This document shows positions 1 through 49,288 of a stretch of DNA of 49,288 bases, one piece after another. Source of the stretch: a virus; IMG/VR virus record IMGVR_UViG_3300025771_000039, positions 1 through 49,288 of that record. The stretch is one strand, 5' to 3'. Each line of letters opens with the position of its first letter. The first letter of the stretch is position 1. A program made the position numbers and the translations under genes. The notes under the pieces are model-generated. The model was not told the origin of the DNA. It made no database searches and saw only the letters and a program-made list of their open reading frames with translations.

Positions 1-179
1 GCTAATGTGCCTTCCATAGCAATTGTACCAATAAAGTCATTAAGATTAATTTGTATAGTATGCAGACCATCACTACGTCCGTAGTAACCGTCGCCTTTAA
101 ATTTATCACCTGTGTGCGTTTGTGTATTACTATCGCCAACGTGTGTAATTGTTGTTAAAATGTTTTCACTCTGTGCCAT
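1..179 (-). CDS. Unrecognised protein, 5' part only (runs off window)
   Basis: An ATG at 179 opens a reading frame that stays open to the window edge (about 59 codons), so the C-terminus is missing. The visible part is polar and Gly/Asp/Thr rich, with a motif GDKFKGDGYYGRSDG, which looks more like a structural or particle-associated protein than an enzyme, but I do not recognise the family. Its first 14 bases overlap the end of the preceding gene (ATGGCACAGAGTGA holds both the start and the upstream stop), typical of translational coupling in this genome. Confidence 0.6.
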   Translation of the reverse strand, partial: MAQSENILTTITHVGDSNTQTHTGDKFKGDGYYGRSDGLHTIQINLNDFIGTIAMEGTL

Positions 180-882
180 AATTATATTTATCAATATCAC
201 CACTGTAAACTAGTTTCTCAACCCGAGGATTGCCTCCACCAGATACTAGTTGATACATTAATAAAACTTTGCTATCTTTAACATAGCAATACTGACCATA
301 GATCCAGTCATTTTTTAAATCATTAAGAGTTTTTTCACCGACTCTACTTTTATCAGTGTTATTCTCTAACCAACGGGCAATTGCCGGACCATTTGATCCC
401 TGTGTTAGATACACTTTATACTCGTAGTCAGTAGGTTTATCTACAATTACTGTGTTAGTATTGTTAGATAAGAATTTAGCAATATCATCTTCTACATCCC
501 AATAAGAAATTACTGTTTCAGGGCTCACTTTAATGATGTCATCTATAAGTGATTTAGTGTTAGAGTATATCCATAGATTGTACCCACGTTCAATTCTTAT
601 CTTATAGTCGTCACTATCTATAAGTAGATTGTATAATTTTTCAGCTTCTTTAAATTGCACTTCAGATAAGGCAAAGGAAGTTCGGAACCTTAGAATTAGA
701 TATTCACCTCGATCTTTAAGAGTTGTTCGTATTTCGTCTAGTTTGGTCGCGGCATAACTTAACCTTACACCGCGATCAAACTCTGCTCTAAATATAAAGC
801 CTAACTCCGTGTATAAATTTACTTTATAAAGATACTTACGGTAGTGTAACTTTGTAGTTAGATTACGCTTCGGTAACTTCAT
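166..882 (-). CDS. Hypothetical protein, 238 aa
   Basis: Complete ORF of 238 residues, not recognised. It is mixed alpha/beta in composition, with no signal peptide, membrane segment or obvious catalytic motif. The N-terminus is basic (MKLPKRNLTTKLHYRKY). The start overlaps the last 20 bases of the clpA-like gene and the end overlaps the next gene by 14 bases, so it sits in the same minus-strand transcription unit as dnaJ and clpA. Co-transcription alone does not show a chaperone role. Confidence 0.75.
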   Translation of the reverse strand: MKLPKRNLTTKLHYRKYLYKVNLYTELGFIFRAEFDRGVRLSYAATKLDEIRTTLKDRGEYLILRFRTSFALSEVQFKEAEKLYNLLIDSDDYKIRIERGYNLWIYSNTKSLIDDIIKVSPETVISYWDVEDDIAKFLSNNTNTVIVDKPTDYEYKVYLTQGSNGPAIARWLENNTDKSRVGEKTLNDLKNDWIYGQYCYVKDSKVLLMYQLVSGGGNPRVEKLVYSGDIDKYNYGTE

Positions 883-3109
883 GTACTCTTGCTTCGCACT
901 CTAATACAATATCGCCATCTTTAACATCAACATGTACAGTTCCGCCTTGCTTTAGATTACCAAATAGTATTTCTCTAGAAAGTGGACGTTTTATTTCTTT
1001 ATCAATGACACGCTGTAAAGGTCTTGCACCCATTTTAGGGTCAAATCCTTTATCGACTAGATAATCTAAACTATCATCAGATACAGTAATTATAATGTCC
1101 TTGTCTTTGACCATAGTTTTAAGTTCGACAAGAAACTTACCAACAATTTTCATCATTACTTCTTTTGATAGTTTACCAAATGTAATAGTAGCATCAAGTC
1201 TGTTTCTAAATTCTGGAGCAAAGAACTTTTTCATTTCTTTTTCACTGTAACTAGTATCGTCTTGATCGACGCCAAATCCGATTGCATTTTTCTCAGACTC
1301 TTTAGCACCTAAGTTAGTTGTAAGTATTACAATACTATTACGTGCATCTGCTTCTTTACCATTTGATCCAGTGATAATACCGTTGTCCATGATTTGCAGC
1401 AATATTTGTGATATATCCGGATGCGCTTTTTCAATTTCATCCAGTAGTAGCACACAATTCGGATTCTCTTGTAGTTTGTCAATAAGTTGTCCGTTATTAT
1501 CTTCGTGACCTACGTAGCCTGGAGGTGAACCAATAAGTTTTGATACACTGTGTTTTTCTTGATATTCGCTCATATCGAACCGTACTAATTTAACACCTAA
1601 ATTTGCTGCAAGTTGTTTAGCAGTTTCTGTTTTACCTGTACCTGTTGGGCCCATAAACACAAACGAACCAATTGGCTTATCGTCTGGTTTAAGTCCTGCT
1701 TGACTAACAAAGATTTTATCAACAATAGCATCAATTGCACTGTCCTGTCCGTAGACAACTTTCTTCATGTTTTCGTCAAGCTTAGAAAGATTTTCTGTTT
1801 CACGTTCTGCTACTGATTCAGCTGGAACTTTAATCATTTTAGATAATTCAAACTGTATTGCGTCTCCGTCTACAATTTTATTATCTTTTTGATTTTTTAC
1901 TTTAAATCTTGAACAGGCTACATCGATCAAATCAATTGCTTTATCAGGCAGTTTCTTATCACTCTGATATTTTACACTGAGTTTAACTGCTGCCTCAATT
2001 GCTTCTTCTGTAATTTCTGTATTATGATAGTCTTCATAGTACTTCTTAATACCACGTAAGATATCCTTAGTAACTTCAGGTGTAGGCTCGTCGACTGTTA
2101 CTCTTTGGAATCGACGCATAAGAGCGCGATCCTTTTCAAAGTACTTCCTGTATTCATCCCAAGTAGTTGACGCAACAACTTTTAAATCGCCCTTTGACAA
2201 TGCTGGCTTTAATAAGTTTGCTAAGTCGTTTGCATTGCCTTGTCCACCTGCGCCAGCACCGTTAATCATATGTGCTTCGTCGATGAACATAATTGTTTTA
2301 CCTTGCCTAGTAAGACCTTTAAGCACAAGTTTAAAACGTTCTTCAAAGTCACCTCTGTACTTTGATCCTGCTAACATTGCACCAATGTCTAAACTATAAA
2401 CTTTAAACTCTTTTAAGAAGTCCGGCACTTGATCGTTTATAATGTTATATGCAAGTCCTTCTGCAATAGCAGTTTTACCAACACCTGGATCGCCTACCAT
2501 AAGAACATTATTCTTTGCTCTACGTCCTAGCGCAAGTGCTAAACTTTCAAGTTCATCGTTGCGACCAATAATAGGATCAACTTTTCCTTTTTTAACTTCT
2601 TCATTTAGATTAGTTGTAAAACTCTTTAGTGCTTTCTTTGCATCGCCTGAGTTTTCTTCATCTACCATTTCGACGTTGTCTAATTCTTCAGCAACAAATT
2701 CAGCAAACTTAGTTTTGTTTACATTACCTTCGTTCAACCAATATACACATACTGATTTTTTTTCGTTAAGCATAGATAGTAGTACGTCACGCAATTCAAT
2801 GTGTGTACGTCCGTTAAATAATACTTGAGTAAATGCTCTGTTTAAGCAACGCTCTACTGTGTGTGTTTTTTTTGGCTTGAACTTTTTTTGATCTGTTTTG
2901 ATGTCATTGTTGTTTTTTAAATGATGCTCTAAATTAGATTTTATGTATGCAATATCAGCACCGTATTCGGTCATTAAGTTTATAAACGTTTCTTCGCAAA
3001 GCATTGCATAGAGTAAATGCTCTAGCGTAACATATTCGTGTTTTAGTTTTTTTGCATCCTTAATAGCCTTATCGAATACTAATTGTAGTTCTTGAGACGG
3101 TTCAACCAT
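863..3109 (-). CDS. clpA: ClpA-type AAA+ unfoldase
   Basis: A 748-residue double-AAA+ protein. Residues about 1-140 form the Clp N-domain repeat. D1 has Walker A GDPGVGKT at 206-213 and Walker B IMFIDEAH near 273-280. D2 has GPTGTGKT at 487-494, pore loop GYVG near 531 and Walker B VLLLDEIE near 553. The D1-D2 linker is short and there is no coiled-coil M-domain, so this is ClpA rather than ClpB. An IGF tripeptide at 610-612 sits where ClpA/ClpX carry the ClpP-docking loop. The known family role is ATP-driven unfolding and feeding of substrates to ClpP; no clpP is visible here, so host ClpP would be the inferred partner. It overlaps dnaJ by 8 bases. Confidence 0.93.
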   Translation of the reverse strand: MVEPSQELQLVFDKAIKDAKKLKHEYVTLEHLLYAMLCEETFINLMTEYGADIAYIKSNLEHHLKNNNDIKTDQKKFKPKKTHTVERCLNRAFTQVLFNGRTHIELRDVLLSMLNEKKSVCVYWLNEGNVNKTKFAEFVAEELDNVEMVDEENSGDAKKALKSFTTNLNEEVKKGKVDPIIGRNDELESLALALGRRAKNNVLMVGDPGVGKTAIAEGLAYNIINDQVPDFLKEFKVYSLDIGAMLAGSKYRGDFEERFKLVLKGLTRQGKTIMFIDEAHMINGAGAGGQGNANDLANLLKPALSKGDLKVVASTTWDEYRKYFEKDRALMRRFQRVTVDEPTPEVTKDILRGIKKYYEDYHNTEITEEAIEAAVKLSVKYQSDKKLPDKAIDLIDVACSRFKVKNQKDNKIVDGDAIQFELSKMIKVPAESVAERETENLSKLDENMKKVVYGQDSAIDAIVDKIFVSQAGLKPDDKPIGSFVFMGPTGTGKTETAKQLAANLGVKLVRFDMSEYQEKHSVSKLIGSPPGYVGHEDNNGQLIDKLQENPNCVLLLDEIEKAHPDISQILLQIMDNGIITGSNGKEADARNSIVILTTNLGAKESEKNAIGFGVDQDDTSYSEKEMKKFFAPEFRNRLDATITFGKLSKEVMMKIVGKFLVELKTMVKDKDIIITVSDDSLDYLVDKGFDPKMGARPLQRVIDKEIKRPLSREILFGNLKQGGTVHVDVKDGDIVLECEARVHEVTEA

Positions 3110-3929
3110 TCTTTTTATCCTCTATTAAATGCTTTAATTCCAGTGTCTTTGCTATAACATCTGGATCGTTGATCCTTGGTATCTGTGCTTCGATCTGAAC
3201 TAATATCGAACCTTTCCTACCTGTTCTAACATCGCTCATTCCATATCCACGCATTGCCAATGTTGTGCCTGATTTTGTGCCTTTAGGTATATTCAAATTT
3301 AAACTCTTTTTATCTGGAGTTTCTATTAGTATAACACATCCTAGCATAATGTCAAATACATTTACAAACTTTTTAGTAACAAGATCGTTACCTTGTCTCT
3401 GCCAGCCCGCAGGTAATCTTACACGTATCTTAACATAAAGGTCACCTCTGCCAACTCTAGGATCTGTATTGTCGCCCAGTCCTTTATAACGTACTGTGTC
3501 TCCGTCATTTGCTCCAACTGGTACTTGTACATTTATAAATTCTGTTTTCCCGTTTGCCATTTGGTACGATGCTGTTACAATCTTACCGTAGAACGCATCT
3601 TCAAACTCTACAACAAGATTGATTCTTATATCTCTATTTTGTGGTTGCCTGCGTTGTTGATGCATTTGGTTAAAGATGTCACCAAATGGATGCCGGCCAA
3701 ACGGATTGTGTTGGGAGTTAAAGTGAAAGTCGTTTTTGGGTTGAGGATTATCGTATTCTTGGCGTTTTTCTGCATTACCTAAAATTTCGTAAGCTTCAGT
3801 TACATGTTTAAATGTTTCTTCATTTCCGCCGCGGTCAGGATGATGTTGCATTGCTGCTTTTTTAAAAGCTTTTTTAATTTCATCCTGACTTGCTGTTTTG
3901 TTAACCCCTAGTACATTATAATAATTCAT
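3102..3929 (-). CDS. dnaJ: DnaJ/CbpA-type J-domain co-chaperone
   Basis: 275 residues. An N-terminal J-domain carries HPD at 30-32, followed by a Gly/Phe/Asn-rich linker (about 65-95) with HNPFGRHPFGD. Two C-terminal beta-sandwich substrate domains follow (for example GDTVRYKGLGDNT and LNIPKGTKSGT). There is no CXXCXGXG zinc finger, so it is a class II, CbpA-like J protein. Known role: stimulate Hsp70 (DnaK) ATPase and deliver clients. No DnaK is present in the window, so host DnaK is the likely partner. Its stop overlaps the clpA start by 8 bases, suggesting coupled expression. No strong Shine-Dalgarno precedes the ATG. Confidence 0.92.
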   Translation of the reverse strand: MNYYNVLGVNKTASQDEIKKAFKKAAMQHHPDRGGNEETFKHVTEAYEILGNAEKRQEYDNPQPKNDFHFNSQHNPFGRHPFGDIFNQMHQQRRQPQNRDIRINLVVEFEDAFYGKIVTASYQMANGKTEFINVQVPVGANDGDTVRYKGLGDNTDPRVGRGDLYVKIRVRLPAGWQRQGNDLVTKKFVNVFDIMLGCVILIETPDKKSLNLNIPKGTKSGTTLAMRGYGMSDVRTGRKGSILVQIEAQIPRINDPDVIAKTLELKHLIEDKKNG

Positions 3930-3946
3930 ATAGTACTTAGTGAGAG

Positions 3947-4297
3947 TTAGTCGTCCTTGAACTTCTTACTGGATCCTAAATAAAGTCCAAACCATGCTGC
4001 TCCGGCACCTACAACAATGCTTACTAAGCCTGCTTGATTCATATTTGGATCTGGCAAAGCCATAAACCAATGTGTTACTTGATAAAGTAAAATGATATAA
4101 ACTGTAATAAACACACGAGGAAATATTCTCCAAGCGTCAACTGCTTGAGCAAGATAAATTATACTTTTAAATTTATTCTTACTCATATTAGTTACACCTT
4201 GATCCGGTGCTTTAACTGTTGCTTCTGTTATAGTTTTTTTAGCACTTCTTTCTGTTTTAGTGCTTACTTCTAAATCTTCTAACTTTTTTCTTGGCAT
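3947..4297 (-). CDS. Small membrane protein, possible holin
   Basis: 116 residues: a charged Lys/Thr/Glu-rich N-terminal half (1-55), then two hydrophobic segments (about 60-80, VFITVYIILLYQVTHW, and about 90-108, LVSIVVGAGAAWFGLYLG), and a short basic/acidic tail. This topology and the position next to the lipase, spanins and endolysin fit a holin or another lysis-associated membrane protein, but no family is recognised. Start and upstream stop share one base at 4297. Confidence 0.7.
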   Translation of the reverse strand: MPRKKLEDLEVSTKTERSAKKTITEATVKAPDQGVTNMSKNKFKSIIYLAQAVDAWRIFPRVFITVYIILLYQVTHWFMALPDPNMNQAGLVSIVVGAGAAWFGLYLGSSKKFKDD

Positions 4298-5076
4298 TAC
4301 CCTAATTTCCTTTTATTTAAATCCCTTTGGTAGTTCTCAATGTGCTTGATATATTCGTCTATGCTATGATCAGAAAATGCATCTATCTTACCAGCTTTAA
4401 GACCTTTCCACATGCCTTTTAATCTGTCTTTCCATTTTGTTATACCTGCTACATTACGTATAGTACCATTAGAGCAAATGTATTCCTCTGTCCCATGGTG
4501 TCTATAACCCATTATGATCAATGGAACAGTTGTAACTATGTCATTGTTATTTCTCCAACGATAATGATCTATATCAAGACTGTTGCAATAACCACGCCAA
4601 CCTACTCTTGGCGAGCCGTATGTATAAAGTTCTTCTGGATCAGGAATACTTTTTTCGTGCTTACAACGACTCGCCATTATAGTTGCCATTGCTGCGCCTA
4701 AACTGTGGCCACAAAACCACAGATCTTGCTCAGGTTTCAAGTCCCTCAAGTCATCGAGGATCATTGGCCAAAGAGCGTCTACCTCACTCTTAAATCCTTT
4801 GTGTACTCTTGAAACTGTCTCAGCTAGGACTGGAATGGCTCGTAGGTCTGCTTCTACATCATTCCACTCATTGGGTTGGGTGCCCCGACAAGCTATCACA
4901 AGATCTGTGGTGTTGGCAAAGCGGTATGCTTGCGCCCCGCTTTTTTCATAGAATTCGCATACATCGAATCCTAATTCCTTAGCAGCTTTCTTTGCTGCTT
5001 TTTTTTCTAAATACGCTATTTTAGCAAGTTTAGCGAATAGTAAACTGCGCTCAACGAATGCTGTGTCTATTATCAT
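4297..5076 (-). CDS. Class 3 lipase-like alpha/beta hydrolase
   Basis: 259 residues. The nucleophile elbow GHSLG is at 123-127 (Ser125), followed by the class 3 hallmarks LYTYGSPRVGW, an Asp in NDIVTTVP and a C-terminal His in DHSIDEYI, giving a plausible Ser-Asp-His triad. The family (fungal lipase-like, alpha/beta hydrolase) cleaves acylglycerols or phospholipids. No signal peptide is evident. A good ribosome site (GAGGG) precedes the ATG. Position inside the lysis cassette suggests membrane lipid attack during lysis or release; that role is inference. It overlaps the upstream gene by 26 bases. Confidence 0.88.
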   Translation of the reverse strand: MIIDTAFVERSLLFAKLAKIAYLEKKAAKKAAKELGFDVCEFYEKSGAQAYRFANTTDLVIACRGTQPNEWNDVEADLRAIPVLAETVSRVHKGFKSEVDALWPMILDDLRDLKPEQDLWFCGHSLGAAMATIMASRCKHEKSIPDPEELYTYGSPRVGWRGYCNSLDIDHYRWRNNNDIVTTVPLIIMGYRHHGTEEYICSNGTIRNVAGITKWKDRLKGMWKGLKAGKIDAFSDHSIDEYIKHIENYQRDLNKRKLG

Positions 5077-5350
5077 TGTTGCCCTCGATTTTGTTAATTC
5101 TTTTTTCTAATTCGTCAATCTTCTTTGTTATTCTTGGATATCTTTTACGCCACAAATCGTCTGGCTCTTGGAACCATGTCCATCCGTATCGCTGTGTAAT
5201 GCCATCAAGTACTCTGTCGAACAATGCGTAACACCATAAACCTGCCCTAGTGTTCCTAAACCAAGCAAGAAATGCTGCACCCAATAATGCTCCCACAATT
5301 GCTGTATAAATCCATAATGTGTCATCGAACATCCTTTCAAGAATTACCAT
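5051..5350 (-). CDS. Small single-pass membrane protein
   Basis: 99 residues with one N-terminal hydrophobic segment (LWIYTAIVGALLGAAFLAWF, about 12-31), then a cytoplasmic-looking region ending in a Lys/Glu-rich possible coiled coil (KKIDELEKRINKIEG). A later Met (codon 7) could be the true start. It lies between the lipase and another membrane protein in the lysis region. It could be a holin or antiholin; no family recognised. Confidence 0.65.
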   Translation of the reverse strand: MVILERMFDDTLWIYTAIVGALLGAAFLAWFRNTRAGLWCYALFDRVLDGITQRYGWTWFQEPDDLWRKRYPRITKKIDELEKRINKIEGNNDNRHSIR

Positions 5351-5753
5351 TAGTCAACTCGTTAATTTTATGTCCGTTCTCTTTAATTTTCTGTTCGTTG
5401 ACAGTAGGTGTGTTGTCAAATATAATTTTTTCTAATTTAAGAGTACTAATTCTTTCGTTAGGCACATATCTCCAGCAATAATCACCATCTAGGTCGCCGC
5501 CTTTTTTATGTATACCGAATACTGTTTGTGTTGTTCCGATTTTTACTATTAATGCTCGTTCGCCGTCTAGTAATACTTTATCACCTTCTGCAAAATCAGC
5601 ATTCATCTTAAATGCTAAACCTTTTGCAATTTTTGTAGCATAGTCTTTAAACCATAATGTTATTACTAACATCAATAATGCACCTATAAACGGCATTAAT
5701 AAAGTAGTAATCTCTAGCCCTACAGATCCTGCTGACATAATTTCATTATTCAT
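5337..5753 (-). CDS. Membrane-anchored protein with beta-rich domain
   Basis: 138 residues from the ATG at 5753, chosen because GGAGGG lies 8 bases upstream; an in-frame TTG 15 bases earlier lacks this support. One hydrophobic helix (LEITTLLMPFIGALLMLVITLW, roughly 14-35) is followed by a beta-rich region (KVLLDGERALIVKIGTTQTVFGI) resembling the small beta domain of mechanosensitive-channel-like proteins. That similarity is weak. A late-type promoter box lies at 5771-5779. It sits in the lysis cassette. Confidence 0.7.
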   Translation of the reverse strand: MNNEIMSAGSVGLEITTLLMPFIGALLMLVITLWFKDYATKIAKGLAFKMNADFAEGDKVLLDGERALIVKIGTTQTVFGIHKKGGDLDGDYCWRYVPNERISTLKLEKIIFDNTPTVNEQKIKENGHKINELTNGNS

Positions 5754-5770
5754 TGGATTGCCCTCCAATT

Positions 5771-5779
5771 GTATTTATC
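5771..5779 (-). promoter_or_regulatory. Late-type promoter box GATAAATAC
   Basis: On the minus strand GATAAATAC lies about 17 bases upstream of the ATG at 5753, with a GGAGGG ribosome site between. The box matches the T4 late consensus TATAAATA at 7 of 8 positions. It overlaps the last codons of the upstream gene. Confidence 0.55.
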
Positions 5780-5969
5780 TACGTAGTTTAATTTTCTGGT
5801 ATCTAGGGCAAGAATAATCCCAAGGAATATACACTTTTTTTGGATAATGATAGTAGTGAAGACTAATCTCTCTTAGACACCTATATTCACATACCTTTGT
5901 GAGTTGGTTGTCATACGCCCAACTATGCGTAGCCATGACACTGGTCAAAGCACATACAATAATATTCAA
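5775..5969 (-). CDS. Small putative secreted protein, Cys-containing
   Basis: 64 residues from a TTG start at 5969, which is preceded by AGGG at a good distance. The N-terminus (IIVCALTSVMATHSWAYD) looks like a cleavable signal peptide, followed by a Tyr-rich mature part with three cysteines. It is located between the spanin pair and the membrane proteins of the lysis cassette, so a periplasmic role is plausible. No family recognised; the non-ATG start lowers confidence. Confidence 0.5.
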   Translation of the reverse strand: MNIIVCALTSVMATHSWAYDNQLTKVCEYRCLREISLHYYHYPKKVYIPWDYSCPRYQKIKLRR

Positions 5970-5990
5970 TTTTTCGCCCTCAGTAATTGT

Positions 5991-6335
5991 TTACTTTACT
6001 GCTTCCTCGTAGTAAACAATAATTTCTTTTTGTTGCTCAATGTAACGTCTTAGTTCACTAAAGTTTAAACTAAGATTTTCATAATCTTTTATAGAAAGCA
6101 CAACTCTTGCTTCAGTGCCGTTCTTTTCTACAAATTCTTTTAAGAATTCTTCATAGTTGTCTTTGTTTACGACATGTACTTTTACATCGTATAAATTTAC
6201 TTGCTTTGGACGAGCAACAATTGGCACTGTGGTTTTTACAGCATCAGTTACTGTCACTATCTCCTTCGGCGTTGCCGAGCATCCCATTACTGTCAGTAAG
6301 AGCACGGAGATCATTCCATAATTGATCAGTCGCAT
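5991..6335 (-). CDS. o-spanin-like outer-membrane lipoprotein (Rz1-like)
   Basis: 114 residues with a type II signal peptide and lipobox (LLLTVMGC, Cys at 19) followed by Ser, predicting outer-membrane sorting. The mature part has a Pro/Val-rich stretch and a C-terminal helix. Its 5' 92 bases are embedded out of frame in the end of the preceding transmembrane coiled-coil gene, the arrangement known for Rz/Rz1 spanins. Known role: with the i-spanin, fuse inner and outer membranes in the last step of lysis of Gram-negative hosts. Function is inferred from architecture. Confidence 0.8.
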   Translation of the reverse strand: MRLINYGMISVLLLTVMGCSATPKEIVTVTDAVKTTVPIVARPKQVNLYDVKVHVVNKDNYEEFLKEFVEKNGTEARVVLSIKDYENLSLNFSELRRYIEQQKEIIVYYEEAVK

Positions 6336-6660
6336 TTTGCATCTTTCTTTCTATACTACCTGGACGCTTATCAGCCAAGTTTGTTAGGTTATGTTTTTGT
6401 AGAGTATTACGAAGTTCGTCACCGTACTCTTCAGACTTCTGTAGTTTTTGTTGTAGTTCTAAATTAAGAGCAGCATTTATTTCTGCTTGTTCTTCTAATA
6501 GTGATACACTCGCTTCGCTAGTCTGCACTGCAACTTCTAGCTTAGCATTATTTTCTTGCAGGATAGCCATGCGCTTTTGGGTATCGTTGTAATACCAATA
6601 ACCTGCGCCTGCCATTCCTATTATTAATAAAAACAGTACTGCTGCAAGTTTTGTTCCCAT
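6244..6660 (-). CDS. i-spanin-like inner-membrane protein (Rz-like)
   Basis: 138 residues: an N-terminal signal-anchor (VLFLLIIGMAGAGYWYY, about 8-24), then a long heptad-rich coiled coil (about 25-100; QENNAKLEVAVQ, LEEQAEINAALNLELQQKL) and a polar C-terminus. The N-in, C-out topology with periplasmic coiled coil is the i-spanin pattern. The 3' end overlaps the lipoprotein gene in another frame by 92 bases. It follows directly after the endolysin gene (5-base gap). Confidence 0.82.
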   Translation of the reverse strand: MGTKLAAVLFLLIIGMAGAGYWYYNDTQKRMAILQENNAKLEVAVQTSEASVSLLEEQAEINAALNLELQQKLQKSEEYGDELRNTLQKHNLTNLADKRPGSIERKMQNATDQLWNDLRALTDSNGMLGNAEGDSDSN

Positions 6661-6665
6661 CCTAC

Positions 6666-7514
6666 CTATCCTAGTAACTTTTTTAGAGTCTTAGGTCCTA
6701 CAATACCATCTGCTACAAGACCGTTAGCACTTTGCCAATCCATAATCTCTGATTCAGTACCTGGACCGAATATTCCGTCTGCTGGTTCAATGCCTAGTTT
6801 TTCTTGTACTTCTGCTACTAGTGGACCACGTGATCCTTTACGCACTGTTTGATTATAGTCTACATCAGGCTCTTCGAAATCACCACCTAGCACATCAATT
6901 GCGTGTATGTAATGTTTCTTGCGATCTTCTAATCCAATAGTACCACCATTAATACGTTTTGTCATACCAACTATATCCATATTATCACAATACTTGTTGA
7001 TATTATTTTCATCCCAGAACCAACATGCTGAGTCTAATGCGCCTTTTTTAGTACGCACATACTCTACTGCTTCTTCTGGTGACATCTCTACTGCTTCACC
7101 AAATTTCGTATAATTGTATCTACCTGTAAGTTGTAGTATGCCGCCGCCCCTAAATCTCCAGCCATCACCTGAATCGGTGTCACCGTTGTCCATTCTGTTT
7201 GCATAAATGACGTTCGCAATTTTTTCAGGTTGTCTATGATATTCTTGTGCATCTCTACCTGCTCTCCTAAAATACTTTGGAAAAATCTTATTAAGTGCTG
7301 CTGCACTATAATTTAAGTTTTCGCTCAAGACTCTAAAGCCTCCACTTTCGTGACCACATTGGGCAATAAATCCTGCCACTCGTTCTATTGTTACAACTTC
7401 CCATAATGGCAAAATTTCGCACATAGCATGGTACCATTCTTTCCAGTCGTCACGGTGAATAAGTTCTTCTGCCATCCACTCTTCAAAATCAAATTCAAAA
7501 TGTTCTTTAGCCAT
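6666..7514 (-). CDS. Endolysin: GH19 domain plus peptidoglycan-binding domain
   Basis: 282 residues. Residues about 20-205 match the GH19 chitinase/lysozyme fold, with the catalytic-region motif CGHESGGF (Glu56), a GWRFRGGGILQLTGR motif and the MTKRINGG region. Residues about 218-282 form a peptidoglycan-binding type 1 domain (KGSRGPLVAEVQEKLG, GIFGPGTESEIMDWQ, DGIVGPKTLKKL). There is no signal peptide, so a holin would be needed for export. The start is supported by AAGGAG 8 bases upstream. It is followed by the spanin pair. Confidence 0.93.
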   Translation of the reverse strand: MAKEHFEFDFEEWMAEELIHRDDWKEWYHAMCEILPLWEVVTIERVAGFIAQCGHESGGFRVLSENLNYSAAALNKIFPKYFRRAGRDAQEYHRQPEKIANVIYANRMDNGDTDSGDGWRFRGGGILQLTGRYNYTKFGEAVEMSPEEAVEYVRTKKGALDSACWFWDENNINKYCDNMDIVGMTKRINGGTIGLEDRKKHYIHAIDVLGGDFEEPDVDYNQTVRKGSRGPLVAEVQEKLGIEPADGIFGPGTESEIMDWQSANGLVADGIVGPKTLKKLLG

Positions 7515-7659
7515 TATCTTTCTCCTTCAATACACAACTTTCACATTCACAAGATTCACAGATGCATAATTCACCTCGTCTTATATCTTGATAACATCGG
7601 TACTCTTTATATACTTTAGTGCCGCAGTGTTTTTTATTTCCACAGCAATTACAGTACAT
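7507..7659 (-). CDS. Small cysteine-rich protein, 50 aa
   Basis: A 50-codon ORF with ten cysteines at residues 3, 5, 6, 12, 22, 32, 34, 37, 39 and 42, including CNCC and C-I-C-x2-C-x-C-x2-C. Such density suggests a metal-binding knuckle or disulfide-rich peptide. Its ATG overlaps the upstream stop (ATAATG) and its stop overlaps the endolysin start (ATGGCTAA), so it fits exactly between its neighbours. The AAGGAG ribosome site of the endolysin lies in its last codons. Function unknown. Confidence 0.7.
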   Translation of the reverse strand: MYCNCCGNKKHCGTKVYKEYRCYQDIRRGELCICESCECESCVLKEKDNG

Positions 7660-8372
7660 TATATTCTTTCCACAACAAGAGTGTGATCGTTATTCTCAAA
7701 TGTTAATTTGTTTCCGTACTTTGTAATATTATAATCACCGATATACTTGCTTAGATATATTATTTCAGCAAACTCCCAAGGATTAAATGATTCTTCAATA
7801 GCGTTTAAAGTTCGTTCAGTTGGACCAAAATCTATAACTTTAAAATATACAGGATCAGCATATAACTTTTTAATTGTTAATGTATCATTACGCATGTGTA
7901 CTTCGTTTACATAACTTTTATTAAAAAAGTTTACATAATTATTCATATTGCTTTCTTGTACTATGTCGTCATAATCTTTTGGATCTAGCGGTAGTACTTC
8001 ACTTAGTGAATCTGTTGCAAGTGGCTTACTTTTAAAATCTTTGTAATAACGAAATCTAAGATTCTTCAAACCAGTTAAGTTTTCTACACCGTTTGCTAGT
8101 TCCATAATGTTATCAACCGAAGTCTTATCACGCTCAATTTCGACAAATACTTTATATGTGCCGTCGCTCTGTTCACCCGGAGTTGCATCTGCATCTAACA
8201 CAAATGTATATCCTCTCTCAAGAAAACTAGCAAGATCATCGGCACTTTCTTTTGTTGATGTAGAAAAACTTACTGTAATAATATCAGCATCGCTGCCCAT
8301 CTTAGATTTATAACCGTCTACTTCAATAACACGATCAACAAGGTCTACTAAGTCATTTTGTTGTAGTGTCAT
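7659..8372 (-). CDS. Hypothetical protein, 237 aa
   Basis: 237 residues, acidic, mixed alpha/beta, with a repeated beta-alpha pattern (TVSFSTSTKESADDLASFLERGY; TYKVFVEIERDKTSVDNIMELANGV). No recognised family or catalytic motif. It joins the upstream gene by an ATGA overlap (8369-8372) and the downstream Cys-rich gene by one base. It may be structural or assembly related, given its place in a probable late unit. Confidence 0.75.
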   Translation of the reverse strand: MTLQQNDLVDLVDRVIEVDGYKSKMGSDADIITVSFSTSTKESADDLASFLERGYTFVLDADATPGEQSDGTYKVFVEIERDKTSVDNIMELANGVENLTGLKNLRFRYYKDFKSKPLATDSLSEVLPLDPKDYDDIVQESNMNNYVNFFNKSYVNEVHMRNDTLTIKKLYADPVYFKVIDFGPTERTLNAIEESFNPWEFAEIIYLSKYIGDYNITKYGNKLTFENNDHTLVVERI

Positions 8373-8944
8373 AGGCCTAAATCCGTACCTGTATCTTCAC
8401 CGCCAACACTAGCATCTGATGCTGGAGTTGTTAAATCGTCTGCAGGCTGCGCTTCAGGAGTAATATTACCTTCTGCTGGATCTTCTTCTTGAGGATCCAT
8501 ACTGCCTGCATATATATCTGCAATTAACGTTTTAGGCATTTGTATTTCTACTATCCATATAGGCTTAGTATCTAATTTGCCTTTTTTAGTTCCTGGACGC
8601 ATATCATCTGGCTTGCGTATCTTACGTGGTTGTATAAGAGACGATCTACTATAACTAACTTTACAGTCGTAATCGAGTAGTCGTTTGCCGCCCATTGGGT
8701 CAGGCATATCTTCTTTTTTCCACATAAACGAACAAGTTACCCAATGGCGTTCAATGTTCGGTCCCGAAGCAAGTTCTCCCTTGCTCCAATTTTTGTAAAC
8801 ATATATGTCTAAATGATCTAAAACACGCTCGAAGTCTTTTAAGACTTGAAAGCTAGTGTTAGAGTCGTAAACCATTTCTATGTTTTTAATTATATCTAAG
8901 ACGTCTTTCATATAGTTATTTATCATATTACTGTTTTGGAGCAT
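8369..8944 (-). CDS. Hypothetical protein with acidic low-complexity tail
   Basis: 191 residues if started at 8944. A later ATG at 8911 (codon 12, MKDVLDIIKN) is an equally good start, because a late-type box GATAAATA ends 5 bases before it. The N-terminal two thirds are globular (WVTCSFMWKKEDMPDPMGGKR) and the last 45 residues are a Glu/Asp/Pro/Thr-rich tail. Family not recognised. It is divergent from phoH across an 89-base regulatory region. Confidence 0.75.
   Translation of the reverse strand: MLQNSNMINNYMKDVLDIIKNIEMVYDSNTSFQVLKDFERVLDHLDIYVYKNWSKGELASGPNIERHWVTCSFMWKKEDMPDPMGGKRLLDYDCKVSYSRSSLIQPRKIRKPDDMRPGTKKGKLDTKPIWIVEIQMPKTLIADIYAGSMDPQEEDPAEGNITPEAQPADDLTTPASDASVGGEDTGTDLGL
8917..8924 (-). 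promoter_or_regulatory. Late-type promoter box GATAAATA
   Basis: Minus-strand GATAAATA lies inside the 5' end of the ORF starting at 8944 and ends 5 bases before the in-frame ATG at 8911. If it works as a T4-type late promoter, the transcript would start close to that ATG and be nearly leaderless. Weak evidence on its own. Confidence 0.35.
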
Positions 8945-8969
8945 TATCGTTTGTCTACAGAATTAGAAG

Positions 8970-9032
8970 CTAAATACAGGGTAGGAAGTATCCTGCGGGT
9001 TATTTCCTACTAATACCCCAAGGAGGATACTT
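8970..9032 (+). promoter_or_regulatory. phoH promoter-leader with competing hairpins
   Basis: A late-like box CTAAATAC is at 8970-8977, followed by two overlapping inverted repeats. GTAGGAA (8981-8987) pairs with TTCCTAC (9004-9010). AAGTATCCT (8986-8994) pairs perfectly, over 9 bp, with AGGATACTT (9024-9032). The second pairing covers the 3' half of the AAGGAGG ribosome site (9020-9026) just before the phoH ATG at 9034. The two stems share only two bases and interleave, so they could exclude one another or form a pseudoknot. This predicts translational control of phoH; inference only. Confidence 0.5.
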
Positions 9033-9033
9033 T

Positions 9034-9756
9034 ATGGGTGCCAAACGAGCGCAAAAAAAACTAAAACAATCACATAAATCAACTAACGTCGTTAAATTAA
9101 ACGCTTTCACAAAGAAAAAAGCAGTAGAAATAATTCCAAGAAATAAAAATCAAGAAACGTATACACTAAAATTGCTAGATGATCGCAAGGATATTGTATT
9201 CGGTATCGGCCCGGCTGGAACGGGTAAGACTCTACTGGCTGTACAATGTGCAGTAAAATTATTTAAAGAAGGCGCAGTTGATAAAATTATAGTAACTAGA
9301 CCTGCTGTATCAGTAGACGAAAATCTAGGAGCACTACCGGGAACATTAGAAGAAAAAATGGCTCCGTGGACAAGACCTATATTTGATGTACTACGTGAAT
9401 ATTTTGATGCAGGACAAATTACTGGTATGATAACAGAAGGAATTATTGAAATATCTCCATTAGCATATATGCGAGGAAGAACTTTTAAAAATAGTTTTAT
9501 TATCGCAGACGAAATGCAAAACGCAACTCGTAATCAAATGAAAATGTTATTAACAAGAATCGGCGAAGGGTCGATGATGGCTGTCACAGGCGATCTAAAT
9601 CAAGCAGATAGACTAAAAGATAACGGGCTAATAGATTTTGTAAGAAATATCGAAAATAAAAATCTAGAAAGAATCGATTGTGTCACTTTTGGCAGAGACG
9701 ATATCGAACGTCACGAAGCTGTTAAAGAAGTATTACAACTTTACGGCGACGACTAA
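9034..9756 (+). CDS. phoH: PhoH-like P-loop ATPase
   Basis: 240 residues. Walker A GPAGTGKT is at 59-66, Walker B FIIADEMQNA near 163-172, with the PhoH signatures VTRPAVSVDE and TGDLNQAD. The basic N-terminus (1-35) is Lys-rich. PhoH is very common in marine phages. It belongs to a helicase-superfamily-1-like ATPase family linked to phosphate stress or RNA metabolism in bacteria, and its phage role is unsettled. It is one of only a few plus-strand genes here and is preceded by AAGGAGG and a structured leader. Its stop overlaps the stop of the convergent gene. Confidence 0.95.
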   Translation: MGAKRAQKKLKQSHKSTNVVKLNAFTKKKAVEIIPRNKNQETYTLKLLDDRKDIVFGIGPAGTGKTLLAVQCAVKLFKEGAVDKIIVTRPAVSVDENLGALPGTLEEKMAPWTRPIFDVLREYFDAGQITGMITEGIIEISPLAYMRGRTFKNSFIIADEMQNATRNQMKMLLTRIGEGSMMAVTGDLNQADRLKDNGLIDFVRNIENKNLERIDCVTFGRDDIERHEAVKEVLQLYGDD

Positions 9757-9992
9757 ACAGTTGGGAGTGGATTTTTATGTCCACTCCTTAACAAATACAT
9801 TAAGTATTCATTCTCACTATAAATTAATTCCCATGCATTACCTTTTATAGGCGGCCTGCCCATTACATCGTAGTAAACTCTAGAACGCCAATATTTCTTT
9901 AACCAAATACGTTTTTTGCTCCAGCTACTACGAACAGGTAGCCATGCATAATCTTCACGCCATTCTACATGAATCTCAGAGTGCTGAGGCAT
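9753..9992 (-). CDS. Hypothetical protein, 79 aa
   Basis: 79 residues, rich in Trp, Tyr and Arg (WREDYAWLPVRSSWSKKRIWLKKYW), so it may bind nucleic acid, but no family is recognised. It ends tail to tail with phoH (stops overlap within CTAA) and its start shares a base with the thyA stop, placing it at the end of the nucleotide-metabolism unit. Confidence 0.7.
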   Translation of the reverse strand: MPQHSEIHVEWREDYAWLPVRSSWSKKRIWLKKYWRSRVYYDVMGRPPIKGNAWELIYSENEYLMYLLRSGHKNPLPTV

Positions 9993-10858
9993 TACACTGC
10001 CATCGGTGCTTTAATACTATCCATAGGATTATAATCAGTTAAAACAAACTCATTTGTCTTTTTAGTAAGCAACTCTGGTAAACTATTAAACTCAGGCATT
10101 TCTAGTTTAGGACCTACTGTTGGTGTTCTATCGATTTGCTGCTTTACTTGTTCCATATGGTTATTATAGATATGACAGTCTCCGCCCGTCCATATAAATT
10201 CCTTAGGTGTTAGATCAAGTATCTGTGCAAACATATGTACAAGCAAACTATACGATGCAATATTAAAAGGCACACCTAAGAACATATCAGCCGAGCGTTG
10301 ATACAACTGACAACTAAGTTCTCCGTTGTTAATATAAAATTGAAACATAGCATGACAAGGCGGCAGTGCCATTACGTTTATTCTATCAGCGTTCCATGCA
10401 CTTACAATATGTCTTCTGCTTGTAGGATTAAAATGCATAGAATCTAGTACTTCTTCGATCTGATCTACATAGCCTAGTTGTGCGTCCCAAGTACGCCACT
10501 GATGGCCGTACACAGGCCCAAGATCCTTTACAGTATCGTTATTTACATAACCTAGATCTTTGCCCTGTTTGTCAGCGTTAGCAGTCCATATAGTGTTCTT
10601 GCCTATAAGTTCTTCTCTAGGCTTGTCGTACAATATTTCCGCTAGTCTACGCTCGTCTGCACTACCTTCTAGCATCCACAGCAGTTCGCTCACTACACTT
10701 TTCCAAGCAAGTTTTTTTGTAGTAACAGCAGGAAAAGATTCAGTTAAATCAAAACGCATTTGATAACCAAAAACAGATGTAGTTCCTACTCCTGTTCTAT
10801 CTTCTCTTGCTTCTCCGTTACTGATTATGTGTTTTAGAGAATCAAGATATTGCTTCAT
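9992..10858 (-). CDS. thyA: Thymidylate synthase
   Basis: 288 residues, the full ThyA length. The catalytic Cys is C168 in ALPPCHAMFQF; the phosphate-binding region SRRHIVSAWN, the QRSADMFLGVPFNIASY motif and GGDCHIYNNH are all intact. Known reaction: dUMP plus methylene-tetrahydrofolate gives dTMP plus dihydrofolate, supplying phage DNA synthesis. The dihydrofolate is recycled by the adjacent DHFR, whose stop shares base 10858 with this start, like T4 frd/td. No intron is visible, in contrast to T4 td. Confidence 0.97.
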   Translation of the reverse strand: MKQYLDSLKHIISNGEAREDRTGVGTTSVFGYQMRFDLTESFPAVTTKKLAWKSVVSELLWMLEGSADERRLAEILYDKPREELIGKNTIWTANADKQGKDLGYVNNDTVKDLGPVYGHQWRTWDAQLGYVDQIEEVLDSMHFNPTSRRHIVSAWNADRINVMALPPCHAMFQFYINNGELSCQLYQRSADMFLGVPFNIASYSLLVHMFAQILDLTPKEFIWTGGDCHIYNNHMEQVKQQIDRTPTVGPKLEMPEFNSLPELLTKKTNEFVLTDYNPMDSIKAPMAV

Positions 10859-11334
10859 TAATTACGGACGTATCTTTCTAAATTAAGGCCTTCACGCTGT
10901 TCTATATCAGCGCTAGTATAATTTGCAGTAATAGCAGAATGATCTAAGAATGTATCACAGTCGTGAGTGCCACTTATACGGCTAATCCAGATTTCTTCAA
11001 TATCGTCTAACACAGCAGTAAAAGTTTGAGAGCCGCCTACGACCCAGATTTTACGTCCGTTGAATTTTTCTTTAATATCTTCCCAAACTTCTGATGGCGT
11101 TCCTTGATATAAGAATCCTCTTGGTATTTCAGTTAATGTACTTGAAATAACAACATTATCTCTCAGTGACAACGGTGCAGGTAAACTTTCGTAAGTCTTA
11201 CGCCCCATTACACATACATTACCTAATGTTGTTTCTTTGAACCATCTAAGATCCATTGCATTGCTCCAAGGCAGGCCGCCGTCTTTACCGATTCCCCAAT
11301 CATCGTCACATGCAAATATTGCTTTAATACTCAT
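10858..11334 (-). CDS. folA: Dihydrofolate reductase
   Basis: 158 residues, typical DHFR length. Motifs: IFACDDDWGIGKDGGLPW at the N-terminus (substrate/NADPH loop), DLRWFKETTLGNVCVMGRKTYESLP, and VVGGSQTF (NADPH-binding Gly pair). Known reaction: NADPH-dependent reduction of dihydrofolate to tetrahydrofolate. It is directly upstream of and coupled to thyA, closing the folate cycle for dTMP synthesis. An upstream 51-codon ORF ends within its ATGA. Confidence 0.95.
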   Translation of the reverse strand: MSIKAIFACDDDWGIGKDGGLPWSNAMDLRWFKETTLGNVCVMGRKTYESLPAPLSLRDNVVISSTLTEIPRGFLYQGTPSEVWEDIKEKFNGRKIWVVGGSQTFTAVLDDIEEIWISRISGTHDCDTFLDHSAITANYTSADIEQREGLNLERYVRN

Positions 11335-11486
11335 TGTTTTAATTCCTTAATCCTATCTTGTAATACACTAATAGCAGTGTATATATGTCCTGTAGCTTGT
11401 GGACGTATCAAAGTCCGAAGATACTCTATTTCTTCTTCTAATACACTAATTCGTATTAGATCATTTCTTAATGTTAGGTTGCTCAC
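11331..11486 (-). CDS. Small helical protein, GTG start
   Basis: A 51-residue ORF from GTG at 11486 to a TGA that overlaps the DHFR start (ATGA). Composition is strongly helical (VLEEEIEYLRTLI, VLQDRIKELKQ), suggesting a small coiled coil. It overlaps the upstream gene by 26 bases and fills what would otherwise be a 126-base gap. The ribosome site is weak (GAAAG), so expression is uncertain. Confidence 0.5.
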   Translation of the reverse strand: MSNLTLRNDLIRISVLEEEIEYLRTLIRPQATGHIYTAISVLQDRIKELKQ

Positions 11487-11667
11487 TTAAAATATCTTTC
11501 ATTGTATTACTTGCATATGTTTTAAAGAAACGTGGACCTACACTATGTACTATAACAGCAAATACAGTTATTTGTAATCTAAGTGCAATCGAAAGTGCAT
11601 GGCGCATATGTTGCCAGCCTGTCATGTTAACTTCTTCTAAATGTAATTTACATTGTTTGCTTAACAT
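11461..11667 (-). CDS. Small membrane-associated protein, possibly DUF6356-like
   Basis: 68 residues: an amphipathic start (HLEEVNMTGWQHMRHALSIA), one hydrophobic segment (LQITVFAVIVHSV) and a polar tail. The pattern HLxEV-x-W-H-RxA followed by a hydrophobic helix and IHS resembles the small bacterial DUF6356 proteins; this is from memory and not checked. It shares base 11667 with the ferredoxin stop/start junction. Confidence 0.6.
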   Translation of the reverse strand: MLSKQCKLHLEEVNMTGWQHMRHALSIALRLQITVFAVIVHSVGPRFFKTYASNTMKDILSEQPNIKK

Positions 11668-12008
11668 CAGTCACCCTTTCCTGGCGCTTCTGAAAAGTAT
11701 TGCATTTTATCTTCAACGCCTTGCCATTCTTCTGCATCTTCCGGTACATCTTCTTTACGCATTTGTGTAATGTTAGGCCACAGTTTTGCATACTTCATAT
11801 TGAAGTCAACCCATTTTTCCATTCCTTCGTCGCTATCAGGTAATATAGCATCTGCAGGGCATTCAGGCTCACAAACGCCGCAATCTATACATTCATCAGG
11901 GTGAATAACCAACATGTTCTCTCCCTCGTAAAAACAATCTACTGGACAAACCTCTACACAGTCCATGTGTTTGCATTTAATACATGCATCGTTTACAATA
12001 TATGTCAT
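11667..12008 (-). CDS. fdxA: 7Fe ferredoxin, FdxA type
   Basis: 113 residues. Cysteines at 9, 12, 17, 21, 25, 40, 43, 46 and 50 reproduce the spacing of the Azotobacter FdI/FdxA family, which binds one [3Fe-4S] and one [4Fe-4S] cluster; CPVDC and [12 protein letters not shown] are intact. The C-terminal extension (about 55-113) is also typical of FdxA. Known role: low-potential electron carrier. It differs from the plant-type PetF of cyanophages and fits a proteobacterial host. It is coupled to the clamp loader gene by a 4-base overlap. It could feed electrons to host or phage redox enzymes; the partner is unknown. Confidence 0.93.
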
Positions 12009-12922
12009 TCAATCCTTGCCAATCTAATTAATGTAGCAGCCAAATTAATCTCTGGATCTACAACTAGTGTATGATCTACCAACCCCTGCTTAATAATTAG
12101 CACCGCAGTGTCTTGTTGTTCGTCTGTTCCGAATAACTCAATATTGTCATACAACCAACGATAGATTTCTTCCATTTCTTCTGGACGTACTGCACCACAG
12201 AGTAGTTTTCTAGCATCTTGAATCTTACCTGCTTTGAACAGTTCTACCATATCCAGTTTCCAGTCGCTTTCACCTGTGTCACCTTCTTGCGGTGATACAA
12301 GTTTACCTTCAACTGAGTTCATTTGTACCATATTGATACACTTACGCAAGTCTGGATATGTTGCTTTTACATATGTGTCTAACACATCCAAGTCTGGAGT
12401 AACACCTTCGGTGATGAGAATCTCTGCAACTCTTGCTGTAAACTCTGTTTGGTCAATCTTTGCAATATGGAAGCCTTGACAGCGAGAGTGTATTGCAGGG
12501 ATAATTCTGTTTGGATAGTTACAAGTTAAAATAAATCTTGCTGTTGTATGATATTCTTCCATAACACCGCGAAGTGCTGCCTGTGCGTTTGGCGACAAGT
12601 AATCAGCCTCATCAAGTAACACAACCTTAAACTCACCAAACGGAATCATCTGTACAAAGTTAACAATCTTGTCACGTACATCATCTACACTATTAGTGCG
12701 ACTAGCATTAATCTCGAGTATATCAAGATCCATAATGTCTAGTTCGTTAAACAACAGTTTTGCAAGTGTTGTTTTGCCAATACCAGCATTGCCGCTAAAC
12801 AAGAGATGCGGAATAGTTTTTTCTTTAATCCAGGTGTTTACTTGATTACGCTGTGCATCATCTCTAAATACATAACCATCTACTGTATTAGGGCGATATT
12901 TTTCTACCCATAATTCTTTCAT
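12005..12922 (-). CDS. Sliding clamp loader subunit (gp44-like)
   Basis: 305-residue AAA+ ATPase. It starts with the RFC-like [16 protein letters not shown] box. Walker A GNAGIGKT is at 44-51, Walker [11 protein letters not shown] near residue 100, and the SRC motif (IHSRCQGF) gives the arginine finger. It matches T4 gp44 / RFC small subunits, which load the gp45 clamp for replication and late transcription. The small subunit gp62 and clamp gp45 are not visible in this window. Its start overlaps a small upstream gene (ATGA). Confidence 0.93.
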
Positions 12923-13083
12923 TTGTTATCTCTTTGTTGTACGTGTCGTTTAATAACAGACCGAGGAACTTCTGGACAAGCTTCAGCAATTTCGTCTTCT
13001 GTAAAAGAATCAGGTTGTCTAATACCATATTTGTTAAATTGATCTAATGCCCAACTTGCTGCATCTTCTTTAGTCTTAAACAT
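12919..13083 (-). CDS. Small protein, 54 aa
   Basis: A 54-codon ORF from ATG 13083 with TGA overlapping the clamp loader start. It is helix-rich and partly charged (MFKTKEDAASWALDQFNKYG; DEIAEACPEVPRSVIKRHV). The second half reads like a short helix-turn-helix, but that is only an impression. It overlaps the upstream 62-aa gene by 8 bases, consistent with a compact early operon. Confidence 0.65.
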   Translation of the reverse strand: MFKTKEDAASWALDQFNKYGIRQPDSFTEDEIAEACPEVPRSVIKRHVQQRDNK

Positions 13084-13264
13084 CGGGTCTCATTCCTTTT
13101 CTAGTAAATTCTTTTGCACGTTTAATTTGATCTTTCTTACTTAATCGTGTTCCAGCAAGATGATGTTTCCACTCTTGCAAGAGTCGTTTCTTTTCTTCTT
13201 TTTCGCTGTATAATCTTTGCGTTTCTAAAAAGTCGCCCGCAGTTGTAAACTTCAAGTCGTTCAT
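13076..13264 (-). CDS. Small basic protein, 62 aa
   Basis: 62 residues, highly charged, with a helical Lys/Glu/Arg-rich core (RLYSEKEEKKRLLQEWKHHL, KKDQIKRAKEFTRKG). It may bind nucleic acid or protein; family not recognised. A sigma70-like promoter at 13288-13316 and a GAGG ribosome site lie upstream, so it is probably the first gene of the early unit leading to the clamp loader, fdxA, DHFR and thyA. Confidence 0.7.
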   Translation of the reverse strand: MNDLKFTTAGDFLETQRLYSEKEEKKRLLQEWKHHLAGTRLSKKDQIKRAKEFTRKGMRPDV

Positions 13265-13287
13265 GTTAACCTCTTATAGTTACACTT

Positions 13288-13316
13288 AGTTTAGCATAGT
13301 TTTAGAATGTTGTCAA
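13288..13316 (-). promoter_or_regulatory. Sigma70-like early promoter
   Basis: Minus-strand TTGACA (13316-13311), a 17 bp spacer, then TAAACT (13293-13288), about 24 bases before the ATG at 13264. It would drive the 62-aa gene and the clamp loader/fdxA/DHFR/thyA unit. Confidence 0.7.
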
Positions 13317-13321
13317 TAGAA

Positions 13322-13540
13322 TCAACCACTTATGTAGGTTTTATTTTTTGGACGGTACCATACTTTTTGATCATGTATACGTCCGAGTAGTTCGAGTATT
13401 TCGTCCATTTCTTCTTTTAATTTATCCGAAGTTTCGCCTTGAGCAATAGACAGACCTCTACGGCCTGCCTTTGCTCTTAGTGCATGTTCGATTATCTCGA
13501 TGTCTCTTACATCAAGTTCAAATGTAGTGTTAGGCTTCAA
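13322..13540 (-). CDS. Hypothetical protein, 72 aa
   Basis: 72 residues; a helical core (IIEHALRAKAGRRGLSIAQ, KLKEEMDEILELLGRIHDQ) and a short C-terminal strand. No recognised motif. It lies upstream of the early promoter at 13288-13316 and downstream of the small membrane protein gene. Confidence 0.65.
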   Translation of the reverse strand: MKPNTTFELDVRDIEIIEHALRAKAGRRGLSIAQGETSDKLKEEMDEILELLGRIHDQKVWYRPKNKTYISG

Positions 13541-13577
13541 GTTCTGTTACCTCGTAACGCAAAGGATAATAAATTTC

Positions 13578-13787
13578 TCATTTCTTATCCTTTACGTTGA
13601 TATTGGACGGATTGTATTGTTCGCCATTATAGCCAGGGTAGGTGTCGTCCTCTACCCCAAAGTTACATGCAGCGACAATTGCTAGAAATGCAATTGCACC
13701 GTATGTTGTAATCTTTGACCATTTAATAAAGCCTTCAAAAGTTTTTTCGGCTTCTTTTTGAGCTGCTGCTCTAACTTCGTCTACCAT
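13578..13787 (-). CDS. Small single-pass membrane protein
   Basis: 69 residues: a charged amphipathic N-terminus (DEVRAAAQKEAEKTFEGFIKW), one transmembrane helix (TTYGAIAFLAIVAACNFGV) and a polar Asn/Tyr-rich tail. GAGGT precedes the ATG at a suitable spacing. Upstream is a pair of direct repeats flanking a TATAAT-like box. Function unknown. Confidence 0.7.
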   Translation of the reverse strand: MVDEVRAAAQKEAEKTFEGFIKWSKITTYGAIAFLAIVAACNFGVEDDTYPGYNGEQYNPSNINVKDKK

Positions 13788-13819
13788 AAAGTGCTACCTC
13801 ATTCAATTTGGTATGATTA

Positions 13820-13861
13820 AGTTTAGGATGTAGTATATTATAAATTAGTTTTGGATGTAGT
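13820..13861 (-). repeat. Two 15-bp direct repeats around a TATAAT box
   Basis: AGTTTAGGATGTAGT (13820-13834) and AGTTTTGGATGTAGT (13847-13861) match at 14 of 15 positions with a 27 bp period. Between them, on the minus strand, is TATAAT (13842-13837), without a good -35. The 78-base gap has no gene. The layout suggests a repressor or activator binding pair at the promoter of the 69-aa membrane protein gene; inference. Confidence 0.5.
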
Positions 13862-13865
13862 GTTT

Positions 13866-14066
13866 TCACCTGCCAGTCACCGTTGGTAAGTGTTTAGACC
13901 AAGGAAACTCTAAAAGTGGTTTAAAGTCACTAAGTGTTTCATTTACTACTTTTACCTTCATTTCTAATTTTAAATCGTTAGCTACATATCTTTCAGCTTC
14001 TTCGTGACAACCGAATTCTTTTTCAAAAAACTCGCCTGTTGTGTTATTTGTTATTATATAAATCAT
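13866..14066 (-). CDS. Hypothetical protein, 66 aa
   Basis: 66 residues from the ATG at 14066, which overlaps the upstream stop (ATGA); the longer upstream frame is less likely. Pattern MIYIITNNTTGEFFEKEFGCHEEAERYVAN looks like a small alpha/beta domain. Family not recognised. Confidence 0.6.
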   Translation of the reverse strand: MIYIITNNTTGEFFEKEFGCHEEAERYVANDLKLEMKVKVVNETLSDFKPLLEFPWSKHLPTVTGR

Positions 14067-14236
14067 TTGTTTAATCCAAAGCAAGGTAGAATGTTGACAT
14101 TGCAATAACGGCCATATTCTTCAAGTCCAACCATTGCCATTAGCATTAGTACTGGTACAACTGTAATCATTAAAGCAATAATTAAAAAAGCCAATCCTAA
14201 TCCTTTAGTTGTACAATAATTAGTTTGTTCACTCAT
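14063..14236 (-). CDS. Small membrane protein, 57 aa
   Basis: 57 residues from ATG 14236 (ATGAGTGA overlaps the upstream stop). One long hydrophobic segment (LGLAFLIIALMITVVPVLMLMAMVG) spans about residues 13-37, with a short Cys-containing tail. No family recognised. Confidence 0.65.
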   Translation of the reverse strand: MSEQTNYCTTKGLGLAFLIIALMITVVPVLMLMAMVGLEEYGRYCNVNILPCFGLNK

Positions 14237-14426
14237 CTTCTGACTCCATGTATGATACAAGTGCATTGTTTTTCATTCTAACGTGTCTTGTTGGCAGATA
14301 TTGTTCTGTTTTTCCGAGGCTGCGAAAGCCAGTATTATTTTTAAGCCAGTGTGATAGTTGGCGTTTATCTTTAAATGTCATTTCTTGGACATCTCCAGAG
14401 TGCTCGCACAATATCGTATATTTCAT
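14229..14426 (-). CDS. Hypothetical protein, 65 aa
   Basis: 65 residues, basic, with an N-terminal strand (KYTILCEHSGDVQEMTF) and helices (KRQLSHWLKNNTGFRSLG). The 1-base overlap with the membrane gene upstream (14426) and an 8-base overlap downstream put it firmly in the operon. Not recognised. Confidence 0.65.
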   Translation of the reverse strand: MKYTILCEHSGDVQEMTFKDKRQLSHWLKNNTGFRSLGKTEQYLPTRHVRMKNNALVSYMESEDE

Positions 14427-14770
14427 TAATTATGCTCTCCTCCTTTACCACGTCCGTTATAACCTGATAGCGCTTTATTGACACGCCCTGGACGCTTATC
14501 AGCTTCACGCATTGTTGCCGCAGTAATAAAAATGCCTGCAACTAAAACAGTGTGAATTACTGCACTAACGCCGAAATACGAAATACTACCAATGTACAAT
14601 GCAAAGATTGCACACCACATATAAGCCAATAGTTGGAACACCATATGTCCTACCATTGGATCTAGCTTACGTAGAGGTGAGTGTTCAATAGTCATTACAC
14701 TATTCCACGCACTTTTGGCTCCTTTAAAAATACCAATCGGTGGAAAGATATCTGTAGGTTTATAATCCAT
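14426..14770 (-). CDS. Two-helix membrane protein, 114 aa
   Basis: 114 residues. Two adjacent hydrophobic segments (MVFQLLAYMWCAIFALYIGSI, about 45-65, and FGVSAVIHTVLVAGIFITAA, about 66-86) lie between polar termini; the C-terminus is Gly/Lys-rich. A sigma70-like promoter at 14810-14839 precedes it. Function unknown; host envelope modification or superinfection exclusion are possible roles without direct evidence. Confidence 0.7.
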   Translation of the reverse strand: MDYKPTDIFPPIGIFKGAKSAWNSVMTIEHSPLRKLDPMVGHMVFQLLAYMWCAIFALYIGSISYFGVSAVIHTVLVAGIFITAATMREADKRPGRVNKALSGYNGRGKGGEHN

Positions 14771-14809
14771 AATTTTTTCTCCGTCTGTGTGTTTGTGTTA
14801 CTATAATAT

Positions 14810-14839
14810 AATATATAGCACGGTACTTACCAAAGTCAA
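14810..14839 (-). promoter_or_regulatory. Sigma70-like promoter
   Basis: Minus-strand TTGACT (14839-14834), 18 bp, TATATT (14815-14810), upstream of the 114-aa membrane gene and just downstream of an intrinsic terminator, so it opens a new transcription unit. Confidence 0.6.
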
Positions 14840-14851
14840 TCACTTTTTGGT

Positions 14852-14878
14852 AAAAAAGATTAATTTTTTTAATCTTTT
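14852..14878 (-). terminator. Intrinsic terminator overlapping a stop codon
   Basis: Perfect 10-bp arms AAAAGATTAA (14854-14863) and TTAATCTTTT (14869-14878) with a 5-base loop, followed on the minus strand by further T residues. The stop codon of the MazG-like gene (14869-14871) lies inside the stem. The A/T-only lower stem makes it moderately strong. Confidence 0.65.
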
Positions 14879-15150
14879 ATTAACGTACTCCACTGTTTTA
14901 ATTTATCTCGCTTTACGTTTACTCTAACACCTAATTCTTTATTTGTCAAGAGCCCGTGTTCTACCATTAGTTCAATCATACACAACACATCGCCTGCTTC
15001 TTCAAGTAGCTTTACACGCTGGTCTTCTTGAATTTGATCTGCGGTAGAATACTTACGAACAATCTTTGAGCATCGTTGTGTTAGTTCACCACACTCTTCC
15101 ATTGTTATTGTCATTAACTGTTGTAGAGTGTTTATAGGACTATTTTCCAA
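14869..15150 (-). CDS. MazG-like nucleotide pyrophosphohydrolase (short)
   Basis: 93 residues, all helical. The metal-binding signature EECGEL (about 19-24) and EEAGDVLCMIE (about 50-60) matches the all-alpha NTP pyrophosphatase (MazG/HisE) superfamily. Known chemistry: hydrolysis of NTPs to NMP plus PPi. It is one of two MazG-like proteins here. Its start overlaps the exonuclease gene by 11 bases and its stop lies in the terminator. Confidence 0.75.
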   Translation of the reverse strand: MENSPINTLQQLMTITMEECGELTQRCSKIVRKYSTADQIQEDQRVKLLEEAGDVLCMIELMVEHGLLTNKELGVRVNVKRDKLKQWSTLIKD

Positions 15151-15664
15151 TACCTAACTCCTTATAAACCATTTGCACACCTTTTGCTTGAAAGTAAGCA
15201 TCCGCTAGAGCATTGTGCAAATCACTTTGCATTGCTTTGCGTGGATCCGTTTTTGCCATTGCAAATAATGTACGTGAATCTCGTACTTGCCAAAACTGCC
15301 ACGGAATAGGTTTGCTACACTGGCGACACATATCTTCAATGATTGTAATGTCAAAACCGTATCCGTGTCCCCACAGTACATCAACGCCTACCATCCACTT
15401 AGGTAGGCTGTCTAAGAACACATCCATATGCTCTCGACCTTCTGCACTAAAAGTTTCTTCTTGTATCTTCGGATCCTGCTTGCTCCACCATGCGATAGTA
15501 TCATCACTAACGTCACGATTTTGTGTGTCCAAATCTAATTTGTAGTAAAACTCGCTATGAGGTTCTGAGTCGCTTAGTGGATCGAACTTCACACCACCCA
15601 CTGTTAGCACTGCTGCTTGTGGAGTAGTGTGAAGTGTCTCAAGGTCAATCATTGCATGTATCAT
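15140..15664 (-). CDS. dexA: DEDDh 3'-5' exonuclease, DexA-like
   Basis: 174 residues. Exo I motif MIDLETL (Asp7, Glu9), Exo II region around WGHGYGFDITIIEDM, and Exo III DLHNALADAYFQA with the conserved His and Asp. Length and sequence fit the T4 DexA/Rv2179c-like family of 3'-5' exonucleases acting on single-stranded DNA or RNA. It is coupled to neighbours on both sides (4 and 11 bases overlap). Likely role: host nucleic acid turnover. Confidence 0.85.
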   Translation of the reverse strand: MIHAMIDLETLHTTPQAAVLTVGGVKFDPLSDSEPHSEFYYKLDLDTQNRDVSDDTIAWWSKQDPKIQEETFSAEGREHMDVFLDSLPKWMVGVDVLWGHGYGFDITIIEDMCRQCSKPIPWQFWQVRDSRTLFAMAKTDPRKAMQSDLHNALADAYFQAKGVQMVYKELGIGK

Positions 15665-15882
15665 TGTTCTGTTGTAATTCCTAGATGTGTCTGTTTTTTC
15701 ATAGATATACTATCGTGTATTAAGTCTACATATGCATCAATTTCATCTATTGTTGCTAAATCGGCATTTAACGATTTTAGTGCTTCAATACAACGTTTTT
15801 GCATTTCTTCAGGCAATAATCCGTCAACATATTCTTTACGCAATGGATGTATAACATCATCAGGATTTAATATTCTACGCAT
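15661..15882 (-). CDS. Hypothetical protein, 73 aa
   Basis: 73 residues, helical and acidic (LPEEMQKRCIEALKSLNADLATIDEIDAYVDLIHDSI). No motif recognised. It overlaps the exonuclease gene (4 bases) and the next gene (8 bases). Confidence 0.65.
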   Translation of the reverse strand: MRRILNPDDVIHPLRKEYVDGLLPEEMQKRCIEALKSLNADLATIDEIDAYVDLIHDSISMKKQTHLGITTEQ

Positions 15883-16132
15883 CTATATACTCTAAAAGTT
15901 GCAATTTTCTCATTACAGCATCAACTGCATTAGGTGTCAATCCTGGAATGACATCGTCGTTGTTGTGTATACCCGGCAACTGTACAAACAAGTCATCATC
16001 AAAGACTGCTGCTTCATACAGTGTTTTGCCGGGCTCTAATATTACACTAAGTTGATACCGACCAAACTGTTGTTTTGCTTGGAAGTGACCATCTCTTACT
16101 TCTTCAAATTTTAGTGTGTTAAAAAGTTTCAT
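15875..16132 (-). CDS. Hypothetical protein, 85 aa
   Basis: 85 residues, beta-rich first half (GRYQLSVILEPGKTLYEAAVFDDDLFVQLPG) and helical end (AVDAVMRKLQLLEYI). Not recognised. ATGA overlap with the upstream gene. Confidence 0.65.
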   Translation of the reverse strand: MKLFNTLKFEEVRDGHFQAKQQFGRYQLSVILEPGKTLYEAAVFDDDLFVQLPGIHNNDDVIPGLTPNAVDAVMRKLQLLEYIDA

Positions 16133-16332
16133 GTGAATTCTACCTTTACTACGTTTCCATTAGGATCAGTCATTACATGTGTTCTTCTTATCGGCGTGTA
16201 TGACCTAGTTCTAGTTCTCCACCACTCATTGGCTTCTTTTTGTGTGTCAACGACAAGTCCACTCCATTCAAGTCCGTCATCTGGTCTCAATGGGTTAGGT
16301 TTGCTAAAAGTTGATGTTATTGTCCAGCTCAT
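16129..16332 (-). CDS. Hypothetical protein, 67 aa
   Basis: 67 residues from ATG 16332, chosen because AGGG lies 6 bases upstream and the ATGAGC overlaps the stop of the small membrane gene. It is Trp/Arg/Pro-rich (MSWTITSTFSKPNPLRPDDG, EANEWWRTRTRSY). Unknown. Confidence 0.6.
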   Translation of the reverse strand: MSWTITSTFSKPNPLRPDDGLEWSGLVVDTQKEANEWWRTRTRSYTPIRRTHVMTDPNGNVVKVEFT

Positions 16333-16490
16333 CTTTTTCCCTGTTCTGATCCTATACCACTTAAAATTAACAAAACATACAAAATAGGCCAAGCCCATCC
16401 TGTTAAGTATCCAGTAATATGCAGCACCATTAGTGCAACACCTGCTGCACCAGCTGTGCCAATGCCTGTTTTATTCTGCGGTATTTTCAT
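16329..16490 (-). CDS. Small membrane protein, 53 aa
   Basis: A 53-codon ORF from ATG 16490 to a TGA overlapping the next start. Nearly the whole chain is hydrophobic in two segments (TAGAAGVALMVLHITGYL and WPILYVLLILSGIG) with a basic tail. It overlaps the SWIM gene by 20 bases. Function unknown. Confidence 0.65.
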   Translation of the reverse strand: MKIPQNKTGIGTAGAAGVALMVLHITGYLTGWAWPILYVLLILSGIGSEQGKR

Positions 16491-16683
16491 CAAATCTTTC
16501 CTCAACTGCTTTTATGTGTTTGCACTTTTTAAATGCAGGGCAATCACAAGTAAAGCCTTTGTCTAGCATTTCAATATTATAAGTGCCTTTTGAGCCTTTA
16601 GCATTCCACACTGTGCCAACAGCCCAGTGAGACTTAGTGCTGATAATATCGCTAGGATAAATTCTAGGACCATACTTAGACAT
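16471..16683 (-). CDS. SWIM zinc-finger protein
   Basis: 70 residues. A SWIM motif CxCx(n)CxH is visible in FTCDCPAFKKCKHIKA (about 44-59), preceded by a short beta region. SWIM fingers bind DNA or protein partners and are common in small phage proteins. GAGGTG precedes the ATG and a consensus sigma70-like promoter lies at 16707-16735, so it is probably made early. Confidence 0.8.
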   Translation of the reverse strand: MSKYGPRIYPSDIISTKSHWAVGTVWNAKGSKGTYNIEMLDKGFTCDCPAFKKCKHIKAVEERFDENTAE

Positions 16684-16706
16684 GTTGCACCTCTTTGTTA
16701 TGTGTT

Positions 16707-16735
16707 ACTATAACATAGAGAGTGCTAGGTGTCAA
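16707..16735 (-). promoter_or_regulatory. Sigma70-like early promoter, near consensus
   Basis: Minus-strand TTGACA (16735-16730), 17 bp, TATAGT (16712-16707), 24 bases before the SWIM gene start. The -35 box lies inside the last codons of the upstream membrane gene. Confidence 0.8.
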
Positions 16736-16919
16736 CCATTTTCGCACGGGCACGTTCATAAAAACGCCACACTTCCCAACCTAGGGCTAACATTATGCCT
16801 GTTATAAATCCTCCGCCCATCAGTGTTACAATTAATAACACCGACAGGAGGTGTGACATCATAAAGATTACAACGAAGTCATACCATTGAAAGTTTTCAA
16901 ATATATTATCGTTTAGCAT
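16725..16919 (-). CDS. Small membrane protein, 64 aa
   Basis: 64 residues with a long hydrophobic stretch (FVVIFMMSHLLSVLLIVTLMGGGFITGIMLALG, about 15-47) that could cross the membrane once or twice, ending in a basic tail. It follows the methyltransferase gene after 6 bases. No family recognised. Confidence 0.65.
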   Translation of the reverse strand: MLNDNIFENFQWYDFVVIFMMSHLLSVLLIVTLMGGGFITGIMLALGWEVWRFYERARAKMVDT

Positions 16920-16925
16920 TGTGTT

Positions 16926-17795
16926 TTAATTTTCTTCCTTAAATAAATCAGAGTTTAGTTCTGCTTTACGTTTGGCTCTATCTCTTTTCCAACCTTCACG
17001 CATTTTTTCTCGCTTTGCAAGTTCGGCAGCATCAGGACTAACAGGAACAGGGTCATCTTTTTCTTCTACCTTATCTAATGTAGGAAGAAAAGCATCATAC
17101 GCATTTTTATTCATTTCAAACCCAACAAAGTTTCTACCATATCTTAATGCAGTTCGAGGCGTTGTAAATCCGCCGCAAAATGGATCCATTACAGTTTCAT
17201 TTCTACTACTACTGTATAAAATAAACTTCTCAATAAAGTCTTCGTTAAGTTGATTTTTATTTTTTGTTTCACCAGGATTATGTGCTCGAGGCATATCTTG
17301 CACAGTTAATCTATCGTGATAACTGTCTTTTTGATCAGTGTAGTATACATTTGTATTAAATGTACGAGTCTGTTTTCCTTTGTTTGGCTTTTGCCAAAAC
17401 AATATATGATAATGACTACTGACCCATTTCTTTTTAGTGCTAACACCAAATGAATATTTTGCAATAATATGATTAACTTCTTGTAAATCTGTTGCGTGTA
17501 GTGCATTTAATACATGATGCAGATTAGTATATCCACTTACAATATAAATGCTGCCACCTGGACGCAAACATCTTGCACATTCACTTATCCAGTCTTTGCT
17601 AAACTGGTCGTATGTTTCAAGTGGAACTTCTACGTAACCCGGAACAACATTGCTTTCATCTCGGTGATAGTGTGCATCTAGTTTATCGCCATCAATACCA
17701 TAAGGAGGATCAGTGAAAATTAAATCCACTGACCCATCTTCTACATGTTCACGCATACCAGATATACAATCTTGGTTGTAAACTTTATATGTCAT
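16926..17795 (-). CDS. DNA methyltransferase (N4-C/N6-A, beta class)
   Basis: 289 residues. Catalytic motif IV DLIFTDPPYGIDG lies near the N-terminus and the SAM-binding motif I MDPFCGGFTTPRTAL near residue 215, followed by GRNFVGFEM (motif III). This IV-then-I order is the beta class that methylates exocyclic amines (N6-adenine or N4-cytosine). The C-terminus is Lys/Glu-rich. It is coupled by one base to the ParB-like gene and downstream of a nuclease-like gene, so self-protection of phage DNA is plausible. Specificity cannot be read from sequence. Confidence 0.92.
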   Translation of the reverse strand: MTYKVYNQDCISGMREHVEDGSVDLIFTDPPYGIDGDKLDAHYHRDESNVVPGYVEVPLETYDQFSKDWISECARCLRPGGSIYIVSGYTNLHHVLNALHATDLQEVNHIIAKYSFGVSTKKKWVSSHYHILFWQKPNKGKQTRTFNTNVYYTDQKDSYHDRLTVQDMPRAHNPGETKNKNQLNEDFIEKFILYSSSRNETVMDPFCGGFTTPRTALRYGRNFVGFEMNKNAYDAFLPTLDKVEEKDDPVPVSPDAAELAKREKMREGWKRDRAKRKAELNSDLFKEEN

Positions 17796-18814
17796 TAGTA
17801 ATCCTTAATATCAACTAATTTGTTACTTTCTAATGCATGTCTATCTTTAATCTGCGGAACTGCACCTATTATTTTCCACGGTCTACTATCATCTCTAATC
17901 ACGGCATATGCCATATTATACGATAGTTCATACAATTTTTCAAGAGTTTTTGCAAAGTTTTTTACACCATCTTTTGCTTTCTTTGGATTGTATGAATTTG
18001 TAAAAAGAACGATTTCAACTGGATCATATTTTTTGTTACACGCTTCAAGGATTTTTACAAATGTTCTTAAAGGGTATGTATCATTATCTACACTTTCTAG
18101 AATACGATTTTTGTTGTTAATTTCAAATCCATTAGACTTACACCAGTCTTCCCAACCTTTTCTACTTTGTACTCTTACTAGTCCTAAGTCTACACCTGCT
18201 TCGTAACCTGAAATAATGTTGTTAATGATTTTTGTAATATTACCACTTTTGTTATCAAAGAATTTTGTGATTTTCACATCGTTATACAACCACCATTCTA
18301 TTGATTCTTGACTAGGATGTAATTCACCTAATCTACATAATTCTATTCCTGCTGTTTCAAAGTCTTTGCGCAATGCTGGTTGAGCAGGTGGATGATCGTT
18401 AGCGATTAAACCGTTTGTTATATAGTTTCTTTCTGTATCTACTTCATAATCATATACTGCTACTGGCATCCACTTTTCTTCATTGCGTATTGCAGCAAGA
18501 ACTCTGCCTCGGCCATCTCTAAATTTACCATCTGTGCCTAAACATGGCGGTGAATATTTTGTTGAAAATCCGTGTAAAAAAAAACTTGTTTGCATACTTT
18601 CTATGCGTTCCTCAGTATTTTGTTCTTGTCTAATTGACATGTTCCATAACGAAGGATCGTCTTCTTCAATAGTTTCTAAATCTATAAATGTTAAATATTG
18701 GAATTGTGCATCATTTTGTTCACGCACATGTTCCTGTGTATAATCTTTTAGATTGATTGTTCCAAAGTTATTAAAACCGTCTTTGGTAGACGTGCCCATA
18801 ATTGTAAGCGTCAT
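17795..18814 (-). CDS. ParB-like domain protein
   Basis: 339 residues. Residues about 70-135 resemble the ParB/sulfiredoxin N-domain: ERIESMQTSFFLHGF, then DGRGRVLAAIRNEEKWMPVAVYDYE, with DGRGR in place of the usual DGxHR. The C-terminal 200 residues are helical and not recognised. ParB-like domains occur near phage methyltransferases, where they may bind DNA or act as nuclease or NTPase. It is translationally coupled to the methyltransferase. The start has AAGGAG 8 bases upstream and a complex leader with two promoters. Confidence 0.7.
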   Translation of the reverse strand: MTLTIMGTSTKDGFNNFGTINLKDYTQEHVREQNDAQFQYLTFIDLETIEEDDPSLWNMSIRQEQNTEERIESMQTSFFLHGFSTKYSPPCLGTDGKFRDGRGRVLAAIRNEEKWMPVAVYDYEVDTERNYITNGLIANDHPPAQPALRKDFETAGIELCRLGELHPSQESIEWWLYNDVKITKFFDNKSGNITKIINNIISGYEAGVDLGLVRVQSRKGWEDWCKSNGFEINNKNRILESVDNDTYPLRTFVKILEACNKKYDPVEIVLFTNSYNPKKAKDGVKNFAKTLEKLYELSYNMAYAVIRDDSRPWKIIGAVPQIKDRHALESNKLVDIKDY

Positions 18815-18847
18815 ATATATATCTCCTTAGTTGCTTATGCTTTTAGG

Positions 18848-18881
18848 GTAAACAGAAATTGCCTAAGCGGTTACTGTTTAC
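18848..18881 (-). promoter_or_regulatory. Inverted repeat in ParB/methyltransferase leader
   Basis: Perfect 8-bp arms GTAAACAG (18848-18855) and CTGTTTAC (18874-18881) with 18 bases between. It begins about 6 bases after the late-type box, so it would form a 5' hairpin on a late transcript, or could be an operator. There is no gene in 18815-18938. Confidence 0.55.
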
Positions 18882-18886
18882 ATATA

Positions 18887-18894
18887 TATTTATC
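18887..18894 (-). promoter_or_regulatory. Late-type promoter box GATAAATA
   Basis: Minus-strand GATAAATA, 73 bases upstream of the ParB-like start, downstream of a sigma70-like promoter. It would give late expression of the cassette. Confidence 0.5.
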
Positions 18895-18902
18895 ATATTT
18901 AA

Positions 18903-18931
18903 ACTATACTATATAAATTATTGGTTGTCAA
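18903..18931 (-). promoter_or_regulatory. Sigma70-like early promoter
   Basis: Minus-strand TTGACA (18931-18926), 17 bp, TATAGT (18908-18903). It separates the nuclease-like gene from the ParB-like/methyltransferase pair, so the latter pair has its own early promoter. Confidence 0.8.
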
Positions 18932-18938
18932 ACATTTT

Positions 18939-19481
18939 TTAAACATTTTCTCTAATAACATTTTCAATAAGTTGTCTAAGATTATTTTCTTTTGGATTAG
19001 CATCAATTTTGCCACTCAATTCTGTAATTGCAGATCTAGGCACTCTTACCTTAAAGCCGTCACCTTTTTTAATAGCATATTTTTTGGTTGTTTCTCTATC
19101 GATCACAAATGCACCGTCATTTCTAATCACAAGCAAAAGATCGGTTACATGGTCATCTGGCAACTCGTCAAGTTTATTTGTACCTTGACTATTATTAAAA
19201 ACGATATCAAAATTCTTTTTTACAGTGCCATTCTGATTATACATTGGACCAGACAACTGGCTTTTTAATTCAACTGTAAGTTTTAGACTAGGCCAATCAA
19301 AATCTTTGTGGTCTTCTCTAACTGCAACTAGTTCGTTATTACAATATTTCTCAGCAATCATTTCTACAATGAAGCCTTTTAAAAACTTCCATTGCGAATC
19401 ATTGAAGTCTCCTAATCCTGTTCCTCGGTTAATGATTTCTTGCCAATTAAATTTTTTCATTTTTTCAATTGCAACTTCCAT
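18939..19481 (-). CDS. Putative PD-(D/E)xK restriction-type nuclease
   Basis: 180 residues from ATG 19481, whose ATG overlaps the upstream TAA. A possible PD-(D/E)xK core is seen: Asp-containing KDFDWPSLK followed by the strand LTVELKSQ (E-x-K). An N-terminal helix with FIVEMIAEKY could supply the first Glu. Position just before a ParB-like protein and a DNA methyltransferase supports a restriction endonuclease role. Without a search the family is not certain; it could be a structural or single-strand nuclease. Confidence 0.6.
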   Translation of the reverse strand: MEVAIEKMKKFNWQEIINRGTGLGDFNDSQWKFLKGFIVEMIAEKYCNNELVAVREDHKDFDWPSLKLTVELKSQLSGPMYNQNGTVKKNFDIVFNNSQGTNKLDELPDDHVTDLLLVIRNDGAFVIDRETTKKYAIKKGDGFKVRVPRSAITELSGKIDANPKENNLRQLIENVIRENV

Positions 19482-19645
19482 TACAACATCTCCTCTGCTG
19501 CTTCCCATTCTTTGCTAAACGCCAACAACCATTTACGCTGTTCAGCATTTACGCAATCTTCCCAAGCAAGTTCATCTGCACTCATAGCAGGAAGTCCTTG
19601 TTGTGCAATCCAAGTGTGGTATTTTTTAATAAGTTGTTCTAGCAT
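19481..19645 (-). CDS. Small acidic protein, 54 aa
   Basis: A 54-codon ORF from ATG 19645 with GAGGG upstream. Its TAA shares a base with the nuclease-like start. Trp-rich and helical (TWIAQQGLPAMSADELAWED, KWLLAFSKEWEAAEEML). Unknown; tight coupling to the nuclease-like gene could mean it regulates or inhibits that protein, which is speculation. Confidence 0.65.
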   Translation of the reverse strand: MLEQLIKKYHTWIAQQGLPAMSADELAWEDCVNAEQRKWLLAFSKEWEAAEEML

Positions 19646-19675
19646 GTTGCCCTCTGTGTCTGTTATTATACTACT

Positions 19676-19703
19676 AATATAACACTAATCAACACGGTGT
19701 CAA
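19676..19703 (-). promoter_or_regulatory. Sigma70-like early promoter
   Basis: Minus-strand TTGACA (19703-19698), 16 bp, TATATT (19681-19676), upstream of the 54-aa and nuclease-like genes. Confidence 0.7.
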
Positions 19704-19706
19704 CCT

Positions 19707-19973
19707 TTATTTTGATAATGTACCTATTAATTCATATCTTTTGAAAGTTTTTATTTCTTTCTCTGCAGATTCGTAGATAGCATCAGCTTTACTAAGTAAA
19801 CTAGGTTTGCCTGTTTTTCTATACTCTGACATCAACTTAAAATAGTCAAAAGAATACTGAGCGAATCGTTTCTTCAATCTAGTTGTTGTGCCGGGAGATG
19901 TTGATTTGTGATACTTGTGCCACTCTGCAATTAGAGTATGCCACTCTTCAAACTGTTGTACTTGCTGATCCAT
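19707..19973 (-). CDS. Hypothetical protein, 88 aa
   Basis: 88 residues, helical and basic (RLKKRFAQYSFDYFKLMSEYRKTG). No motif recognised. It lies between the MazG-like gene (17-base gap) and the promoter of the next unit. Confidence 0.65.
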   Translation of the reverse strand: MDQQVQQFEEWHTLIAEWHKYHKSTSPGTTTRLKKRFAQYSFDYFKLMSEYRKTGKPSLLSKADAIYESAEKEIKTFKRYELIGTLSK

Positions 19974-19990
19974 ATTGCGCCCACTTTTTA

Positions 19991-20365
19991 TTAAAATTCT
20001 CCTCCGTCTTCACCTACAAATTGTTGTAGATTAGGTGCTCGCCAACCGACTGGCTTTAAAACCTTGCCATCTTCACGCTTACGAACCTTACCTGTTGAAG
20101 GATCAATCTTTGCAAAATTAGATGACATTACTTCTTTCCAAGCTGCTTCACCGTTCCAGCCAGCAGCACGAATCGCACCCATAGTAACAACTAAGATGTC
20201 TACTAGTGCATCTAATTGCTCTACACGATCGTTATTATTGACTGCTTCAACTAATTCGCCATATTCTTCGTCGATGAGACTTAGGTACATTTTATAGTTT
20301 GATTCAGTTGCTGGTTGATCACATGCTGTTGCAAATCGATCTATATCTTTAAAAACGTTTGTCAT
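19991..20365 (-). CDS. mazG: MazG-like NTP pyrophosphohydrolase
   Basis: 124 residues. The helical core carries LIDEEYGELVEA (about 30-41) and DALVDILVVTMGA (about 51-63), the metal-binding signature of the MazG/phosphoribosyl-ATP pyrophosphatase superfamily, followed by NFAKIDPSTGKVRKREDGKVLKP, a segment typical of the phage-type enzymes. It is a known auxiliary gene of marine T4-like phages. Substrate here unknown (dNTPs or ppGpp have been proposed for relatives). ATGA overlap with the small upstream gene. Confidence 0.88.
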   Translation of the reverse strand: MTNVFKDIDRFATACDQPATESNYKMYLSLIDEEYGELVEAVNNNDRVEQLDALVDILVVTMGAIRAAGWNGEAAWKEVMSSNFAKIDPSTGKVRKREDGKVLKPVGWRAPNLQQFVGEDGGEF

Positions 20366-20535
20366 CTTATTCCTTGTTTTCTTTTTTCTAATTCTTCTGA
20401 TAGTGCAGCCATAGTTTCCATCATCTTCTTCTGCATTCTCAAATCGTCAGTGTGGTAAAGATTAGCGTCCATTCTAGCCAACCTTTTCTCAATTTCTTGT
20501 GTTGATATAAATTTAAAAACACTAGGATCTATCAT
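20362..20535 (-). CDS. Small helical protein, 57 aa
   Basis: A 57-codon ORF from ATG 20535, overlapping the co-chaperonin stop (ATGA), with TGA overlapping the MazG start. Met/Lys/Glu-rich helices (LRMQKKMMETMAALSEELEKRK) suggest a coiled coil. Unknown. Confidence 0.65.
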   Translation of the reverse strand: MIDPSVFKFISTQEIEKRLARMDANLYHTDDLRMQKKMMETMAALSEELEKRKQGIR

Positions 20536-20900
20536 ATCGATACTGCATCTCCATCTGCATATTCTTTACCGATAGTATGATCTGTCGGCTTATCTTTACT
20601 CCAGCCTAGTATACTCTCAGCTTCAACCATACGCAACGTATCTTCACCGTTGCCGTCATCTATTTTTACACCTCTAGTCCAACGGCCGTGCTCTACTAGG
20701 ATCCAATCACCTACATTGTAATCGTCTGTGTTTTCAGGTCCTTTAGAATGCACTCTACCCCAACGTGGATAGATACCTCTAGTTTCTCCGTCGTCTGATC
20801 TTAGTATTAATCCTCCAGATGTTTTTTGTTCTCCAAAATTCATTTCGCTTACAATTACTCTATCATGAATAGGATTAAGCTTACCGTTATATGTTTTCAT
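20532..20900 (-). CDS. GroES/gp31-like co-chaperonin
   Basis: 122 residues from ATG 20900, preceded by AGAGGA. GroES hallmarks: LNPIHDRVIVSE near the start, a mobile-loop-like SGGLIL, then GRVHSKG, VGDWILVEHG and a final AESILG. No GroEL is visible, so it would work with host GroEL, as T4 gp31 does to fold the major capsid protein. The extra residues relative to GroES (about 97) lie in the loop region and C-terminal tail. The gene follows the structural-like 121-aa gene by 2 bases. Confidence 0.85.
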   Translation of the reverse strand: MKTYNGKLNPIHDRVIVSEMNFGEQKTSGGLILRSDDGETRGIYPRWGRVHSKGPENTDDYNVGDWILVEHGRWTRGVKIDDGNGEDTLRMVEAESILGWSKDKPTDHTIGKEYADGDAVSI

Positions 20901-20902
20901 TG

Positions 20903-21268
20903 TTATCCTCTTTTTACAAAATTTCCGTCTTCGTCTTCGACCCATTCATCATCGAAGTCTAATTCGTTTTCCTTAACATCGTTTACAACTGGTGCTTTTG
21001 TTTTTTTAGTTTTTGCTTTTGGTTCTGCTGGCGCTGGTGTTGGTGCTGGCGCTGGTGCTGGTGCTTGATCTGGAACAATAGCAGAAGATCCATAATATTC
21101 TTTAGATGCTTCTTCTCTTGTTTTAATAATTTTATTGCCTGCACCTAATGTATCGCCACGTGCATTTACTCTAGCATTACCAACTGCTGGTGTTAATTCA
21201 TTTTTCTTCTGTAGTAAACTCATGTCTACAGTTTTACCACGTAAGCTTGTATGTGTATTTTTAGCCAT
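20903..21268 (-). CDS. Pro/Ala-linker protein, probably virion-associated
   Basis: 121 residues. A polar N-terminal half (LRGKTVDMSLLQKKNELTPA) is joined by a repeated Ala-Pro linker (about 69-81, APAPAPTPAPA) and a Lys-rich stretch to an acidic tail (ENELDFDDEWVEDEDGN). A late-type box lies at 21290-21297 and an AGGAG ribosome site precedes the ATG, supporting late expression. Not assigned to a T4 gene. Confidence 0.7.
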   Translation of the reverse strand: MAKNTHTSLRGKTVDMSLLQKKNELTPAVGNARVNARGDTLGAGNKIIKTREEASKEYYGSSAIVPDQAPAPAPAPTPAPAEPKAKTKKTKAPVVNDVKENELDFDDEWVEDEDGNFVKRG

Positions 21269-21289
21269 TATATTCTCCTGTTATATGCA

Positions 21290-21297
21290 TATTTATC
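21290..21297 (-). promoter_or_regulatory. Late-type promoter box GATAAATA
   Basis: Minus-strand GATAAATA followed by ATGC, 22 bases before the ATG at 21268, with AGGAG between; overlaps the end of the DnaE-like gene. Confidence 0.6.
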
Positions 21298-21850
21298 GTA
21301 AGAATTCACGCCAATCCAGGCCATACTGGATTGAGTTTATTTTATGTACACCTATCAAATACAGCACATAACTTGCTACACTTGATCCTCTGCCTACACC
21401 CCATACAATATTGTTCTCACGCATAAAGTCTACAAGATAAACCATATAGCGTAGTAAGTCAATCATACCACGCTGTCTATATTCTTCATACTCTTCAGAA
21501 ACTCTAGTCCATTCTTTTGTTGTTAAAATATTATTATCGTCTGGATCTTGTAGTTTTTCCATTAAAGTTGCTTGTAGCCAGTTTAATACATTTAACGTTT
21601 TGTATTCATCAGGCATAAACCATTCACTTTGACATACACCGTCAAAAGTCTTTTGATCTACATCTAGAGGAATATACTTTTGTAGTTTTTCAAAACCTTG
21701 TTCTTCCATAGCGGCATTAAACTTGTCTACATCGTCATCTGCATCGCACAATACCACGTGTACTTTATCCGCATGACCTGAATAGATCATATCAATAAGA
21801 TCGCGGTTAGAGAATCGTGGAATACCTAAGTCATCAGTTTTCATTAACAT
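21293..21850 (-). CDS. Fragment-like homologue of DNA polymerase III alpha (DnaE)
   Basis: 185 residues. The C-terminal 50 residues read as the DnaE palm entry: FMRENNIVWGVGRGSSVASYVLYLIGVHKINSIQYGL then WREFLR, equivalent to the [32 protein letters not shown] region. An upstream piece (WFMPDEYKTLNVLNWL) also fits DnaE. The protein stops just where the catalytic PDFD motif would begin, so it should be inactive as a polymerase. A sigma70-like promoter lies at 21857-21885. It could be a host Pol III decoy or a domesticated domain; either is inference. Confidence 0.75.
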   Translation of the reverse strand: MLMKTDDLGIPRFSNRDLIDMIYSGHADKVHVVLCDADDDVDKFNAAMEEQGFEKLQKYIPLDVDQKTFDGVCQSEWFMPDEYKTLNVLNWLQATLMEKLQDPDDNNILTTKEWTRVSEEYEEYRQRGMIDLLRYMVYLVDFMRENNIVWGVGRGSSVASYVLYLIGVHKINSIQYGLDWREFLR

Positions 21851-21856
21851 ACTCTT

Positions 21857-21885
21857 ATTTTAACTTACATTTATTAGATTGTCAA
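21857..21885 (-). promoter_or_regulatory. Sigma70-like early promoter
   Basis: Minus-strand TTGACA (21885-21880), 17 bp, TAAAAT (21862-21857), within the 3' end of the 77-aa gene and just before the DnaE-like ORF. Confidence 0.7.
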
Positions 21886-22093
21886 GTGGAGAATCGTCAT
21901 CTCCTTGCATTTTTTTATATTGCTTCGCCTGTCTTGCTCTTGACTCATCTTTAAACATTTCTAGTATAACATTTATTTGCTGTTGAACCGCAGGATTGTG
22001 TGTCATAAAATATTTACGACTAAGTTCAATAATTTTATCTTCGATTTCAGAATCGGTAAGATCTGTTAAACTATCTACAAGTGGGTTAAACAT
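21860..22093 (-). CDS. Hypothetical protein, 77 aa, structural-region
   Basis: 77 residues, helical and acidic/basic (DSLTDLTDSEIEDKIIELSRKYF, VQQQINVILEMFKDESRARQAKQYKK). I do not recognise a T4 counterpart. It follows the 1078-aa structural gene by 12 bases and probably shares its late transcript. Confidence 0.7.
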   Translation of the reverse strand: MFNPLVDSLTDLTDSEIEDKIIELSRKYFMTHNPAVQQQINVILEMFKDESRARQAKQYKKMQGDDDSPLDNLINVS

Positions 22094-22105
22094 AGTATTA
22101 CTTAT

Positions 22106-25100
22106 TTAAATGTTGAATTGATAGTTTGCAAATAGAATATATTTTTCTTTATCGTCTTCTATGCTGTTTTTAATAATATATCTATCTAAATCAAAATTTA
22201 TATTTTTAAAGTTAAAGTTTGATTCTGTAATATTTTTAATAATTGCATCCGAGTCGCCCGGGTTGCAATAACATAATACAACTGCATTTGTATGCTCAGT
22301 TTGCACAACGCCTTCTTGTGGTGTACGCATCCATAACGGTAAGTAATCTCTATCAGTATCGCCTATTGCTCTTATATTAGATCTCATATGTTCTAAACTT
22401 ACTCTATGTCTAACATTATCTGTAGACTGGCTTATTTTTATAGCATCACTATCAACTTTGATTGTGTTTGCGATAGGACGTAGTCTCTTAGGCTCAGAAT
22501 CTAATAGTTCAAGTTTTATTGATATACCTGCTTCGCCACCGTCTCTAAGTTCAACTTCAAAGTCGTCTTTGTCTACGTTAAGTTTAACATCACCGTCTCG
22601 TGTTTCGATTAAGATTGTACCTGTAGTTTTTTGGTATACAAATTTTACAGTATTTCTGCCTTCGATAGCAAGTACACTTTCACCAGATCCAATTTTTGAA
22701 TTATCATCTAGAGCACTATACTGTACACTGTCAACTGTAATTTTATTCTTAGTTTCGATACTAAATGATTTTTTTGTCAAACCTGTCTTGCTCTCTGCTG
22801 TGTCAATAACAGGAATATAAACAACTTCGTATATCGGAGTATTCTGTCCAGGTTGTTTTGCTACTGCCTTTGTTGGTGCACCTAATATATATTTTTTACG
22901 TTTATGATTCTTTGCTGCTGCACTTACAAATTCATCTATTAAACTTTTTTCAATACCTGCATATATAAGCATTTCCATTTCACGCTTTATGCCAAACATA
23001 GGATCGCTTACTCTATATATTTTTGTTTGATCAAATATTTCTGGGTTTGTCATAAACTCTTTATATGACTTACGCATTGTAGTTTCTAATAAAGGTTTTG
23101 CTACAATGTCAGTATATTCCATTTTTGTAGGTTCGACAACTTTTAGTGTAAATTCACGTGACGTTGCATTCAGTCCAAATCTATCTCTAGCTCTTACTGT
23201 AAACTTAAATGTTTCTTCGTATAAAAATTCACTAGAGTCATTTGCACTATCTTTCCAAGTCTGTGGACTACCTATTAGTAACCCTCGATATGATAATTCA
23301 ATTCCTTGTGGCAGTGTACCTGCGGTCAAGTCGTAAAGCATTGGACTTTCAATATTAACTGTTTCTGCTTCGACAAACAAATATGTAGGTTTGTTAGTTT
23401 GTACAGTTCCTAAATCAGCCGGTGTATTCCAAACAATATTACTATCTATTTCACCTATTACTGCAAGTTCAAATGTTTTACTTTTAGTTGGTTGTGTGGT
23501 TTCGTCAACACTACTAACTATAAGATTCTTTTTAAAGAAGTCATCTTTTAATAAAGCTAAACCTATATTTCTATTTTTATCAAGTTGTGCAACAATGTTG
23601 CCACTAAATGTTATCTTATCAAAGTTACGTGCAACTATAGTAATTTCAGCTGGACTAGAATCATATGTAAGAAATGCGTCTATCTTTTCTTTAAACTGAA
23701 CTAAGAATCTTGTAAAAGATGTATCTGGTAGTGTAACTTGCCATCTATGTCCTTCGACAACATTTACTTCGTAGTCAACTAACGATCCGCCATATGTAGT
23801 TTGTAAATATGCTTTCAAATCATTTACGGTTGTGTTATCGAGTGCATGTGAATTAATTTCGTAAGTTAAGAATTTGCTTATACTTTGTACTACATAATTA
23901 TTTCCGTCAACCTTAAGTGTTCGATTTGCATATTCGTCTTTTTGCGATTGTGAAATAGAATTTACATAGACAAAGTTTTGTCCAGGTTGAGCAGTTTTAA
24001 AAATTACTAAACTATTTTTAGGCGATAATGATTCAAGTAGTGTTATAATATCATAATCATTATTAGTATCATCATAGCCTGTTACAGTTACTAGTGCATT
24101 ATTAATAAACAATTGCTTATTAACTAATGCTTCTAAATCATTTATACCATCAGATGCAGTTAAGTCAGTTTTATAAATTTTAAATTCTTTAGCGCCCATT
24201 ACTACATCTTCGTAGTAAGTTCCAAATACAGTTACAGTTTCGTAGTCAACTTGTATACGTGTTGCTTTGATTGTAAATTTATAATTTTTAGTTACAGCAG
24301 GCTGATATGGAATGTATCCTGAAAGCTCACCGGTATTACTTTGTAAACTTAATCCTTCAGGTAATTCACTAATACTGCCGTCGTCGTTAAAATCTTCTAG
24401 TTCAAATACTTCTGTACCCACAAGCGTTGGATCGTCAATAATATCTAAAAATATAGTTGTGTAATTGTTTGCTCGCTTTATGCCTAAATTTCTCGGTGTA
24501 ATCCAAACTGGAGATCTTACATTTGTAGTATCGGCTCTAAATACCCCTGTACCAGCTTGCATCACAGTGTTATCTGCTGTTAGAAAATCATCACCGACTA
24601 CGTAGATTTGAAACTCTCTGCGTACTTCTGATATACCATCTGTTACAGTAACAGCAAATGGATAATATCTATTTAATTTTTTATACGTTTGTAGTTCTTC
24701 AAAATAACCAAACGGTTGTGAATCATAAAAAAATGAACTATATCCGCTTTGGTTACGCTGTCCGTAATCTAATGGTATATCACCAAATGGCTGTGCATCG
24801 TATCCGCTATCTCTATATCTTTTATCTAAACTTAGTAACGGTTCAGTTGTACCTGTAATTTTACCATCACGAGAAAGTGTAAGCCCTGGAGGTAATACCC
24901 CGTCGTCATTTGCAATATAAAAATCTAACACTTGTCCTGCTAATATATCGTCGTCAGTTGCAAGTAATTGAAAATCAATAAATTCGTTGTCAAGTATAAA
25001 CAACGTGTCATTTGGGCCTACAGGTAATAGTCCTTCTTGACTAACCCATGCTGGATTATCTGGTCCTATGACAATAATCTTAAAATGTTGATCTTCAAAA

Positions 25101-25342
25101 TAACCTTGATAAAACGCACGAACAACAAATTCATATTCTGTATCAAGTGTAACTTCCTCTACGGTACCTCTAATAGAGTTGTTATTTAAAATTGTACCTT
25201 TTGGTAAATTTCCACTTAATATTTCTAACTCTATACCGCTTAATCCGTTAGCAATAGGTAAAGAGAGATTTATGTAAGTGCCTTCATTAATTGTTTTTAA
25301 CGTAGAACCTGAAGTTGTGCTCCATAACGAGGTTTGTGTCAT
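22106..25342 (-). CDS. Large virion structural protein with Ig/cadherin-like domains
   Basis: 1078 residues. At least four repeats of a putative-Ig/cadherin pattern are seen in the first 750 residues, with motifs such as LPKGTILNNNSIRGT, LPPGLTLSRDGKITGT, LPEGLSLQSNTGELSG and LPQGIELSYRGLLIGS. The rest is mixed alpha/beta. This repeat type is common in marine T4-like tail or fibre proteins. It follows the fibre genes in the same orientation, with AGGGAG before the ATG. Probable baseplate or fibre component; the exact T4 equivalent is not known. Confidence 0.85.
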   Translation of the reverse strand: MTQTSLWSTTSGSTLKTINEGTYINLSLPIANGLSGIELEILSGNLPKGTILNNNSIRGTVEEVTLDTEYEFVVRAFYQGYFEDQHFKIIVIGPDNPAWVSQEGLLPVGPNDTLFILDNEFIDFQLLATDDDILAGQVLDFYIANDDGVLPPGLTLSRDGKITGTTEPLLSLDKRYRDSGYDAQPFGDIPLDYGQRNQSGYSSFFYDSQPFGYFEELQTYKKLNRYYPFAVTVTDGISEVRREFQIYVVGDDFLTADNTVMQAGTGVFRADTTNVRSPVWITPRNLGIKRANNYTTIFLDIIDDPTLVGTEVFELEDFNDDGSISELPEGLSLQSNTGELSGYIPYQPAVTKNYKFTIKATRIQVDYETVTVFGTYYEDVVMGAKEFKIYKTDLTASDGINDLEALVNKQLFINNALVTVTGYDDTNNDYDIITLLESLSPKNSLVIFKTAQPGQNFVYVNSISQSQKDEYANRTLKVDGNNYVVQSISKFLTYEINSHALDNTTVNDLKAYLQTTYGGSLVDYEVNVVEGHRWQVTLPDTSFTRFLVQFKEKIDAFLTYDSSPAEITIVARNFDKITFSGNIVAQLDKNRNIGLALLKDDFFKKNLIVSSVDETTQPTKSKTFELAVIGEIDSNIVWNTPADLGTVQTNKPTYLFVEAETVNIESPMLYDLTAGTLPQGIELSYRGLLIGSPQTWKDSANDSSEFLYEETFKFTVRARDRFGLNATSREFTLKVVEPTKMEYTDIVAKPLLETTMRKSYKEFMTNPEIFDQTKIYRVSDPMFGIKREMEMLIYAGIEKSLIDEFVSAAAKNHKRKKYILGAPTKAVAKQPGQNTPIYEVVYIPVIDTAESKTGLTKKSFSIETKNKITVDSVQYSALDDNSKIGSGESVLAIEGRNTVKFVYQKTTGTILIETRDGDVKLNVDKDDFEVELRDGGEAGISIKLELLDSEPKRLRPIANTIKVDSDAIKISQSTDNVRHRVSLEHMRSNIRAIGDTDRDYLPLWMRTPQEGVVQTEHTNAVVLCYCNPGDSDAIIKNITESNFNFKNINFDLDRYIIKNSIEDDKEKYILFANYQFNI

Positions 25343-25354
25343 TTATTGTCTCCC

Positions 25355-26242
25355 TTACACAATAAGATCACCTAAGTCAATCGTCCTTGTTTCAGGATCT
25401 CCAAATGTTCCCATGTCTACATCAGGATCGCCATAAAGCCACTCTTGTACACTAGCTATAGTATCTCCTAAAAATCCAAAATTCCATTCATTTTCTACAA
25501 CAGCAGGAATATCACTTCTTAATGCTAATTCGCCATTTGCGTTAGGAAGTGTTATAGTTCTATCTGCTGAATAATTGCCCTGCGCTAGTGTAACTTTAAA
25601 TCCGTTTGCATTTTGTGAATCAAATTCTAATGCTGCTGTATTTACAACTTGATTAGCAATCGGTCCTGTAATTTTACCAGTTGCAGCATTTACTAATACT
25701 GCTTCGTTAGCATCTGTAACATTGCCTACATGAGTTCCTATAAATTTAGTAGCTGAAATACTAGGTGAGTTTGTAATTGTATTACCGCCTGCATCTAAAT
25801 TTCCTCCAAGAACCGGTGTTGTATCTTCACTTAGTTCGTTAAATGTTGATGTTATAGTTAAAGTTGATCCAACAAGTCTTGTAGAAATGCTTCCGCTACC
25901 ATACAGATTAATGTTGTCAGTGGTTTCTAATATTTTACTACCACTATCTGAAACAACAACTATACGCTTTAATCCAGTATCTACGTCAATAGTTATTTTA
26001 TCTTCAGATGATGTTAAAGTAGTATCAAACCCGCCTACGAGTTTTTTAAATTGTAATTCAAAATTATTTTTCTTTGCAAATATTCCTTCGCCGATAGTTC
26101 CGATATTAGTTGCTGTGGTAGACTCGTCGTCTCTTAGATCCAGATCTATAAAATTAAGGTTTACTTTACGAAAGGCTTCTCTAAGGTCATCGCCTGTTCC
26201 ATCATTTGCAAAAGTTCCTATGTTAATCTGTTCTAAACTCAT
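25355..26242 (-). CDS. Tail fibre-like protein with shared N-terminal module
   Basis: 295 residues. The N-terminus INIGTFANDGTGDDLREAF, then RKVNLNFIDL, is closely similar to that of the 2822-aa protein. The body is Gly/Thr/Asn-rich beta (LGGNLDAGGNTITNSPSI; ATKFIGTHVGNVTDANEA) as in fibre shafts. The C-terminus is acidic (YGDPDVDMGTFGDPETRTID). Part of the late structural unit between the 185-aa and 1078-aa genes. Confidence 0.82.
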   Translation of the reverse strand: MSLEQINIGTFANDGTGDDLREAFRKVNLNFIDLDLRDDESTTATNIGTIGEGIFAKKNNFELQFKKLVGGFDTTLTSSEDKITIDVDTGLKRIVVVSDSGSKILETTDNINLYGSGSISTRLVGSTLTITSTFNELSEDTTPVLGGNLDAGGNTITNSPSISATKFIGTHVGNVTDANEAVLVNAATGKITGPIANQVVNTAALEFDSQNANGFKVTLAQGNYSADRTITLPNANGELALRSDIPAVVENEWNFGFLGDTIASVQEWLYGDPDVDMGTFGDPETRTIDLGDLIV

Positions 26243-26251
26243 TGTTAATCC

Positions 26252-26809
26252 TTAAAATAAAATTGAAAATACAAGTGATCTAGCTTCACTTACCATTTTT
26301 CTTCTTTTACCCTCTTCTATTATATAAAACACACCAGTATCAGAATCAAATGATATACCACCTATACCTTCTAATGCAGTGTTTTTAATTCTACCTACTA
26401 AATCTGTATACGTTTCTACTATATGTGCTTGAGCAAATCTTCTGCTAGGTTGACCGACAAAAACTGTATCATCAGATGTTGGAAATAAATCATCTGTAAA
26501 TTCACCATTAAACAAGCCTGCCTCGCTTAGTGTAACATATTCGATATCTCTACCATTTGACGCTACTCTTAAAAATTTATTTTGTTTTCCGCCGTATAAA
26601 TCAACAGCATTATTTGCTCTTAAATAATTTTCCGGAGTAACTGTTGTGCCATCTACTTCTAATGTAGCAGCACTTACTGTACCTAATGATGCCACGCCAG
26701 CAACATTTGTAATAGAAACATCTCTAAGATTTAAATTATCACCCTCGGGTATTTCTTTAATCTTATTATTATCAGTTACATCTAATATAAGTGGAAATCT
26801 ATCTGCCAT
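26252..26809 (-). CDS. Structural/fibre-associated protein, 185 aa
   Basis: 185 residues. N-terminal FPLILDVTDNNKIKEIPEGD, then NLNLRDVSI, with beta repeats (VAGVASLGTVSAATLEVDGTT) and a C-terminal LGRIKNTALEG-like region typical of phage fibre or collar proteins. A late-type promoter box at 26829-26837 and a GGAAGA ribosome site precede the ATG. Function within the tail is not resolved. Confidence 0.75.
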   Translation of the reverse strand: MADRFPLILDVTDNNKIKEIPEGDNLNLRDVSITNVAGVASLGTVSAATLEVDGTTVTPENYLRANNAVDLYGGKQNKFLRVASNGRDIEYVTLSEAGLFNGEFTDDLFPTSDDTVFVGQPSRRFAQAHIVETYTDLVGRIKNTALEGIGGISFDSDTGVFYIIEEGKRRKMVSEARSLVFSILF

Positions 26810-26828
26810 GTCTTCTTCCTATTGTAAT

Positions 26829-26837
26829 GTATTTATG
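26829..26837 (-). promoter_or_regulatory. Late-type promoter box CATAAATAC
   Basis: Minus-strand CATAAATAC, about 19 bases upstream of the ATG at 26809, with GGAAGA between. It sits in the 44-base gap after the giant structural gene. Confidence 0.6.
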
Positions 26838-26853
26838 CAAAATTGCAGTCAGC

Positions 26854-29800
26854 TTAATGCTTGCCAACTACAATTTCGATAATTCCTTCACTTTCATTGG
26901 TTTTATTTTCTAGAGACTTACCAATTATTCTACCTGCATTAGCATCGTTATTGACTACTGCAAATCCTGGAATATCACTAGTAACTAAAATATCACCTTT
27001 TTCTACTTTGCCTATAACATTACACGGTACTCTCCCTTGTAATGCTACAGCAGCTACAAACTCGCTTTCACAATGTGAATTCATTAAGTATGCTGGATTT
27101 GTAGAAACAACACCTGCTACTCTATGATCACTGTTGCGTGTAGTTAATGTAAGTTCTTTTTCACCACCAAATATGACTACAGTTCCTGGCTCATAATGAG
27201 TGTCAGCAGTATAGTTTTCTGCAAGGTCAGCATAGTATGCTTCATTTGCAATACCTTGTATAAAGTCGATATACCCTGTGTTGTAAGTGTTAGATGATGC
27301 GCCTATATTATAGGTTGCTGTGTTTGTGCCGCCACCTTCAGGAACAATCTCCCTTGTTCTAATGTCAACTTTTAATTCAGTAGCAGTTCCGTCAGTACCT
27401 GTATCAATTATATCAGTACCATTGCTAGACTTTAAGTTACCTGAAATATTACCTGTAACATTACCAGTTAGATCACCTGTAACATTACCAGTTAAATTAG
27501 CAGTGACCTTAGTTGTGGTTAAATTTCCTGAATCAGGATTATAAGTTAAATGTGTATTATCATCATCAATCTTAAGTCTACTATAACTAGGGTCATTTGG
27601 ATTACTTGCTGCATTAACAAATGTAATTTGATAATCTGTATTATCATTTACAACATCAATTTCAACGTTGTCTGCATTGTCTGCCTTATCTGCTGTTCCA
27701 GCAAATGTTGCATCACCGTTGTGTGTAGTACCAGTATATGTTCCTGTCTCTACTATCTTAGTAGTTGCTAAGCCGTCATCTGTAATTGCATACACATCGC
27801 CCATCACATCACCAGTTAAGTTACCAACAAAGTTTATGTCAGCAACAAAGTTTCTAGCATACATTGTATTGTACTTAAAACTTGTAGATCCAATGTTATA
27901 TCCTGCACTTGCAGTTGACGCATCTGCGTCTGGCTCTTGTCCGTAACTAGAGAATATTGCTGGAACATCACTTCTCCCGCCGGATTGGTTTGATACAACA
28001 ACACCAACCTGTCCTGCTGCTGTTTTACCAGTACCAGCGCCGATTGATATCCCTGTACTATAAGCGTTTTTCTCATCAGGAGCTTCTATAAAACTCATAT
28101 AGTTCCAGCGACTTGCTAATGCTTTTGCAGTACCATATGTACTGTTAGTTTTAAGTGAGCTTTCTACAACAAAATCTTGACCTGCTGTACCATCACCAAT
28201 TATATCCAAATCTGCTGTAATTCTAGCAACTTCTGCACCGGCCGCACCTCTAGCAGTAAATATTGTACCCTGCGCTGGTGTTTTAAAGGTAATGTCAGTA
28301 TTATCAGTGTCAAGTATTATTTGAGTAGTATTAGTTCCTACAATAAGTTTTTTGACATGTACACTACCATCTGCAGTAGTCTTTACAATACTATCATTTG
28401 CTGCTGATGTTGTAATACCAGTGATATCATATGCTTCAGTACCAGTTCTAATAATTGCACCTGTGTCAGCATCAGGAATGTCAGTGTGTAATATGCCGCC
28501 GCCTGTGTTAACTACAGTATTAAATGACACTTCTTCAACTGCACCTGTTGCTGCTGTTGCTCTACCTAAAACATTTTCTGTTTCGATATGCGCAAGATTT
28601 GCTTTTTCAACGCCAGTAGTTGCATTTGATGCTGTGGCAATCTCAGCCCAACCATTAGTCAATGTAAATTGAGTATTATGAAATGCAACTAGTCCTAAAT
28701 CGTTTTGACCTATTCCAGTAGCATCTGTTCTAGTTGTTGCAGCATTCATTGCAAGTTTACTTTGTGCAATAGCCGCTGATGCATTTACATCTGAATTTAC
28801 TATACTACCTGCTTTATATTGAACATCTAGTGTAAGACTACGTCCAGTTGGGTTACCGCCTGATTGACTTGTATTACGTGTAGCTGAAAAATCAATGTCA
28901 CTTCCTGCATCAAAAATACCGTTCATCCATTCGTATTCTGGAAAGTTAATTGTAGTAGCACTCGGTCCAGCTACAACTGATATTACTTCATCTTCAACAA
29001 ATTCAAATGCATTGGTAGAATCGTAAGTTAGATATTGTACAGTACCTAATTTTACATCACTTTCTGTAGCAAAGTCAATTACTAAACCAGTTGCACCCGA
29101 AGTGCCACCTGTAATTGTTTGTCCTAATTCAAATAATCCACCTGTAATACCTTTTACTCCGATTTTTTGTTTACCTGATGCAACAAGGAATTGTGTTTCC
29201 TGTGCATCGTAAATTGTAGTGTCAGTTAGATCGTTTAATGAGTCGATTGCTCCTGCTACTGCGTCTACATAACTCTTACGTGTAGCATCTGTATCTGCTT
29301 CAGGGAATGTTAAGCCAGTAACCATTTGACCATTCATTCTTAAATCACCTGTCATTTGGTTTGCACCGTTAGCAAGTAAAATACTAGGTCCTAATGGATT
29401 CGGAACTGTTTGACCTTCAACATCAATACCAAAGCGTCTGTCAACGTAGCCACGTACTGCACTTTCAGTTGGAACTGCATCAGTAGCATTATCTGCCATA
29501 CTAGAATCTGTACTAAATTCAGCAATAACAACACCACGTTTAAATCCTAATCCGTCAACGTTTGAAAGAGCAATACTTGCTTCAAAACTAACAGCACCAG
29601 TACCTTGATCAACACTAAAGAAGCGTCCTACTCTAAACATACCGTTTTGATCTGTACTTACGTAGAACACACGCCCTTTACCACGTTCAATAACTTCATT
29701 AGATTGATCTGGCTCTCTCGGCGCACCAAAAATAACATTTGGATAGTTACTTGTGTTGTACGACCCTGTACCGACATCTAGGAAATCGTGTCCTGTTGCT

Positions 29801-32800
29801 CTACATGTACTGATGTTAACTGTAACATCACCTAATGCGCCTGCGGCTAGTCCGGCTCTAATAGTATATCCTGGATTAAGAACAATACTTGCTGGTAAGC
29901 CACTGCCTGCATGTGTTGTATTAATATCGTGCCCAACAGGTAAAATGTCAACAATACCATATAAGTTATTAGGATTAACTACATTATCAAGTGTTTGCAC
30001 AATATCGTTGCCTGCACCATCGTCACCAACGCCTCTATAGTTAAACACATAAAACTTTGTACCTTGATATGTAAATATCGGTGCTTCAGCCGTTAGCGTA
30101 TCTGCTGTCCATCCTACTGGACGATTTTCTGTAGGTGTTCTAGCGTTGTTGTTCAATCTGTTAATATCTTTAACATCTGTTGGTGCTTCAACCGCCAACA
30201 CTACGTCATCTACAGAATTACCTTTTGTAGTACCACCTGTAAGAGGTTGATTATTTAACCCAGTTACGTTACCGATTGGTTCAGCTGCATAAGTGTTGTT
30301 AATCTGTAGTCTAATATAATCAAAAACAGTATCGATACCTGCTGCTACTTCATCTGATTCAAGTTCGTCACCTGCACTGTTTGAATTTTGGAAACTAATT
30401 GATCTATAAACTTGGTCTTTATTTTCATCAAACACAATAGCTGTACTAGGACGAATTGTTAGAGTTTGAATATTAGTTAAGTCATCAAGAATATGAATAC
30501 TGTTACGTCTGTATTCAATAAACGTATCTAACGGAACAGCCTCTGCAAGTCCTTCAGAACTAAACCCGCTGGTTGTTGAACCACCATTGCCGCTTGATAA
30601 ATTTAATTTGTAGATATAGTTGTTATATATCGGTGTTAAACTATCACCAGCAAAGGCACCCGATATAGTAACTCCTGTAATAGATCCTATCCCACCAACT
30701 GCGCCAGCATCAATTTCAGATACTGTAATAGTTGCATCGTTAAGAGGTGTAGCACCACCTAATTTTGTACCTACAATAGTAAACGTTTCGCCTACAGCAT
30801 ATCCTGTACCTGCTGTTGTTATAATAACTTCATAACCATTTGTTACGTTCTTCAATACAGTAAACATAGCATTTGTACCAGAAGCTGTACCACCGTCTGT
30901 TTGTGTTTGTACATTTGGTGTAGTAGATTGTCCTATATATGGTGTTGAATTTATGATATGTGTTGATACTCTTTCAATACTGTTTACACTATATCTTTCC
31001 ATTCTACCTAGATTAGTATGATATAAATCAAACTCTGCTCTAGCATCAGGCGGTGTTTTAAAATCATATGTATAAATGCTAAGTGCTTCTTCTCTATTAT
31101 TATATCCAACACTGTCTATGTCAGCCGGTGTACCAATCGGTGTACCAGAAACTGAAACTGCATCAGTTGTAGTAAATACCCCTACTACATTTGTTAGATA
31201 GACATATAACCCGTTTGTGCTAATTGCAACCTCTGCTGATACACCCGGATTTGCACTTGTTACAGCATCACCTGCTGATACACTTACGCCTGTTGGCATA
31301 TGCAGAATTAATTCTGCTGTAAATACCTTAGCAGGATCGACCATATCTTCAACAAGCGAAACTCTATCAGGAACTTCGTTAGGATCAGCACCTTCAGCAA
31401 CTAGTCCGTACTCACCATAACAACTTGATCCTGTAATTGATCTAATCTCAGAACCATTTTTACTATAGTATGAAGTCCAGCAATAATAAGTGAACATACT
31501 AACCATTTCTGATAAAGCTCCGTTTACACAAACAAGTCCATAACCTAAGTCATTAATTTGTGTAAAGTCATTACCTAGCATACTTCTGTTACCAGCAGTT
31601 TGTAATGTAATTGCAATCGGAGTACCCGGTGTAGCATTATCTAAATCAATACCGTTAATAGCACTGGTTATTCCACTAAAACCTATACCACTGTTAGAAC
31701 TAGGATCTAATATAATTGTAGCAGTACCTAATGATTGATCGTATGCTGTAATAGCATTAACTTGGAAACGTCTACCTTGTATATAAAATGCACTTGGCGT
31801 TTGTGGGCGTCTAATAAACAGACCTTGCCCAGGTAAACTTTGAATATTTAATCTAAACGCATCACCTGTAACTTTACCAGTAACCTGTACTGCCATATTA
31901 CCAGAAAATGCATCAACAAACAATCCACCTCTAAATGCTTGTTTGTTAACAGAAGCACTAAAACTTGATCCAGTTTGTATATAAGGAGAGCGTGTAAGTA
32001 CTTGTCCTTCAGGATCTAATACACCCATAAACCCGCCATGCTCTTTAACTGTAATGTTACGTAGAATTGTACCATCGTTCATTAAGAATACATCCATGTC
32101 TTTGTTGTTCTTAGCTGGATTGTATGCGGCATTGAACGCAAATTTTATAGAGTCGATCATGTTTTGTATAATAGTAAACGGTGTTTCGACTTGTGTCCAA
32201 TATTGATTCTTTTCAGTAGCATCAAACGCAGGACCACTTCTATGTGAAGTGTTTGCACTATACCAATTAAAGTTCCCGCCTTCGTAAAATCTAATTACTT
32301 CGTAGGCTTCGTATTTTACATCTGTTTCCCATAAGTCAGGAGTAATATCTCCGTAGAATACATCAGCATTTTGATAAATCCTTGCACTGTCATACAATTC
32401 TGTTGGATTTTGTCCAATCCATATATTGTCAAACATTGTAGGAATATGATCTAATGCGTCAGAAATTTCAGTTTCTATACCTGTATAAGTTGTAGAATTT
32501 TCAAATAGTAAACCTTGTGCTTCTAGTGTAAATTCTAATCCGCCTCTTACAAGATCTTGTGCAATTAAATCTACCATATTACCAATTAAGGATTTAAAAT
32601 CAGCTCTTACATAATTACCATTTACTGCTGTAAAATGTTGATCTTGTAAATATGCATCAACTTGTTCTTTTATAAATTCTTTATTATCTGTAAACACAGT
32701 AGCATATGTATTCCAGTTACCTATATTTGTAAAACCTGGTCCTACATTTTTAGTTGCTGCTGGATTTCTTAAATAGTGTCTACCAAAATATCCGTCAGTG

Positions 32801-35322
32801 TTACCAGTTAAAGGATTTACATACGGAACGCCGTTATCAACAGTAGCAACATTAAACGATAACAAAGCGCCGCCGCCACCGCCTAGTGCAGAATCAGGTA
32901 TACTAATTGTATCTCCCACTCTCCAGTTCTTTCCAGAGTCTGTAACTGTAACTGTTGCTGCACCGTCTGGTGCGACAACTACTGTAAAGATCGCATCTTC
33001 GCCATATCCTAAGGTTGTATATAAAGTAGAATCAACTGTATATGTACCTGGAGTTCTACTAGCATCTGCGCCATCATTAACAAATGTACCTATAGTACCT
33101 ATGTTAGATATACCTATAACTAATCCATCAAATTCATTATCTCTATAATAGAATAAATCTGCAAGTGGTGATTGTGATACTCTATCTTTAGGACGTATAA
33201 TACTTCTTCTAAATTCATTACCTACAATAGATACATTCGGCGGAACTCTTATTGGATAGTCTTCGTTATAAATTCCTGATTCGATTATAATCGATATTTG
33301 CTTCTCTTGCACTTGGTTACCGTATTCTAATTCTTCATCAGGTAAAAAGTCAATTGGTTCATATAATTCAACTAGAGCAAAATCAAACGGGTCACTGTTT
33401 CCAGCATCTTCTTCTCTTACATAATCAATAATACGTCCTAGAGCACCACTTGTTTTACCTCTAATAAGTTTACCTGGAATGATATCTGTATTAGTAGGAT
33501 CTGCCTGATCAACTCTTGACGATGTACCTTGATCAATGTTAATTTTATAATCTGTAGAACCGTCAATTATTTGAGGAGCAGAAAAAACACCATTCTGTAC
33601 AATAGCAAGTATAACATCAAATTTATCAGAAATTGCTGCTACAGCAAGGTTATCAGGTTCGTAATTTGTGTCTATAACTTGGTCAACACGACTTTGTGTT
33701 GGAAGCGGAACTGCTACATTATTAACAATATATTGTGTAACAAGTTGTTTTAGGTATTGCATTGCTGCTACAGTTTGAATCAACTGTTCACCTACCGCTC
33801 TCTTACCACTAGACGTGCTATAATATCTAAGTCCTGCTTGTCTTGAAAGGAAGTTAGCAGTATTACCTCTTAGAATATCTAGCCCAATACTATCTAGTAT
33901 TAAACCAACGTCAAGTTCACATCTTGCTCTATCATAATTAAATGCAGGAAACTGTGCATCAGTATACGCTATAACTTCTTTTTGTAAAAATAGTTTATTC
34001 TTTTCTAGTAATACTCTTGCATCAGCTCTATCTGCTACCGGTGATTGCATACCTGCGTTTAGAACAGTTGCGGCATTTTCAAAATTATTATATGTAATAG
34101 TTTGCATATACGGACCCGGCTCTCTAGGAGCAGCAATCATAATTTCCTCAGCTTTTCTACATGCTGCATTGACAGATCTAAAGGCTAGTTGTAAACTAGA
34201 TCCTTCTTTGCCGTTTGGTGTGTTTTTTTGTAAATCGTCGCCTTGCTCACTAACATAAATGTTAACTTGGCTTTCGCCTGATAGTTGATCTACGTATAAT
34301 TTTGTTGCTGCTTGTAGGTCATCTTGTCCGTTAGGAATACCTACACCTTTGAATGATCCAGGATGGTCAGAAAGGAATAATGCTCCGTCCATCGAATCAC
34401 CTTGTCTACGTACTGCTGACTTTCTTGGAATAGCAACACTCTTTAACCAGTTACCTGGTAAGGTTGCATCATAGTCTTGGTCTACAAGAGTTAATGTGCC
34501 AGTGCCTGTAGTAAGAATATATCTAGTGCCGCCTGTTTGTGCATCATTTTGTGTAGGATGAACTGTAAGTGTGTTTTCATCCTTAACTCCAATAAAATAA
34601 ACTGCGCCCTGTGTAAGGGTACCACCGGCGCCTGTTGTAGAATTTAGAAATGTTGGCATATCACCAGTACTAGAGAATACCCAGCCTGATCCTGTATAGT
34701 TATCTGCTAATCCGTGTGCTGTAACAGTTAAGTCACCGCGTAAGTCACCAGCACCTACTGTTATTGTATCAACTGCTATTGTATATTGCGAAACTGTTGT
34801 AGGTTCGTCTGCAAGTCTTAAACCACCTATAGTAAGTTTAGGTTCGTAAGTAGCATCCGCATAACGTTTATTAATCGCCAAGTCGTCAATTGTAAAATTA
34901 GCGCCATGAATACCATTAAGAAGTGTTACTGCATCTTCTGATACGTCTATGTTTCCTATAGCAAAACCGCCGCCGTCTAACGGGCCACCTAGTGTAGGAC
35001 TTGTGTCTAACTCAACATTAGAACTTGCAACACTAATTACTACTTCACCATCTTGATCGAAACTAAATGCTACTGAACCATTACTAGTTAAGCTTCTAAG
35101 TTCTAGAGCATTACCTGCTGGATTGACTACCGGAATCTTAGTTTCATTACCTAGTAATGTGTTAGGTGTATCTGTAAGATCCACAAATCCAATTTGCCCC
35201 CCGATGCCAAATACGGCATACAGTTCCTCAAAATTTTCATTTACCTTCTTAAAACTTTCACGTATACTATCACCAGTACCGTCATTACCCTCGGTACCAA
35301 TATCTACCTGTTGCTTGGCCAT
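26854..35322 (-). CDS. Giant fibre-like structural protein, 2822 aa
   Basis: 2822 residues, 17% of the window. The N-terminal module (VDIGTEGNDGTGDSIRESFK, then KVNENFEELYAVFG) is shared with the 295-aa protein. Middle regions show beta-helix-like text (ISIIIESGIYNEDYPIRVPP, NVSIVGNEF) and many Gly/Thr/Asn repeats; near the end a low-complexity TGNVTGDLTGNVTGNISGN run. The last 120 residues (DLAENYTADTHYEPGTVVIF, GGEKELTLT, RVAGVVSTNPAYLMN, GDILVTSDIPG) resemble the peptidase-G2/intramolecular chaperone domain that trimerises and may self-cleave. Probable host-recognition fibre. The AGGGGG ribosome site and 20-base gap link it to iscA. Confidence 0.88.
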   Translation of the reverse strand: MAKQQVDIGTEGNDGTGDSIRESFKKVNENFEELYAVFGIGGQIGFVDLTDTPNTLLGNETKIPVVNPAGNALELRSLTSNGSVAFSFDQDGEVVISVASSNVELDTSPTLGGPLDGGGFAIGNIDVSEDAVTLLNGIHGANFTIDDLAINKRYADATYEPKLTIGGLRLADEPTTVSQYTIAVDTITVGAGDLRGDLTVTAHGLADNYTGSGWVFSSTGDMPTFLNSTTGAGGTLTQGAVYFIGVKDENTLTVHPTQNDAQTGGTRYILTTGTGTLTLVDQDYDATLPGNWLKSVAIPRKSAVRRQGDSMDGALFLSDHPGSFKGVGIPNGQDDLQAATKLYVDQLSGESQVNIYVSEQGDDLQKNTPNGKEGSSLQLAFRSVNAACRKAEEIMIAAPREPGPYMQTITYNNFENAATVLNAGMQSPVADRADARVLLEKNKLFLQKEVIAYTDAQFPAFNYDRARCELDVGLILDSIGLDILRGNTANFLSRQAGLRYYSTSSGKRAVGEQLIQTVAAMQYLKQLVTQYIVNNVAVPLPTQSRVDQVIDTNYEPDNLAVAAISDKFDVILAIVQNGVFSAPQIIDGSTDYKINIDQGTSSRVDQADPTNTDIIPGKLIRGKTSGALGRIIDYVREEDAGNSDPFDFALVELYEPIDFLPDEELEYGNQVQEKQISIIIESGIYNEDYPIRVPPNVSIVGNEFRRSIIRPKDRVSQSPLADLFYYRDNEFDGLVIGISNIGTIGTFVNDGADASRTPGTYTVDSTLYTTLGYGEDAIFTVVVAPDGAATVTVTDSGKNWRVGDTISIPDSALGGGGGALLSFNVATVDNGVPYVNPLTGNTDGYFGRHYLRNPAATKNVGPGFTNIGNWNTYATVFTDNKEFIKEQVDAYLQDQHFTAVNGNYVRADFKSLIGNMVDLIAQDLVRGGLEFTLEAQGLLFENSTTYTGIETEISDALDHIPTMFDNIWIGQNPTELYDSARIYQNADVFYGDITPDLWETDVKYEAYEVIRFYEGGNFNWYSANTSHRSGPAFDATEKNQYWTQVETPFTIIQNMIDSIKFAFNAAYNPAKNNKDMDVFLMNDGTILRNITVKEHGGFMGVLDPEGQVLTRSPYIQTGSSFSASVNKQAFRGGLFVDAFSGNMAVQVTGKVTGDAFRLNIQSLPGQGLFIRRPQTPSAFYIQGRRFQVNAITAYDQSLGTATIILDPSSNSGIGFSGITSAINGIDLDNATPGTPIAITLQTAGNRSMLGNDFTQINDLGYGLVCVNGALSEMVSMFTYYCWTSYYSKNGSEIRSITGSSCYGEYGLVAEGADPNEVPDRVSLVEDMVDPAKVFTAELILHMPTGVSVSAGDAVTSANPGVSAEVAISTNGLYVYLTNVVGVFTTTDAVSVSGTPIGTPADIDSVGYNNREEALSIYTYDFKTPPDARAEFDLYHTNLGRMERYSVNSIERVSTHIINSTPYIGQSTTPNVQTQTDGGTASGTNAMFTVLKNVTNGYEVIITTAGTGYAVGETFTIVGTKLGGATPLNDATITVSEIDAGAVGGIGSITGVTISGAFAGDSLTPIYNNYIYKLNLSSGNGGSTTSGFSSEGLAEAVPLDTFIEYRRNSIHILDDLTNIQTLTIRPSTAIVFDENKDQVYRSISFQNSNSAGDELESDEVAAGIDTVFDYIRLQINNTYAAEPIGNVTGLNNQPLTGGTTKGNSVDDVVLAVEAPTDVKDINRLNNNARTPTENRPVGWTADTLTAEAPIFTYQGTKFYVFNYRGVGDDGAGNDIVQTLDNVVNPNNLYGIVDILPVGHDINTTHAGSGLPASIVLNPGYTIRAGLAAGALGDVTVNISTCRATGHDFLDVGTGSYNTSNYPNVIFGAPREPDQSNEVIERGKGRVFYVSTDQNGMFRVGRFFSVDQGTGAVSFEASIALSNVDGLGFKRGVVIAEFSTDSSMADNATDAVPTESAVRGYVDRRFGIDVEGQTVPNPLGPSILLANGANQMTGDLRMNGQMVTGLTFPEADTDATRKSYVDAVAGAIDSLNDLTDTTIYDAQETQFLVASGKQKIGVKGITGGLFELGQTITGGTSGATGLVIDFATESDVKLGTVQYLTYDSTNAFEFVEDEVISVVAGPSATTINFPEYEWMNGIFDAGSDIDFSATRNTSQSGGNPTGRSLTLDVQYKAGSIVNSDVNASAAIAQSKLAMNAATTRTDATGIGQNDLGLVAFHNTQFTLTNGWAEIATASNATTGVEKANLAHIETENVLGRATAATGAVEEVSFNTVVNTGGGILHTDIPDADTGAIIRTGTEAYDITGITTSAANDSIVKTTADGSVHVKKLIVGTNTTQIILDTDNTDITFKTPAQGTIFTARGAAGAEVARITADLDIIGDGTAGQDFVVESSLKTNSTYGTAKALASRWNYMSFIEAPDEKNAYSTGISIGAGTGKTAAGQVGVVVSNQSGGRSDVPAIFSSYGQEPDADASTASAGYNIGSTSFKYNTMYARNFVADINFVGNLTGDVMGDVYAITDDGLATTKIVETGTYTGTTHNGDATFAGTADKADNADNVEIDVVNDNTDYQITFVNAASNPNDPSYSRLKIDDDNTHLTYNPDSGNLTTTKVTANLTGNVTGDLTGNVTGNISGNLKSSNGTDIIDTGTDGTATELKVDIRTREIVPEGGGTNTATYNIGASSNTYNTGYIDFIQGIANEAYYADLAENYTADTHYEPGTVVIFGGEKELTLTTRNSDHRVAGVVSTNPAYLMNSHCESEFVAAVALQGRVPCNVIGKVEKGDILVTSDIPGFAVVNNDANAGRIIGKSLENKTNESEGIIEIVVGKH
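27434..27500 (-). repeat. Short tandem repeat coding TGNVTGDL-like units
   Basis: Within the giant fibre gene, the near-identical unit (ACATTACCAGTTA / ATCACCTGTA) repeats about every 12-24 bases, encoding Thr-Gly-Asn-Val/Leu steps. It looks like slippage- or recombination-driven expansion in a fibre shaft. Confidence 0.6.
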
Positions 35323-35342
35323 AATGTGCCCCCTTTAATTTT

Positions 35343-35702
35343 TTACAGTTGCGGTATATTCTCCAAGTCAAAATTTACACTTACGCCGCATCCACACGAT
35401 GATTTAGCGTTAGGATTGTTAATTTCAAAGTTAGATCCTACTAGACTAGTTACATAGTCTACTTCAGTACCTATCAAAAACATCATACTATCGACTCCAA
35501 TGATAAAATTATAATTATTTTCAGTTTTTATAACTTCGTCGTCTTCGTCCACATCAGATGGTAATTTGACAGTGCCCCATTCGTATTCAAACCCTGCGCA
35601 TCCTCCGCCTTTGATGTTAAGGCTTATTCCGTAACAATCGTTTTCGTCACATAATTTTTCAATTTGTGCTTGTGCAGATGGTGTTAGTGTACATATTGAC
35701 AT
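35343..35702 (-). CDS. iscA: A-type Fe-S cluster carrier (IscA/ErpA/HesB-like)
   Basis: 119 residues. The three cluster-ligand cysteines of the family are present: C35 in GGGCAGFEYEW and C103/C105 in SSCGCGVSV. Known role: accept Fe-S clusters or iron and pass them to apo-proteins. A late-type promoter at 35719-35726 and GAGGAA ribosome site precede it, and the giant fibre gene begins 20 bases after its stop, so it appears to be made late together with fibre. It could mature a metal-containing virion protein, or serve host metabolism. Known marine phage auxiliary gene class. Confidence 0.92.
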   Translation of the reverse strand: MSICTLTPSAQAQIEKLCDENDCYGISLNIKGGGCAGFEYEWGTVKLPSDVDEDDEVIKTENNYNFIIGVDSMMFLIGTEVDYVTSLVGSNFEINNPNAKSSCGCGVSVNFDLENIPQL

Positions 35703-35718
35703 TGCTATTCCTCACTAT

Positions 35719-35726
35719 TATTTATG
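35719..35726 (-). promoter_or_regulatory. Late-type promoter box CATAAATA
   Basis: Minus-strand CATAAATA, 16 bases before the iscA ATG with GAGGAA between. It would drive iscA and, beyond it, the giant fibre gene. Confidence 0.6.
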
Positions 35727-35759
35727 GCTATTTTTTATAATCTTAATGTAAATATACTT

Positions 35760-36047
35760 ATGTATTTAGGTGAGACACAGAAAAAAACTACTCATGTTCG
35801 TAAAAGTAAAAACGGAACAGAACACACATACTACCGCCATAAGACGCTGATTTTATTAAGATGTGATAATTGTGCTGTAGAATTTACTAGAGAACGAGGA
35901 ACAATGGACCCTAAAAGACTTAGTAATAACTACTTCCACGTGTGCATTAACTGTGATAGTAAAAAGTTTGCACAAAAAAAGGGTGTAGAAAAAAAGCAAG
36001 TCTGGAACATGAGTGCTAGTTCAGACTTGCCAATAGGTAGATTTTAG
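35760..36047 (+). CDS. Two-CxxC zinc-ribbon-like protein
   Basis: 95 residues from ATG 35760 (an in-frame ATG at 35724 is possible but sits in the opposite-strand promoter). Two knuckles, LRCDNCAVEF and HVCINCDSKKFAQKKG, about 30 residues apart, suggest one four-Cys zinc site, flanked by basic segments (KKTTHVRKSKNGTEHTYYRH). Likely nucleic-acid binding; no HNH catalytic motif is clear. Its stop overlaps the convergent membrane gene by 4 bases. No good Shine-Dalgarno is seen. Confidence 0.75.
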   Translation: MYLGETQKKTTHVRKSKNGTEHTYYRHKTLILLRCDNCAVEFTRERGTMDPKRLSNNYFHVCINCDSKKFAQKKGVEKKQVWNMSASSDLPIGRF

Positions 36048-36205
36048 TTGCGGTATATTGTATAAGCACCGTATACAATTGCAGCGTATGCAATTAATTT
36101 TGCAAAAGGTGAAAATATAATTATACAAGCACCTGCTGCAATCATTAAAGCACCATCGATGCTAGAACGTTCTTCTAATCTATCTTTAATCCATTTCTTT
36201 ATCAT
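36044..36205 (-). CDS. Small membrane protein, 53 aa
   Basis: A 53-codon ORF from ATG 36205, preceded by AGGAG at 7 bases. A basic helix (MIKKWIKDRLEERSS) is followed by a hydrophobic region (ALMIAAGACIIIFSPFAKLIAYAAIVYGAY), one or two membrane passes. Convergent with the zinc-ribbon gene. Unknown. Confidence 0.7.
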   Translation of the reverse strand: MIKKWIKDRLEERSSIDGALMIAAGACIIIFSPFAKLIAYAAIVYGAYTIYRN

Positions 36206-36262
36206 TTTAGGTTCTCCTATGGCTAACTATATTTAATACAATTTCTCAAAGGAGTAAAGAAA

Positions 36263-36610
36263 ATGTTAACATGGTTGGGAAAACTACTAGGCATTACACC
36301 AGCTGATGCACCAAGCGAACCAATGCCGGTTCCGACACCAGCACCAGCACCAGCACCAAAGCCTAAGGCTGAAAAGAAACCAGCGGCTAAAAAAGCAGCA
36401 CCAAAGGCAAAAGCAGAAGCAAAGCCTAAGGCTGAAAAGAAACCAGCGGCAGCAGTTAAAAAACCAGCGGCTAAAAAAGCAGCAAAGAAAGATGACGGTT
36501 TAGACGTAATGAATAAACGTGATCTTCTAGCCCTTGCTAAGGAAAAGGGTGTTAAAGCCAATGCCAGTATGAACAAAGATGCTGTTATTAAGGCAATTAG
36601 GTCCGCTTAA
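36263..36610 (+). CDS. Histone H1-like Lys/Ala/Pro-rich protein with SAP/LEM-like end
   Basis: 115 residues. An N-terminal hydrophobic patch (MLTWLGKLLGI) leads to a Pro/Ala linker (PVPTPAPAPAPKP), then repeated AEKKPAAKKAAPKAKA blocks like bacterial/eukaryotic H1 tails. The final 36 residues (DVMNKRDLLALAKEKGVKAN, MNKDAVIKAIRS) resemble a SAP/HeH/Rho-N DNA- or RNA-binding motif. AAAGGAG lies 9 bases upstream. Probably binds nucleic acid, possibly condensing DNA; function inferred from composition. The repeats are also repeats at DNA level. Confidence 0.85.
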   Translation: MLTWLGKLLGITPADAPSEPMPVPTPAPAPAPKPKAEKKPAAKKAAPKAKAEAKPKAEKKPAAAVKKPAAKKAAKKDDGLDVMNKRDLLALAKEKGVKANASMNKDAVIKAIRSA

Positions 36611-36887
36611 TTAAGTTTCTAATAGTAGTCAGTTCTGACTCTTGGCGAGTAGTCTTACGTTCTAATACGTTAATGGCTGCTCGCATTTTTTTCTGTTGAT
36701 CCTCAAGGCTACGCACATATGCTTGTGTTGGTATCTCTTGTGTGGATCCATCTTCTGCAATAATTTTATAAGAATCAGCGCCCTGCGCTCTAAGGCCGCC
36801 AGTAACTCTGTTTGGGTTTTTATCCGAGGACGGTGTCTCTAGTGTCTTGCTCTTCCGACCGTACATGCTGCTCAAGTAATTGCTCAT
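36597..36887 (-). CDS. Hypothetical protein, 96 aa, late-type promoter
   Basis: 96 residues from ATG 36887, with AAGGA 7 bases upstream and a perfect TATAAATA at 36905-36912. The middle has KIIAEDGSTQEIPTQAYV and the C-terminus is a coiled coil (LEDQQKKMRAAINVLERKTTRQ). It overlaps the uvdE 3' end by 68 bases in another frame and the H1-like gene by 14 bases tail to tail. The late promoter suggests a virion or assembly role. Confidence 0.75.
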   Translation of the reverse strand: MSNYLSSMYGRKSKTLETPSSDKNPNRVTGGLRAQGADSYKIIAEDGSTQEIPTQAYVRSLEDQQKKMRAAINVLERKTTRQESELTTIRNLIKRT

Positions 36888-37911
36888 TATCTTTTCCTTC
36901 ATTGTATTTATAAAGGCCAATGCTTGCTAAGTTCTTACATTTGGATTCTACCATAATGTCAGCGTAGGGTAAAAATCTTAATGCCCAATCATTAACCGCA
37001 GTATTCCACATGTAGTCACTGTGTGCTCGCATCTTTGCTTTCTTGTAGCCTTGCTCTAGCAATGCTTGAAAGTCAGGCTTTGTGTCTGGACGTTGATCAA
37101 CAAGACAGTCTTCACGGCTTACACTGTAATGTATTGCAGGACGCACGCCACGCCAACTGTTAATGATTCTCTTAAATCTATCATCTGTTGGTTCAATATA
37201 TTCGCCTCCACTATTACACCAGTGGTGATGAATGTCTAGAACCAACGCCACATCTTTCTCCAAACACAAGGATGCATCGATTCCCCATTTGTTTTCGTCG
37301 TTCTCGATAGTGATACAATTACGGGCTTCGGGGGTGAGTCGTTTAAGTGCGGCTTGGATACCGGCTGGACCTTTTCTACCGGAGATGTGGACGTTGCACT
37401 TGAAGTCTTGGAACTGTTTACCGTAGCCCATGTACCGTGCAACATTGATATGATACTCAAATTCCTCAATTGACCGCTCTACGATTTCTTCACTATCTGA
37501 AGCAAGGACTGTAAATTGGCCTGGGTGCATGGAGAGTCGAACATCGAGTCTTCTTGCTTCGTCTCCAACTTTTGCGAATTCTCTTTCGCAGTATGCCACC
37601 ACATCAGGGCGCTGCCAAAAATAGCTCCAGTCACGCTGGGTATAAACAGGAAGCACATCGCTACCCAATCGGACCATACGAAGACCTGGTTCAAGAGATC
37701 CAACATACTGAATCAACCTTTTGTATGACGCAATGTTATGGACCATAATGTCCCACAAGCGTTCTTCAGCAACAGTCTTAGTTTGACGGTTAAGCCATTG
37801 AACTGTTGTGCTTCGAGTATTTAGCGGACGTTGTAGGTCCTCTAAAATTTGTTTCTTAGCACTTTGATTAGGGTGCATGTATTTGCAAGCAAATCCGATA
37901 CGCTTAATCAT
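36820..37911 (-). CDS. uvdE: UV-damage endonuclease UvdE
   Basis: 363 residues. TIM-barrel UvdE features: RIGFACKYMHPN at the start, MVRLGSDVLPVYTQRDWSYF, RLSMHPGQFTVLAS, VHISGRKGPAG, TIENDENKWG, DIHHHWCNSGGEYI and SDYMWNTAVNDWALRFLP, which hold the metal-binding His/Glu/Asp set. Known reaction: 5' nicking at cyclobutane dimers and 6-4 photoproducts, starting repair independent of UvrABC. It would suit a surface-ocean phage. The last 25 residues overlap the next gene and are probably non-essential. It is coupled to the 56-aa gene upstream. Confidence 0.93.
   Translation of the reverse strand: MIKRIGFACKYMHPNQSAKKQILEDLQRPLNTRSTTVQWLNRQTKTVAEERLWDIMVHNIASYKRLIQYVGSLEPGLRMVRLGSDVLPVYTQRDWSYFWQRPDVVAYCEREFAKVGDEARRLDVRLSMHPGQFTVLASDSEEIVERSIEEFEYHINVARYMGYGKQFQDFKCNVHISGRKGPAGIQAALKRLTPEARNCITIENDENKWGIDASLCLEKDVALVLDIHHHWCNSGGEYIEPTDDRFKRIINSWRGVRPAIHYSVSREDCLVDQRPDTKPDFQALLEQGYKKAKMRAHSDYMWNTAVNDWALRFLPYADIMVESKCKNLASIGLYKYNEGKDNEQLLEQHVRSEEQDTRDTVLG
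36905..36912 (-). promoter_or_regulatory. Late promoter, perfect TATAAATA
   Basis: Minus-strand TATAAATA followed by C, 17 bases before the ATG at 36887. It lies inside the uvdE coding region. Exact match to the T4 late consensus. Confidence 0.7.
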
Positions 37912-38074
37912 TAAGTTCTTCCCATTCGATTAACTTTACAGTGTAGTCAGCACAGTTCCAATTTGCTGCTGGACCATATTTCATTTTAGTTTTAGAAATT
38001 GCAGTTTCTGCGGAGTCTGCATACTCGTAACCTAAAAAAGTAAGGTTAGCATATACTTGAAATGTTCTAGTCAT
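37904..38074 (-). CDS. Small protein, 56 aa
   Basis: A 56-codon ORF from ATG 38074; its stop overlaps the uvdE start by 8 bases. Sequence (TFQVYANLTFLGYEYADSAE, TAISKTKMKYGPAANW) reads as a small beta-alpha-beta domain. A near-consensus sigma70-like promoter is at 38132-38160. Function unknown. Confidence 0.7.
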   Translation of the reverse strand: MTRTFQVYANLTFLGYEYADSAETAISKTKMKYGPAANWNCADYTVKLIEWEELND

Positions 38075-38131
38075 CTATTTTTGCCTGTCCTGTCATAGTT
38101 TCTACAATTATAAAAAGCATAGTCAACACTT

Positions 38132-38160
38132 ATAATATAGCCATAACCTTGGGATGTCAA
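38132..38160 (-). promoter_or_regulatory. Sigma70-like early promoter
   Basis: Minus-strand TTGACA (38160-38155), 17 bp, TATTAT (38137-38132), upstream of the 56-aa gene and uvdE. Confidence 0.8.
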
Positions 38161-38191
38161 GTGTTTATACCACCAAATGAAATCTTTTATA

Positions 38192-38404
38192 CTATTCAAC
38201 AAACTCACTTTTATGCACTCCGTTAATTATATCATCTAGTGGTAAAATTGTAATAGTCGATTGCATTCTATCTGTATCATAAAATTCCATTGCTTCTTCG
38301 GCTGCTGTATCTGCTAGTTCTCGTGTACTGTAAACACCTACAAGTTTGTGCGGTGTTTCAGATTGTATAGGGATTAGTTGTACTATGAATATATTAGTTG
38401 TCAT
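38192..38404 (-). CDS. Hypothetical protein, 70 aa
   Basis: 70 residues from ATG 38404, which overlaps the glycosyltransferase stop (AATGA). Sequence IFIVQLIPIQSETPHKLVGV, then STRELADTAAEEAMEFY, suggests a small alpha/beta fold. Unknown. Confidence 0.65.
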   Translation of the reverse strand: MTTNIFIVQLIPIQSETPHKLVGVYSTRELADTAAEEAMEFYDTDRMQSTITILPLDDIINGVHKSEFVE

Positions 38405-39114
38405 TTCCAATTCTCCTTTACCCAAGGGTCGTGACAGTTATGAGGATTAGGATCTCCGTGAAATACAGCAATACTATTTCCAGGATCAATATTAGGAGTT
38501 CCTATATTAGGAAAGTTTCTGCCACCGTTTGTTTTATCTAAGACAAGTCTTGGATTACCACGCATTTCCCATTTGTAACTTCTGATCCATTCATCTGGCC
38601 AAAAATCGTATCCTGAAGTGATTTTATGTTTCATCCAGTCCTGGTCACCATGCCATCGTTTTGAATTTGTTTTGATATCTTTTATGAAATCAGTATATAC
38701 ATGTGTGTGTTGTCCAGTTTCTAATCTAAACACACTAGAATTAAATTTTTTATAATCATGTATACGCATACGGTTAAAGTCTCTAATAATACAGAATTCA
38801 CCTGGCTTGTATGTAAAAAGTTTATCTATATTGTCAAACACAATCATATCTAAATCTAAGAACAATAATGTACCTTGTACTTCTAATTCAGGATTAAAAA
38901 AGAATGGCTTGTACCACCATCCTTGTACATGTTTATTAACAGGTAAAGGTATAGTTTTTATGTTAGGATCAATATCAGTTGAATCTTCTGTAAAACATAC
39001 AAAGTTATAATTAATTGTAAGATTACGTTTAACCATATTATAAAGATTATTTACATATTGTGCTGAATATTTTTTACCATATTTTAGACAACATACGTAT
39101 CTTGGATTACTCAT
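38401..39114 (-). CDS. Glycosyltransferase-like protein (GT-A type)
   Basis: 237 residues from ATG 39114. The metal/sugar-nucleotide motif DLDMIVFD (a DxD) sits in LLFLDLDMIVFDNIDKLF, and a later HGDQDWMKH and AVFHGDPNPH match family-8-like GT-A enzymes. Substrate unknown; phage glycosyltransferases may decorate virion proteins, DNA or host envelope. It is coupled to the QueD-like gene by an 8-base overlap, and that operon has both early- and late-type promoters. Confidence 0.8.
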   Translation of the reverse strand: MSNPRYVCCLKYGKKYSAQYVNNLYNMVKRNLTINYNFVCFTEDSTDIDPNIKTIPLPVNKHVQGWWYKPFFFNPELEVQGTLLFLDLDMIVFDNIDKLFTYKPGEFCIIRDFNRMRIHDYKKFNSSVFRLETGQHTHVYTDFIKDIKTNSKRWHGDQDWMKHKITSGYDFWPDEWIRSYKWEMRGNPRLVLDKTNGGRNFPNIGTPNIDPGNSIAVFHGDPNPHNCHDPWVKENWK

Positions 39115-39589
39115 CAATAAACCTTGTTTTAGTCCATGTAAAGGGAGTAAAGATAGCACTGTTCGCGCCGTGTTCAGAACATTCTACAGACTCGACCCAA
39201 CAGCGTCCATGTGACATTTCTTTTACTAGATTGTCAGCAAAGCGCCATGCATGTTCTGCAAACTTTTCTGCGCCGACACCATCTAGTTGTGTAATTTGTG
39301 CAAGACCTTTTGTTTCAAGTTCGAGCAAATCATCCTTCATTGGATCATTGATATCAATTACTGTCTTGTGATCAAACGTATCTTCAAGCCATTCTTTCAG
39401 TGATTTTAATCCACCAAAGTCTACGCCCCAATTGCGATGGTCTAAATCATTACATCCAAATGTAAATTTAAATGCTAGACTATAACCATGTAAAAATCTG
39501 CAATGTGAATGATCTGCGTGTGGCTGTCTAAATACTGCTGATAGGCCAATGTTATGGCCATATGTTTTTGTTGAATAATAGTTTCCCAT
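39107..39589 (-). CDS. QueD/PTPS-family protein with altered zinc site
   Basis: 160 residues from ATG 39589, chosen for GAGGAG 6 bases upstream. Family signatures: CRFLHGYSLAF, WGVDFGGLKSL, DTFDHKTVID, and VESVECSEHGA near the end. By eye alignment to E. coli QueD, the catalytic Cys, Asp-His and Glu are kept, but of the three zinc His ligands the first (AAHRLPH) reads AVFRQPH and the third (HGH) reads HGY. QueD makes 6-carboxytetrahydropterin for 7-deazaguanine synthesis; no queC/queE/queF is seen here. Activity or substrate may differ. Confidence 0.8.
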   Translation of the reverse strand: MGNYYSTKTYGHNIGLSAVFRQPHADHSHCRFLHGYSLAFKFTFGCNDLDHRNWGVDFGGLKSLKEWLEDTFDHKTVIDINDPMKDDLLELETKGLAQITQLDGVGAEKFAEHAWRFADNLVKEMSHGRCWVESVECSEHGANSAIFTPFTWTKTRFIDE

Positions 39590-39621
39590 TTGTTTCTCCT
39601 CGGCTACTGGAGTGTGCGGAA

Positions 39622-39629
39622 TATTTATA
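39622..39629 (-). promoter_or_regulatory. Late promoter, perfect TATAAATA
   Basis: Minus-strand TATAAATA, 32 bases before the QueD-like ATG. Combined with the sigma70 promoter at 39670-39698 it would give two-phase expression. Confidence 0.65.
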
Positions 39630-39669
39630 GTGGGATCGAACACTAAAAGACCACTGTTAATATAAAAAT

Positions 39670-39698
39670 ATTATATACTATATAGCACATCATGTCAA
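39670..39698 (-). promoter_or_regulatory. Consensus sigma70 promoter
   Basis: Minus-strand TTGACA (39698-39693), 17 bp, TATAAT (39675-39670): exact consensus at both boxes and spacer, driving the QueD-like/glycosyltransferase operon. The divergent fibre gene has a late box at 39721-39728. Confidence 0.85.
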
Positions 39699-39720
39699 GC
39701 TCTAATTAACTTTAGATTGA

Positions 39721-39728
39721 ATAAATAC
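39721..39728 (+). promoter_or_regulatory. Late-type promoter box for fibre gene
   Basis: Plus-strand (A)ATAAATAC, 28 bases before the ATG at 39757 with GAGGAG between. Confidence 0.6.
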
Positions 39729-39756
39729 AGTAGACGTAACCGTGAGGAGTAGCGAA

Positions 39757-42700
39757 ATGCCAGCAGCATTTTATGATTTTTTTAGAAAAATAAATTTGAA
39801 ATATATAGATGGATCATCAGTTATACAACCTGATTTTTCAGTTGAAGCAGATTCAACAGTAGACGAACTTAATATTATAAGAGGAGCAGGTGTTAACTTT
39901 GGTTCATCAGATCCAGACTCATTTAAGATTGATGTAGAATATGATTTAAGTGTACCGTTAGGAACTACTGCTGTTAGATTAACAGACATAAACAATAACG
40001 TATCTGACTTAAATTTTGTTGCTGGTAACAACATTACACTCACAAGAGTTGATGCAAATAATTTACGAATTGATAGTGCTGACTTAACAATTGTTGTTAA
40101 TGCAATATCAACAGCAAATCCTAGTTTAATTACAACTGCTACACCACACGGATTATTAGACGGCGCTGTTGTAACATTTGCTGATACAGGTATTGTTACA
40201 TTAGATGATAATCAATTTTATGCTGACGTTTCGAACACAACACAATTTACAATCTATACTGATTCAGGACTAACTACTCCAGTTGACGGATCAGGATTTT
40301 CATATACAAGTGGCGGTAGTATCCAAGTTGAATCAGTTGATACATTAAGTATCTTGCTTGACGTTAATATTCCTAACTCGCAAGATAACGATATTTTAAA
40401 CTATAATGCTACTGAATCTAAATGGGAAAATACAAGCACGCCTACATTTGGTACTGCTACAGCAACTACAGGATTTATTGGTAATATTGACGGTAATCTT
40501 ACTGGTGGAATTATAAGCGAAAACACTGCTTCAACTATATTAGATACAACTGCTGCAACTGCTATGTATACAGGTGATGTCACAGGTAGAGCAGATACAG
40601 CAGATGCTTGGCACACAGCAAGAACATTTAGTTTTGGCGGTGGTGATGTATCGGGATTCTTTACTACAGACGGTAGTGCTGATATTAATAATATACAACT
40701 TACTATTGGTGCTAACTCTGTACTATTAGGTACAGATACAGTCGGCCAATATGCTAAAAGATTAGCAGTAAGCGGCGTAGGGCTGTCAGCAACAACACCA
40801 GAAACTGATGACGCAACAGAATATACAATTACATCAAACGCAACTAATGCCGCTACAGCTGACACTATTGTATCAAGAGACGCAAACAGCGACTTTGCAG
40901 CCAATATGATTACTTCAGACCTAACTGGTGACGTAATTGGTAACGTTGACGGTAATTTAACTGGCGGGGTTATAAGCGAAAATACATCAAGCACTATTCT
41001 AGATACTACAGGCGCTGTCGCAGTGTACACAGGCAATGTAACAGGCAACGCTGATACAGCATCAGCATTAAGTTCAGCCGTTACAGTGACGCTTACAGGC
41101 GATGTAGCAGGTACTGCAACCTTTACAAGTGCAGGTGATACAGCAAGTATTGCTGCTACTATACAAGCAGATAGTGTTGCATTAGGTACAGACACAACAG
41201 GTAACTATGTAAGAACTATCACAGGCACAGCAAATGAAATTGCTGTTGCAAATAGTGGCACAGAGGATGCAGATATTGTTTTAAGTTTACCAAGTGATGT
41301 TACTATTGCAAATGATCTAACAGTAACTAACAATTTAATTGTTTCACAAAATTTAACAGTAAGCGGCACTACAACTACAGTTAACTCAAATGAAGTTAAT
41401 ATAGGTGATAGTATAATATTACTAAACAGTGACGAAACAGGTACACCTAGTCAAAATGGCGGTATTGAAATAGAGCGTGGCACTTCTGACAACGCAAGAT
41501 TTATTTGGGACGAAACAAACGATACATGGTCTCCACAATTATTTAACACGACTTGGCAGAATACAACACTTACCGCAAGTGAGTTTATAGGCCCACTTAC
41601 TGGTGCTGTTACAGGTAATGCTGATACTGCTTCTAAATGGCAAACTGCACGAAGTGTTAACTTCGGTACAGGAGATGTAAGTGGTTCATTCACTATAGAT
41701 GGCGATAACGATATCAATGATATCGTACTTACAGTTGCAGATAATAGTCACAATCATGTTTCTACAAACATCTCTGACTTCCAAGAAGCGGTAACAGACA
41801 CAGTTGGTGCTATGGTAAGTGCTAACACAGAAAGTGGCGGTATTGATGTATCATTTGACGATGCTACTGACAAGTTAAATTTCCAACTTAGTACTGTTAA
41901 TTTAACATTGACTAATACAGTTGGTGTAGGTGTTACTGGAAGTGCAACTATTGATCTTTCAGAATCGACTATTAATTTAGAAACTGAATTTAATGGGCAA
42001 CTACCACTAGGTACAAGCACTTCAGGAAATTACGTAGAAGACTTTTCAGTTACATCAGGTACAGGTATTAGCGTAACAGGTGAATCGCCTGCTGCTGAAG
42101 GTAATAATATAACTATTGCTGGTATCGATGCAACTAATACAGTAAAAGGTGTTGCAAGTTTTGATGCAACAGACTTCCTTGTTTCAAGTGGTGCAGTTTC
42201 TCTTGTACACGAAGCAGTTGAAGATATTGTAGGTGAAATGGTTTCAGGTAACACCGAAGGCGGTATATCTGTAACATATGACGATACTGCTAACAAACTT
42301 AATTTTGACGTAAACAATACTAGACTTATATTTACAATGGGCGGTGCTACAGTTGCAGACGAAGTTGTTTCTCCGGGTGTTGATACTACTATTGCTATTG
42401 CAAGATCACCAACTATTACAGTGAGCGGCGCAGTAGCAGGTACAGTTGAACTTACTAACTTAGGTAGTGCATCTCTATCAACTACAATGACATCAAATCT
42501 AGATGATATAAATGATGTAAATGTAACTAATCCTACTGATGGATATTTCTTACAATGGAATAATAGTGCTGGAGAATTCCAACTTGCTGCCGTTGGCGGC
42601 GTTAGTGTACCTACACTAGATGATGTTTTAACACAAGGCGCTACAAGCGCTATAACAACTACACTTTCAAATACAACAAGCGGTGGTTCAGGCGCAGGCT

Positions 42701-43317
42701 TAGTAGTAGAAGAAATAAGTGCCACTGGCACCGAAGTTAATTTTACTAAAAACATAGATGCTGGATCTAACAATGTTACTGCTACACAATTTATAGGCGA
42801 ACATAGAGGTGATGTTGCTCAAGCAGACGGAACTACAATCATAGACGCCACAGCAGGCACAATGGATTGGACAAAACTAGCAAATGTTCCAACTCCGGTA
42901 TATGCTGTAGTATCTTGTGGTACTAGTGCATTTGGTGTAGTTGAGCGCAATGGCGGTACTGTTGATACTATACCGTTTGACACAGTTGATAGCCAAAACA
43001 GTACAGATTTTGATACAAGCACCTATACATATACTACTCCAGTTGCTGGGGTTTATAGAGTAATGATGAATGTTTATACAAAAGGGGTTGTTGCAGACGG
43101 CGGTACATTTACTGGAAACGATACTGAGTATTTTATTAGAACACAGGAAAGCGGTCAAAGTTCAGTTGATCAGTCAGATGGGCCTGTAAACAGTACAGCA
43201 CAAAGTTTCTCAAGTAAAGAATGGATTTTAAGTTTAGGTGCTAGTTGTACAATCAAAGCATTATTTAAAGGACAGATCTACGAAAGATCACAAATGACAA
43301 TTACTAAATTATTCTAA
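39757..43317 (+). CDS. Tail fibre with C1q-like C-terminal domain
   Basis: 1186 residues from ATG 39757, chosen because GAGGAG lies just upstream (an in-frame GTG at 39742 is less likely). The N-terminus MPAAFYDFFRKINLKYIDGS is followed by a Thr/Asn/Gly-rich beta shaft with internal repeats (NVDGNLTGGVISENTSSTIL; AVTGNADTASKW). The last 145 residues (YAVVSCGTSAFGV, YTYTTPVAGVYRVMMNVY, IKALFKGQIYER) look like a C1q/TNF-type trimeric head. Probable receptor-binding fibre. It is the only large plus-strand structural gene, with its own late-type promoter. Confidence 0.87.
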   Translation: MPAAFYDFFRKINLKYIDGSSVIQPDFSVEADSTVDELNIIRGAGVNFGSSDPDSFKIDVEYDLSVPLGTTAVRLTDINNNVSDLNFVAGNNITLTRVDANNLRIDSADLTIVVNAISTANPSLITTATPHGLLDGAVVTFADTGIVTLDDNQFYADVSNTTQFTIYTDSGLTTPVDGSGFSYTSGGSIQVESVDTLSILLDVNIPNSQDNDILNYNATESKWENTSTPTFGTATATTGFIGNIDGNLTGGIISENTASTILDTTAATAMYTGDVTGRADTADAWHTARTFSFGGGDVSGFFTTDGSADINNIQLTIGANSVLLGTDTVGQYAKRLAVSGVGLSATTPETDDATEYTITSNATNAATADTIVSRDANSDFAANMITSDLTGDVIGNVDGNLTGGVISENTSSTILDTTGAVAVYTGNVTGNADTASALSSAVTVTLTGDVAGTATFTSAGDTASIAATIQADSVALGTDTTGNYVRTITGTANEIAVANSGTEDADIVLSLPSDVTIANDLTVTNNLIVSQNLTVSGTTTTVNSNEVNIGDSIILLNSDETGTPSQNGGIEIERGTSDNARFIWDETNDTWSPQLFNTTWQNTTLTASEFIGPLTGAVTGNADTASKWQTARSVNFGTGDVSGSFTIDGDNDINDIVLTVADNSHNHVSTNISDFQEAVTDTVGAMVSANTESGGIDVSFDDATDKLNFQLSTVNLTLTNTVGVGVTGSATIDLSESTINLETEFNGQLPLGTSTSGNYVEDFSVTSGTGISVTGESPAAEGNNITIAGIDATNTVKGVASFDATDFLVSSGAVSLVHEAVEDIVGEMVSGNTEGGISVTYDDTANKLNFDVNNTRLIFTMGGATVADEVVSPGVDTTIAIARSPTITVSGAVAGTVELTNLGSASLSTTMTSNLDDINDVNVTNPTDGYFLQWNNSAGEFQLAAVGGVSVPTLDDVLTQGATSAITTTLSNTTSGGSGAGLVVEEISATGTEVNFTKNIDAGSNNVTATQFIGEHRGDVAQADGTTIIDATAGTMDWTKLANVPTPVYAVVSCGTSAFGVVERNGGTVDTIPFDTVDSQNSTDFDTSTYTYTTPVAGVYRVMMNVYTKGVVADGGTFTGNDTEYFIRTQESGQSSVDQSDGPVNSTAQSFSSKEWILSLGASCTIKALFKGQIYERSQMTITKLF
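40471..41230 (+). repeat. Internal duplication in fibre gene
   Basis: Two copies, about 40471-40760 and 40930-41215, encode matching units (GNIDGNLTGGIISENTASTI and GNVDGNLTGGVISENTSSTI, each then LLGTD/ALGTD-type segments). A third, shorter related unit (FIGPLTGAVTGNADTASKW) begins near 41583. The likely origin is unequal recombination of shaft modules. Confidence 0.65.
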
Positions 43318-43605
43318 TTTGTCAACGTCTTTTTTAATTTCTTTAATGGAAGCAGTAACAATTTTTAATTTTGTTTCTGCTTCCTTTAGCAGTTTACTCA
43401 TTTTGTAAATAGACCAAGTGCTCCAAAACCACCAATACACACAAGAAGAAAAGAACATAGTTGCTATTGCTACATAGACCCAGTCAGTATAATTAAAAAA
43501 GTGTGCTATTGCTATTGCTCCAAGTGCTATCATTGGAGCAATTCTTGCTAAAATTCCCCAAAATTTAGACTGCGATAAAATTTTTTTATTTAGAAATTTG
43601 CCCAA
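43309..43605 (-). CDS. Membrane protein, 98 aa
   Basis: 98 residues. A basic N-terminus is followed by two hydrophobic segments (ILARIAPMIALGAIAIAHFF and VYVAIATMFFSSCVYWWFW) and a Lys/Glu coiled coil (KLLKEAETKLKIVTASIKEIKKDVDKLE). It ends tail to tail with the fibre gene (9 bases overlap) and overlaps the next minus-strand gene by 20 bases. Function unknown. Confidence 0.7.
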   Translation of the reverse strand: MGKFLNKKILSQSKFWGILARIAPMIALGAIAIAHFFNYTDWVYVAIATMFFSSCVYWWFWSTWSIYKMSKLLKEAETKLKIVTASIKEIKKDVDKLE

Positions 43606-45022
43606 ACTGCTTCCACTCTCCAGGATTTCCTGTTCGCGTACAAATCCAACCTACCCATCCTGTTGGGTTTGGGTTGTCATTCCACACAATATCTCCCTTG
43701 TTCCAATGACCGGTTCTCGGCCAATCATCAGCAGACGCCATTTTCTTATTTTGAAATTTAATCGGGCCAGCGGATGTAATATCACAATCTGGTGTAACAT
43801 TAATTCCTAGTTTACCCTTTACTACTGTGTCAGTGTTGGCATCAGAACCGATAATAATATTACCTGCATCAGCAATACTAATACGGGCAACATTATCTGT
43901 AATAATATCTAGTTTACCTGCTGTAAAATTACCCATCTTAGTCATATCAGGATCTTCAACATCAACAATAAAATTATTGTATACGCTGGCAACTGCAAAA
44001 CTTCCACTTGGCTCTTCAACACCAATACCTAATCTATTTGACACTGGGTTATAGAAAACAAAATCGTCAATTGATAGAGATCCAGTAGTTCTTAGATTTC
44101 TTAAAACGCCTACAGTTTGTAGTTTACTTTCTTTGACACTAGAACCTAGTGTTTTCTTTGAAAGCACTTCGATACCTTCGATCTTATATGTTCTGTCTGT
44201 ATATAGATCTATATTTTCTGAACTCCAAAAAGTTTCTGATTCTTGTCTAAATATAAATTGTTTAGTTGAACCAACACCGGCCCAGTTAAGACCACTACCA
44301 GTTAAGCTACCATTTTCTTTTGGATAAAATACAAGCGGCGACGAGCGCTCCATTCTTGTGTCAGCAACTAATTCTTCAGTGTGAATTTTAGTTGCAGTTA
44401 TTTCACCTGTTACAAATAAATTTTCATCGACTACAACGTTTTTGTTAACTTGCAATCCTTCGGTAACAGTAGTTTTAGGTAATTGTAAATCATCACTTAC
44501 AATACGCTTTGTCTTTACAGCATCAGTAAGTATTCCTGCATCAGTAATTACAAGTTTTGTTCTTTTTGCATCATCTTTAATACCAGCACTTTCAAACCCT
44601 CTGATAACTCCGCCCATAATTAAATTTCCTGAAAGCGCTCTATCAGGTATTTGATTATAGTCTATATTAAGTTCAGATATTTTAGCATCAACACTATTGT
44701 TTATTCTATTTTCTAGATCAGATAAATCAATGTCTACATCACCTGTAACTTTTAAGTTACCATTAAGTACTACATTGCCGTTAATAGCAGGTGCGTGTAT
44801 AGCGTCTGTATAGATGCCTTCATTTCTTATAGTAAGAGCAGTTCGATCTGCAAGATCTTTTACACCTTCACTTTCAAACTTACTAATTTTTCCGCCAAGT
44901 ATAGCATCACCGCTTATACTGTTAGCTTTGATTTTAGGACCTTGGCTAATGGCTTCTACAAGTCCATCAATTGCGCCAAGGCCATCTTTTAATTTATCTA
45001 ATTCTGATCTATACTGGTCCAT
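43586..45022 (-). CDS. Virion structural/fibre protein, 478 aa
   Basis: 478 residues. The N-terminus is helical (QYRSELDKLKDGLGAIDGLV). Repeated units (SISGDAILGGKISKFESEG, then VKDLADRTALTIRNEGIYTD; LSGNLIMGGVIRGFESAG, then IKDDAKRTKLVITDAGILTD) indicate a duplicated shaft module. The C-terminal 40 residues are Trp/Pro-rich (GDIVWNDNPNPTGWVGW, then ICTRTGNPGEWKQFG), like a carbohydrate-binding tip. A late box GATAAATA ends 4 bases before the ATG. Likely fibre or tail-tip protein. Confidence 0.8.
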   Translation of the reverse strand: MDQYRSELDKLKDGLGAIDGLVEAISQGPKIKANSISGDAILGGKISKFESEGVKDLADRTALTIRNEGIYTDAIHAPAINGNVVLNGNLKVTGDVDIDLSDLENRINNSVDAKISELNIDYNQIPDRALSGNLIMGGVIRGFESAGIKDDAKRTKLVITDAGILTDAVKTKRIVSDDLQLPKTTVTEGLQVNKNVVVDENLFVTGEITATKIHTEELVADTRMERSSPLVFYPKENGSLTGSGLNWAGVGSTKQFIFRQESETFWSSENIDLYTDRTYKIEGIEVLSKKTLGSSVKESKLQTVGVLRNLRTTGSLSIDDFVFYNPVSNRLGIGVEEPSGSFAVASVYNNFIVDVEDPDMTKMGNFTAGKLDIITDNVARISIADAGNIIIGSDANTDTVVKGKLGINVTPDCDITSAGPIKFQNKKMASADDWPRTGHWNKGDIVWNDNPNPTGWVGWICTRTGNPGEWKQFGQISK

Positions 45023-45026
45023 ACAG

Positions 45027-45034
45027 TATTTATC
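45027..45034 (-). promoter_or_regulatory. Late-type promoter box GATAAATA, at gene start
   Basis: Minus-strand GATAAATA ends only 4 bases before the ATG at 45022. If the transcription start is about 6 bases downstream, as for T4 late promoters, the mRNA would have almost no leader. Confidence 0.5.
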
Positions 45035-46211
45035 AGGACACCTTCAGTAATATAGTATCCGGATTAAAACGACCATTAAGTTTTGTATCTGTAGTAGGTA
45101 TCTCATCTAAGAATTTACGCAGAGCTACTTTACCTGCGCTCTTAAACTCTTTTAATTGGTCTATAGGCTTGCGTAGCGTCTTCTGTATGCTTCGTTTCTC
45201 ATCGAAGAACTGTAGTGTAGTGCCTTTTACTTGAAGCGTACAAGCGTCTTCTGCAACGTACTTACCTAACTTACGTGTTTTAACATTAAACACCCACAAC
45301 TCTGTAGCACCAATGATAGTGCTTGGATCGATACTTGCAAGTTTATACTTGTCATCTGTTTGTAGGAACTTAATTTTTTCTACAAGTTTTGTTGCACTTT
45401 TTGCTTTAGGCTTACGTGTCTTACGTGTTGCTTTTGCACTTTCGATAATATAGTCTAGTGCTGCTTGAAGCTCTTCGATAGCAATTGTATAGTTTTTAAT
45501 ATCTTTCTTCTTGACATGTGTATAGCCTTCTTTCAACTGGGCCCACTGGTCTTGCTCATGCTCGTCCATCTTTTTAAGTTGTCCGGCTGTAGGCATGCGC
45601 TCTAAGTCTTGAAAGTCCTGTAGTGCATCATTGTAAAACTTTTTCATTTTACGTGCGTGAGCTTGTGTTACACCTTTTTTAGTAAAGTGTGATTTAAAGT
45701 CAAAGCCTTTAGGATTAAAGTTATCGCTATCAGTAATAAATCCATCTAACCACTCATCAATATCATCTGCTGCTTCTTGTGCTTGCTCAAAGATACGTTC
45801 TTGTATTGTAGGCACGTATACGTTCTTTTTTGCTGTTTCTTCTGCTTTGACTTCTTTTACAATAAGAGCACCTTCTTCAGCAAGTGAGTCGATCCATACA
45901 TCAAGTTTACCTGCATAGTCAGGATGAATAATTTCTGGGTTGTTCAACGTAAGATGGACAACAGTGGCCCAATGACTCTTCCCGTCAATTTTCCAATTTG
46001 GTAGATTATTAATAGCCGCGACTGTTTTCTTATCATAGTTGTCTTTAATATACTCACGTACTTTGGCTCCCCATGATTTAGATTCCATTAAGTAGTGTAT
46101 ATGATACTGCGCTTTAGTCCAACTAGTAAGTGGAACTGCATCCCATTCATTACCACGACGCTTTGCACGTACTGGTTTTTTCTTAACTTTAACGCCTGCT
46201 ACTTTTGCCAT
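45033..46211 (-). CDS. Large basic hypothetical protein, 392 aa
   Basis: 392 residues, Lys/Ala-rich, helical, with basic patches (VAGVKVKKKPVRAKRRGNEW; SAKATRKTRKPKAKSATK). No enzyme motif is recognised. A basic, probably DNA-binding protein is a fair guess. A consensus-like sigma70 promoter at 46242-46270 suggests early expression. It is unusually large for this early region. Confidence 0.7.
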   Translation of the reverse strand: MAKVAGVKVKKKPVRAKRRGNEWDAVPLTSWTKAQYHIHYLMESKSWGAKVREYIKDNYDKKTVAAINNLPNWKIDGKSHWATVVHLTLNNPEIIHPDYAGKLDVWIDSLAEEGALIVKEVKAEETAKKNVYVPTIQERIFEQAQEAADDIDEWLDGFITDSDNFNPKGFDFKSHFTKKGVTQAHARKMKKFYNDALQDFQDLERMPTAGQLKKMDEHEQDQWAQLKEGYTHVKKKDIKNYTIAIEELQAALDYIIESAKATRKTRKPKAKSATKLVEKIKFLQTDDKYKLASIDPSTIIGATELWVFNVKTRKLGKYVAEDACTLQVKGTTLQFFDEKRSIQKTLRKPIDQLKEFKSAGKVALRKFLDEIPTTDTKLNGRFNPDTILLKVS

Positions 46212-46241
46212 TGAAATACCCTTCTCTGCTAACTTATATAC

Positions 46242-46270
46242 ACTATATATTCAGAAGTAAAGTATGTCAA
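46242..46270 (-). promoter_or_regulatory. Sigma70-like early promoter, near consensus
   Basis: Minus-strand TTGACA (46270-46265), 17 bp, TATAGT (46247-46242), 30 bases before the ATG at 46211. No other feature is seen in 46212-46271. Confidence 0.8.
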
Positions 46271-46271
46271 C

Positions 46272-46583
46272 CTATTCTAGCATGATTTTTAATGTTTTGT
46301 CGCCGTCCTGGAATGACAATGTTATATTTGTAACATTTTCGTTTACATATGCTCTACCAACTCTGTCGATAATTTCTAATCTGTCAATGTTAAATATCTT
46401 TTGGTAGTCTTCATTGGCTGCTACATCCGGCATTGCATCTCTAAGATGATCAATCGCAGATACAGATGGCTGCGGTGCTGTTTGTTGCAGTATTGATTCG
46501 GGAGGTAAGTGTTGCTCTTTCTCTAATCCAGGAATTTCAATATCTGCAAACTGTTCCATTAATATTCTTCTTGCTTCACTCAT
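46272..46583 (-). CDS. Hypothetical protein, 103 aa
   Basis: 103 residues. An acidic helical N-terminus (SEARRILMEQFADIEIPGLE) and Pro/Gln linker precede a beta region (IDRVGRAYVNENVTNITLSF, then QDGDKTLKI). Not recognised. ATGA overlap with the upstream gene. Confidence 0.65.
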   Translation of the reverse strand: MSEARRILMEQFADIEIPGLEKEQHLPPESILQQTAPQPSVSAIDHLRDAMPDVAANEDYQKIFNIDRLEIIDRVGRAYVNENVTNITLSFQDGDKTLKIMLE

Positions 46584-46822
46584 TGATTAATAAACCTTTC
46601 ATCAAATTGTTCTATAAAAGAAACATAATCTTGTTTGTACTCAAAAAGATACGTATCTTCGTATACGTTTGAGTATTTTAACAAATCCCATTGTTGTTTG
46701 AACAACTGGGTTTTACACCATTCGATGCCGGCGTTTCGAAGATCCGAATGCAGCCTTACCGAATGATAATTTCCATTTCGTTGCCAGCGTTTTTTGTATT
46801 CAAATATCTCTATCGGTGTCAT
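46580..46822 (-). CDS. Hypothetical protein, 80 aa
   Basis: 80 residues with aromatic and basic content (FEYKKRWQRNGNYHSVRLHS, QQWDLLKYSNVYEDTYLFEY). No motif recognised. It overlaps the next gene upstream by 23 bases and the one downstream by 4. Confidence 0.65.
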   Translation of the reverse strand: MTPIEIFEYKKRWQRNGNYHSVRLHSDLRNAGIEWCKTQLFKQQWDLLKYSNVYEDTYLFEYKQDYVSFIEQFDERFINQ

Positions 46823-47000
46823 ATTCTACTACCTGTACGAAATTTTTTCTTTTGCCTTCTTTCAACCAAATCTCTGCTGCTTTCCATGCTTCTTGTTCTG
46901 TATCATAAAGCATAGGTTGCAGTTCAAACATAGTACCTTGTTCTTCCGTTACAAAGATCCAGTCGTCCGCTGCTAATTGTATTCTGATTGCATATTTCAT
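46800..47000 (-). CDS. Hypothetical protein, 66 aa
   Basis: 66 residues, acidic, with a beta-beta-alpha pattern (KYAIRIQLAADDWIFVTEEQ; DTEQEAWKAAEIWLKEGKRK). Unknown. A consensus sigma70 promoter at 47039-47067 lies upstream. Confidence 0.65.
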   Translation of the reverse strand: MKYAIRIQLAADDWIFVTEEQGTMFELQPMLYDTEQEAWKAAEIWLKEGKRKNFVQVVEYDTDRDI

Positions 47001-47038
47001 TTTACTTTATGATTGCCTCTTAATTTAAAATTACAAAT

Positions 47039-47067
47039 ATTATACAGTCAAATAGTAACTATGTCAA
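47039..47067 (-). promoter_or_regulatory. Consensus sigma70 promoter
   Basis: Minus-strand TTGACA (47067-47062), 17 bp, TATAAT (47044-47039): exact consensus. The -35 box overlaps the hemE stop codon (47064-47066), so it starts the unit of three small genes downstream. Confidence 0.85.
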
Positions 47068-48035
47068 CTAAAACGTGTTCTTACTGCTTCGATAAATTGA
47101 TGTACTCTAATTTCAGGAGTGTTTTTGTTTATGCCGTGTCCAAGCCCACATACCCAGCCTGTTCGATCCATGCCTTCCATCTGATCTAAAAACTCATTTA
47201 ACTTTCGTTTGAATCTATCTTCTGGAAGTAGCATAAAGTTTTCATCAAAATTACCTTGAATGAATCCTCTGTTTAAATTCTGTGTAGCATGTTCCATACT
47301 GATTACACTGTCGATTCCAACGCCGCCCCAGTCTTTATCTAGCACAAGTCCACATATGTCAGTTGGTAATCCACGGCAATAGTAACCTACATTAGGACTT
47401 ACCATATCATCTAGCATATGAGTATATTCTTCACGAAGGAATGTTCTACCAATTGTTTGCAGTCCACTATCCATTATCATGACTTTTTCAGCACCGGCAT
47501 CTAGTTGTAATTTAATATTTTCTTTTAGCAACGGAAATATTACTTCTTTTAAGAAGTACTTTTTAAAATCAATATGACTATCTGGACTTAGTCCGTATTG
47601 TAATACACTCCACGGCCCGCCAACAAATCCGATTAAACTTTTGTTGTTTGGAAGTACTTCTCTAGTTGCCTTTATAGCATCAGATTGAAATGACATAAAG
47701 TCTATTGCTGCTTCCCAATCCCAATATTCTTGATAATTGTGTTTATCTATTTTTGTGTTAAACTTTGGACCTGGATTAAATTCTAATTCTAAGCCTAGAC
47801 CTTCTAGTACAAAAAGTATATCACTAAACAATATTGCTAGATCATAATCAAAGTCAGCAACAGGACCTCGAGCAACCTCAGCCGCTAGTTCTGGCTGTTT
47901 ACAAAGTTCTTCAAAAGTATACTTTTGTTTTAGATCTTGATAGTGGCTATGATAACGCCCAGCCTGTCTCATTATCCAGATAGGTGGTGTTGGTTGTTCG
48001 ATTCGATTACAGGCATTTTGGAAAAGTTTGTTCAT
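47064..48035 (-). CDS. hemE: Uroporphyrinogen decarboxylase HemE
   Basis: 323 residues from ATG 48035 (an in-frame ATG 15 bases earlier is possible). It aligns by eye along the whole family length. Substrate and catalytic residues are kept: WIMRQAGRY (Arg23 and Arg27), LFSDILF (key Asp), GFVGGPWSVLQYG (Tyr), DSGLQ (Ser) and GLGHGI (His). Known reaction: uroporphyrinogen III to coproporphyrinogen III plus 4 CO2, a heme/chlorophyll pathway step. No other porphyrin gene is visible, so it would boost a host pathway. No strong Shine-Dalgarno and only a weak promoter candidate upstream. Confidence 0.95.
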   Translation of the reverse strand: MNKLFQNACNRIEQPTPPIWIMRQAGRYHSHYQDLKQKYTFEELCKQPELAAEVARGPVADFDYDLAILFSDILFVLEGLGLELEFNPGPKFNTKIDKHNYQEYWDWEAAIDFMSFQSDAIKATREVLPNNKSLIGFVGGPWSVLQYGLSPDSHIDFKKYFLKEVIFPLLKENIKLQLDAGAEKVMIMDSGLQTIGRTFLREEYTHMLDDMVSPNVGYYCRGLPTDICGLVLDKDWGGVGIDSVISMEHATQNLNRGFIQGNFDENFMLLPEDRFKRKLNEFLDQMEGMDRTGWVCGLGHGINKNTPEIRVHQFIEAVRTRFS

Positions 48036-48079
48036 ACTACTATATATCAAAAGGTAGAGAATTAAGTTAATATTTTTGG

Positions 48080-48619
48080 TTAATCTAGGTTTCCATAGTA
48101 ACGATCATACACGTCATCGATGTTCACTGGAATATAATCAACCTGTTCAACACTTACGCAAAAATAAGGTCCTAGCGGTGAAGGATTTGAATGAATATGT
48201 CCATGTACATTAAGAATGTCTTCATCGCCCCATCTATGCGATTCAGCTAACTGCTGTTCATGAACAGGAATATGACTCAACAACATTCCTGGTAAATGTT
48301 TCCAAAAAAGTATTTCTTTAAAAAATGGTAACATGTGTTTTGGATTGTCGTGATTACCTAAGATAAGATGTTTCTTGCCAGGCAGTTTTACAAAGTTCTT
48401 TTCCATCCAGTCAACTTTGTCCGTGCCAAACATCACATCACCCAAATGATAAATTGTATCTTCAGGTTTTACAGTTTGACTCCACATATCCATCATATAT
48501 TCGTTCATATGTTCTACATCAGTAAATCCATCTCTTGGAGGCTTTCCAGCGTAATCTTTAAACGTGAGAATTGCTGCATGATTAAAGTGCGTATCACTTA
48601 TTACATATGTATTTGCCAT
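48080..48619 (-). CDS. Calcineurin-like metallophosphoesterase
   Basis: 179 residues from ATG 48619, supported by GGAGGG upstream. The metallophosphatase signature is complete: SDTHF (D-x-H), GDVMFG (GD), GNHDN (GNHD), LSHIP (H) and HGHIH (GHxH). Relatives act on phosphodiesters, phosphoproteins or nucleotides; substrate unknown. Its sigma70-like promoter (48638-48666) begins 8 bases after the encoded CCA of tRNA-Pro. Confidence 0.9.
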   Translation of the reverse strand: MANTYVISDTHFNHAAILTFKDYAGKPPRDGFTDVEHMNEYMMDMWSQTVKPEDTIYHLGDVMFGTDKVDWMEKNFVKLPGKKHLILGNHDNPKHMLPFFKEILFWKHLPGMLLSHIPVHEQQLAESHRWGDEDILNVHGHIHSNPSPLGPYFCVSVEQVDYIPVNIDDVYDRYYGNLD

Positions 48620-48637
48620 AATTCCCTCCACTGTGCT

Positions 48638-48666
48638 ATAGTAGCATAGTATTTACTTAATGTCAA
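48638..48666 (-). promoter_or_regulatory. Sigma70-like early promoter
   Basis: Minus-strand TTGACA (48666-48661), 17 bp, TACTAT (48643-48638), for the metallophosphoesterase gene. Confidence 0.75.
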
Positions 48667-48674
48667 GAAGTTTT

Positions 48675-48751
48675 TGGTCTTGGTGGCAGGATTTGAACCT
48701 GCGATCTCTTGCACCCAAAGCAAGCGCCTTACCAGACTAGGCCACACCAAG
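48675..48751 (-). tRNA. tRNA-Pro(UGG) with encoded CCA
   Basis: 77 nt folding as a standard class I tRNA: acceptor CTTGGTG/CACCAAG, D-arm GCCT/AGGC, anticodon stem CTTGC/GCAAG with loop TTTGGGT (anticodon TGG, Pro), 5-base variable region, T-arm GCAGG/CCTGC with loop TTCAAAT. C1-G72 and A73 fit bacterial proline identity. CCA is encoded. It lies 2 bases after tRNA-Trp, so both probably come from one transcript. Confidence 0.95.
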
Positions 48752-48753
48752 AT

Positions 48754-48838
48754 TGGCACCGGAGTAGGGATTCGAACCCTATAAGCTCACGCACTGGTTT
48801 TGGAGACCAGCATACCTCTCCAACTGTATCGCTCCGGC
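48754..48838 (-). tRNA. tRNA-Trp(CCA) with long variable region
   Basis: 85 nt. Acceptor GCCGGAG/CTCCGGT (first pair G-U), D-stem ATAC/GTAT, anticodon stem CTGGT/ACCAG with loop CTCCAAA (anticodon CCA, Trp), T-stem TAGGG/CCCTA with loop TTCGAAT, discriminator G73 as in bacterial tRNA-Trp, CCA encoded. Between the anticodon and T stems are 12 bases instead of the usual 4-5 of tRNA-Trp, a length nearer class II tRNAs. Everything else fits Trp. It sits downstream of a leader rich in Trp codons. Confidence 0.88.
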
Positions 48839-48855
48839 ATATAAACTTTTTTTAA

Positions 48856-48931
48856 AACTACACTATCTTTAGCCCTTTCGAGGCCTCTGTCTCTGCAACG
48901 ACACCTTATTGCAGTAAGGTGTAGTGTAGTT
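48856..48931 (-). ncRNA. Structured RNA element between terminator and tRNA-Trp
   Basis: A 9-bp closing stem, AACTACACT (minus 48931-48923) with AGTGTAGTT (minus 48864-48856), encloses an 8-bp hairpin ACACCTTA/TAAGGTGT (48901-48922) with loop CTGCAA, a complementary TTGCAG two bases further on, and a smaller GCC/GGC hairpin. The loop complementarity could give an alternative hairpin. No ORF spans it. It may be a processing or regulatory RNA; it is not matched to any named family by me. Confidence 0.55.
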
Positions 48932-48933
48932 AT

Positions 48934-48971
48934 AAAAAAAGCCCCTAACAAATTTAATGCTAGGGGCTGTT
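48934..48971 (-). terminator. Strong intrinsic terminator in tRNA leader
   Basis: On the minus strand AGCCCCTA (48968-48961) pairs with TAGGGGCT (48947-48940), extended by three further pairs into the loop to about 11 bp, followed by a run of seven T (48940-48934). It forms the 3:4 hairpin of the proposed attenuator and would stop transcription before the tRNAs. Confidence 0.88.
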
Positions 48972-49008
48972 GGAATAACTTTTTTATAAAGTCATGTTAG
49001 AACAACCC

Positions 49009-49056
49009 CTACAATGTCGGGCACCACCAATTAATAAATGTTACTGTTCTAATCAT
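49009..49056 (-). CDS. Leader peptide MIRTVTFINWWCPTL
   Basis: A 15-codon ORF starting about 22 bases after the expected transcription start. It has two adjacent Trp codons (TGG TGG), then Cys and Pro (CCG), and ends at TAG, which is the first base triplet of antiterminator region 2. The two tRNAs downstream are Trp and Pro. Only a weak Shine-Dalgarno (GAAAG/AAGAAG) is visible, which is the main doubt about translation. Confidence 0.6.
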   Translation of the reverse strand: MIRTVTFINWWCPTL

Positions 49057-49084
49057 CTTCTTATTCTTTCTTTGCTATGTAATT

Positions 49085-49113
49085 ACTATACTACATTTAT
49101 TTAGTGTTGTCAA
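49085..49113 (-). promoter_or_regulatory. Sigma70-like promoter of the tRNA leader
   Basis: Minus-strand TTGACA (49113-49108), 17 bp, TATAGT (49090-49085), starting 3 bases after the ligase stop. It should start a transcript near 49078 that runs through the leader ORF into the attenuator. The 277 bases between the ligase stop and tRNA-Trp hold no larger gene. Confidence 0.85.
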
Positions 49114-49116
49114 CCA

Positions 49117-49288
49117 TTAATCTTGTCTTTTTCCGACACCATAGTCAATTACAACTGGAAAGCGTGGAACGCCGTCATTGCTGTACTCAAAGAATCTGCA
49201 AGTTACCCAAGTAGGCTTTTCTTCTGCTTCGAGCAGTTCTTTTAGTTTCGCTTGACTACCACGTACTCCGCTACCAAACTGTGTGCCA
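49117..49288 (-). CDS. ATP-dependent DNA ligase, C-terminal end only
   Basis: The last 56 codons of a gene that enters from the right edge. The tail WVTCRFFEYSNDGVPRFP, then VVIDYGVGKRQD, resembles the OB-fold end of phage ATP-dependent DNA ligases (motif VI-like GVPRFP). Known role: sealing nicks in replication and repair. Identification rests on a short piece, so it is tentative. The TAA is at 49117-49119. Confidence 0.7.
   Translation of the reverse strand, partial: GTQFGSGVRGSQAKLKELLEAEEKPTWVTCRFFEYSNDGVPRFPVVIDYGVGKRQD

Follow-up and report, generated by a model that had tools for sequence, protein, structure and literature searches.

A predicted trp-type transcription attenuator ahead of phage tRNA genes

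The tRNA-Trp and tRNA-Pro genes of the window (i.e., the whole stretch of DNA analysed here, an IMG/VR fragment of 49,288 nucleotides from an uncultured marine bacteriophage) are preceded by an element that, judging from its sequence, is very probably a ribosome-mediated transcription attenuator of the trp type, one that would sense scarce charged tRNA-Trp (along with those for Cys, Pro and Ser) and respond by transcribing phage tRNAs. Attenuators of this class are already known, but neither Rfam nor the literature searched contained one that a phage applies to tRNA genes. We are not aware of any described phage tRNA operon with a sensor of tRNA supply. An earlier note on this DNA, made from the sequence alone, knew of no phage tRNA operon regulated in this way, and our literature search, which lay outside most subscription journals and all bioRxiv preprints, agrees in having found no paper on such an operon.

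Architecture of the element in the window

The earlier note had described a consensus-like sigma70 promoter, a 15-codon ORF with TGG TGG TGC CCG, a region 2 beginning at the leader stop codon, three mutually exclusive pairings that include a terminator, and tRNA-Trp and tRNA-Pro as the next genes. All of these could be located (Table 1), with 11 of 12 promoter positions matching the consensus, a stop codon that ends at 49009, inside region 2, and both tRNA genes called directly downstream by ARAGORN, which found no further tRNA genes in the window. Within the leader ORF, whose Shine-Dalgarno sequence is weak, TGG TGG occupies 49029-49024 and TGC CCG 49023-49018.

Table 1. Coordinates of the attenuator parts, the second RNA element and the tRNA genes in the window
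Feature	Coordinates	Strand	Detail
Promoter, sigma-70 type	49085..49113	-	TTGACA-17-TATAGT; 11/12 consensus positions
Leader ORF	49009..49056	-	MIRTVTFINWWCPTL, 15 codons plus TAG stop (ATG 49056 to TAG 49009)
Region 1	49044..49056	-	TTAGAACAG, plus ATG pairing with CAT; duplex with region 2 -10.3 kcal/mol
Control codons	49018..49029	-	TGG TGG TGC CCG (Trp10 Trp11 Cys12 Pro13)
Region 2	48994..49011	-	begins at stop codon; partner is region 1 or region 3
Antiterminator hairpin tip	48975..48995	-	ATGACTTT-loop-AAAGTTAT; near-invariant in the family
Region 3	48961..48971	-	AACAGCCCCTA; common to antiterminator and terminator
Intrinsic terminator (3:4)	48934..48968	-	seven T; 98.6% of cells paired (69 sequences)
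Second structured RNA (EL)	48856..48931	-	between terminator and tRNA-Trp; covariation
tRNA-Trp (CCA)	48754..48838	-	proposed regulated gene; ARAGORN
tRNA-Pro (UGG)	48675..48751	-	proposed regulated gene; ARAGORN

Pairing 1:2 joins TTAGAACAG to TTGTTCTAA (49052-49044 with 49005-48997), 2:3 joins TAGGGGTTGTT to AACAGCCCCTA (49011-49001 with 48971-48961, one G-U), and the 3:4 terminator, with seven T, is at 48968-48940. In addition to what had been noted before, 2:3 forms the base of a longer antiterminator hairpin, the tip of which pairs ATGACTTT with AAAGTTAT. The three pairings exclude one another and 3:4 is an intrinsic terminator, as is characteristic of an attenuator. A fold-energy check had been suggested in the earlier note, and bears it out: the region folds with z = -2.88, better than all 200 shuffles, and the antiterminator hairpin, when GGGG and CCCC at its ends are kept constant, has z = -4.05. 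Together with the recurrence of the architecture, built from different sequences, in dozens of contigs, these values place it beyond chance.

The second structured RNA, EL, consists of an outer stem, a hairpin and a loop CTGCAA able to pair with TTGCAG, probably as a pseudoknot (the counterpart in L038, read by eye, is CTGCAT/ATGCAG). Its outer stem and hairpin covary strongly, with 34 double-changed cells against 12.4 in shuffled alignments. EL accompanies roughly one locus in three, also occurs before tRNA-Cys in L240, and perhaps serves tRNA processing or protection. Elsewhere in the window, a uroporphyrinogen decarboxylase-like gene (Pfam PF01208; 47064-48050, minus strand) adjoins the tRNA and phosphoesterase genes, and a UvdE-type UV endonuclease is encoded at 36820-37911 (minus strand).

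A family of leaders in viral contigs

The search for relatives started from the neighbouring phosphoesterase and led to L007, in which a quite different leader (MLKNSTTNITCWPPNNRGTS, followed by a stop) lies ahead of tRNA-Trp. A pattern that specified nothing beyond the antiterminator tip plus CCCC, and made no demand for an ORF, returned 102 contigs, nearly all of them true relatives, and further scans of viral contigs brought the total to about 130 loci. The main set holds the 124 loci with a complete element (79 unique leaders, 67 unique peptides).

In all 124, the leader ORF has Trp at one of codons 10-13; ORF assignment required the Trp codon at these positions, and 0 complete elements failed that requirement. 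The distance from start to Trp is always 27, 30, 33 or 36 nt, so the reading frame is kept through indels, and the ORFs start with ATG or GTG and end with TGA, TAA or TAG. Past the Trp codon the frame is looser (a few leaders stop in a different frame or at an early TAG), which fits an RNA function for that stretch. A locus retaining the terminator and lacking the leader ORF, a kind of relative that the earlier note took to speak against attenuation, was sought and found 0 times in the 124, as was one lacking the Trp codon. The first tRNA downstream is tRNA-Trp(CCA) in 121 of the 124; two of the other three have a readable tRNA-Trp missed by ARAGORN and one lies at a contig end; tRNA-Trp heads every cluster with enough downstream DNA. 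Upstream, 74 of the 79 unique leaders have a near-consensus promoter (10-11 of 12 positions).

Several individual loci are of note. L007 has two tRNA-Trp genes (3326-3410 and 4852-4936); the attenuator stands before one of them, while the other belongs to an array that shows no evident leader. In the 275-kb contig of L216 (G001, 157740-159245) the leader is embedded in a tRNA array, where it splits the upstream tRNAs from tRNA-Trp and tRNA-Pro. A glutamine riboswitch occurs on the leader-bearing contig L061 (1847-1895), and near the leader of L239 there is a tmRNA gene call (9568-9932, plus strand) with the tag ANNNYAPEMALAA. L240 (about 2400-2850) places tRNA-Cys and tRNA-Trp after EL and a different terminator; an upstream ORF, beginning MKLITKNFYSWCFMH, has Trp at codon 11 and Cys at codon 12, its 2:3 looks weak, and this may be an attenuator that is unrelated but follows the same logic.

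Conservation of the pairings was examined across these sequences, which share ancestry, so that simple p-values are inflated. The earlier note had proposed a covariation test of the pairings, and the outcome was divided: 1:2 covaries, whereas 2:3 shows no covariation above shuffles on a plain MAFFT alignment, though its cognate arms are favoured. Counted together, 1:2 and the terminator helix contain 18 double-changed cells against 4.3 in shuffles and 6 double-changed pairs against 2.1, five of the six in 1:2 and one in the terminator. Variants of 1:2 include TCAAGAC/GTCTTGA, GTTAAGA/TCTTAAC, GTCAAT/ATTGAC and, in the window, TTAGAACA/TGTTCTAA; cognate 1:2 arms pair at -9.65 kcal/mol against -7.88 +/- 0.22 for permuted arms (reached in 0 of 5000 permutations). 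For 2:3 the values are -17.16 and -16.56 +/- 0.14 kcal/mol (fraction 0.0002). This helix is paired in 92.6% of cells of the MAFFT alignment, its changes being mostly G-U; in L217, L218, L238 and L239 it is built from different sequences, and the antiterminator hairpin has a median z of -2.85 across the family. The high paired fraction of 3:4 (Table 1) includes a GCCCC core that belonged to two search patterns.

Outside the family, a nucleotide search of isolate phages gave tRNA matches or noise only and no member. The isolate jumbo phages Paride and PA5oct gave weak matches only, in Paride away from tRNA genes. The window's clamp loader shares 55% identity with the clamp loader of these two phages (Arenbergviridae), and the terminase of the element-bearing 275-kb contig shares 54% with theirs; a T4-type capsid model found no match, and its control also matched nowhere. 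Two pattern scans of 84,980 cellular species genomes yielded no real member (0 matches, then one chance match in a Magnetococcales contig without leader architecture). When the window's own 1:2 arms were scanned for, only chance matches appeared, so no other contig of the collection has exactly these arms. Rfam holds no family for the leader and none for EL: the window scores 19.8 bits with RF00513 (Trp_leader; gathering score 41) and 26.8 bits with the trpB motif RF04312 (gathering score 59), both below membership, and a T-box covariance-model search of the window found no match.

Leader codons, tRNA cargo and the ribosome walk

An attenuator's control codons are expected to be cognate to the product it regulates, and here the Trp codon and tRNA-Trp are present throughout, and Cys and Ser codons track their tRNAs. 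Among 60 distinct leader-cluster combinations, with cognate codons counted between Trp-1 and region 2, 76 of 106 non-Trp tRNAs are matched by a cognate control codon, compared with 58.5 +/- 2.7 for permuted clusters (0 of 5000). TCA/TCG codons and tRNA-Ser(UGA) occur together in 8 combinations, with 2 having the codon only, 3 the tRNA only and 47 neither (p = 2.6e-6), and the corresponding numbers for a Cys codon and tRNA-Cys are 27, 21, 1 and 11 (p = 0.0027), p-values whose meaning is limited by shared ancestry and by the part that these codons play in pairing. L058 is one of the leaders that bear TCA. Some of the bases near Trp form pairs within 1:2 as well as codons (CAACA/TGTTG; Pro codons with GGGG), such that codon conservation there may be partly structural. 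The window's own leader is among those carrying a Cys codon with no tRNA-Cys, as are some others. When the closest leader pairs differing in the Cys codon were compared, five differed in tRNA-Cys, all five as predicted.

The lone case of tRNA-Cys without a counted codon is L238, whose Cys codon lies three codons before Trp. This leader has Met, Cys, Trp and Phe codons and its cluster tRNA-Trp, -Cys, -Met and -Phe genes; it keeps the architecture although its terminator and its 1:2 both differ and neither a Cys nor a Pro codon adjoins Trp. Single cases are L162, with ATA ATA ATA and tRNA-Ile(UAU), and L048, with two Arg codons and tRNA-Arg. For Gln, Ile, Arg and Glu the codon-tRNA link is not significant overall, and for Gly there is no match, with too few cases in each.

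We also moved an in-silico ribosome along all 78 N-free unique leaders, assuming a footprint that reaches from 17 nt before to 12 nt after the first base of the codon in the A site. The median probability of 2:3 switched sharply, being 1.0 as far as the Trp codon, 0.99 one codon later and 0 afterwards, including the stop codon; the codon after Trp is marginal, its lower quartile being 0.01. In the window, the antiterminator probability was 1.0 at Trp10, Trp11 and Cys12, 0.45 at Pro13 and 0 from there on. In silico, the control codons are thus placed such that stalling frees region 2 and finished translation blocks it. When RNA up to region 3 is folded to equilibrium without a ribosome, 2:3 is favoured in most members, at a median of 0.98. 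An untranslated leader would therefore need the right order of folding to terminate, and 1:2 is the first to form (median 0.97). The outer arm of region 1 lies upstream of the stalled ribosome, rather than beneath it as in trpL. The model has its weak points in this position, in the fact that untranslated RNA at equilibrium prefers 2:3, and in the absence of formal covariation from that helix.

Proposed mechanism, alternatives and known systems

From the parts of the element, their conservation, pairings and geometry, and the match of leader codons to tRNA genes, we infer stalling, control of readthrough and the direction of the response. Polymerase would start at the phage promoter and make the leader, with a ribosome behind it translating the short ORF. 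With ample charged tRNA-Trp (and those for Cys and Pro), the ribosome would pass the control codons and cover region 2, whereupon 3:4 would form and transcription would end ahead of the tRNA genes. With charged tRNA-Trp in short supply, the ribosome would stall at Trp10 or Trp11 (or Cys12), leaving region 2 free to join region 3 in the long antiterminator hairpin while region 4 has yet to be transcribed, and polymerase would continue into tRNA-Trp and tRNA-Pro.

It is very unlikely that the W-P-P motif does the work by nascent-peptide or polyproline stalling (compare the synthetic arrest peptide FxxYxIWPPP), with antitermination responding to something besides charged tRNA. Most leaders do encode Trp-Pro-Pro, WPPP arrest peptides are known (PMC11669330) and ribosomes are slowed by Pro-Pro (PMC8129111), yet it is Trp that is invariant and not Pro-Pro, as the WPS, WPL, WRR, WCQP, WCSP, WCP, WWCP and WFSE variants show; moreover, the upstream residues of FxxYxIWPPP are not conserved in the leaders, and codon choice tracks the tRNA genes. 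With Pro-Pro missing in many members, a WPPP-type arrest peptide was set aside.

The structure conserved around the Trp codon (the inner hairpins of 1:2) could alternatively belong to an RNA switch that binds a protein or small molecule, the ORF being incidental, and translation of the leader is itself predicted. This is highly improbable when the ORF and its frame are kept in 124/124 loci despite indels and changes of start and stop codon, when the Trp codon persists in L238 though the local structure differs, and when it sits at the switch point of the ribosome walk. Least probable is that a plain terminator of an upstream unit adjoins a chance ORF, with the tRNAs read from elsewhere. Intrinsic terminators often precede tRNA genes, and a few members are without a good promoter of their own, but most have a near-consensus one directly upstream; among terminators counted by sequence alone, all those before tRNA-Trp have a leader ORF where upstream DNA is present, and the 107 same-sequence terminators without tRNA genes fall outside the family.

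The trp-type attenuator that we favour differs from the T-box riboswitch, which couples tRNA charging to transcription termination: the T-box binds uncharged tRNA directly without translation, whereas the phage element is proposed to need a translating ribosome. The thr and ilv attenuators each respond to multiple amino acids. In E. coli trpL the tandem Trp codons are codons 10 and 11, and stalling at 12 is also effective (PMC1183508). The window's element resembles trpL in its short leader ORF, tandem Trp codons at 10/11, 1:2, 2:3 and 3:4 pairings and intrinsic terminator. Unlike trpL, which governs biosynthetic enzymes, it is predicted to govern tRNA genes; it also has the outer arm of region 1 upstream of the control codons, an antiterminator with its own apical hairpin, and control codons that vary with the tRNA cargo. 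In the enterobacterial his, leu, thr, ilv and pheA attenuators the control codons are likewise cognate to the operon product (PMC1183508), but the phage output would be tRNA itself, closing the loop on tRNA supply and not on amino-acid synthesis.

Phage tRNA genes have been found to replace tRNAs cleaved by host defences (PMC10264068, PMC11555353), and the element shares with them a phage-encoded tRNA supply during infection. Those papers deal with tRNA function, the terms 'attenuat', 'leader' and 'promoter' being absent from PMC10264068. The element may, though this is doubtful, act as an on-demand counter-defence sensor, in which destruction of tRNAs by a host nuclease would stall ribosomes at the matching leader codons and bring out replacement phage tRNAs, the codons evolving with the cargo.

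The reason for tRNA genes in phages has long been an open question. If the proposed attenuation is true and as widespread as the family, these phages gauge how much charged tRNA an infected cell has and produce replacements only on demand, and attenuation extends from amino-acid synthesis to tRNA supply. It would also open the tRNA-depletion idea to a simple reporter test, and the leader codons would predict which tRNAs a phage 'expects' to lose.
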